The translations under genes and the position numbers were made by a program. The notes beneath the pieces were generated by a model, which was not told the origin of the DNA, did no database searches, and saw only the letters and a list, made by a program, of their open reading frames with translations. Below are positions 1 to 29,739 of a stretch of DNA of 29,739 nucleotides, in pieces; within the stretch, counting starts at the first letter, position 1, and every line of letters starts with the position of its first letter. The stretch is from a virus: positions 1 through 29,739 of IMG/VR virus record IMGVR_UViG_3300019871_000058; one strand, given 5' to 3'.

Positions 1-363
1 TCATCCCGCTTTTTGTTGTGCAGCTATGCCCTGCTCCTTCAGTTCACTTATTTCTATTTCAAACGCGCGCATCCGGGCATGCAAAATATCAACTTCGGTA
101 CGCAGCATCTGTATTTCGGTTATTAGTTTAGGCGATTCAGATTTATCCATTTTCTTCTCCCCCGTGCCCAATATCAACCATTCGGGCGAATACTTCAACT
201 GGAAACAGAGCTTGCGGATAAGATAATAGCTTACCTCCTGCTTTTTATTGATCACTTTGCTGATAAAGCCCTGGTCAACATTAATAGCGTTGGCAAGCGC
301 CAACTGGCCGCCATATTCCTTAACAATAACCTTTATCCGTTTTACTAATGCATCGTCAGACAT
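1..363 (-). CDS. Small XRE-like HTH regulator with C-terminal coiled coil
   Basis: A 120-residue protein. Residues about 5-65 look like a lambda-repressor-type helix-turn-helix: a first helix, then GGQLALANAINVDQGFISKV as the helix-turn-helix pair, then a 'YYLIRKLCFQLKYSPEWLILG' region matching the last helix and the 'sp.WLl.G' ending common in phage CI/XRE proteins. Residues about 78-115 form a Glu/Leu-rich heptad pattern, probably a dimerising coiled coil. It points the same way as the S24 repressor upstream of it, as in a lysogeny module. A candidate ligand is one of the dyads described elsewhere in the window, but nothing links them directly. The stop codon is exactly at the window edge, so the gene is complete. 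The HTH call is fairly secure; the exact role is unknown. Confidence 0.7.
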   Translation of the reverse strand: MSDDALVKRIKVIVKEYGGQLALANAINVDQGFISKVINKKQEVSYYLIRKLCFQLKYSPEWLILGTGEKKMDKSESPKLITEIQMLRTEVDILHARMRAFEIEISELKEQGIAAQQKAG

Positions 364-430
364 ATCGTTGCAATTATAAACAAAGTACCATCAAAACTAA
401 AATGCAATATCACTTAACATAATGCTTGAC

Positions 431-492
431 CAATGACCAATGACCAATGACCAATCACTAATCACTAATCACTAATGAGTAATCTCTAATGG
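431..492. repeat. Heptamer tandem array (AATGACC/AATCACT)
   Basis: Eight to nine near-identical 7-bp units run in strict phase: CAATGAC three times, CAATCAC, TAATCAC twice, TAATGAG, TAATCTC, then TAATGG. The array fills the gap between two minus-strand regulator genes and its last unit overlaps the stop codon of the S24 repressor gene. Similar units recur in several other intergenic gaps of this window (about 6190, 8271-8396, 20230-20290, 21580-21620, 22231-22320). Confidence 0.85.
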
Positions 493-1187
493 TTATGCTT
501 CTTATGTATATCCTTAACCAAACAGAGCTTTTTAATATCCGCTATCTTTATTACAAACGGTGCATACTTAAGCTTGCTTCCTATCATTTCGGCCGAGTTG
601 TCAGAGTGGGCGATAACCTCGTCTGCGTTATCACCTGCCAAAAGCCTTTTATACATCCGGTAATCGCCCCATTCAATATAATATACCTCGCCCGGTAATA
701 TTTTCTTATCATGAATAACCTTTAAAGCCACCCAGCAGCCATTCTCCAGGTATGGGTACATGGAGTGCCCCCAAACCGGCAACGCAAAATCACAATCCTC
801 AATTCCGGGGAAATTCATCCGCCCTACCGATTGTGTGTCATTAATATCATTATAAACCTCTACGCCTGATGCGGTAGCTATTATTTCATACATGGGGATG
901 CCGTCGCTAATTTTTGAAATTGCTGTATTTTCAGAATATTCTTTGTTAGCTTTTCCATCAATAAAAGTTCCATATTTCTCTTTAAATAATTTCAATTTTT
1001 CAGGGTCGATATTTTGCCGGCTCTTCACAATTTCTGTAATAGAGCTGATCGAATTAAAACCAAGTTCTGCCGCCAGTAGGGCATTACCGTTAAAAGCTTT
1101 ACCCTTCAATTGATTGTAAAGGATAATAAACTCCAGTGTTTCAGGCCTTATCCTTTTGATCTTATTGGGTTTTTCTTCTGCTTCCAT
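486..1187 (-). CDS. S24-family phage repressor (LexA/CI-like)
   Basis: A 233-residue protein with an N-terminal DNA-binding region (about 15-70, helical, with 'GNALLAAELGFNSISSITEI' as likely HTH) and a C-terminal S24 peptidase fold. The catalytic pair is visible: Ser142 in WGHSMYPYLENGCWVALK and Lys180 in YRMYKRLL. Family members keep a prophage silent and are inactivated by RecA-stimulated self-cleavage. Here the expected Ala-Gly cleavage site is not obvious: the equivalent stretch near residues 103-110 reads ATASGVEV. Induction may therefore use a different scissile bond or an antirepressor. A 7+4+7 dyad lies 36 bp upstream of the start codon and is the natural candidate operator. The start at 1187 is the only ATG giving the full HTH region. 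Confidence 0.85.
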   Translation of the reverse strand: MEAEEKPNKIKRIRPETLEFIILYNQLKGKAFNGNALLAAELGFNSISSITEIVKSRQNIDPEKLKLFKEKYGTFIDGKANKEYSENTAISKISDGIPMYEIIATASGVEVYNDINDTQSVGRMNFPGIEDCDFALPVWGHSMYPYLENGCWVALKVIHDKKILPGEVYYIEWGDYRMYKRLLAGDNADEVIAHSDNSAEMIGSKLKYAPFVIKIADIKKLCLVKDIHKKHNH

Positions 1188-1213
1188 TGTTGATAACTTT
1201 TCTTACTAATTTC

Positions 1214-1245
1214 TTTAGTGAAATAAAGATTATTCTTTATATTTG
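1214..1245 (+). promoter_or_regulatory. Plus-strand promoter with operator dyad in the spacer
   Basis: TTTA (1214-1217), 20 bp, then a perfect TAnnTTTG -7 box, TATATTTG (1238-1245). The spacer contains a perfect inverted repeat ATAAAGA-TTAT-TCTTTAT (1223-1240) that reaches into the -7 box, so a bound repressor would block the promoter. Related ATAAAGAA-type half-sites recur at about 1299-1313. It lies between the S24 repressor gene (minus) and a short plus-strand ORF, the place of a divergent early promoter. Confidence 0.55.
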
Positions 1246-1291
1246 TATCCTTATCTGCAACGAACATACTATATATATCTAAATAAACCAA

Positions 1292-1360
1292 ATGAATAAT
1301 AAAGAATATAAAGAAAAAATTGTTTTAACCATCTACAGAAAATATAACGATGATGCCTGA
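1292..1360 (+). CDS. 22-codon ORF in the early-gene (cro) position, possibly a remnant
   Basis: ATG at 1292 opens a 22-codon frame reading MNNKEYKEKIVLTIYRKYND and two further residues before TGA. It starts about 47 bp after the -7 box of the promoter facing away from the S24 repressor gene, where temperate phages encode their first early gene. The residues are Lys/Tyr-rich and look like the amino terminus of a longer helical protein. It could be the start of a deleted early gene, a leader peptide, or chance. No function can be assigned. Confidence 0.25.
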   Translation: MNNKEYKEKIVLTIYRKYNDDA

Positions 1361-1442
1361 ATAAGCATATCAACTTAAAAAGCGACCGATACCCCCTATA
1401 CCCATATGCTAATCCGATTACAGAACTATAATACCTATCCCA

Positions 1443-1631
1443 ATGCATCTCGCTTATTCAGCCTTTAATACTACATCACCAACAAATACAAATACCGTTA
1501 ACAGCACCATTATAATCCGCCTTAAAGCCTACCATGCTATCTGCGAAAAATACAAACACGAAATAGCCGCCATACAGAAATATCTGCCCAACTGGTCACC
1601 GGCGTTTTACCCCCACCCGGCCTCCCCCTAA
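1443..1631 (+). CDS. Small hypothetical protein (62 aa)
   Basis: A 62-residue frame whose second half, RLKAYHAICEKYKHEIAAIQ followed by KYLPNWSPAF, looks like a real folded helical segment with natural codon use. The last residues (PHPASP) are encoded inside a CCTCCCC/GGGGAGG palindrome that contains the stop codon. The N-terminal Thr/Asn-rich part is less protein-like, so the true start could lie further in. I do not recognise the family. It is followed by two palindromic repeats and then another unknown gene. Confidence 0.4.
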   Translation: MHLAYSAFNTTSPTNTNTVNSTIIIRLKAYHAICEKYKHEIAAIQKYLPNWSPAFYPHPASP

Positions 1632-1644
1632 AAATAAGGGGAGG
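1621..1644. repeat. Palindrome CCTCCCC...GGGGAGG
   Basis: A 7-bp perfect stem (1621-1627 with 1638-1644) and a 10-bp A-rich loop. It overlaps the end of the 62-codon ORF. It belongs to the CTCC/GGAG palindrome family also seen near 1695, 3460, 11409 and 23850. Confidence 0.7.
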
Positions 1645-1694
1645 TGCTATCAAGTTTGATAGAATAGTTCAAAAAGCGCAAGCCACGTGCGATA

Positions 1695-1718
1695 CCTTCC
1701 CCTGGTATCAGGGGAAGG
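1695..1718. repeat. Perfect palindrome CCTTCCCCTG-GTAT-CAGGGGAAGG
   Basis: A 10-bp perfect stem with a 4-base loop. An alternative hairpin is possible because GATACC at 1691-1696 can pair with GGTATC at 1704-1709. No T-run follows, so it is not a standard terminator; it reads as a dispersed intergenic palindrome. Confidence 0.75.
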
Positions 1719-1776
1719 AGGAGGATGGGGTAAATCGCCTCCATAGCAATAACACAATGACTAATAACCAAATAAC

Positions 1777-2193
1777 ATGATAAACATCTCACAAAAACTA
1801 AAAGACCAAATCTGGTGGATGATCATATCCGTAGATTATGATTACAGCCGCATCTCTGTTGCCGATCACGAATTGAACGATGGCACCCTAACCCTATGGC
1901 TGGAAGACAAGCACGATTTTAAAAACTCGTTGGAAGAATGCCTGCAACTGGACATATCCGCCAAACAATTTGCAAAGATTATCCGCGGTGAAAACCTGAA
2001 CAGTTACGAAGGCACCAAAATGCACCCTACCAAACAGTTCCTGTACAAATGCCGCATAGAGATCAACGAACCAATAAGGTGGTACCGCGAAGACGCCTCG
2101 ATCATCGAACAGCAATGGGCCCGCGAGGCCGTTGTAAAAACCGTCCTGACCCAATTAGTAGAAAACGAAGTTGCCGATACTTCCATTTGGTAA
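1777..2193 (+). CDS. Hypothetical protein (138 aa)
   Basis: A 138-residue soluble protein without signal peptide or membrane segment. It is rich in Trp and acidic residues: DQIWWMIISVDYDYSR near the start and EPIRWYREDASIIEQQWARE near residue 100. The predicted fold is mixed: strands at the start and a helical C-terminus ending VENEVADTSIW. I do not recognise the family. It sits alone in the lysogeny-side region, after two palindromes and just before an ATGCC-N4-AGCAT dyad, so it is probably part of the element rather than of the host. The codon use is normal and the frame is open over its full length, so it is very likely a real gene. Confidence 0.65.
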   Translation: MINISQKLKDQIWWMIISVDYDYSRISVADHELNDGTLTLWLEDKHDFKNSLEECLQLDISAKQFAKIIRGENLNSYEGTKMHPTKQFLYKCRIEINEPIRWYREDASIIEQQWAREAVVKTVLTQLVENEVADTSIW

Positions 2194-2198
2194 TTAAT

Positions 2199-2212
2199 AT
2201 GCCAATTAGCAT
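2199..2212. promoter_or_regulatory. ATGCC-AATT-AGCAT dyad (operator-like), copy 1
   Basis: A 14-bp sequence identical to the core at 14299-14312 and matching those at 5627 and 18764 in its conserved positions. It lies 6 bp after the stop codon of the 138-aa gene and upstream of a 35-codon membrane ORF. Confidence 0.5.
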
Positions 2213-2235
2213 TTAAAACATAATATATAAGTAAT

Positions 2236-2343
2236 ATGACATCTAACATTTCTTTAATTAATTGTACCGGGCCAAAAGTACCGGAGTGGTTTTGGTTAAT
2301 TCTATTCGTGGGATTACTATTAGCATTAATGATGAATAAATAA
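2236..2343 (+). CDS. 35-aa single-pass membrane micro-protein
   Basis: ATG at 2236 opens 35 codons ending in TAA at 2341. The first half is polar (MTSNISLINCTGPKVPE); the second is one hydrophobic helix, WFWLILFVGLLLALMM, ending NK. The Trp-flanked, leucine-rich helix and the lysine at the tail make a convincing single transmembrane segment with the lysine end in the cytoplasm. It follows an operator-like dyad by 23 bp, and the next promoter starts a few bases after its stop. Small hydrophobic proteins of this kind can be phage exclusion, toxin or holin-like factors, but no function can be named. Confidence 0.45.
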   Translation: MTSNISLINCTGPKVPEWFWLILFVGLLLALMMNK

Positions 2344-2348
2344 GCTAC

Positions 2349-2395
2349 TGACAAAACAGCGCCACCAATATATATTTCAAAACACCTTAACTTTG
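2349..2395 (+). promoter_or_regulatory. Composite promoter, copy 4 (TGACA-N6-CGCCA, N21, TAACTTTG)
   Basis: TGACA (2349-2353), 6 bp, CGCCA (2360-2364), CC, exactly 21 bp, then a perfect -7 box TAACTTTG (2388-2395). The same layout and spacing occurs three times before the capsid operon at 18.6-18.9 kb. Here the right half-site is degenerate (CGCCA instead of TGTCA), but the -7 box fits the Bacteroidota consensus better. Transcription would begin near 2402, just before the structured element at 2411. Confidence 0.6.
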
Positions 2396-2410
2396 TATAT
2401 ATCCGTTATC

Positions 2411-2500
2411 TGCGTTAGGGATTGAAGCGGATACCGGCCCGTGGCTAATGCTTGTGCAGTATGAGCGTAAAGCCCGGCCCGCCTTTTCGGCGGGAACGCA
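2411..2500 (+). ncRNA. Candidate structured RNA (or dispersed structured repeat)
   Basis: About 90 GC-rich bases in an AT-rich gap. Closing stem TGCGTT (2411-2416) with AACGCA (2495-2500). An internal hairpin CCCGCC (2478-2483) with GGCGGG (2489-2494) has a 5-base loop TTTTC. CCGGCCCG occurs twice, 40 bases apart (2434 and 2474), so alternative pairings are possible. A promoter-like element ends 15 bp upstream and no ORF of note crosses it. It could be a small RNA, a 5' leader of the 103-aa gene that starts at 2573, or a dispersed repetitive element. It does not match any RNA class I can name. Confidence 0.45.
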
Positions 2501-2572
2501 CAAAAGTTCTTTAACTAGTCATTACATCGCTACTTAATTTAGGTATCTTAGTTCTGTTATTGCTTAAATGAT

Positions 2573-2884
2573 ATGGAAAACCAAACAACGGTGAATTTGA
2601 GACTATCGGCGCAACGGGCGCTTTTGGGAATGATTTATCCCGAAATCAGGGCTATTACTATTGGAATTGAATTCATGCAAAATATCGAAACGCTTAAAAT
2701 AATTTGTTACTTAGATAGGGTGCCTACAGAGTTTGATTATCAAAATATTGGAGAGATAACTGGATATATACTTGGCGATTTCAACTTGATACACAAAGTT
2801 GAAGAAATATGTGAATATACTACTGAGCCAATAGGTAAATTAAAAATGCTGGATAGTTTGGTTTATTACAGATTAGAATCATAA
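2573..2884 (+). CDS. Hypothetical protein, immunity-protein-like (103 aa)
   Basis: A 103-residue soluble, acidic protein. The start (NLRLSAQRALLGMIYPEIRAI) followed by a strand-rich middle with 'LKIICYLDRVPTEFDYQNI' and a C-terminus 'KLKMLDSLVYYRLES' resembles a class of short Bacteroidota proteins that I associate with toxin-immunity or orphan immunity genes. This is from memory of the pattern only. No toxin gene is adjacent. It follows the composite promoter and the structured element at 2349-2500, so it may be expressed from that promoter with a long leader. Convergent with the RRM gene; the gap contains that gene's terminator. Confidence 0.6.
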   Translation: MENQTTVNLRLSAQRALLGMIYPEIRAITIGIEFMQNIETLKIICYLDRVPTEFDYQNIGEITGYILGDFNLIHKVEEICEYTTEPIGKLKMLDSLVYYRLES

Positions 2885-2948
2885 TCTATCAATCATCTCA
2901 ATCGCTGTCGCACCCCTCTCGCGTGTGCCAAAGGATATAATACCAAAC

Positions 2949-2977
2949 AAAAAAAAGCCAGGCGCAATGCCCGGCTT
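2949..2977 (-). terminator. Rho-independent terminator of the RRM gene
   Basis: Read on the minus strand: AAGCCGGGC, loop ATTGC, GCCTGGCTT (nine pairs with one G-U), followed by a run of eight T. It begins about 28 bp past the RRM stop codon. This is the strongest terminator in the window. Confidence 0.85.
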
Positions 2978-3004
2978 CCAAAATATCAAGAATAATTTAG
3001 CTTA

Positions 3005-3304
3005 TTAGTTACGACGGAAACCGCCTTTGTTACCACCGCCACCACCGGTAAAGCCCGGGCCTTTGTCTTCGGCTACGTTCACGGTAATTCTGCGGCCATA
3101 ATAGCTTGCGCCATTCATGCACCTTATTGCCTCTTTAGCTTCGGCTTCATTTACCATTTCAACAAAACCAAAACCTTTACTCTCTTTTGTCTCGCGGTCT
3201 TTAATAATTCTGAGCGATTTTACCGGCCCGAAATCACCAAAAACAGCGGTTAACTCGGCTTCATCCACTTCAATGGGAAGCCCTGCAATAAATACTTTCA
3301 TCAA
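3005..3304 (-). CDS. RRM-domain RNA-binding protein
   Basis: A 99-residue protein made of one RNA recognition motif (residues about 3-78) and a Gly-rich tail (GFTGGGGGNKGGFRRN). RNP2 is VFIAGL (4-9) and RNP1 is KGFGFVEM (43-50), with the aromatic residues that stack on RNA bases in place. Such single-RRM proteins are common in Bacteroidota and cyanobacteria, where they act as RNA chaperones often linked to cold or stress. It has its own -7 box (TACCTTTG at 3321-3328) and a strong terminator, so it is a monocistronic unit. It looks like a normal host gene. Its presence between the lysogeny regulators and the terminase genes is odd for a prophage. Either the first or second Met can be the start. 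Confidence 0.9.
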   Translation of the reverse strand: MMKVFIAGLPIEVDEAELTAVFGDFGPVKSLRIIKDRETKESKGFGFVEMVNEAEAKEAIRCMNGASYYGRRITVNVAEDKGPGFTGGGGGNKGGFRRN

Positions 3305-3320
3305 TGTTTTTAAATTTATG

Positions 3321-3328
3321 CAAAGGTA
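3321..3328 (-). promoter_or_regulatory. -7 box of the RRM gene
   Basis: Minus strand TACCTTTG, a perfect TAnnTTTG match, 17 bp before the RRM start codon. No TTTG is seen at the expected -33 distance, so only half of the promoter is recognisable. Confidence 0.45.
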
Positions 3329-3459
3329 CTAAAAATAGGCCGCATTAGAGGGGTCGGGAACAGGATAACAGCACCCGGGTGTATTATTTTACTTACAAAT
3401 TACTAAAGGATTAATTTATAGTACAAAGAATAATTTATAAGATTAAGGATATTAAAAGT

Positions 3460-3540
3460 CCTCTCCTTTGGAGAGGATGATTAACGGTTGTTTTGTTTTT
3501 ATTAAGGTGTTAATGAGGGCTGCGCCGTTTAGGTGAGGCT
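3460..3540. repeat. CTCTCC/GGAGAG intergenic element split by about 50 bp
   Basis: The left half, CCTCTCCTTTGGAGAGGAT (3460-3478), and right half, TTAGGTGAGGC (3529-3539), together match the uninterrupted element at 11409-11440 (CCTCTTCTTTGGAGAGGAT then TTAGGTGAGGC). Here 50 bp (3479-3528) lies between them. It sits between the RRM and lipoprotein genes, and no gene is seen in the rest of this gap. Confidence 0.65.
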
Positions 3541-3549
3541 GGAAACTTA

Positions 3550-4128
3550 TTACTTCCTCCTCAACTCAAAACTACCTTCAGCCTTATAAAAAGGCGAATT
3601 GGGTTTGGCATCCTTTGATAAGTAAGTAGTAAAGGTTCCTTTGGCAAGCACACTATCCTGGGCGTATTGGGTTAGGTTTACCTTACCGGGATTAATTGCA
3701 TCAATATGCTGACTTAAAGTATATTGCACGTTGGTTTTGCTTGTAGCATTAAGCAGGAACTGGCTGCCCGCAACAGTGCCGGTTAAATTAGCTGCCGCGT
3801 ATCCCGGCGAACTGATGCCAAAGCTCATGGTATGCGCCTTATTAATAGCAGTTATACCAAAGTACTTTTTATCCTCCAGGTAAACATTAACAAATGCGAT
3901 AGAATCCTTAGCCACATCAAAAATATAGGTCGAATCCTGGATAGTGATCTTGAGGGTACCTTTTACAGCAAGGGAGTTTCCCGGAGCAGAAATTGCTGCC
4001 ATTGAGCGGGCGCTATCAGCCTTTAATGTCGATTGCGAAACCTCCTTCATATCCTCATCTTTTTGGCAGGACGTAAACACCCCCAAAAGAAATACGATAA
4101 AGAAGAGTTGGCGTAACCGGTTCATCAA
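3550..4128 (-). CDS. Predicted lipoprotein (192 aa)
   Basis: The N-terminus (basic MMNRLRQ, hydrophobic LFFIVFLLGVF, then FTSC) is a lipobox with Cys21 as the lipidated residue. Acidic residues follow directly (CQKDED), which resembles the lipoprotein export signal that sends Bacteroidota lipoproteins to the cell surface. The mature part is beta-rich and Ser/Thr-rich (for example SLAVKGTLKITIQDSTYIFD), suggesting a small beta-sandwich. I do not recognise the family. It lies 129 bp downstream of the OMP gene's stop on the same strand, probably as a separate unit. It looks like a host gene rather than a phage one. Confidence 0.75.
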   Translation of the reverse strand: MMNRLRQLFFIVFLLGVFTSCQKDEDMKEVSQSTLKADSARSMAAISAPGNSLAVKGTLKITIQDSTYIFDVAKDSIAFVNVYLEDKKYFGITAINKAHTMSFGISSPGYAAANLTGTVAGSQFLLNATSKTNVQYTLSQHIDAINPGKVNLTQYAQDSVLAKGTFTTYLSKDAKPNSPFYKAEGSFELRRK

Positions 4129-4257
4129 GTAAATTTACATTATATAATACGAAAATATGTTACTAATAGTTGTCTTGATAAATTTTTAACAAAATTTAAC
4201 TTTAAACAGAATTCTACCGCTAAGACTATGAACTATTATCAATGTACTATGAACTAA

Positions 4258-5508
4258 TTAAAACACTTCGCCCACATTAACAAACACACCTCTCGATCCC
4301 TGGTTGCCAAAACCATAATCGACAGCAATATTGGTCTTTGATATTTTACTAAGCTTTACACGCACCCCGGGGCCGAAGCCCGGCTGTATGCGTTGTAAGC
4401 CGGTACCGGGTGCGGCAGAAAAAGATTCTGCATTTGCAAAAAGTACGCCGCCAACCAAACCGTTCCTGCTTATTTTATACCGATATTCGCTTTCTAAATA
4501 CACCATTTGCGCACCGCGGAAGCGGCCTTGAATATACCCCCTTCCAGTGCCGGTATAGGGGTCCCATGAGTTGGAAGGCAGGTCGAGATATGGTGGGTTA
4601 CCATTAAGGGTAAGCCAGTCATACGACCAAAACGCCAGTACATTTTCAGAATTTTCGGAGAGTTTGCAAAAGGCCCGTGCATCGATGATCAGTGACCGCC
4701 AGTTGGAGCTACTGCCTAAAAAAGTCGCATTGTCTTTATACAATGCAGATGCATAAAAACCATCAGATGGATTAATAGAGTTATCCCGGCTGTCATAAAG
4801 TGCGTTTACCGAAATACCTGACGATACGGTACTTGTAGCCGCGCCATACAATGCATAATCTGAAGGTGCGCCATTCATTGGGCCGGTATGGCTAATGTTC
4901 CAATGATAATCAAAACCATAGCCCGCGCCTGCATAAAAATTACCCGTAATGCGGCGCATTACAATTTCGTATAAACGCAGGAAGCTGTAATCCATCGGGT
5001 CCTCATTCTTAATGGGTGAATTACTGCCGAGGCCAAACGTACTTTGAGGATATTTATACAAGCGGTAATCGCCCACAAAATTGTATTTATTGTTCCTCGT
5101 CCAGATATTTGATTCTACAGGCAAGGTAAATTGTTTGTTTTGCGTATAGGCCGTACTTACGGTGATGGTAGATATGCGCGATTGCGGATCTAACCGGAAA
5201 GCAATATTACCCGACAATATTAACGCAAGCCTTGATTGCAGGGTGTACCCTATCGCCGGGATAAAAGAAAAAATTGGTGTTGAAGTAACCGAGTCGACCT
5301 CTATTTTTGAATGTTTAATATGAAAAAGCTCCCGGTATAATTCTTTAACATCTTTCTCCGATTCAATGGCGCTATCGGTGTGCATGGTTGATATCGTATC
5401 GGCATGTGCCCGTGCAGATCGAAAAGATTTCTTTTCCTGGGCGTGCAAATAGTATGGAAAAAATAGCGTACCAATCAACAACAGGCTAACAACCGGGAAT
5501 ATTTTCAT
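4258..5508 (-). CDS. BamA/TamA-like outer membrane beta-barrel protein
   Basis: 416 residues. The signal peptide spans about 1-23 (MKIFPVVSLLLIGTLFFPYY, then LHA before QEKK). After a short linker (to about residue 80) comes a barrel of the surface-antigen (D15/BamA) type: many alternating aromatic strands, the family-like 'LYDSRDNSINPSDGFYASALY' segment around residue 240, and GAQMVYLESEYRYKIS plus PGFGPGVRVKLSK near the end. The last residue is Phe, as usual for BamA-assembled barrels. No POTRA domains fit in the short N-terminal part. Family members insert in the outer membrane, but the substrate here is unknown. It diverges from the terminase operon across 145 bp and marks the left side of the morphogenesis block. 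It is probably a host gene, although a phage-borne surface protein cannot be excluded. Confidence 0.75.
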   Translation of the reverse strand: MKIFPVVSLLLIGTLFFPYYLHAQEKKSFRSARAHADTISTMHTDSAIESEKDVKELYRELFHIKHSKIEVDSVTSTPIFSFIPAIGYTLQSRLALILSGNIAFRLDPQSRISTITVSTAYTQNKQFTLPVESNIWTRNNKYNFVGDYRLYKYPQSTFGLGSNSPIKNEDPMDYSFLRLYEIVMRRITGNFYAGAGYGFDYHWNISHTGPMNGAPSDYALYGAATSTVSSGISVNALYDSRDNSINPSDGFYASALYKDNATFLGSSSNWRSLIIDARAFCKLSENSENVLAFWSYDWLTLNGNPPYLDLPSNSWDPYTGTGRGYIQGRFRGAQMVYLESEYRYKISRNGLVGGVLFANAESFSAAPGTGLQRIQPGFGPGVRVKLSKISKTNIAVDYGFGNQGSRGVFVNVGEVF

Positions 5509-5585
5509 AAAATGCCATAACGGATAACTGTGATTGCATTAAAAGGCAAAGGTTTAAATTATCCGGGCGCAAATTGAAACAAAAT

Positions 5586-5617
5586 TTTGCAAATAGTAAC
5601 TATTTTTCGTATTTTTG
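5586..5617 (+). promoter_or_regulatory. Canonical Bacteroidota promoter for the terminase operon
   Basis: TTTG (5586-5589), 20 bp, then TATTTTTG (5610-5617): both boxes and the spacing match the primary sigma consensus of Bacteroidota. Transcription is expected near 5624, which excludes an ATG at 5615 as start and supports 5654. A palindrome follows at 5627. Confidence 0.75.
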
Positions 5618-5626
5618 AATATATTT

Positions 5627-5640
5627 ATGCCGTTCGGCAT
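5627..5640. promoter_or_regulatory. ATGCC-GTTC-GGCAT dyad (operator-like), copy 2
   Basis: ATGCCG-TT-CGGCAT, 6-bp perfect arms, starting 10 bp after the -7 box and thus at the expected transcription start of the terminase operon. It shares ATGCC-N4-RGCAT with three other intergenic sites. A repressor bound here would block initiation; in RNA it would form a small 5' hairpin. Confidence 0.55.
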
Positions 5641-5653
5641 TAGAAACATAATC

Positions 5654-6145
5654 ATGTCTTTTAACATCAAATATTTCAAGTCGGCAGCAGAACTTGTTGC
5701 GCGTATAAACGCCTATTTCACAAGCGTAGGTATCGAATATACCTTAGAGCCGAGGCCTTCAAAAAATCCAAAATATAATGCCAACAGGGCGGCAGACGAA
5801 ATTAAAGTAACGCCCACCAAACCAGCAGGCGATAAGTATGATCCGCCTACTATTGCAGGTTTGGCATTATTCCTTGGATTTGACAGCCTCTTAGATTTTT
5901 CCACCTATGAGGCCCGCGGAAAATACCCTCATTATTTAAAACGCGCACGCCTGTTAATAACTGCTTCTTATGAAAAGAAATTACATAACACAAATGCAAG
6001 CGGGGCCATTTTTGCGCTTAAAGGGATGGGCTGGAGCGAACAATCCGAAAGCAAACCTGCCGCCCCGGTAAATAACATATTAAACATCAATATGGTCGAA
6101 TCTGGCCCTAAACCTGCTGCAACTGAAAAAGACATACCTATATAG
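5654..6145 (+). CDS. terS: Terminase small subunit (DNA-packaging protein)
   Basis: 163 residues from ATG 5654, chosen because the promoter upstream places transcription start after the earlier in-frame ATG at 5615. The N-terminus (FKSAAELVARINAYFTS) resembles DNA-packaging Gp3-like proteins. The centre (PPTIAGLALFLGFDSLLDFS, then YEARGKYPHYLKRARLLITA) is a typical small-terminase helix-turn-helix plus helical core, and ASGAIFALKGMGW is a signature near the end of this family. It recognises the packaging site and loads the large subunit on phage DNA. It is the first gene of the morphogenesis block, 53 bp ahead of the large subunit gene. The C-terminal 30 residues are Pro/Ala-rich and probably flexible. 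Confidence 0.8.
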   Translation: MSFNIKYFKSAAELVARINAYFTSVGIEYTLEPRPSKNPKYNANRAADEIKVTPTKPAGDKYDPPTIAGLALFLGFDSLLDFSTYEARGKYPHYLKRARLLITASYEKKLHNTNASGAIFALKGMGWSEQSESKPAAPVNNILNINMVESGPKPAATEKDIPI

Positions 6146-6189
6146 TTTAAAAAAGTCGATTTAATTTCTTTCTTCAATCCCAACCTCAC

Positions 6190-6212
6190 TAATGACCAAT
6201 GACTAATGACCA
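6190..6212 (+). repeat. Heptamer array forming the terL start region
   Basis: TAATGAC-CAATGAC-TAATGAC units place ATG codons at 6192, 6199 and 6206, one in each reading frame. Only 6199 leads into the terminase frame; the 6192 ATG reaches a stop after four codons. The first residues of the large terminase (MTNDQT) are encoded by the array itself. Confidence 0.75.
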
Positions 6213-7425
6213 AACCGAAGCAACTATTCTATTCAAACACAATTACACCTCAACTGCCCACATAGTTATCAATCAAGGAGGTACAAACTCAGGGAAGACC
6301 TACAGTATTGAACAGGTATTGTTTTGTTTGGCATCCGAAAAACCAAAACAGGTGATAACCGTAGTTGGTCAGGATATACCGAACTTAAAAGCTGGTGCCC
6401 TGCGCGATGCTTTGAATATATATGGCAAGTCTGAACAATTAAGGTCAGCGATCAAAAACTACAATAAGTCCGACCGGATCTTTGAATTCCATAACGGAAG
6501 TATCATCGAATTTAAAAGCTATGGCGACGGGCAGGATGCGAAGTCCGGAAAAAGGGATTACTTATTTATCAATGAGGCCAATGGTATTGACTATACTATT
6601 TTTACAGAGCTTGCCCTGCGCACCAGGGTACGGATATTTATCGACTATAACCCAAATACCGAGTTCTGGGTGCACGACCAGTTGATTGGGAAGCCAGGTG
6701 TGCAGCTGATCATATCCGACCATCGACATAATCCTTTTATATCCGAACATACGCATAAAAAGATAGAGGCTTATAAAGAAAGTGATATTGAGTTTTGGAA
6801 GGTTTACGCCCGTGGGCTTACAGGCAAAATAACCGGGTTGATATTACAGAACTGGTATGTAGTAGAAGATATTCCAAAAGATGCCAGGCTGGTAGCAATC
6901 GGGCTTGATTTTGGTTTTACCAATGATGAAACGGGCTGCCTGCAGGTATATAAGCAGGATGGTGAATTGTGGGTTAATGAACTGATATACGCAACCGGGC
7001 TAACCAACCAGGATATTGCCGCCCAGCTATTACAAGCCGGCATCAATAAAAGCACCGAAATTATTGCCGACAGCGCCGAGCCAAAATCAATAGAAGAGTT
7101 AAAGCGCCTGGGCTGGCATATTAAGGGGGCTAAAAAAGGCCCGGATAGCGTAAAAAATTCTATTGACATATTAAAACGCTTCAGGATAAATGTTACCCGC
7201 CAAAGCGTTAACCTGCGCAAAGAACTGGCGCGGTATAAATGGCGGGTAGATAAATCGGGCAAAACGCTGAACGAGCCTGTAGACACCTGGAACCATTTAA
7301 TAGACCCTTTACGCTACGTAGCATTAAATAAACTAAAAATAAACAAACTCTCTGCACCAAAATCACGTCTTCCGCATTTGGAGAAGCCCCGTTATAACAT
7401 TATTGAAAATCTGATTAATTTATGA
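6199..7425 (+). CDS. terL: Terminase large subunit (PBSX/Terminase_3 type)
   Basis: 408 residues, complete. ATPase domain: Walker A GGTNSGKT (27-34) and Walker B YLFINEA (121-127) with catalytic Glu126. Nuclease domain (RNase H-like): GLDFGFTND with Asp237, ADSAEPKSIEEL with Asp291, and the C-terminal VDTWNHLIDPLRYV with Asp362, His366 and Asp369. All key acidic residues are present, so the motor and headful/site cleavage activities look intact. It docks on the portal and pumps DNA into proheads. The last 4 bases overlap the next gene, indicating translational coupling. The portal and capsid genes that it serves lie 13-16 kb downstream, an unusual separation. Confidence 0.95.
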   Translation: MTNDQTEATILFKHNYTSTAHIVINQGGTNSGKTYSIEQVLFCLASEKPKQVITVVGQDIPNLKAGALRDALNIYGKSEQLRSAIKNYNKSDRIFEFHNGSIIEFKSYGDGQDAKSGKRDYLFINEANGIDYTIFTELALRTRVRIFIDYNPNTEFWVHDQLIGKPGVQLIISDHRHNPFISEHTHKKIEAYKESDIEFWKVYARGLTGKITGLILQNWYVVEDIPKDARLVAIGLDFGFTNDETGCLQVYKQDGELWVNELIYATGLTNQDIAAQLLQAGINKSTEIIADSAEPKSIEELKRLGWHIKGAKKGPDSVKNSIDILKRFRINVTRQSVNLRKELARYKWRVDKSGKTLNEPVDTWNHLIDPLRYVALNKLKINKLSAPKSRLPHLEKPRYNIIENLINL

Positions 7426-8114
7426 TTGAAAAAACATTAAAAACTACCAAAGGGAAAATCAGGGTTAAAATCCCCTCTTACCTGGATGAAGTTACACTCG
7501 GCCAAACGATGCAATTGCAGGATAAACCCCAATTAAATGACTTAGATGCAGTCAGCATTTTATCAGGCATTCCAGTTGATGAATTGCAAAACGTCCAAAA
7601 CATTGATGATTTCCAGGCATTTGAAGATGCGATAATTTCTTTGTCTGACCAGATCAAAAATTTTTACAACAGCGACCAAGTCCCGGATAAAATCACCTTT
7701 CAGTTTGATGGCAGGAACACCACTGTGAAAATCATCAGCAACCTTTCCATTGAGCCCGCAGGTGCGTTTATGGCGTCGCGGGATGTGATTGCTGAAGAAA
7801 TAAATGAGCATATAAAACTGCACGGCGAAGAGGATTGGAAAGAGAATTTCAACCCGTCATTAAATGCCTGTTGCCATATACTGGCTCATTATTTTTATTG
7901 CAAAGTAACCGGCGAAAAGTACAATGAATACAAAGCGGAAGAATTTTGCGAACAGGTAAAACAATTAAAGGTAGCGGAGGCAATGCCTATAGCGAAGTAT
8001 TTTTTTACCAGTTATCCAAACTTATGGAAGCCGAAAATCAGCTACTGGCATCGGTTCCGTCAGCTTTGGAAAAAAAGGCGGGTGTTGATGCTTTCGGTAA
8101 ATTCAAATACATAA
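7422..8114 (+). CDS. Unshifted product of the tail-chaperone-like gene
   Basis: A 230-residue zero-frame product, ATG at 7422 overlapping the terL stop by 4 bp. Residues about 1-30 look like a small beta domain (KGKIRVKIPSYLDEVTLGQT), followed by a helical, acidic body with CCHILAHYFYCKVTGEKYNE near residue 146-165. In phages with this arrangement the short form is the major product and the shifted form a minor one, needed in a fixed ratio for tail assembly. The first 195 residues are shared with the fusion. Confidence is lower for the function than for the gene. Confidence 0.65.
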   Translation: MIEKTLKTTKGKIRVKIPSYLDEVTLGQTMQLQDKPQLNDLDAVSILSGIPVDELQNVQNIDDFQAFEDAIISLSDQIKNFYNSDQVPDKITFQFDGRNTTVKIISNLSIEPAGAFMASRDVIAEEINEHIKLHGEEDWKENFNPSLNACCHILAHYFYCKVTGEKYNEYKAEEFCEQVKQLKVAEAMPIAKYFFTSYPNLWKPKISYWHRFRQLWKKRRVLMLSVNSNT

Positions 8115-8266
8115 ATACCGTCAATTCCCTCGCCGGCGGCGATATCACCAAATGGGACGATGTACTCAACACACCCTATGACCGTGTTTTAACCAAGCTG
8201 CTGCTCAGCAAAACCGAAGCCGACTACCAAAAAAAGTACAGCGAATTATTAAACGCGCAGAAATAA
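7422..8266 (+). CDS. Tail-chaperone-like protein made by -1 frameshift (fusion product)
   Basis: Two overlapping frames. The upstream frame (7422-8114) alone would give 230 residues; its last 35 residues are Arg/Trp-rich and unlike the rest. A slippery heptamer T-TTT-TTT at 8000-8006 in the correct phase lets ribosomes shift -1 into the second frame, which ends at 8266. The fusion is 281 residues (195 + 86) and reads smoothly across the junction (AKYFF-YQLSKLMEAEN). The second frame has only a TTG (7946) or an internal ATG (8024) as independent start. Lambda G/GT and many siphoviruses use exactly this device in the gene for the tail assembly chaperone, which binds the tape measure and tube proteins. 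Acidic, soluble, no membrane segment. The alternative is two separate overlapping genes. Confidence 0.65.
8000..8006 (+). promoter_or_regulatory. -1 frameshift slippery site T-TTT-TTT
   Basis: In the upstream frame the codons are TAT TTT TTT ACC; the heptamer starts at the last base of TAT, so both tRNA-Phe can re-pair after a -1 slip. A candidate stimulatory stem lies downstream: GGAAGCCGA (8026-8034, one bulged G) with TCGGTTCC (8051-8058). Its 19-base distance from the slip site is longer than usual, so its role is uncertain. Confidence 0.65.
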
Positions 8267-8270
8267 ATAA

Positions 8271-8396
8271 TTAGTGATTAGAGGTTAGTGATTAGGCTAT
8301 TATACCACATAAACCTAAGCACTCATAACATGATCAAAAATCTCTGATTATCTAAAATTTCAACTAATCTCTAATTAACTAATCTCTAATCACTAA
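8271..8396. repeat. Heptamer elements forming a 13-bp inverted repeat
   Basis: TTAGTGATTAGAG (8271-8283) is the exact reverse complement of CTCTAATCACTAA (8384-8396). Both arms are made of the CTAATCA-type heptamer found elsewhere. The 133-bp gap between the frameshift gene and the next tail gene contains nothing else recognisable; the second arm ends 3 bp before the next ATG. Confidence 0.7.
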
Positions 8397-8399
8397 CAA

Positions 8400-8846
8400 A
8401 TGCCCATACGTAACCAAATTGAAGCAATTGTACAAACGCTTTCCGCTTCGCCAACATTTATATACGGAACTGTAAACGAGTTGAATACGCTTGCAGACGA
8501 TGCGTTGTTTCCAAGCGTGTTTATGTACCCGCTGCAACCTATAGAGGTATCGCCGCAGGTTAATGGTTCGGTAGACAATACCTTTTCAATTTACCTTGAA
8601 TTTTTGTACCGTACAGAATTTGACCAGTATACAGCTGATAACGAAACCTATGTAAACCAGGCGCTTCATTTAGCCAACGAGTTTATTGTAAAAGCATCCA
8701 AATACCGCGAAGGCGAAGGCCGCTATTTCCGCATTAAAGCAGGCGACAAAGCAAGGTGCCTGCCGGTCTACAACAAATTTGATGTTAACTCCACCGGAGT
8801 GAGTTTAACTATCACTTTGGCAACCATGTATTTTGATAATTATTAA
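8400..8846 (+). CDS. Probable minor tail protein / tail terminator (148 aa)
   Basis: 148 residues, soluble, alternating helix and strand: an N-terminal helix (RNQIEAIVQTLSASPTFIYG), strands around FPSVFMYPLQP and NTFSIYLEFLYRTEFD, a helix VNQALHLANEFIVKAS, and a C-terminal strand GVSLTITLATMYFD. Size, fold pattern and place (between the chaperone-like gene and large tail proteins) fit a tail terminator or tail completion protein, which caps the tube and joins it to the head. The GDKARCLPVYNKFDVNSTGV stretch looks well conserved in Bacteroidota phages to me, but I cannot confirm this. The gap to the next gene is small. Confidence 0.5.
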   Translation: MPIRNQIEAIVQTLSASPTFIYGTVNELNTLADDALFPSVFMYPLQPIEVSPQVNGSVDNTFSIYLEFLYRTEFDQYTADNETYVNQALHLANEFIVKASKYREGEGRYFRIKAGDKARCLPVYNKFDVNSTGVSLTITLATMYFDNY

Positions 8847-8907
8847 TAGCCCCCGGGGAAATAAACACAAATATTAGCACTCATTGGTGCAATCAAAAAT
8901 AAATCAA

Positions 8908-11391
8908 ATGGCAATTATCGGAAGAATCGACCTTACAAACTCTTATACCAATGTCATCGGCAGCAACAGCGAAGATACTTATGCAGATGTTTATATATCA
9001 TTAATTGACGCAGCTACAGGTTTGCCGGTTAACGGCAATAACGTAACTGCCAATTATATTGTTTATGATATTGATATCCTGAACGGTACGGATATTATTG
9101 AAAAACCACATATTGACATTGCCGGGCAATCCATATTAATATACTCGGGTATTATCTCGCAGATCCGGCCCGACGTGGATAACCTGCCGGCAGTTATCTA
9201 TTCAAAAACTTTTTCGGTTATCAGCATAACCGGCGAAGAGGACCCTGCCCCACCGGCAACCATCTGCGATCTGAAGATAAACTTCATTAACATAGATAGC
9301 CCGGAATCGGCGCCCGGGGCAAACGATGCGCAAATAACAGTTGGTGCAAGCTCCTCTTATTTGCCTATCCTGTTTAGTTTGGATAATATTACCTTTCAAA
9401 CATCAGGCACGTTCACCGGCTTATCCGGCGGGTTAAAAACTGTTTATGCAACAGATGCTAATAGCATAGGCTGCGCGGTAAACCAACAGGTTACAATTCC
9501 GGTGCTTACGGATATACTGGTAAGTGACCCATCGGTAACTATCGGTTCAAATACAAGCAGGTGGAACGCCGCTTTTAATCCGGTTGTATTTACTTATCAA
9601 CGTAAGGATTTTGAAATTACCGCAGTTGCCACTGACAGTTTAACCGCTAATGCCGCATTAGCTGTTAATGCAAATTTAACCGGGGTGATACCCGGCGACC
9701 TGGTATATGTTAATGCCGGGACATACAACGGCGTTTTTACAGTAACAGGTGTAACAACAAACTCGCTGATAATAAACACACCATATACCACCACAGCAAG
9801 TGGATTTATCAACATAAACCGGTTAAGGCCATTCTATCAGCTGCAAACCCAAATCACTTACCAGGATAAAATCCTTGGCCGTCAAAATATCATCGTATCT
9901 ACAAACCGGCCGGATAGTACCGGCTTAATAAAAGCTGATATTTCTAACTTTTTGCAAAGCCTATTGCGCGCCAAAGACGAAAGTAATTTTACACAAGTTA
10001 ATTTCCGGGATGATAACCTGAGTGCCAGTTATCAAATAGCCTATGCGCAACATTGGGATGATGGCACTGCCGATGGGCACACAACAGATTGGGTAACGCT
10101 ACCCAATCCGTATTATGTGATGTATGCTGCCAAACAATTAGGCGATAAGTATGGTGGTAACCTGGCGGCTTATGTGCCATTTAAACAGGTAACAGGCGGC
10201 GCTCCGTTAGCCAAATGGGTTACAGACTTTGCGCAACCCGCCTATTCAATTGGCTACCCCTTTGATCTAAGCTTTATTTACGGCGAGAGTCTCGCGGGCT
10301 TAAATTTATATGCCGTAATAACCTTATTCGATATCAACAAAAACCCGGTAGGTGCATTATCACAGGTTAATTTAATAAACGAAGATGGTTCTTTCCTGTC
10401 AAATCAGGACAGTTCCAAACTCATTATCCAAAAATCAACCGTTGGCGATGTGCCGGTAATTGAGCATATAGGCCTAAACCGGCTTTTGGTTGACCAGGCA
10501 TTTGAAGACACCGTGTGCTATTTTTTAATTGACATCCGCTATGAAAATACCGGCGCACCATCAACATTCAACTACTCTTTAACACAATCTGCAACACCTT
10601 ATGTAGATGGTAATTTGCAGATCAAAGATAATGGTGCAGTAAGAGCAGATCTTTTCGTTTCAGATTCCGGTTCGTTCACCATGACACCCGGCAACTCATT
10701 TTCAATTCAAGCCTATACGGGAGACACATCCGGGGCAGCTGATCCTAAATTAACCCTAATGGTGTCAAAAAACGGGGTTGTAGTTTTTGATCAAACTACG
10801 CCGGCTGTTCCCGGCGCAAGTCTTATTTATTCGGGAACAGTTGATATAGGAGCAACTTATGATATTGTTGCCTTAGCTGCTGATGGAAGTGACGATGTTA
10901 CCCCGATAAACATTGTGGATACCACAACCGTTAGCAGTACCGAGGTGCAGGTAATGCAGGATCAGTTGGTAAGAATTGATAAAAGCCTTGATTATAACAG
11001 CATTTATTTAAGATGGATAGGTTTAACAGGCTCATGGAATTACTATCGCTTCATCTACAACCAGGAAATATCATTGGATGTCCAAAACGCAACGATCATC
11101 AAAAATTATGTATTTGACTGGGAGAACCAGGACAGCATTGAAGAAGTAATAGGCAAAAGCGCCGGTCAAAAAATAAAAGTAATGGCCGAAGATCTATCGG
11201 TAGATGATATTAAAGGTTTACAATCTATCAAATACTCACCAAAGGTCCAAATGCTCATCAGCAAAAATCCGGTTAAATGGCAAACCATTGTATTAAACAC
11301 CGCCACCTTTAGCGAGTATGAAACACTTAACGGGCAAGCGCCATTCAGCGTCACCTTCAATTTACCATCAATAAATATTCAAACACAATAA
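8908..11391 (+). CDS. Large multidomain tail protein with SprB-like repeat
   Basis: 827 residues from ATG 8908; a TTG 24 bp earlier extends the frame but is a poorer start. Almost entirely beta-structured. Residues about 120-198 match the SprB/gliding-adhesin repeat pattern (FSLDNITFQTSGTFTGLSGG, then a VYATDANSIGC-type ending). Residues about 235-305 form a second beta module (PGDLVYVNAGTYNGVFTVTG). The C-terminal part has SIYLRWIGLTGSWNYYRF near residue 700, a motif I associate with tail/baseplate proteins of Bacteroidota phages. Probably a distal tail or baseplate component with adhesin-like modules that contact the cell surface. No catalytic motif is visible. It is followed by a 63-bp gap holding a palindromic element and then the next large tail protein. 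Confidence 0.6.
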   Translation: MAIIGRIDLTNSYTNVIGSNSEDTYADVYISLIDAATGLPVNGNNVTANYIVYDIDILNGTDIIEKPHIDIAGQSILIYSGIISQIRPDVDNLPAVIYSKTFSVISITGEEDPAPPATICDLKINFINIDSPESAPGANDAQITVGASSSYLPILFSLDNITFQTSGTFTGLSGGLKTVYATDANSIGCAVNQQVTIPVLTDILVSDPSVTIGSNTSRWNAAFNPVVFTYQRKDFEITAVATDSLTANAALAVNANLTGVIPGDLVYVNAGTYNGVFTVTGVTTNSLIINTPYTTTASGFININRLRPFYQLQTQITYQDKILGRQNIIVSTNRPDSTGLIKADISNFLQSLLRAKDESNFTQVNFRDDNLSASYQIAYAQHWDDGTADGHTTDWVTLPNPYYVMYAAKQLGDKYGGNLAAYVPFKQVTGGAPLAKWVTDFAQPAYSIGYPFDLSFIYGESLAGLNLYAVITLFDINKNPVGALSQVNLINEDGSFLSNQDSSKLIIQKSTVGDVPVIEHIGLNRLLVDQAFEDTVCYFLIDIRYENTGAPSTFNYSLTQSATPYVDGNLQIKDNGAVRADLFVSDSGSFTMTPGNSFSIQAYTGDTSGAADPKLTLMVSKNGVVVFDQTTPAVPGASLIYSGTVDIGATYDIVALAADGSDDVTPINIVDTTTVSSTEVQVMQDQLVRIDKSLDYNSIYLRWIGLTGSWNYYRFIYNQEISLDVQNATIIKNYVFDWENQDSIEEVIGKSAGQKIKVMAEDLSVDDIKGLQSIKYSPKVQMLISKNPVKWQTIVLNTATFSEYETLNGQAPFSVTFNLPSINIQTQ

Positions 11392-11408
11392 TCCATTAAG
11401 CATACAAG

Positions 11409-11440
11409 CCCTCTTCTTTGGAGAGGATTTAGGTGAGGCC
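11409..11440. repeat. CTCTTC/GGAGAG intergenic element (intact form)
   Basis: CCTCTTCTTTGGAGAGGAT followed directly by TTAGGTGAGGC. Same family as the interrupted copy at 3460-3540 and the related element at 23848. It occupies most of the gap between the two large tail genes. Confidence 0.65.
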
Positions 11441-11454
11441 AAACCAAATCAAAC

Positions 11455-13569
11455 ATGAATAACATCCAACTATACATCAATGACCAACCGGCAGACCTGA
11501 GCGATGATAGCCCGATAGCGCTCACGTTTCAAATAAATAACCTGGCCGATGTTCAAAACCAGCAGGGAAATACATCCAATCAATTCAAATTGCCTTTAAC
11601 ACAGCGAAACCGGCAGCTATTAGGCTTCCCGGATGATATTGCATTTACCTCTATCCTGCCCTATCGCCAATACCAGGCAAAGATAATCCAGGATGGGCTG
11701 GAGATCATTCCATATGCCGTTGCCGAATTGAACAGTATTGAACAAGACATGGCCAATATTACCATACTATCCGGCAATGTTGATTTTTTTGATGCGATAG
11801 ACGGCAAAATTTATGACATGGGCGACAGCACCAGCCAATGGAGCAATTTTGGCAATAGCCTGGTTTGGAAACCTTATGACCATGTTTGGAATTTGGACAA
11901 CGCGGTCAGTTCGCAAACAAAGACCGACGGCTGGATATGGCCGGTAGTTGATTATGGGTTTTTTGACAAAACCGACTTTACCATACCCATCGATGTACGC
12001 AACTTACGCCCCGGCTTTTTTATAAAAACAGCTATCGATTTGTTGTTGCAATCAGCCGGTTATAAAGGTAAAGGTTCGTTACTTGCAGACCCGTTGTATC
12101 CCCTGCTTATTTGCCAGTTTAGCAATAGCTCGTTCGACCACGGCACCGACTATCAAAACCAACCTGATGATAAAGGCATGAGTGCGGTTCAAAATGCAGA
12201 TGTTTTGATAGAACATCAAAATGCACTTAATCCGGGCGGCAACCTAAAATTCAACATCGTAAACAGCGATAAAGCAAACCAGTTTAGCAGCCAGCAATAT
12301 TTTACCGCAAATTCACCAAATAGTATTGCCATAACGCTAAGCCTTCCCCATGTATATTTAAAAGGTTTCGTTACACCTGAAGAAAATGCGGGCAAATTCA
12401 CCGTTAATATCTACTACCATATAAACGGCACCTCTTCGGATACCGATGCCGTACTAACCAGCTATGAATTCTCCTTCAGCAATTTTGGAGAGAACCGCGG
12501 CAGCGGCCCGGATAGCGACCCTAAAGGGTGGCGGCGCATATCAGGATCGGGCAGCAGTATTTTTGCTGAGATTGATATTTTTAATATTAAATTGTCTTTC
12601 CAAACAACAATTGCGCAGGGCGATACCCTATATATGGGCTACGTTTTTACAGGTAAAACGCCCATATCGGTAATAAACTATGCCGGCAGCACGCTTGACA
12701 TAGTAAGCCAGGAGCAAAAAGTGCAATTCGGCCAATCTATTCAGTGCGAGCGGATATTGCCGGATATATCGCAAAAAGATCTTTTAAAAGACACCTTGCA
12801 GCGGTTCGGCATTATATGCCAAACAGACAATGCAAGTAAAACCATCTCGTTCAACTCGTTCAGGGACATCGTTAATAATATACCAATAGCAAAGGACTGG
12901 ACATCCAGATGTATTGACCAGGGCAAACAGGTATCATTCAGGCTGGGTAATTATTCGCAGGTGAACTATATGCAATATAAAGCCGATGACAATATATTGC
13001 CCTTGAAATTCGGCTGGTCGCAAATTAATATCGATGACCAATTGTTACCGGCAAGCGGCACGTTGTTCGAAAGCCAGTTTGGAGCTACACTAAATCAGCC
13101 TTATTATGGCGGGACGGTAGCGCAAATTGAAATGCACGATGATACACAGGAAGGAACAGACCTTTCCATTGGCGTTGCGCCGCGTATACTCATTGATCAA
13201 AAGTTTGATCTGCGACAGATTGGTAAAGCCGTAACGTTTACCGATGGCGTAAGCACCCGGATTGTAAACGACGTTATCAGCATTCCCTATTTTTATAAAA
13301 CAGATGCACCACAGCTAACCGAGGAATACGGAAAAGGCAGCTTACTATTTGAAGACTTGCGTAGTAAATATTACACCGAACTGGAGAAAATATTAACCCG
13401 TTCAAAAAAAGTGATCAGGTATTTTTTGCTTAACCCGCGCGATATATTGGAACTTGATCTGTTAATACCGGTTTATTTACAACAGGATGGCGCTTATTAT
13501 TACATTAACAAAATAGATAGCTGGCGCAAAGGCCAACCTTGTAAAGTAGAGTTAGTTAAATTAGGTTAG
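11455..13569 (+). CDS. Large tail/baseplate protein
   Basis: 704 residues. The N-terminus (MNNIQLYINDQPADLSDDSP, then ALTFQINNLADVQNQQGNTS) matches a pattern seen in tail proteins of Bacteroidota siphoviruses, where it is followed by 'NxFKLPLTxxNRxLLGFPDD' as here. The middle is beta-rich with a segment LRPGFFIKTAIDLLLQSAGY, and the C-terminal third has 'LLKDTLQRFGIICQTDNASKT', typical of tail-tip or hub-like proteins that have a 'late' domain evaluating at a terminal complex. The final VELVKLG is strand-like. Probably a baseplate hub or tail-tip protein acting with the preceding gene product. No enzymatic motif seen. Confidence 0.55.
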   Translation: MNNIQLYINDQPADLSDDSPIALTFQINNLADVQNQQGNTSNQFKLPLTQRNRQLLGFPDDIAFTSILPYRQYQAKIIQDGLEIIPYAVAELNSIEQDMANITILSGNVDFFDAIDGKIYDMGDSTSQWSNFGNSLVWKPYDHVWNLDNAVSSQTKTDGWIWPVVDYGFFDKTDFTIPIDVRNLRPGFFIKTAIDLLLQSAGYKGKGSLLADPLYPLLICQFSNSSFDHGTDYQNQPDDKGMSAVQNADVLIEHQNALNPGGNLKFNIVNSDKANQFSSQQYFTANSPNSIAITLSLPHVYLKGFVTPEENAGKFTVNIYYHINGTSSDTDAVLTSYEFSFSNFGENRGSGPDSDPKGWRRISGSGSSIFAEIDIFNIKLSFQTTIAQGDTLYMGYVFTGKTPISVINYAGSTLDIVSQEQKVQFGQSIQCERILPDISQKDLLKDTLQRFGIICQTDNASKTISFNSFRDIVNNIPIAKDWTSRCIDQGKQVSFRLGNYSQVNYMQYKADDNILPLKFGWSQINIDDQLLPASGTLFESQFGATLNQPYYGGTVAQIEMHDDTQEGTDLSIGVAPRILIDQKFDLRQIGKAVTFTDGVSTRIVNDVISIPYFYKTDAPQLTEEYGKGSLLFEDLRSKYYTELEKILTRSKKVIRYFLLNPRDILELDLLIPVYLQQDGAYYYINKIDSWRKGQPCKVELVKLG

Positions 13570-13613
13570 AAAGTAAATATTTAAAATAATTTTTCAACAT
13601 TTTGCTAATATTT

Positions 13614-13645
13614 TTTGCAAAGCTGATAAGGATGATTTATTTTTA
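13614..13645 (+). promoter_or_regulatory. Promoter of the secreted moron
   Basis: TTTG (13614-13617), 20 bp, TATTTTTA (13638-13645), one mismatch from TAnnTTTG. It lies 25 bp before the ATG at 13671 and points to independent expression of this gene within the tail region, probably in the lysogen. Confidence 0.5.
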
Positions 13646-13670
13646 CAAAAAAGAGAAACCAAATATCATA

Positions 13671-14255
13671 ATGAAAAAACTACTCCTTATCACGTTACTA
13701 ATAATACCCTTTTGTGGGTTTTCGCAAACCACAACACCAATAGATGGCTTTTTGGGAATAAAGTTTGGAAGCAGTAAACAAGCTGTAATTGCTGCCATTA
13801 GGGCCAAAGGTGGTGTATTGGAAAAAAATGCGCCAGGCCCTTTGGGATTGGCGTTTGACAAAGTAAAATTAGGGAACAGGCAGTGCGCTGCCTTTGTGGT
13901 TAAATTTATTGACGATAAAGCTTTTTGTGCGGTATTTTCTTTTGAACCAAAGGAACAACCCAAAACAATTGATTATTATAATAGCCTGGTAAGTGATCTG
14001 TCTGAAAAATATGGGCCGGGGAAACCTACTGCTGATTTTAAAGAACCTTTTAAGCTCGGAGATGGTAATGAAATACTTGCTATACAAGGAGGCTATGTAG
14101 CAATGTATACCGATTGGGATTCAAATGACCATTCTATCCAGGCGAGTATAGATCATGATGGTGATGGGCTAAGCGTTACCTTAATTTACACCGATGAAAA
14201 ATTACAGGCTATTGTCGACGCCAAACAAAAAGCAAAACAAAATTCAGATATGTAA
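13671..14255 (+). CDS. Secreted protein, accessory (moron) gene
   Basis: 194 residues from ATG 13671; an upstream in-frame ATG at 13602 is rejected because the promoter lies in between. Signal peptide MKKLLLITLLIIPFCGFSQ with cleavage near residue 19. The mature domain starts with IDGFLGIKFGSSKQAVIAAI, resembling small periplasmic proteins whose first helix follows an 'FG.s..eV...l' pattern, followed by a curved sheet (AAFVVKFIDDKAFCAVFSFE) and a second helix (YYNSLVSDLSEKYG), and ends with a charged helix. No function can be named. It has its own promoter and a strong terminator and splits the tail operon, so it is likely a lysogenic-conversion gene acting in the host envelope rather than a virion part. 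Confidence 0.7.
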   Translation: MKKLLLITLLIIPFCGFSQTTTPIDGFLGIKFGSSKQAVIAAIRAKGGVLEKNAPGPLGLAFDKVKLGNRQCAAFVVKFIDDKAFCAVFSFEPKEQPKTIDYYNSLVSDLSEKYGPGKPTADFKEPFKLGDGNEILAIQGGYVAMYTDWDSNDHSIQASIDHDGDGLSVTLIYTDEKLQAIVDAKQKAKQNSDM

Positions 14256-14261
14256 TAAAAC

Positions 14262-14286
14262 AAACTCCCCTTACCGGGAGTTTTTT
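14262..14286 (+). terminator. Rho-independent terminator after the secreted moron
   Basis: AAACTCCC, loop CTTACC, GGGAGTTT, continuing to six T in total. It starts 6 bp after the TAA and should stop transcription from the moron promoter. Confidence 0.85.
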
Positions 14287-14294
14287 AATCAATA

Positions 14295-14316
14295 ATATAT
14301 GCCAATTAGCATATAT
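14295..14316. promoter_or_regulatory. Extended dyad ATATATGC-CAATTA-GCATATAT, copy 3
   Basis: Perfect 8-bp arms around the ATGCC-AATT-AGCAT core (14299-14312), which is identical to the copy at 2199. It is located after the terminator and 19 bp before the tape measure start, so a protein bound here could restart or block transcription of the tape measure gene. Confidence 0.55.
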
Positions 14317-14335
14317 ATCATAATACACCAACCCC

Positions 14336-16546
14336 ATGCCAGAAAAAACCAGCAAAAAAAATAGTATCGAAGTACAATTGGATACTGAAAAACTTACCCA
14401 AAACATCAATAGCTTAAATAGTGTGATAGATAACCTGTTGGCAAAACAACAACAGCTAAGTGCGGCTGGGCAGCAAAATTCATCCGCTTTTAATGCATTA
14501 GCCGTCCAATTAACATCCTTTCAGAAAACACTGCTTGATGTAAACACACAGGTTACTACAAACATAACATCGTTCAATGCTTTAAGTGCGGCGGGTAAAA
14601 CATTGGATACGGTTATCTCCGCTAATTCGGCGCAGCACCAAAAAAATGCTTTGGCCCTTACCAATAGTTCTGCAAAAACAAAAGAATTAGCGCAACAGGT
14701 AAATACCCTCGGCAAATCTGTAGATCAGCAAAAGGGTAGCATTGATAATGGTAAGAATTCAATAGATAATTTTTCAGCAAGTATTGCAGGCTCATCGGCC
14801 AGCGCAAATAAACTTCAGGGTGATATAGACAAAACTGGGGCCGCATTTGAAAAGTCGGCAGCAAAAGCAGACCAGAGCAAGTCGAGTTTCGATGCGCATA
14901 AGTTGACGATGGACCATCTTAAAACATCATTTGATGAGGTAAAGGATGTTTCGGGGATATTTGGCCCAAGCCTGCAGGAAGCAGCTAAGGGGTTTGATAT
15001 AATGAAATCGGGGCTTAAAGTAATAAAGGATGGGGTAACCGGCGTTGGTACCGCACTTAAAGCTGATGGCTTTGACTTTTTACTGCAGATACTGCAAAAA
15101 ATGTTTGAATATTTTATCAATACATCAAACGGAGCCAAGGTATTACAGGGTGTAATATCAGCGGTGGGTGTAGTAGTAAATAAAGTTACCGGCTTCTTCC
15201 GTTCATTTATGGATGGAATTATAGCAGCATTTGCGCATCCAGTTGACACATTAAAGTCGCTTGGAACTTTAATAGAGCAAAATCTCATCAATCGCTTTAA
15301 AGCTTTTGGCGAAATATTAGATGGGCTTATTCATCTCGATTTTAAGAAAGTTGCTAATGGAGTTATCCAGGGCTTTACAGGCATTACCAATGCAACGGAC
15401 AAGGCGGTTTCTGCCTATGGCAAGGTAGTAAAAGGCGCTAAAGAAGCTATGGTTCAAATAAACGATGCTTATAAGAAAGGGCATGATGCCATTACTAAAA
15501 CCGGCAGTAACGCAATAAAAAACCCACCCAAACGCAGTACCAATAGCAAGTCCGTCAACAAGACAAACAATGGTCAAAATTTGGTAGGTTTAAATGATCA
15601 GCGGGAGAGTAGTGATCCGCTTGATGCACATTCGGCAGGCCTATTAAGTGATGATGCGGCGCAAACTATTATTCAAATAACAGATCTGGATGTTACTTCC
15701 ACCAAAATAGCCGAAGATCAGAAAGTTTCAATAAAACGAACAGCGCTTCAGCAAGTTGAAGATTTTTCAAAACAATCTGCCTCCCGGATGGAATCTGATG
15801 CTATAAACATTTTAACTAATAGCATTAAACAACAAAGCGACGCTAAAATAGCGGCACTTGAAAAAGACAAAGCCGGCGAATTAAGCAATGCCAATTTAAC
15901 GTCAGCTCAAAAGCTGGCTATTCAGCAAAAATATCAGCAGCAGGAGAACGCGATAAAAACAAAGGCGTTTAAAGAAGAGCAGGAATTATCTATTGCACAA
16001 GCCATAATTAACGGCGCACAGGCCGTAACCAAGGTAACTGCACAATCGGGCCTGCTTGCTGCGTTAGAAATAGGGATTGTTGTTGCAGAAACAGCAGCCC
16101 AGGTATCAAAGATAGCTTCGCAAAAACCACCTGCTTATGCTAAAGGTGGTTTGCATTATGCTTCTGATGGGCGGGGCGGTGTATTGGCCGGTTACAGCCG
16201 TACGGATAATACGAATGCCTATTTACGGTCGGGCGAGGGTGTAGTCGTGTCAGAAGCTATGCGTGTACCCTGGGCGCGCAACCTGGTAAGCGCTATCAAC
16301 GTTGGCTTTGGCGGCCGCGATTTTTCTATAACAAACCCGGGCAGGGGTTATGCGATTGGCGGCATATTTACTGATGGCGGCGATGCCAACCGGTATTATA
16401 ATCAGCCTGTAAATGACCAGCGAAACCTGGCCAATACCATAGCCTACCAAATGGTCAATAACTTTCCGCCGGTGTATGTTGATGTAAAGGATATTAACAA
16501 TCAACAAAACATATTGGCGCAAACTATTAACAGGGTTAACCTTTAA
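14336..16546 (+). CDS. Tape measure protein
   Basis: 736 residues. The first 200 are a long helical, Gln/Asn/Ser-rich coiled region (IEVQLDTEKLTQNINSLNSV onward). A hydrophobic section follows around 240-300 (LLQILQKMFEYFINTSNGAK; GVISAVGVVVNKVTGFFRSF). A second helical stretch near 500-560 contains SAQKLAIQQKYQQQENAIK. The C-terminus is Gly-rich with AYAKGGLHYASDGRGGVLAG and GEGVVVSEAMRV, the 'yaxGG...l..gEgVvn' signature common in tape measure proteins. It sets tail length and lines the tube before injection. At 736 residues it implies a fairly short tail. It follows a terminator and an operator-like dyad, so it may have a promoter of its own, although none is clear. Confidence 0.8.
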   Translation: MPEKTSKKNSIEVQLDTEKLTQNINSLNSVIDNLLAKQQQLSAAGQQNSSAFNALAVQLTSFQKTLLDVNTQVTTNITSFNALSAAGKTLDTVISANSAQHQKNALALTNSSAKTKELAQQVNTLGKSVDQQKGSIDNGKNSIDNFSASIAGSSASANKLQGDIDKTGAAFEKSAAKADQSKSSFDAHKLTMDHLKTSFDEVKDVSGIFGPSLQEAAKGFDIMKSGLKVIKDGVTGVGTALKADGFDFLLQILQKMFEYFINTSNGAKVLQGVISAVGVVVNKVTGFFRSFMDGIIAAFAHPVDTLKSLGTLIEQNLINRFKAFGEILDGLIHLDFKKVANGVIQGFTGITNATDKAVSAYGKVVKGAKEAMVQINDAYKKGHDAITKTGSNAIKNPPKRSTNSKSVNKTNNGQNLVGLNDQRESSDPLDAHSAGLLSDDAAQTIIQITDLDVTSTKIAEDQKVSIKRTALQQVEDFSKQSASRMESDAINILTNSIKQQSDAKIAALEKDKAGELSNANLTSAQKLAIQQKYQQQENAIKTKAFKEEQELSIAQAIINGAQAVTKVTAQSGLLAALEIGIVVAETAAQVSKIASQKPPAYAKGGLHYASDGRGGVLAGYSRTDNTNAYLRSGEGVVVSEAMRVPWARNLVSAINVGFGGRDFSITNPGRGYAIGGIFTDGGDANRYYNQPVNDQRNLANTIAYQMVNNFPPVYVDVKDINNQQNILAQTINRVNL

Positions 16547-16561
16547 ACCTAATCCGGCTTT

Positions 16562-17125
16562 TTATTTAGCGCCGGTAATTAATGCAAACATTTTTTTAAA
16601 AACATCCCTATCCTTAGGGTTAATTTCAAAATCAATATTTGTACTGCCGGCTTCAACACGGATATTGGTTACCGAGCCTGATAATAATTTTTCAAGGTTT
16701 TCTTTACTTATGATGTAGGGTACATTTGCAACTATATAAGTTCTTTCAACAAATCCACGCTTAATGGTTTCCATTTTTGAAAAAGTATTTTTAGCAACCG
16801 GCAGCCTGATCAATGTATTGTCTGATAGCTTTAATATCATATTATTCTCCGTCATCATTGTAAAAAGATCATGGTCTTCTTTCGTAGCATTTATATAGGC
16901 GTACAAATAGTACCTGTTATTTACACGCGATAAACTTGCAAACAATATTTCTGCAACAGTCGATGTAGACTTTTCTGAAGATGCTATTTTTTCCTGCGTT
17001 GTGGAGCTAACGGTATCGTTAGTGAATTTATCGATAGTCGGCTTGTTCAATTTTTGCGAAAATGCAATAGCCGGTGCAATAGCCATTAAAATAACGATCA
17101 ATACTCTTCTAAATTTTAGGATCAT
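16562..17125 (-). CDS. Secreted protein on the opposite strand (moron)
   Basis: 187 residues. Signal peptide MILKFRRVLIVILMAIAPAI followed by AFSQ, cleavage probably near residue 23. The mature protein has a Ser/Thr-rich linker (to about residue 55), then a mixed alpha/beta domain (EILFASLSRVNNRYYLYAYI; ENNMILKLSDNTLIRLPVAK; FVERTYIVANVPYIISKENL). This looks like a small periplasmic domain of the kind found in envelope stress or plasma-membrane-binding proteins, but I do not recognise it. The orientation against the tail and head genes and the absence of virion-like features point to expression in the lysogen. It converges with the tape measure gene (15-bp gap) and diverges from a small HTH-like gene. 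Confidence 0.7.
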   Translation of the reverse strand: MILKFRRVLIVILMAIAPAIAFSQKLNKPTIDKFTNDTVSSTTQEKIASSEKSTSTVAEILFASLSRVNNRYYLYAYINATKEDHDLFTMMTENNMILKLSDNTLIRLPVAKNTFSKMETIKRGFVERTYIVANVPYIISKENLEKLLSGSVTNIRVEAGSTNIDFEINPKDRDVFKKMFALITGAK

Positions 17126-17215
17126 AAGGCGATTAGGTTTAGTTTATACTATAAAAATATTTGTTAGCGAATTGATGCTTTAAAATTACAAAACATAAAT
17201 AAAATATTATACTAT

Positions 17216-17452
17216 ATGAATATTAATCTTGCCAATACACTTTTTGATGATGGTATCTTCTCTTCTATGTATAAGGCCGGTTTTATAACCACCAAGGTTT
17301 TTGTTTATCGCGAAATATACCTTTGGGTACAGGCCCAAATAAAAACCCGCGGCATAACCAAAAACCAGGCAGTATTAGCAGCCGAAATAAAATTCAATAA
17401 AGACGAGCGCACTATATGGCGCGCACTAAATAGTTTTGACGATAAAAATTAA
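17216..17452 (+). CDS. Small HTH-like protein (78 aa)
   Basis: 78 residues. Residues about 28-74 (VYREIYLWVQAQIKTRGITK, then NQAVLAAEIKFNKDERTIWR, then ALNSF) read as a three-helix helix-turn-helix of the type 's.qAv.d.ae.f.vs..TIwRai', with ERTIWRAL as the recognition helix. No other domain fits. It lies 90 bp from a divergent secreted-protein gene and 54 bp before the signal peptidase gene, the two probably forming one short transcript. It is 1.2 kb upstream of the triplicated operator array, so it is a candidate late regulator, but that is inference only. Start codon ATG in an AT-rich leader without Shine-Dalgarno, as usual here. Confidence 0.6.
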   Translation: MNINLANTLFDDGIFSSMYKAGFITTKVFVYREIYLWVQAQIKTRGITKNQAVLAAEIKFNKDERTIWRALNSFDDKN

Positions 17453-17506
17453 ACGATGCTGTAACATTCGCCAAATCAGGCAATCAAATATCAAAACCTG
17501 TTTATT

Positions 17507-18607
17507 ATGAAATGGAATACGATATTTAAAAAGAAAACAGATACTAACAAACCAAAGAAAAGCAAAACCCGCGAGTGGGTTGATGCGATAGTATTCGCTT
17601 TAGTAGCATCCACTATTATAAGGGGCCTGTTGTTTTCTGCATATGCCATACCTTCAGGTTCTATGGAAGGCACCCAGCTAACCGGCGATTACCTTTTTGT
17701 AAGTAAATTTTCATACGGGCCGCGCATGCCGTTTACGCCAATATCAATCCCATTTACAGAACCGGTAGTAATGGGTGGGGTAAAAACATATTGGGATATA
17801 TTAAAACTACCCTATTTCCGTTTACCCGGAACATCAGAAGTTAAAAAAGGCGATATTGTAGTCTTCAATAAACCGTCAGAAGCCGATGCCAACATACCGG
17901 TGGACATGCGTACAACCTTAATTAAACGCTGCCAGGCTACACCCGGTGACTTGTTGACCATTGTTAACGCGCAAGTTTATATAAATGGCAAGGCTGCTAA
18001 TAATGCGTCAAAAGCCCAAACATCATACAAAGTGATAACGGATGGCAAGTACATTAACCCGCAGTTATTTACAGATCTCAATATTACCGTATTACAGCAA
18101 ACCGCTGCGGATACCTATGAAATGATCGTCCCGAGTGATAACCTGGCTACTTTAAAAAGTTATTCGAACATCAGGTTTGTTGCACCGGTTATACAGCCTG
18201 CGGGTCAATATGATGCAGAGATATTTCCGAACAATAAAAACTTTAAATGGAACCTTGACAATTTTGGCCCGCTTGTTCTTCCTAAAAAAGGGATGACCAT
18301 AAAGCTGAACGACTCTACCCTAACACTCTATCGTCGTGCTATCGAAACCTATGAGCATAACAAAGTTGAAACAGCCGGAACCAGCATATTGGTCAACGGT
18401 AAAAATGCCGATTCTTATACCTTTAAAATGAATTACTACTGGATGATGGGCGACAACCGCCATGATTCACTTGATTCACGCTTTTGGGGATATGTACCCG
18501 AAGACCATATTGTTGGCAAGGCAATGCTAACGTGGATGAGTATTGATTCGACCAAAGATGTTTTCCATAAAATACGCTGGAACAGGATATTGAAGCCAAT
18601 AAATTGA
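17507..18607 (+). CDS. lepB: Type I signal peptidase
   Basis: 366 residues. A basic N-terminus, one membrane anchor (about 26-46, VDAIVFALVASTIIRGLLFS), then box B AIPSGSMEGT with catalytic Ser52, box D TLIKRCQATPGD with general-base Lys140, and box E MMGDNRHDSLDSR (313-325), followed by GYVPEDHIVGKAMLTW. The long insert between boxes D and E (about 155-305) is typical for Bacteroidota. All catalytic elements are intact, so it should cleave Sec and Tat signal peptides at the periplasmic face. Hosts normally encode their own lepB elsewhere; a copy between tape measure and protease genes is unusual. It follows the HTH-like gene on the same strand. The first of three composite promoters begins 5 bp after its stop codon. 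Confidence 0.92.
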   Translation: MKWNTIFKKKTDTNKPKKSKTREWVDAIVFALVASTIIRGLLFSAYAIPSGSMEGTQLTGDYLFVSKFSYGPRMPFTPISIPFTEPVVMGGVKTYWDILKLPYFRLPGTSEVKKGDIVVFNKPSEADANIPVDMRTTLIKRCQATPGDLLTIVNAQVYINGKAANNASKAQTSYKVITDGKYINPQLFTDLNITVLQQTAADTYEMIVPSDNLATLKSYSNIRFVAPVIQPAGQYDAEIFPNNKNFKWNLDNFGPLVLPKKGMTIKLNDSTLTLYRRAIETYEHNKVETAGTSILVNGKNADSYTFKMNYYWMMGDNRHDSLDSRFWGYVPEDHIVGKAMLTWMSIDSTKDVFHKIRWNRILKPIN

Positions 18608-18611
18608 TTAC

Positions 18612-18658
18612 TGACAAAATGGTGTCACCGCACAATTAAAGTATTCTGTCGATATTTG
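18612..18658 (+). promoter_or_regulatory. Composite operator-promoter, copy 1
   Basis: TGACA (18612-18616), AAATGG, TGTCA (18623-18627), CC, 21 bp, GATATTTG (18651-18658). The dyad covers the place of a -33 box and the -7 box has G for T at its first base. A CGGTGAAATCA motif follows near 18671. It belongs to a 411-bp gene-free region (18608-19018) made mostly of three such units. Confidence 0.65.
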
Positions 18659-18712
18659 TAATACACCTGACCGGTGAAATCAATAACTAATTAGCTCAAT
18701 CATCATAACTAC

Positions 18713-18759
18713 TGACAAACTACTGTCACCACTAATCAAAATAATTATCCCGACCTTTG
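18713..18759 (+). promoter_or_regulatory. Composite operator-promoter, copy 2
   Basis: TGACA (18713-18717), AACTAC, TGTCA (18724-18728), CC, 21 bp, GACCTTTG (18752-18759). It starts 101 bp after copy 1, is followed at 18764 by an ATGCC-N4-RGCAT dyad, and again by CGGTGAAATCA near 18790. Confidence 0.65.
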
Positions 18760-18763
18760 ATAT

Positions 18764-18777
18764 ATGCCAACCAGCAT
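18764..18777. promoter_or_regulatory. ATGCC-AACC-AGCAT dyad, copy 4
   Basis: Same conserved positions as the copies at 2199, 5627 and 14299. It begins 5 bp after the -7 box of composite promoter 2, so it covers the expected transcription start, as copy 2 does at the terminase promoter. Confidence 0.5.
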
Positions 18778-18832
18778 AACCAACACAATCGGTGAAATCA
18801 TAAATCAATCGATGTAATCACAAAAAATATAC

Positions 18833-18879
18833 TGACAAACTACTGTCACCACCCAGTTAAACTATTACCCCGATATTTG
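18833..18879 (+). promoter_or_regulatory. Composite operator-promoter, copy 3
   Basis: TGACA (18833-18837), AACTAC, TGTCA (18844-18848), CC, 21 bp, GATATTTG (18872-18879), then TATATATCAGTTAGCAAT. The upstream 20 bp are identical to copy 2. It is the copy nearest the protease gene, leaving a leader of about 130 bases in which a weak hairpin CAGGA/TCCTG (18908-18923) is followed by a T-rich stretch. Confidence 0.65.
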
Positions 18880-19018
18880 TATATATCAGTTAGCAATTAA
18901 GAATGAACAGGACTTCTCTCCTGCTATATTTTTAATAATAGTCTTTCGGTTTTTCCGACTTACAGACATCTCGACTAAAACATCTAAATACTCAAATCTA
19001 ATATCTCACATCTAAAAC

Positions 19019-20212
19019 ATGAGCTACAAAATCTATTTATACGATACCGATCAGGACTGCATAGGCTCGGGCACCTTATCATCATCCTACATGCAATGGC
19101 AACTGGAAGCAGCAGCCGGGCAGGATGTAGAAGTACACATTAGCTCTGCTGGAGGCAGCGCGTTTGACGCTATCGCTATTTACGACCAGTTAAAGAAATA
19201 TCCCGGCAATGTGACTACTTATATTGATGCATTGGCAGCTTCCGCAGCATCAATAGTAGCCATGGGCGGCAAAACAATTGTGATGTCAAAATATGCTTTA
19301 TTGATGATCCACAAACCAATGGTTGATACCGGAGGAAACTCTGATGAGCTGCTTAAAGATGTACAAATGCTGAACGTGGTACAATCTCGCCTGGCACAAA
19401 TTTATATGGACAAAACCGGCCTGGATATAACCAACATAAATACCCTCATCAATTCAGTTACATGGTTAACTGCCGACCAGGCACTTGAACTCGGTTTTAT
19501 AGACCAGGTGGAAGATTACAACGCCAACATCACCAATCACACGCTTATTAAAAACTATATCAGTGCCGCACCGGCAGCTTATCAAAAATGCATTAACAAA
19601 ATCTTAAACATAAACAGCAATATGAACATCGAAAACAAAGAACTTATCGAAAAAACCACATCGGTATTGGATAAGATTATGAACTTTTTTAAGAAAGTGG
19701 TAAACAAACAAACCATCACTGACAAAGGCACGCTGCACCACGCCGGTGAAATGGACGAAGGCACCGAAGTTTACCAGGACGAAGACATGACCACACCCGC
19801 AGCTTCGGACACCTACACAACTTCATCTGGTCAGAAGATTGGTGTGTCGGGCGGCCAGGTACAACAGATCACCGCGCCGAATACTGGCCCGGATGATGAT
19901 GAGGACGATGAAGATCTGCCTGAGGATAAATTTAAAAAGTCAAAAAAACCAACAGCCGTGCAAAACAGGTTACAAGAGGTAAAAGCAAAACTACACGCCC
20001 AAAACGCATTGCTTATAGATGCAAAGGCGGCTTTAGAAGAAGCAAATGCACGCCTTAATAAAACAAGGACCGAAGTAAAAAACGAGATCAAATCAGACTT
20101 CACCCCTTCCGGTTCTAAACGCAGCAACAAAGCCAAGTCAGAACCTATACCATTCTTTGCCCCGCAATCAACCTTAGCACAAAACGCTGTCAAAAAAGCA
20201 ATTGCTAAGTAG
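19019..20212 (+). CDS. ClpP-like prohead protease fused to a scaffold-like region
   Basis: 397 residues. Residues about 1-170 are a ClpP/S14 fold: HISSAGGSAFDAIAIYDQL, then IDALAASAASIVAMGG with nucleophile Ser75 and ALLMIHKP with His98, then TWLTADQALELGFID. The third triad residue is not obvious at the ClpP position, as in many phage relatives. Residues about 200-397 are low-complexity, with an acidic run (DDDEDDEDLPED near 290) and a charged coiled coil near 305-360, as expected for a scaffold; family members cut the scaffold and capsid N-termini during prohead maturation. An in-frame ATG at 19622 (Met202) could give a separate scaffold of 196 residues, like lambda Nu3 within C. First gene after the operator array; the capsid gene follows. 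Confidence 0.85.
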   Translation: MSYKIYLYDTDQDCIGSGTLSSSYMQWQLEAAAGQDVEVHISSAGGSAFDAIAIYDQLKKYPGNVTTYIDALAASAASIVAMGGKTIVMSKYALLMIHKPMVDTGGNSDELLKDVQMLNVVQSRLAQIYMDKTGLDITNINTLINSVTWLTADQALELGFIDQVEDYNANITNHTLIKNYISAAPAAYQKCINKILNINSNMNIENKELIEKTTSVLDKIMNFFKKVVNKQTITDKGTLHHAGEMDEGTEVYQDEDMTTPAASDTYTTSSGQKIGVSGGQVQQITAPNTGPDDDEDDEDLPEDKFKKSKKPTAVQNRLQEVKAKLHAQNALLIDAKAALEEANARLNKTRTEVKNEIKSDFTPSGSKRSNKAKSEPIPFFAPQSTLAQNAVKKAIAK

Positions 20213-20294
20213 TTGATTTGGTTAACCACTCACGTAATCAACCTGATCAACCACTCACTCATTCAATAATTCACTCAATCACTAATTAAAAATA

Positions 20295-21506
20295 ATGGCT
20301 CAATTTACATTTACAAACAACACCTATGCCGGCGAAGCGCTGGCCGGGTTTATGGCCAGCACGCTGCTGGAGGCCGATTCGGTTAAACGCGGGTTACTAA
20401 CTGTTATTAATGACGTTAAATCGCGCAAGGTAATACTTGATGTTGACGATGACGTAGTGCTGCAGGACCCATCAGGCGTATTTACCGATCAGGGTACAAC
20501 TGCCGCGCAAAACGAAAGCTACCTCGACCCGGTAGTGTACGAATTCATGAAACAGGAACAATGGGATAAGCTCATCCAGTCATGGGAAGCGCAAAGCTTA
20601 AAACCCGGCGCTTTCTTAGATTATGAAGGCGTAGTAGATCTGTCCGACTTTATGGTACAACGTTATTTAACCAAGATACAGATCGCTAATGAGCGTTTAT
20701 ATTGGTTAGGGAAATCAGCCACAAAAGAAGCAGCATTTACAGCAGCATTTCCCGGCTTATTGCCAACCATTGCAGCGGCATCTGGCATTTATAAAGTTGG
20801 CCTGGGCAAACCTGCAACCTCAATGGCCGCAACAGCCATCAGCGCTTCGGGCATAGTAACCGTATCTGATACTTCAACCCTATCCGATGGCGATGTAGTA
20901 ACCATCACCGCAGTGACAGGCTCAAGCAAGGACACAACAAATGGCTCATCAGGTGCTCCTGATGTACAGGGCCAATCTTACTTTATACAGGTTGCAAGCT
21001 CAACTACGTTTAAGCTGGTTCGTAATTACAACGAGGTAAACACCCGCAAACCGGCTACCTTCTCTGGTACTTCAACAGAAGCAACTGTTAGCTACATTAA
21101 CGCCAGCAATGTGTTAAGTGTGTTGACCAGTGTTTACGCGCAGCTTGATCCGGCAGATCGTAGCCAGGAAGACTTTAACCTGCAAATACCTTTACACGTA
21201 GGGTATGCTTATGCACAGGCGCAAGCCAACAAAGCGGTAAATGTATTAAATGCCTTTACCGATCCGAAAAAAATGGATTACCTGGGCGTTCCGCTGCAAT
21301 TAATGAACCACTGGCAGGCAAACACCATATTGGGCGCACGTTCTTCCAACTTGTTCTTAGGTGTAGATCTGTTAGGCGATGCATCAGAGCTTTCAACTGT
21401 TTACATGAAGCCTTACACCAACGACAATATTGTCCGCATGAAAGCCCGTATGAAGGCCGCAGTAAACTACAAGTTCGCTAACGAGATCTTTTATCTAAGC
21501 GCATAA
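20295..21506 (+). CDS. Major capsid protein
   Basis: 403 residues, directly after the protease-scaffold gene, the standard place. The N-terminal part (LAGFMASTLLEADSVKRGLL, then VINDVKSRKVILDVDDDVV) and C-terminal part (LGVPLQLMNHWQANTILGAR; VYMKPYTNDNIVRMKARMKA; VNYKFANEIFYLSA) have the helix/strand alternation and ending of HK97-fold capsids of Bacteroidota phages. Between about 178 and 268 there is an inserted Ser/Thr/Gly-rich beta domain (GIVTVSDTSTLSDGDVVTIT; YFIQVASSTTFKLVRNYNEV), probably exposed as a decoration domain on the capsid surface. No obvious N-terminal cleavage site is visible, so maturation may act mainly on the scaffold. The 82-bp gap upstream is made of ACTCA/AATCA-type low-complexity units. 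Confidence 0.8.
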   Translation: MAQFTFTNNTYAGEALAGFMASTLLEADSVKRGLLTVINDVKSRKVILDVDDDVVLQDPSGVFTDQGTTAAQNESYLDPVVYEFMKQEQWDKLIQSWEAQSLKPGAFLDYEGVVDLSDFMVQRYLTKIQIANERLYWLGKSATKEAAFTAAFPGLLPTIAAASGIYKVGLGKPATSMAATAISASGIVTVSDTSTLSDGDVVTITAVTGSSKDTTNGSSGAPDVQGQSYFIQVASSTTFKLVRNYNEVNTRKPATFSGTSTEATVSYINASNVLSVLTSVYAQLDPADRSQEDFNLQIPLHVGYAYAQAQANKAVNVLNAFTDPKKMDYLGVPLQLMNHWQANTILGARSSNLFLGVDLLGDASELSTVYMKPYTNDNIVRMKARMKAAVNYKFANEIFYLSA

Positions 21507-21523
21507 GCGCAATTATTGAGCTA

Positions 21524-21571
21524 TTGAATTATCGATTTAATGAGAATGTCGATTCAATAATTCATTAAATC
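21524..21571. repeat. Nested inverted repeats after the capsid gene
   Basis: GATTTAATGA (21534-21543) is the exact reverse complement of TCATTAAATC (21562-21571), with a smaller TCGA/TTCAA-type pairing inside. The rest of the 122-bp gap is AATTCACT/AATTCAAT low-complexity sequence up to the next ATG. No T-run follows, so it is more likely an mRNA processing or attenuation structure than a terminator. Confidence 0.6.
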
Positions 21572-21628
21572 AGTAATTCAATAATTATTCACTAATTCAC
21601 TCAATCATTAATTCAATAATTAAAACCT

Positions 21629-22216
21629 ATGTCAATTTACAATAAAATAAATGCAGGCTTCAGCCTGGGTACAGGCGAACCGGTTACCGCCGGGATAGAA
21701 GATGTGATCTACATCTTCAACCAGGGCGAGATAACATTAACTTATGATACATTAAATCCGCTCATCGTAACCGGCCTTACGGCAGTAAGCAGTGCGAAGG
21801 TCTACAAATTTGCAGGCACAAATAACAGCTTTAATAGCATATCAAAACTGGCTAAAACATCAGTTGGCCCGCGTTATACCGAAGAGATCGATTTTAATAT
21901 CGCCGGATTATCAGTAGATATCAAAACACAGTTAATGGCAATGGGCTACGGCCGGGTATGTGCCATTGCAGTTAACAACTACAAATCAAGCGATTCTGCA
22001 ATTGAACTATTCGGTGCAGTAAACGGGCTTATCCTGACCGATGCCGAGAGAAGCGCTGCTGACGACACCATGGACGGCGGTTACAAATTGAAACTTACCA
22101 ATCCTGATAAATTGAAGGAACCATATCCGCCACGTGCCGTATCAATCCCTCCAACAAGCGGCGATGCAACTTACGCAAGCACAATTGCAGCTATTGAAGC
22201 TTTAGTAGCTGTTTAG
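21629..22216 (+). CDS. Putative major tail tube protein
   Basis: 195 residues, beta-rich, without signal or catalytic motif. Strands such as DVIYIFNQGEITLTYD, the segment NSFNSISKLAKTSVGPRYTE, and IDFNIAGLSVDIKTQLMAMG leading into YGRVCAIAVNNYKS, then the pattern ELFGAVNGLILTDAERSAADDTMDGG followed by YKLKLTNPDKLKEP, resemble tail tube proteins of Bacteroidota siphoviruses ('...G...GL.Lt.a.r...d...GG...i.L..pd'). It would polymerise around the tape measure. Finding it between the capsid and portal genes instead of next to the tape measure is odd. Alternative: head decoration or a head-tail joining protein. Confidence 0.5.
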   Translation: MSIYNKINAGFSLGTGEPVTAGIEDVIYIFNQGEITLTYDTLNPLIVTGLTAVSSAKVYKFAGTNNSFNSISKLAKTSVGPRYTEEIDFNIAGLSVDIKTQLMAMGYGRVCAIAVNNYKSSDSAIELFGAVNGLILTDAERSAADDTMDGGYKLKLTNPDKLKEPYPPRAVSIPPTSGDATYASTIAAIEALVAV

Positions 22217-22230
22217 TCATTGCATTATTT

Positions 22231-22265
22231 TGGTCATTAGTCATTTACCTAATGGCTAATGACCA
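22231..22265. repeat. 15-bp hairpin of heptamer elements
   Basis: TGGTCATTAGTCATT (22231-22245), loop TACCT, AATGGCTAATGACCA (22251-22265); all positions pair with a single G-U in RNA. It overlaps an in-frame ATG at 22259 that would otherwise extend the next gene, which makes that ATG an unlikely start. No T-run follows. Confidence 0.75.
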
Positions 22266-22312
22266 TGGTAAGATACTCAACAAAATCAAATGATTTAATG
22301 ACTAACGACACA

Positions 22313-22552
22313 ATGACTAAAAAGAAACACATCCTAAAACCAGGCAAACATCAATTTGCCCCCGGCTCAAATGCTATTCATACCAATGATAATTTAAGCG
22401 ATGAAGAGGCCGAATGGTACCTGGACAAATACCCGCATATAGCAATACTGTTTGAAGATATCCCAAATACCGAAGACAAGGATCAATCAGTGCAATCAGA
22501 ACAACAATCAGCGAAATCACCATATAATGAAGACCTATCTACCACAAATTGA
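22313..22552 (+). CDS. Small structural or connector protein (79 aa)
   Basis: 79 residues from ATG 22313; earlier in-frame ATGs (22259, 22298) lie in or next to a hairpin and heptamer units and encode only low-complexity residues. The core MTKKKHILKPGKHQFAPGSN followed by AIHTNDNLSDEEAEWYLDKYPHI is a compact, conserved-looking module I associate with small head proteins of Bacteroidota phages, ending in an acidic Gln-rich tail. Its place between tail tube and portal genes suggests a head-completion or connector role. Its 3' end overlaps the portal start by 26 bp. Confidence 0.5.
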   Translation: MTKKKHILKPGKHQFAPGSNAIHTNDNLSDEEAEWYLDKYPHIAILFEDIPNTEDKDQSVQSEQQSAKSPYNEDLSTTN

Positions 22553-23810
22553 ACGCAGGATATTAGTAAGGCCTAACCAAACATTTGGTATCCTCAACTA
22601 TGACCTCGACAATGCTTACCCTCAGCGTATGCTGGAACTGGTGGCCGCCTCTCCTACCGCGAAGGATTGCTGGAACAAAAGGGCCAAATTTATCAGTGGG
22701 AATGGCTTCGAAGAAAAGGACTTGGGCAAAACTGTTATAAACGATAAAGGGCTAACATTAGCAAAATTATTGAAAGCTATTACATCTGATAAAGCTTTGT
22801 TCACAGGTTTTGGTATCCATGTAAATTACAATGCTAATTTTAAAATAGCATCCGTAAATTATGTAAAGTTCGAGGACATCCGCATGGGTGATACCGATTG
22901 CCCGGATACTGAAAATAAATATGCACTGTATTCAGACTGGGGGCGCAAGACCTGGAAGAACATCATGCGCAGCAAGATCACCTTTCTTGATAAATACGAT
23001 CCCGATCCTGAAATTGTTAAGCAACAGGTTGTTCTATCAGGCGGATGGGAAAACTATAAGGGGCAGCTTTATTATTTCAACCCCGAAGTTGATGATTACC
23101 CACTAATAGAAGCCGATTCCGTTTGGGAAGATTTTGAGACCGAGGCCGGCATAAAAATTTTCAATAACCGTGAAGTAACTACCGGCTTCCTCCCGTCAAC
23201 CATGCTGTTTATGCAGTCAAGGCGCGAGGAGGCTGATAACAGCAAACCTGCCGGTAACGAATTGGCAAATGTGCCCTCGCAGTTAGAAAAGGACCTGGGC
23301 ATATTCCAGGGAGCCAAAAGCGCGCAAAAGATCATTGTAATTGAATATGAAGACGAAGCATCTAAACCTGAGTTTAAGCCTTACTCTATCCAAAACAACG
23401 ACAAGCTGTTTGAAAGCACCGAAAAATCGGTAGAAGCACGCATCATTAAAGGCTTTTCTATTCCAAAAGAATTGATCAATGCTGAAAAATCATCAGGCTT
23501 AAGCAATGGCAGCGAAAAAAAAGAAGCCATTCGCGAGTTTAATGACAACACCGCGCCCGACAGGCTGGAAGTACAGGAAGCATTTGCAGAAATATTTGGC
23601 AACTTCTATGCGTCCATCAATCCATCCGGCAATTGGAACATAGTGCAGGTTCCAACAACGGTTGCCGATGACAACGCAGGAATAACTGCAGGCACAAGCA
23701 TTAATCAGTTGCTACTGGCAGATATGCCGCCGGCAAATAAGATCGCGGTCTTAACCTACGCTTATGGTTTCAAACCTGCCGAGGCAGAAGCGATGTGCAA
23801 TTCCATTTAA
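22527..23810 (+). CDS. Portal protein
   Basis: 427 residues from ATG 22527; the upstream extension (from 22452) reads Asn/Gln-rich and overlaps the previous gene more, so it is not used. N-terminal part: PQRMLELVAASPTAKDCWNK then RAKFISGNGFEE, a typical 'w..r...i.GnGf' portal start. Middle: NFKIASVNYVKFEDIRMGD, then the wing/stem. C-terminal part: SVEARIIKGFSIPKELINAE, SSGLSNGSEKKEAIREFN, then RLEVQEAFAEIFGNFYASI, classic for portals in which the clip is followed by a crown helix. Twelve copies form the ring through which terminase pumps DNA and on which connector proteins assemble. It lies far from the terminase genes, which are 15 kb upstream. Confidence 0.8.
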   Translation: MKTYLPQIERRILVRPNQTFGILNYDLDNAYPQRMLELVAASPTAKDCWNKRAKFISGNGFEEKDLGKTVINDKGLTLAKLLKAITSDKALFTGFGIHVNYNANFKIASVNYVKFEDIRMGDTDCPDTENKYALYSDWGRKTWKNIMRSKITFLDKYDPDPEIVKQQVVLSGGWENYKGQLYYFNPEVDDYPLIEADSVWEDFETEAGIKIFNNREVTTGFLPSTMLFMQSRREEADNSKPAGNELANVPSQLEKDLGIFQGAKSAQKIIVIEYEDEASKPEFKPYSIQNNDKLFESTEKSVEARIIKGFSIPKELINAEKSSGLSNGSEKKEAIREFNDNTAPDRLEVQEAFAEIFGNFYASINPSGNWNIVQVPTTVADDNAGITAGTSINQLLLADMPPANKIAVLTYAYGFKPAEAEAMCNSI

Positions 23811-23847
23811 AGATTCTAATAATAATTTATTTCACCAACAATTAAAA

Positions 23848-23878
23848 GTCTCCCCTACCGGTGGAGATTTAGAAAGGG
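23848..23878. repeat. TCTCC/GGAGA intergenic element
   Basis: AGTCTCCCCTACCGGTGGAGATTTAGAAAGG, TCTCC (23850-23854) pairing with GGAGA. The preceding ATTAAAAGTC is shared with the element at 3451-3460, and GGAGATTTAG recalls the copy at 11409. It ends 5 bp before the neck gene's start codon. Confidence 0.6.
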
Positions 23879-23883
23879 CAACC

Positions 23884-24513
23884 ATGAACCAAATTTATCT
23901 CATCGATCAAACTACTCTGCAGAAATATGAGGATATCTCTGCCAATATAAAACCCGACAGGCTAAAAGTATTTGTCAAAAAAGCGCAGGATCTGGACCTG
24001 AAACCATTCTTAGGGCACGCTTTGTACTATGATTTCATCAAATACTTTAACGAAGATGGCACCATACAGGATGATGCGCCGCAGATATATAAAGACCTGC
24101 TAAATGGCAGTGAATACCTCGACAAACATGGATATATTGTATTGTATGAAGGATTGATCCCTACGCTGGTCTATTTTACCTTTGCCCGCTTTATTGAGGC
24201 CGATGCTGTGCATTATACCGCGACCGGCCCGGTCATAAAACATCATGACAATGGCGACCCGGTTGCCCCGCATGATATTATAAAATTGGTACAGCAGCAA
24301 CGCAGTGTAGCCAATGCCCACGCCAACGAGGTCGAAAAGTTTATATGGGACAACCGGGCCGAGCTTCCCTTATGGCAGTACAGCGGCAAAAACAAATCAT
24401 CAAGGCAATCCGGACCACGTATCCGCAGTATCGACAAAAATGATTTTAACTATCCCGGCGGCAATTACGCGCAAAATGACGCTCTTTTATTAATCAATGA
24501 ACTTTTAAACTAA
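23884..24513 (+). CDS. Neck / head-tail connector protein
   Basis: 209 residues from ATG 23884; the frame is open to 23764, but those codons run through the portal's 3' end and the palindromic element, so they are unlikely to be coding. Mostly helical: YLIDQTTLQKYEDISANIKP, DRLKVFVKKAQDLDLKPFLG, then a membrane-like helix GLIPTLVYFTFARFIEADAV that is typical of buried helices of connector proteins rather than a true membrane span. The C-terminal region (VANAHANEVEKFIWDNRAEL, then NYPGGNYAQNDALLLINELL) is conserved-looking. It fits a DUF6712-like neck protein attached below the portal. It overlaps the fibre gene by one base, suggesting coupled translation. Confidence 0.6.
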   Translation: MNQIYLIDQTTLQKYEDISANIKPDRLKVFVKKAQDLDLKPFLGHALYYDFIKYFNEDGTIQDDAPQIYKDLLNGSEYLDKHGYIVLYEGLIPTLVYFTFARFIEADAVHYTATGPVIKHHDNGDPVAPHDIIKLVQQQRSVANAHANEVEKFIWDNRAELPLWQYSGKNKSSRQSGPRIRSIDKNDFNYPGGNYAQNDALLLINELLN

Positions 24514-26585
24514 TGTCAGATAAAAAATTAAGCGAATTGCCGGTAGCTTCGGCTATTAATCCGAGCGATATCTCTATATTGGTAAGCGGTGGCGTTGACT
24601 ATCAGTTTGCCTTTACAACTTTACTGCAACTGATCAGCTCCAACCTCACCGTTGGTGCAAATATTTGTTTCGGAACTTCACTTCCTGCAAATATGACCGG
24701 CAAAAACGGGGACGTTTTTATCAATACTTCAACAGGAACATTTGCCCAAAAAACCGCGGGAACATGGAGTATTGTTTACACCATACCATTATCCGGCGGG
24801 TCGGTAGACGGCACTGTTTTATATGGCTTAGGCATACCCGGCACTGCAACAGGTAATAATAATGACACCTACATCAATACAGGCACCGGCATATTCTATA
24901 AAAAGTCGGCAGGCACCTGGAGCCAGGTATTCTCTATGCAAACCGGGCCTGCCGGGGCTACTGGCGCCGCAGGCGCAAATGGCACCAATGGAACAAATGG
25001 CCTCAGCATTTTAAGTGGTGCAACCACTCCTTCAAATTTAACTGTAGGTGTAGATGGCGACTTTTATATAAACACCACCAACTTTACTTTATTCGGACCG
25101 AAAACAGCTGGTAATTGGGGCGCAGGCACATCAATTATTGGCGATGCAGGACCCGCCGGTGCCAAAGGGGATACGGGTGCAACCGGTGCTACGGGTCCGG
25201 CAGGAGCAACTGGACCAAAAGGTGACAAGGGTGATACTGGAGCAACAGGTGCCGGCGGTGGTGGAGGTAGCGGGTATGCAGCGCGGTCATTTGATAGCAT
25301 ATTAACCTTTGATGCCTCATTTAAAATGGAAACCACTCAAACTGCTGATTTAGCCTTTAGACTTACCGGCGTACCTGTTGCTGATGTTATGGCTCGGGTT
25401 ATAATTATTGGGGATGGTGTTCATGCCTGCACGTTTCCTACTGATTGGGTGAACGGGAATGGGCAGTTGTTCGATAATACCTCTAAAAATATTATATATT
25501 TTGAATATGATGGTGATGAGGTGATTTACTTTATTGTTAAAGTGCCAACTCCTGACGTAACTTCACCCTCTTTGGTTTCGGCTGTGATTAACAATGCTGC
25601 GAAAAATCAGATTGTGCTTTCTTATAGTGAGTTATTAGATCAAACCTCTGTGCCTGTAACTGGTGATTTTGGCGCTAATTTAGGCAAGGCTGTTACAGCC
25701 GTTGCTTTGTCAGGCTCAATAATTACGTTAACTGTAGACACTGATTATGCGTATGGAGATGTAGCTACAATTAGTTATATACCCGGTGGTAATCCGGTAC
25801 AAGACCCATCTCATAACACAGCTTTACCACTTACAAACGCTGCAATCACTAATAATGTGCTGCCTAATACTACATCTTTGGTAATCGCTGGCGCTACGCA
25901 AATACCGTATACATCAGCTAAACCAACTGCTTTTCAATTTGGTAGTGGTGGCGTTGGTGGAAGTGATATTCCATTCTCAGTTAGTTTTTGGGTAAAGCCT
26001 GGCAGTGCTGCTGTTGGTTTCGTATCTACGGGATCTCTTACAAGTATAGAAGAGCAAAATCTTGTTATACAGGGCGGTGGTGGAAATCCTATCTACTTCC
26101 AAATATTTACCAACACTGCAGGACAGGCATATATAAGCACAAACTCCAATATGACAGCAGCCGTATGGGCGCACGTTGTTTGTACTTATGATGGCACCAA
26201 ATTAGCATCAGGTATGAAAATTTATATTGATGGTGTTTTAGCTGCTACAACCATTGGCAGTGCATCCTATGCCGGGCAGAGTGCTTTTATAGCAGATACT
26301 GTATTGGCTATTTTCGCAAACGCTTACTTAGCCAATACAGGCACGCCACAACAACCTGCTTATGGTGTCAAAATGGATCAATTATACTGGTGGAATAAAG
26401 AGCTAACATCTATAGATGTAACCTCAATATATAACGGTGGTGCTTTGGTTGATCCTACAGCTTTATTTATTGCTGGCAACTTAATTGGCAGGTATGAATT
26501 TGATGGTAATTTAACTGATTTAGGTCCTAATGGATATAACTTAACATCATCCGTAGTACCAACTTATTCAAGCGATCACGTATAA
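24513..26585 (+). CDS. Collagen-repeat tail fibre with LamG-like tip
   Basis: 690 residues in modules. 1-45: attachment region beginning MSDKKLSELPVASAINPSDI, a start common in phage fibres. About 55-90, 105-140 and 170-205: three copies of a module around 'GD.YINT.TG.F..K.AGTW'. Collagen-like Gly-X-Y blocks at 145-163 and 210-247, ending in a poly-Gly hinge. About 350-450: an Ig-like/SwmB-type module (VLSYSELLDQTSVPVTGDFG). About 480-690: a LamG/concanavalin-like jelly roll (VSFWVKPGSAAVGF; AAVWAHVVCTYDGTK; MKIYIDGVLAATTIG). The last part should be the receptor-binding tip for cell-surface glycan; collagen blocks would trimerise. The gene overlaps its neighbours by one base at both ends; the following esterase probably works at the same site. 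Confidence 0.8.
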   Translation: MSDKKLSELPVASAINPSDISILVSGGVDYQFAFTTLLQLISSNLTVGANICFGTSLPANMTGKNGDVFINTSTGTFAQKTAGTWSIVYTIPLSGGSVDGTVLYGLGIPGTATGNNNDTYINTGTGIFYKKSAGTWSQVFSMQTGPAGATGAAGANGTNGTNGLSILSGATTPSNLTVGVDGDFYINTTNFTLFGPKTAGNWGAGTSIIGDAGPAGAKGDTGATGATGPAGATGPKGDKGDTGATGAGGGGGSGYAARSFDSILTFDASFKMETTQTADLAFRLTGVPVADVMARVIIIGDGVHACTFPTDWVNGNGQLFDNTSKNIIYFEYDGDEVIYFIVKVPTPDVTSPSLVSAVINNAAKNQIVLSYSELLDQTSVPVTGDFGANLGKAVTAVALSGSIITLTVDTDYAYGDVATISYIPGGNPVQDPSHNTALPLTNAAITNNVLPNTTSLVIAGATQIPYTSAKPTAFQFGSGGVGGSDIPFSVSFWVKPGSAAVGFVSTGSLTSIEEQNLVIQGGGGNPIYFQIFTNTAGQAYISTNSNMTAAVWAHVVCTYDGTKLASGMKIYIDGVLAATTIGSASYAGQSAFIADTVLAIFANAYLANTGTPQQPAYGVKMDQLYWWNKELTSIDVTSIYNGGALVDPTALFIAGNLIGRYEFDGNLTDLGPNGYNLTSSVVPTYSSDHV

Positions 26586-27349
26586 TGAACACAGCCAGCA
26601 TATCACCCATGAAAAACAGCCATAACATTCTTTTCATGGGTCAGAGCAATTGTGGCGGGTTTAATCAGCCAGCGCCTGATCCAGCTACTTATCCAGCCTT
26701 AAAAGGGCAATATATTTTTGAGCCACTAACTGCCACCTGGCAGCAATTGCAGCAAAATAAAAATAATAGCGGGTGCCCATTTGGTTTTTTAGGCTTTTTC
26801 GGCTCCGAGCTAAAGCTAATGCAGTTGATGAGCGATTACTATGGATCGGATCAATACATGATTAAATACGCACAGGGTGGCACTTCTTTATCTGCAGATA
26901 CAGCAGATTTATATAATTGGTCACCCGAATCCACAGGCGATTTCATGTTTAAAGGATCAGTGATTAATTATCATACTGCAATGGCTAATTTTCCAGTCCA
27001 AAAAATAACACCAAAAGTGATGATATGGTGGCAGGGTGAGGATGATACTGACACGGTTAATGCTGCTGCATATCAGGACAATTTCAGCAATTACATTGCT
27101 GCTTTTAAAAACCAGTGCGCTTTGCCAAATCTAAAAATTATACAGGTTGGCCTGAGTGATAATCAAACAGCCTATGGCTCTGCTGGTATAAACCAGGTTA
27201 ATGCTGCAAAACGAAATTTATCTATACACGGGAATAAGTTTGTAAGCACTGACGGCGCTGATGTTCAATCAAGTGGAGTGCATTTTTCCTCATTGGGTTA
27301 TGAGGATATTGCTGAGCGTCTTTTTGATATGGTTATTACGATGCTTTGA
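26585..27349 (+). CDS. SGNH / sialate O-acetylesterase-like tail enzyme
   Basis: 254 residues, no signal peptide. Block I NILFMGQSNCGGF with nucleophile Ser21, a KYAQGGTSLSAD oxyanion-type Gly block, MIWWQGEDDTDTVNAAAYQD as the family's 'W.QGE.D' block, and SSGVHFSSLGYEDIA near the end with His233. Family members (sialate O-acetylesterase, carbohydrate esterase) remove acetyl groups from surface polysaccharides. Position immediately after the fibre and lack of an export signal suggest a virion-bound deacetylase that trims receptor glycan. In the usual DxxH block the Asp three residues before His is a Ser here (Asp226 is 7 residues before), so the triad may be rearranged. Its 3' end overlaps a convergent SGNH gene by 14 bp. 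Confidence 0.8.
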   Translation: MNTASISPMKNSHNILFMGQSNCGGFNQPAPDPATYPALKGQYIFEPLTATWQQLQQNKNNSGCPFGFLGFFGSELKLMQLMSDYYGSDQYMIKYAQGGTSLSADTADLYNWSPESTGDFMFKGSVINYHTAMANFPVQKITPKVMIWWQGEDDTDTVNAAAYQDNFSNYIAAFKNQCALPNLKIIQVGLSDNQTAYGSAGINQVNAAKRNLSIHGNKFVSTDGADVQSSGVHFSSLGYEDIAERLFDMVITML

Positions 27350-28061
27350 TGTATGGAGTTAAAATGGCTTTCCAAAGCAGATAGCCGTTTGAGTTGAGGT
27401 GTGTGCCATCCGTGGTAAGTTCTTTTTTTAGTGATCCGTCTTGTAAGAAAAAAGGGTATAGGTTAATAAAGATAAGGCCGTTTTTAGTGCAATAGGATTT
27501 AATCCAGGCATTATACATCTCAATATTAGGAGCATTGTTTCTGCCAAATGGCAAAACAGATTGAATATATATTTTAGTTAACGGGGTTTCTTTTTTTAAG
27601 GTTTTAATGATGATAACGAATTTATTAAATATGCTGTCTATGTTACAAGTGGGTTTAATGTCATTTGTCCCAACCTCTAAAAATATTTTAGCTGGTTTGC
27701 CATTTGTAACCTCCTCCAGCCTGTTTAAAATATTATCAATCGTATTGCCCCCTATTCCTCTGTTTTTAATGCGGCAATCTAAAAACATCTCCTCTACTGG
27801 AAAACCCTGTGTTAACGATGTGCCCAAAAAAACAATGTCGGATGTGCTGTGTGGGAGTGCTTTAAATAGATTAACCTCATTTAGGTTGGATTCCTTAATG
27901 TTGATTGTATAGGTTATAAAACCCGGTTTTTGCGGGATAATGTCCCTCCGGTTTTGGGGCAACCCACTTTGATAATAATAGGCTCGTTTCCCAACAAAAT
28001 AAGAAACTGAGATTGTGGCTAAGGCAAAAAACAAAAACAGTAAATATTTAGATGCTGTCAT
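27336..28061 (-). CDS. Membrane-anchored GDSL/SGNH esterase (moron)
   Basis: 241 residues. An N-terminal anchor or uncleaved signal (MTASKYLLFLFFALATISVS, then YFVG), a linker, then a complete SGNH hydrolase: block I IVFLGTSLTQGF with Ser82, block II RGIGGNT with Gly, block III EVGTNDI with Asn133, block V TTDGTHLNSNGY with Asp218 and His221. All four catalytic blocks are intact, in contrast to the neighbouring esterase. Being on the other strand and exported, it is probably made in the lysogen and acts in the periplasm or outer envelope, for instance on O-acetylated glycans. A second O-acetylesterase gene lies tail-to-tail with it. Start ATG at 28061 gives the full anchor. Confidence 0.85.
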   Translation of the reverse strand: MTASKYLLFLFFALATISVSYFVGKRAYYYQSGLPQNRRDIIPQKPGFITYTINIKESNLNEVNLFKALPHSTSDIVFLGTSLTQGFPVEEMFLDCRIKNRGIGGNTIDNILNRLEEVTNGKPAKIFLEVGTNDIKPTCNIDSIFNKFVIIIKTLKKETPLTKIYIQSVLPFGRNNAPNIEMYNAWIKSYCTKNGLIFINLYPFFLQDGSLKKELTTDGTHLNSNGYLLWKAILTPYIKAS

Positions 28062-28310
28062 AAATACAAGAGTAATAAATTAAAACTATAAATGTTTATT
28101 CTCAGCTCAAATATCACCATAACAGACCTTACAGTCAGAAAGTACCCGGAGTCTCTGGTATACTAATTGGAAATGCTTTGTACAATTACTGAAAATTAAT
28201 ACGCTACCGGTTTTCCAAAACACAACCCACAACACCGCCAATCCCCTTAAATACTGAACATTAACGATCTGATTGCCTTTTAACATCCCCCAATAAGAAA
28301 ATAAAATATT
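28062..28310. other. Gene-free gap before the lysis cassette
   Basis: 249 bp between the minus-strand SGNH gene and the holin-like gene. AT-rich, with no ORF, strong hairpin, heptamer array, or full promoter match that I can see. For the minus strand, TACTCTTG (one mismatch from TAnnTTTG) lies near 28068-28075 on the reverse strand, without a correct -33 box. Confidence 0.4.
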
Positions 28311-28550
28311 ATGGAAAAAATCTTAACGCTTTGGGAGCGTCTCACAATGGATACGCCCTCATTTTTCAAAAAAGTACAATTGCTTGGCCTTACGCTGGCA
28401 GGTTTGGGTACGTCACTTTCACAAGTACAGGGTATTCCTGCAAAACTTACTACAATACTTATTTCTGCAGGTAGCGCCATGGCCATCATAGCACAGTTTG
28501 CAGTAAAACAATCCGAACCTGATAACACTATTAACAATGCAACTAAGTAA
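28311..28550 (+). CDS. Small membrane protein, holin-like (79 aa)
   Basis: 79 residues. After a polar start (MEKILTLWERLTMDTPSFFK) come two hydrophobic stretches: about 23-40 (VQLLGLTLAGLGTSLSQV) and 46-66 (LTTILISAGSAMAIIAQFAV), separated by a short turn with Pro and Lys, then a charged tail. Size, two helices, and the 14-bp overlap with the lysozyme gene fit a class II holin, which opens the inner membrane for the lysozyme. The hydrophobic segments are moderate and rich in Gly/Ser, so the identification depends on context. Confidence 0.55.
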   Translation: MEKILTLWERLTMDTPSFFKKVQLLGLTLAGLGTSLSQVQGIPAKLTTILISAGSAMAIIAQFAVKQSEPDNTINNATK

Positions 28551-29007
28551 TCACGGCGAAAGCGTAATTAAGGGCTTCGAGGGCCTGAGACTAAATGCCT
28601 ATCGCGACAGCGCCGGCATATGGACTATTGGTTACGGCTCAATCCGCTACCATGATGGGAAAGCAATAAAACCCGCTGATAAACTCGCCAATGAAGCGCA
28701 GGCAGATGCATTATTCAGAAATACGCTTGGACAATACGAAGACGCGGTAAACAATTTGGTGAAGGTACCACTTTCCCAAAATCAGTTTGATGCTTTAACA
28801 TCATTCGCTTATAATGAGGGAACCGGTGCGCTGAAGGGATCAACCCTGTTGCGCAGGCTAAATGAAAAGGACTATGAAGGCGCAGCCGATCAATTCTTAG
28901 TTTGGAACAAAATTGTCGATTCGCGAACTGGTCAAAAAACAACCCTGGACGCCCTTGTAAAACGCCGCGCTGAAGAACGGCTATTATTCTTAACCGCTGA
29001 TAAATAA
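28537..29007 (+). CDS. Phage lysozyme (GH24, T4-type)
   Basis: 156 residues, no signal peptide. Catalytic triad as in T4 lysozyme with the same spacing: Glu15 in KGFEGLRLNAY, Asp24 in YRDSAGIW, Thr30 in TIGYGS. Further family blocks: VPLSQNQFDALTSFAYNEGT, LKGSTLLRRLNEKDYEGAAD, then LVKRRAEERLLFL. It cleaves the MurNAc-GlcNAc bond of peptidoglycan. Without an export signal it needs the upstream holin-like protein. It starts within the end of that gene and is followed after 12 bp by a spanin-like gene, the usual lysis order. Confidence 0.95.
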   Translation: MQLSNHGESVIKGFEGLRLNAYRDSAGIWTIGYGSIRYHDGKAIKPADKLANEAQADALFRNTLGQYEDAVNNLVKVPLSQNQFDALTSFAYNEGTGALKGSTLLRRLNEKDYEGAADQFLVWNKIVDSRTGQKTTLDALVKRRAEERLLFLTADK

Positions 29008-29019
29008 AACCTTAAAACC

Positions 29020-29280
29020 ATGACAGCCATAGAGCATAAAGAATTAAAGGGTATTACGCTGAAAAACCTCATTGTCACAATCGCAAGCACCGCCAGTATA
29101 GTCATATCTGTTATGACGACTTACTTCCAATTGAAGAATGATATTTATGAGATCAAGACAATTCAAAGTACGGAATCGCGTGTAAACGAGATACGCCTTA
29201 AGGTATTGGAGAGTAATGTGGCCGTATTACAACAGGAAGTAGCTGAAATAAAAAACGCAAAACAATTTAAAACCAAATAA
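29020..29280 (+). CDS. Membrane-anchored coiled-coil protein, spanin-like (86 aa)
   Basis: 86 residues: a short polar start, one transmembrane helix (about 16-35, LIVTIASTASIVISVMTTYF), then a charged heptad region to the end (KNDIYEIKTIQSTESRVNEI, then RLKVLESNVAVLQQEVAEIK). One N-terminal membrane helix plus a long periplasmic coiled coil is the layout of an inner-membrane spanin (Rz), which fuses inner and outer membranes at the end of lysis. No outer-membrane lipoprotein partner is visible within the window. An XhlA-like lysis protein is the alternative, but that family has the helix at the other end. Confidence 0.55.
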   Translation: MTAIEHKELKGITLKNLIVTIASTASIVISVMTTYFQLKNDIYEIKTIQSTESRVNEIRLKVLESNVAVLQQEVAEIKNAKQFKTK

Positions 29281-29286
29281 CAATTT

Positions 29287-29739
29287 ATGAGCCTACAATC
29301 ATTTTTATCAAAGATCTGGGATGAGATCAAAGCACTTTTCTCCGGTATGCCAGCCGAGTTGCAAACCGCTATCCACATCGGTGTAATAGTTACCGAAAAC
29401 TTAAAGAACTTCGTTGATTCACCAACAGCTGATGTGCTAACTGCACTGATACCAGGCGATGCAGATGACGAACTAAAAGACCTGTTGCGTGCCAGGCTCC
29501 CAGTAATTTTAACAGAATTAAAGCTGGCCGATAGTTGCGCCGGTTTGACCGATCCGGCTCAAATTACGGAATGTGCCGTTAAAGTTTTACAGGGATTGGA
29601 CGGGGACGTACAAAGCGCCTTCCTGCATAGTCTGTCTGTATTAGTGGCCCAGGTGGCTGCTGATGGCAAATTAAGCTGGGCTGATGGTGTTTATCTACTT
29701 CAGTGGTATTATCAGCATAATTACAAAGCCGCTGCATAA
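29287..29739 (+). CDS. Hypothetical protein of the lysis region (150 aa)
   Basis: 150 residues, ending exactly at the last base of the window. Mainly helical and acidic: an amphipathic start (LQSFLSKIWDEIKALFSGMP), a moderately hydrophobic helix (ELQTAIHIGVIVTENLKNFV), a segment with LIPGDADDELKDLLRARLP, two Cys (SCAGLTDPAQITECAVKVL), and a C-terminal helix pair (LSVLVAQVAADGKLSWADGV) ending in aromatic residues. I do not recognise it with confidence. Position 6 bp after the spanin-like gene indicates that it belongs to the same transcript and may be a lysis accessory or a late structural protein. Confidence 0.6.
   Translation: MSLQSFLSKIWDEIKALFSGMPAELQTAIHIGVIVTENLKNFVDSPTADVLTALIPGDADDELKDLLRARLPVILTELKLADSCAGLTDPAQITECAVKVLQGLDGDVQSAFLHSLSVLVAQVAADGKLSWADGVYLLQWYYQHNYKAAA

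Follow-up and report, generated by a model that had tools for sequence, protein, structure and literature searches.

The window analysed here, a stretch of 29,739 nucleotides, comes from an IMG/VR virus record, a linear contig of 29.7 kb from a Sphingobacteriaceae prophage. Its prophage genes encode an S24 repressor, a terminase, a head protease, capsid and tail proteins, and a lysozyme. The part between 1200 and 5600 is matched in all 149 Mucilaginibacter genomes searched, mostly through a 138-aa ORF (1777-2193), an RRM gene, and a gene for an Omp85-like protein. These matches indicate that the three are apparently host genes. Downstream of the 138-aa ORF lie an operator-promoter, a structured unit, a boxA-like sequence, and a 103-aa ORF (Table 1).

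Table 1. Features of the operator-promoter copies, the structured unit, and its surroundings. Positions are those of the window.
Feature	Position	Strand	Remarks
Operator, degenerate copy of TACTGACA-N6-TGTCACC	2346..2368	+	right half CGCCA; 17/23 match to consensus; matrix score 20.3
-7 box TAACTTTG, Bacteroidota TAnnTTTG type	2388..2395	+	spacing from operator as in capsid array
Extended Flavo-1 repeat	2412..2505	+	own covariance model (R1), 73.7 bits, E 3e-16; Rfam RF01705, 25.4 bits
P1, closing stem of repeat	2412-2416/2495-2499	+
Conserved AGGGATTGAAGCGG of repeat	2417-2430	+
GGG/CCC pairing of repeat	2418-2420/2473-2475	+
Variable hairpin P2, followed by AGCGTAAAGCCCG		+	P2 after GGG of GGG/CCC
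P3, hairpin of repeat	2478-2483/2489-2494	+	then tail ACAAAA
BoxA-like GTTCTTTAAC	2506..2515	+	directly behind repeat
103-aa ORF, no family	2573..2884	+	relatives in 3/149 genomes
Capsid array operator-promoter, copy 1	18609..18662	+	matrix score 49.2
Capsid array operator-promoter, copy 2	18710..18763	+	matrix score 65.6
Capsid array operator-promoter, copy 3	18830..18883	+	matrix score 67.6; upstream of head protease gene

An earlier note on this DNA had placed a fourth copy of the capsid-array promoter near 2349. This copy is real but degenerate, and it spans 2346-2395. The three capsid-array copies consist of TACTGACA-N6-TGTCACC followed by [GT]AnnTTTG. At 2346 the operator sequence is TACTGACAAAACAGCGCCACC (2346-2366), with the left half-site intact and CGCCA in place of TGTCA at the right half-site, and the stretch that opens with the operator and closes with TTTG measures exactly 50 nt, equal to that of the copies at 18609, 18710 and 18830. 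TAnnTTTG is the usual form of the Bacteroidota -7 box, and the box of the 2346 copy is more canonical than those of the capsid array; similar boxes also accompany operator copies dispersed over chromosomes. The promoter was scored with a 54-nt weight matrix built from 43 sites of 19 other loci, with the window sequence excluded. The score at 2346 compares with -12.5 at the next best position in the window and with 10.4 as the best score over 200 Markov-1 random windows, which argues that the copy, though degenerate, is real. As the earlier note also stated, the promoter leads into a paired element: the structured unit starts 16 nt past the -7 box, and putative read-through transcription of the unit from this promoter is plausible.

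The TGCGTT/AACGCA closing stem (2411-2416/2495-2500), the CCCGCC/GGCGGG hairpin (P3) and the two copies of CCGGCCCG described previously are all present, and the bounds once given as 2411-2500 are better drawn at 2412-2505 (94 nt). This is the sole match of covariance model R1 within the window. The window copy is among the 28 seeds of that model, and independent support comes from the 25.4-bit match to Rfam. Folding of the single sequence is unremarkable (z = -1.64), and the structure is established instead by comparative covariation. Across 106 distinct copies 94.1% of the cells are paired, and double-sided changes amount to 301 cells, compared with 85 ± 13 in shuffles. The covariation score is 0.457 (shuffled, 0.128 ± 0.008; slid, at most 0.120). 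The alignment used for these values was fitted to the model; an alignment made by MAFFT alone (A1) gives the same pairing support. The repeat is a three-way junction with strong covariation. Its general order is P1 (GCGTT/AACGC and compensated variants), AGGGATTGAAGCGG, P2, AGCGGAAAGCCCG, P3, the second half of P1, and a CCCAAAT tail, and most copies are 70-135 bp long. The edges are sharp. Conservation stops at Y|GCGT-AGGGATT on the upstream side and at CCCAAAT on the downstream side, the flanks are unconserved, and nothing conserved was found upstream of the unit across the aligned copies.

The earlier note had proposed a covariance search of the element against Rfam. At the gathering threshold this search returned no match, nor did a tRNA/tmRNA scan of the window, and a permissive scan identified Flavo-1 (RF01705; E 0.0038) below its gathering score of 42. 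Flavo-1 as described by Weinberg et al. 2010 (PMC2864571) has the same core, GATTGAAGCGGA ... AGCGGAAAGC, and a variable hairpin. The unit described here differs in being longer, with the closing stem P1, the third hairpin P3 and the CCCAAAT tail, in being high-copy, and in extending to Spirochaetota and phages. Gathering-score matches to RF01705 are present in 16 of 17 loci, mostly of Flavobacteriaceae, at the same positions as the pattern copies, and the window copy aligns in A1 with such members (e.g., L011 and L040) through the shared core and fold. None of the Mucilaginibacter copies scanned against RF01705 reaches the gathering score, and the window copy belongs to a Mucilaginibacter subtype (compare L041, L112, L121 and L148). 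Rfam's Flavo-1 "sRNA" would then be a truncated subtype of a longer Bacteroidota repeat, which forms part of the explanation favoured below and carries the likelihood given there for the whole. Flavo-1 is counted among the most abundant sRNA families in a review (PMC9029176). In the F. psychrophilum transcriptome, its matches lie sense or antisense to transcripts, and many lie outside transcripts (PMC9723704).

Scans with the core sequence recovered the same unit in viral contigs and gave at least 120 pattern matches in GTDB genomes of Flavobacteriaceae, Chitinophagaceae, Sphingobacteriaceae, and termite-gut Spirochaetes. R1 detects copies in 59 of 61 Mucilaginibacter genomes, at 0-67 per genome (52 in M. 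aquariorum), counts that are lower bounds with 71 candidates scored per genome. Six genomes of other genera hold 27-118 copies each; Algibacter pectinivorans has 118 and Pedobacter psychrophilus 107, of 150 scored candidates. Three 98-bp copies in Foetidibacter luteolus (L038, L061, L065) are 100% identical and have unrelated flanks. The unit usually has no such promoter, and no linkage between the two is seen across the copies; many dispersed copies of this kind are what the earlier note had named as the mark of a repetitive element. The copies lie between ordinary genes in all orientations, and by ORF calls that are crude the orientation of repeat and gene is balanced (++29, --23, -+14, +-12), with 14 of 78 sites lying between divergent genes. 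The 3' edge tends to be close to a stop codon (within 10 bp), and among the 35 chromosomal copies with a gene stop on their 3' side this is true of 12. Five genomes (L042, L050, L103, L124, L154) encode the same large TerB-like protein at a distance of no more than about 230 bp from a Flavo-1 copy.

Among the neighbouring genes, which were searched for an enriched transposase, phage terminases alone stood out. In seven viral contigs (L003, L004, L007, L011, L155, L156, L157), the gene for the large terminase is followed, 2-15 bp past its stop codon, by the repeat, always antisense. These seven terminases are mutually 22-90% identical, and the sequence of P1 varies among the phages yet stays paired. 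In several relatives the repeat is missing, and an ordinary hairpin-T terminator occupies its place. The position behind the terminase suggests that the repeat is kept for a function or strongly prefers this target, and not that it inserted neutrally. The window has a different kind of terminase, with no repeat copy behind it.

Selection on RNA tolerates G.U pairs far more readily than A.C mismatches, and pairing restricted to Watson-Crick (WC) pairs is expected where a single DNA strand or a cruciform is selected, as in REPs and the ends of IS200/IS605 elements. P1 has 519 WC pairs, no G.T and 5 A.C in 530 cells, with variants that span U-A, G-C, A-U and C-G. P3 has 197 WC pairs and no G.T in 198 cells, and P2 has 530 WC, 8 G.T and 21 A.C. 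Control tRNAs of the same loci have 318 WC pairs, 32 G.U (9% of 350 pairs) and no A.C. The family tolerates neither G.U nor A.C. Its pairing statistics are of the DNA type and argue against RNA, and the near absence of G.U points to selection on folded DNA rather than RNA, although Rfam files Flavo-1 as an sRNA. Counting against the DNA reading, the internal loop (GATTGAAGCGGA/AGCGGAAAGC) is rich in purines and similar to those found in RNA. The reverse strand was also considered as the RNA strand, owing to a conserved C.A in P2 that would be G.U on that strand, but the variable positions show no clear excess either way.

The operator-promoter, searched as CTGACAAA-N4-TGTCANCA-N20-GANNTTTG, is present in 103 of the 149 Mucilaginibacter genomes at 1-25 sites each; the reversed control pattern has 0 matches in the same genomes. 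Dispersed sites (L350-L451) were noted in G071, G078, G105, G108, G111, G123, and others. In several genomes the operator-promoter precedes a RepA-like AAA ATPase family. Many promoter copies of G105 and G108 run into hairpin leaders that end in GTTCTTTGA and have no gene just behind. The analysis of G108 covered 24 of its 25 sites; 13 of these leaders have GTTCTTTGA or a one-mismatch form of it within 330 nt. Leaders of this promoter class hold repeats of other kinds as well: many of those in G108 contain an inserted inverted repeat, several of them another one than Flavo-1, and a single leader (L426) contains a Flavo-1 unit, oriented as in the window. Among the 90 loci fetched around promoter copies (L362-L451), L426 is the only one seen to run into a Flavo-1 unit. 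A second dispersed inverted repeat (GTTGACTCACCCCGAC ... GACCGGGTGAGTC) lies between the operator-promoter and GTTCTTTGA in many leaders of G108 (L432-L450).

The boxA resemblance of the sequence behind the window copy is weak by itself, with 3 occurrences of GTTCTTT[AG]A in the window against 0.8 expected. The order of promoter, Flavo-1 and GTTCTTTAAC is most economically explained as a promoter leader interrupted by a repeat, so the repeat was most likely inserted between the operator-promoter and the boxA-like sequence, upstream of the 103-aa gene; a transcript from this promoter, if it is active, would probably include the 103-aa ORF. No relative of the 103-aa protein was found in viral contigs, and its relatives in Mucilaginibacter have neither the promoter nor the repeat nearby, so a conserved unit of gene and repeat was rejected. 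In G124 the 138-aa ORF and the RRM gene are about 117 bp apart, and operator, repeat and 103-aa gene are all missing from this gap. Together with the loci of the 103-aa relatives, this gap indicates that a segment of about 0.7 kb with all three is specific to the lineage of the window. Nucleotide searches of phage and plasmid collections gave no match. Searches for the repeat in 23 loci from related viral contigs, whose coverage of the region is partial, found no copy. In 20 other genomes the syntenic prophage loci are without it, and the one exception is a decayed copy beside the operator array of G123.

These results are likely to be explained by a high-copy, non-coding repeat, dispersed in Bacteroidota and some Spirochaetota, that spreads as folded DNA and is passive at the promoter. 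It would most likely move as folded single-stranded DNA or as a cruciform, mobilised in trans by some nuclease or transposase in the manner of REP elements. The window copy would have landed between an operator-promoter of a dispersed Mucilaginibacter regulon and the leader of that promoter, consisting of the boxA-like sequence and the 103-aa gene, and would be at most passively transcribed.

The earlier note had read the element as a phage small RNA of the capsid regulon or as a structured leader of the 103-aa gene. What stands of this reading is the real promoter leading into a structured element; the dedicated role is not supported. It is quite unlikely that the 2346 promoter, co-regulated with the capsid genes, makes a phage or prophage small RNA or a dedicated leader that functions by its fold. 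The promoter does point at the element, the chromosomal promoter at L426 runs into a unit of the same orientation, and the promoters of G105 and G108 lead into hairpins with no gene just behind. However, the element is a genome-wide repeat that usually has no promoter, it is seen behind the promoter in 1 of the 90 fetched loci, its pairing is almost without G.U, the syntenic loci lack it save for the decayed copy, and the relatives of the 103-aa gene have neither promoter nor element. A strand-neutral 3'-end element, a conserved hairpin that acts as terminator or 3' mRNA stabiliser and spreads by its usefulness there, is very unlikely. The constant position behind seven divergent terminases, where several repeat-free relatives have ordinary terminators, and the stop-facing chromosomal copies that lie so close to the stop fit such an element, and the repeat resembles intrinsic terminators and 3' UTR hairpins in often lying just past stop codons, most clearly at phage terminases. 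It differs from them in having no U-run, a strongly conserved internal sequence and an inconsistent strand; orientation to genes is otherwise balanced, with sites between divergent genes, and the window copy stands behind a promoter and in front of a gene.

The dispersed folded-DNA repeat favoured here resembles REP elements and REPtrons with TnpA-REP (RAYT) in being short, structured, non-coding, high-copy, mostly intergenic and probably mobilised in trans. It is longer than REPs, forms a three-way junction rather than a single hairpin, and has no GT[AG]G foot (the 5' edge is Y-GCGT(T/G)-AGGG), and its copies do not directly flank TnpA-REP genes. A copy lies within about 1.5 kb at 3 of 36 Y1 loci, against about 1 expected from the density of the repeat, and in no case does the copy border on the gene. 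A Y1/RAYT partner is not supported, and no other transposase or nuclease could be linked to the repeat. The same explanation with a named enzyme, in which the repeat would be the REP of the RAYT/TnpA-REP subclass 2.6 system of Bacteroidota, is unlikely. That subclass has "atypical secondary structures" (PMC6006769), and the phylum, the structure and the high copy number fit; class-2.6-like genes (YIH[QN]NP) are present in Mucilaginibacter, and copy number is weakly correlated with the number of Y1 genes (Spearman 0.29, p 0.025). Against it stand the genes not flanked by the repeat, the missing foot, though subclass 2.6 lacks this too, and G001, in which 52 copies occur and the only Y1 gene detected is IS200-type, with none of RAYT type. 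An integron attC site was dropped on inspection of the sequence, the AAC/GTT ends being in the wrong order. A repeat copy at the prophage operator array is common to G123, G105 and G111 and absent in G104; an empty site with target duplication was sought at these four arrays, and no clean junction was found.

The prophage of the window (486-1187 and 5615-29739) is syntenic across Mucilaginibacter (L326-L345). Relatives of its head protease are present in 75 of the 149 genomes, mostly at 66-81% identity; often their gene order is the same and the host RRM gene is again some 16 kb away from them. Terminase, capsid, portal and operator array are conserved. Where syntenic loci extend over the region upstream of the head protease, most have the array there, and so does a related phage contig (L031). 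The prophage resembles either a domesticated one that is inherited vertically or a gene transfer agent; a literature search on gene transfer agents in Mucilaginibacter yielded no relevant paper.

Since 2010 Flavo-1 has been catalogued among bacterial sRNAs without an assigned function. A wider proposal is offered tentatively, as possible but short of probable: Flavo-1 would be a family not of RNAs but of mobile folded-DNA repeats, among the largest such families in Bacteroidota, moved in trans. In Mucilaginibacter, Flavo-1 and other repeats would insert into units of promoter, leader and boxA. A single dispersed operator would be common to these units and to a prophage that occurs across the genus, is inherited vertically and is possibly a gene transfer agent, so that some copies become structured leaders of the regulon. 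If Flavo-1 is a mobile DNA repeat, its annotations across Bacteroidota are misleading, and the search for the enzyme is well defined. The position of the repeat behind phage terminases and the operator common to the genus-wide prophage and dispersed chromosomal sites are directly testable. Past the terminase stop of several Flavo-1-free phages with a terminase of the family that elsewhere precedes the repeat (L260, L266-L271) there is another, shared motif, AGGGCGTTGCGTGG, often with AGCATATTACA nearby, which is possibly a packaging site or another repeat.

Follow-up and report, generated by a model that had tools for sequence, protein, structure and literature searches.

We consider a phage-like element of soil bacteria of the genus Mucilaginibacter, carried on a virus record of 29,739 nucleotides (IMGVR_UViG_3300019871_000058, called the window below because the whole of it was analysed), whose genes include those for a terminase, a portal, a protease, a putative capsid, tail proteins and a lysozyme. 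Among the window proteins, some of which have no match of any kind, no integrase, transposase or replication gene is recognisable by PHROG or Pfam. Just upstream of the head genes stands an array of three candidate promoter units, and a fourth, divergent unit lies elsewhere in the window. The features are as follows.

1..363, minus strand: 120-aa XRE-like regulator, a gene of the host locus
486..1187, minus strand: regulator with XRE HTH and S24 peptidase domains, a gene of the genus Mucilaginibacter and not of the phage
2349..2395, plus strand: unit 4, divergent: its dyad has two mismatches, its -7 box TAACTTTG is of host type and the 21-bp spacing is kept
17216..17452, plus strand: 78-aa protein between the tape measure and the array, with a predicted five-helix HTH-like fold
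17507..18607, plus strand: signal peptidase I-like (Peptidase_S26) protein, encoded 3' of the 78-aa gene and before the array
18612..18658, plus strand: candidate promoter unit 1, with dyad TGACA-AAATGG-TGTCA (18612-18627), CC, 21-bp spacer and -7 box GATATTTG (18651-18658)
18672..18682, plus strand: CGGTGAAATCA, copy 1, between units; several relatives have copies of the similar AATCGGTGAAATCA after units
18713..18759, plus strand: candidate promoter unit 2, with dyad (18713-18728), CC, 21-bp spacer and -7 box GACCTTTG (18752-18759)
18763..18778, plus strand: TATGC-CAACCA-GCATA, a dyad or 5' hairpin directly 3' of the unit 2 -7 box
18790..18800, plus strand: CGGTGAAATCA, copy 2, between units
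18833..18879, plus strand: candidate promoter unit 3, with dyad (18833-18848), CC, 21-bp spacer and -7 box GATATTTG (18872-18879)
~18663, ~18764 and ~18884, plus strand: predicted +1 of units 1, 2 and 3, with the -7 box set at -12 to -5 after PMC9723704
19019..20212, plus strand: head maturation protease (ClpP type), the first head gene 3' of the array
20295..21506, plus strand: putative major capsid protein, so named because it lies between protease and portal; it matches a PHROG of unknown function

Of 101 Mucilaginibacter genomes, 53 have a match to the capsid protein, almost always as one copy (one match is marginal and several are partial), and identity is mostly 83-92% over the full length. 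The genes of the left flank are common to 16 of 24 genomes, the locus being different in the remaining 8; pieces of the element are kept at that locus in five species without a capsid match, and flank genes only in two. Distances between capsid proteins correlate with those between ArgS proteins (Mantel r 0.56, reached in 0 of 5000 permutations, slope 0.65).

The relatives also differ in structure. The signal peptidase I-like gene, which lies inside the structural cluster, is optional, being present in some relatives only. Recurrent deletions, noted at nine loci (L075, L066, L169, L237, L016, L311, L313, L315 and L392), have their start in the large terminase gene, at codon 101 or close to it; the window positions that correspond to the deletion sites are about 6502, 16500-16546 and 20559. 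In L075, L066 and L169 the sequence shows terminase codon 101 fused to what is left of the tape measure gene, its final 13 codons, and L237 and L016 are cut likewise at terminase codon 101. In three species (G029, G264, G314) the terminase deletion is joined to capsid codon 88, and in G218 it is joined close to a 150-aa gene. In M. sp. E4BP6 (G031, loci L317/L318) a segment of ~10 kb is inverted; its ends lie within the 835-aa tail gene and at capsid codon 94, the latter close to where other species have their deletion.

Geometry of the promoter units

The original prediction described three units in which TGACA-N6-TGTCA-CC is followed, after exactly 21 bp, by GAnnTTTG, with starts at 18612, 18713 and 18833. 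This description is exact, and the G at position 1 of each of the three -7 boxes and the two occurrences of CGGTGAAATCA between units (at 18672 and 18790) are confirmed as well. Units 1-3 contain the only exact TGACA-N6-TGTCA dyads in the 29.7-kb record, where the reversed-pattern control gives 0 matches and where the number of near matches is reached by 0 of 100 dinucleotide shuffles. Unit 4, which like the TATGC-CAACCA-GCATA dyad is absent from the original prediction, has the form TGACAAAACAGCGCCACC-N21-TAACTTTG and lies 177 bp upstream of a 103-aa ORF at 2573.

To place these units on a promoter scale, we use the sigma-A box of Flavobacterium psychrophilum, TAnnTTTG, which lies at -12 to -5 (PMC9723704). 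With the -7 boxes set at these positions, the start sites are predicted near 18663, 18764 and 18884, and the centre of the dyad falls at -43.5 relative to these predicted starts, with the dyad where the -33 box would be. The same geometry is found in phage Mu, whose Mor site consists of two 5-bp inverted repeats within 16 bp, centred at -43.5 (PMC4390567). Both the middle promoter Pm with Mor and the late promoters with C have a 16-bp element at -43.5 instead of the -35 box usual with a primary sigma factor (PMC4390567), and the Mu system governs phage gene expression, as the array here would. The present units differ from those of Mu in their sequence, in their phylum and sigma factor, in their tandem arrangement (1 to at least 22 units per array) and in that the site is also found at host promoters; by sequence, no Mor/C homologue is found.

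Two other promoter types invite comparison. With the canonical sigma-A promoter of Bacteroidota (-33 TTTG, -7 TAnnTTTG) the units share a -7 box with the conserved A and TTTG, and the host copies of the composite have TAnnTTTG itself; they differ in that a 16-bp dyad at fixed spacing replaces the -33 box and that the -7 box of the phage copies starts with G. Class II activator sites of the CRP/FNR family have 5-bp half-sites with a 6-bp spacer and lie over the -33/-35 region, so the dyad resembles them in half-sites, spacer and placement. We know of no CRP/FNR consensus that the TGACA half-site would match, and no protein of CRP/FNR type could be linked to the dyad in this analysis.

Conservation in related arrays

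Using the head protease as the query, we obtain 33 related loci in viral contigs, and nearly all of those with enough upstream DNA have 1-5 units, on the coding strand and clustered by the protease gene. Viral contigs and genome loci together provide 182 units in 74 distinct protease-upstream regions (1-5 per region), and in every unit of these regions that has a -7 box the spacing is 21 bp, even though 15-27 bp was allowed. The dyad and its spacing upstream of the protease, which were expected to be conserved in related prophages, are thus kept, and the original prediction therefore stood up to this comparison. The profile of the 178 distinct units reads TACTGACAAAnYAnTGTCACCA, AAA in the middle of the spacer, and then TnTCCCGAYMTTTG; both half-sites and the -7 box are near invariant, and the first -7 position is G in 96% of the phage units. 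No -33 TTTG or TTG element appears in this position profile, and the dyad and CCA are found there instead, which bears out the proposal that the dyad occupies the -33 position.

An unbiased test is provided by a scan of the viral contigs for the dyad only, in which the -7 box is not required. Among the 41 stretches found, 33 belong to this family and have the -7 box at the expected place, while the other 8 are unrelated to the family and have no -7 box. We therefore see the array as a conserved promoter-like class and not a local curiosity, with its function assigned by comparison. A special meaning of the triplication did not hold up, because the arrays vary from 1 unit to at least 22; the longest, in the G270 prophage, consists of near-identical tandem units with a 159-bp period and is split across two contig ends (L272-L274). 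The spacings between units have a resultant length of 0.24 at a helical period of 10.5 bp (108 spacings, which are non-independent). The literature searched holds nothing relevant on Mucilaginibacter phages or on Bacteroidota phage promoters built in this way, and the phage genome collection gives a single short match only.

The TATGC-N6-GCATA (TATGCCA-type) element is a companion of the array, being found in 71 of the 74 related arrays, usually once per array and either after a CTTTG-type -7 box or some tens of bases beyond it. In the window it forms the start of a 17-codon ORF (MPTSITNTIGEIINQSM). In six relatives (L021, L045, L052, L086, L094, L175) it opens a hydrophobic ORF of 25-30 codons (MPIxITII..YLxALL), and a REQSVES-like end is conserved in several of these small ORFs.

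Host copies of the composite and candidate readers

The composite of dyad and -7 box is not confined to the phage, as a phage-only promoter class would demand; it also stands at Mucilaginibacter host loci without phage genes. Of 60 such non-phage sites, 58 are intergenic and 50 carry the canonical -7 box TAnnTTTG; in 46 of 55 the ORF that follows has the orientation of the site. Because these 50 host dyads carry a sigma-A box, a non-primary sigma factor, which had been offered as one way of reading the units, is unsupported; what survives of the original prediction, by comparison, is a dimer-type site fixed to a -7 box before the protease-capsid operon. With at most one mismatch the composite is found in 75 of 101 Mucilaginibacter genomes, and it is found in 64 of 400 Sphingobacteriaceae genomes (prophage copies are included in both counts, and the reversed-pattern controls are near 0). 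Genes downstream of host copies include those for an ATPase with an AAA_25 domain and an HTH, nuoH and those for small secreted proteins, the latter two named by sequence.

Some genomes are rich in copies: E4BP6 has 16 host and 3 prophage copies, and G440 has about 29, with a site that is a longer palindrome, GTACTGACA-AAACAG-TGTCAGTAC. Some of the host copies in these two genomes lie in convergent intergenic regions, and the sequence that they have in common exceeds the needs of a promoter; a portion of the host set may therefore have spread by copying, as a dispersed repeat, and not be a regulon. At five convergent loci of E4BP6 (L211, L213, L219, L222, L223) a hairpin and a boxA-like GTTCTTTGAAAT/GTTCTTTGACAT follow the site, and the boxA-like sequence also follows a G440 host copy in a convergent intergenic region (L259); the E4BP6 host-copy loci have no match in Rfam. 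The hairpin and GTTCTTTGAAAT after some E4BP6 copies had raised the suspicion of an rRNA-promoter origin, which we rejected: upstream of the 16S rRNA genes the dyad is absent at eight loci of the same hosts.

Which protein, then, reads the dyad? The most likely reader, as far as sequences can tell, is a host-encoded dimer that would use the composite at host promoters also, because the dyad type agrees between phage and host in the 16 genomes that have both (13 TGTCACC and 3 TGTCAGC-like). One prophage unit among the three TGTCAGC genomes is TGTCAAC, and E4BP6 has one host site of the other flanking type. By a hand-worked permutation that ignores relatedness the agreement has a chance of 1 in 560; relatedness could produce it instead.

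Two host proteins were considered as the reader and set aside. The S24 regulator (486-1187) is present in 14 of 14 motif-bearing genomes tested, and is made unlikely by the different, AAGAATAATCTTTA-like dyad in its upstream region, where the capsid-array dyad is missing; this other dyad has a single window copy (1226-1239), is conserved genus-wide before the regulator (L277-L402) and is probably the regulator's own operator. The AAA_25-HTH ATPase occurs in 12 of 13 motif genomes and in 0 of 7 others, the 7 being from the family and not the genus. The site is constant whereas the recognition helix of the ATPase is variable, so we take the protein as a target and not as the reader. This ATPase, with its C-terminal HTH, is a solitary gene of up to 8 copies per genome, often with the composite upstream (L177, L114, L229 and about 20 other loci).

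Interpretation of the array

The reading that we hold to be somewhat probable is that the array represents three tandem activator-dependent sigma-A promoters for the protease-capsid-portal operon, with a host-encoded regulator as the most likely reader. A dimer would bind the 16-bp palindrome, which has its centre at -43.5 and takes the position of the -33 box, and would help RNA polymerase use the imperfect -7 box GAnnTTTG, much as Mor does at the Mu middle promoter. The host-encoded regulator would read the same composite at the host's own promoters, so that head-gene expression would be tied to a host signal, and the number of units may set promoter strength. That the units are promoters, that the dimer activates and does not repress, and that it is host-encoded are points that we infer from sequence comparison. 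Against this reading, the phage -7 box has a G where sigma-A prefers a T, and the 78-aa HTH-like protein beside the array could be the phage's own reader.

This last objection leads to a version of the same array that we consider unlikely, in which the element itself supplies the activator: the 78-aa protein, whose gene closes the tail block, would act as a Mor/C-like late activator of the head operon. This protein and the 120-aa regulator are the two candidate binders named in the original prediction. Its position between tape measure and array is conserved in nearly all relatives that have this DNA, and its AlphaFold model (pLDDT 95, five helices) has middling structural matches to HTH proteins, which include Mu Mor (in its C-terminal part, with 53 aligned and Z 5.7, where helical proteins call for a Z of 8 or more), Mu transposase Ibeta, TnpE and TrpR. 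The gene is missing, however, from six genomes that have the composite at host loci only, and the protein has no significant match in PHROG, Pfam, NCBIfam, PDB sequences or Foldseek, nor a profile match to the HTH of the AAA_25 ATPase. One species with host copies alone in which the 78-aa gene was not found is M. oryzae. A repressor in place of an activator is still less probable: here the dyad would be an operator at which a host factor or a neighbouring XRE regulator covers the -33 region, and its removal under stress would induce the head genes. In favour of this, the dyad does cover that region, and of the two XRE-type regulators encoded at the left end of the window one has an S24 (LexA/CI-like) domain. 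Against it, the units lack a -33 element that could work once a repressor has left, the fixed 21-bp spacing fits contact with polymerase, and the array dyad is missing from the promoters of both regulators, the 120-aa regulator (whose gene is found also where the element is absent) and the S24 regulator with its own conserved dyad.

The array could also be no promoter of the capsid operon at all, and serve instead as a decoy, by which a host regulator is titrated, or as a row of small RNA genes, which we regard as very improbable. Arrays of up to at least 22 units would suit a decoy, and many inter-unit segments of relatives contain strong hairpins (mean z -2.2, n=91). The inter-unit segments of the window, however, fold no better than shuffles (z about -1), a decoy would need neither a -7 box nor a fixed spacing, and the arrays that we find are upstream of the protease. 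We return, then, to host-regulated sigma-A promoters as the preferred reading: since the switch also stands before host genes, a host protein is suggested to help time phage head production.

Such control raises the question of a gene-transfer-agent-like role, which is possible from the genes of the element. Like RcGTA and CcGTA, the element combines genes for head, packaging, tail and lysis with the lack of a recognisable integrase or replication gene, and is often at one host locus; the facts suit a long-resident, partly domesticated element. GTAs are under the control of a host regulator (PMC6363796, PMC11150451), and on the preferred reading the element would resemble them in this as well. 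It differs from RcGTA and CcGTA in that its particle production and packaging of host DNA are putative, and in its presence in about half of the species, with deleted forms in several. A GTA-like, host-resident capsid system of Mucilaginibacter, whose head operon a host regulator turns on through an array that varies from 1 to at least 22 units and is copied from a host promoter class, is a reading that we consider unlikely; the literature searched contains no GTA of Bacteroidota, and if true, this one would be the first by that search and would extend such systems to a new phylum.

The kind of array described here is known in outline from phage Mu, and by sequence comparison is new in its sequence, its phylum, its arrayed form and its sharing with the host. 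It would represent a Bacteroidota promoter class, of which we find no description in the literature searched, in which the -33 box gives way to a 16-bp dyad at -43.5, and which a phage-like element shares with its hosts. The composite site is a ready bait for the Mucilaginibacter protein that would read it; arrays that naturally range from 1 to at least 22 units also allow one to test whether promoter copy number tunes the production of phage heads.
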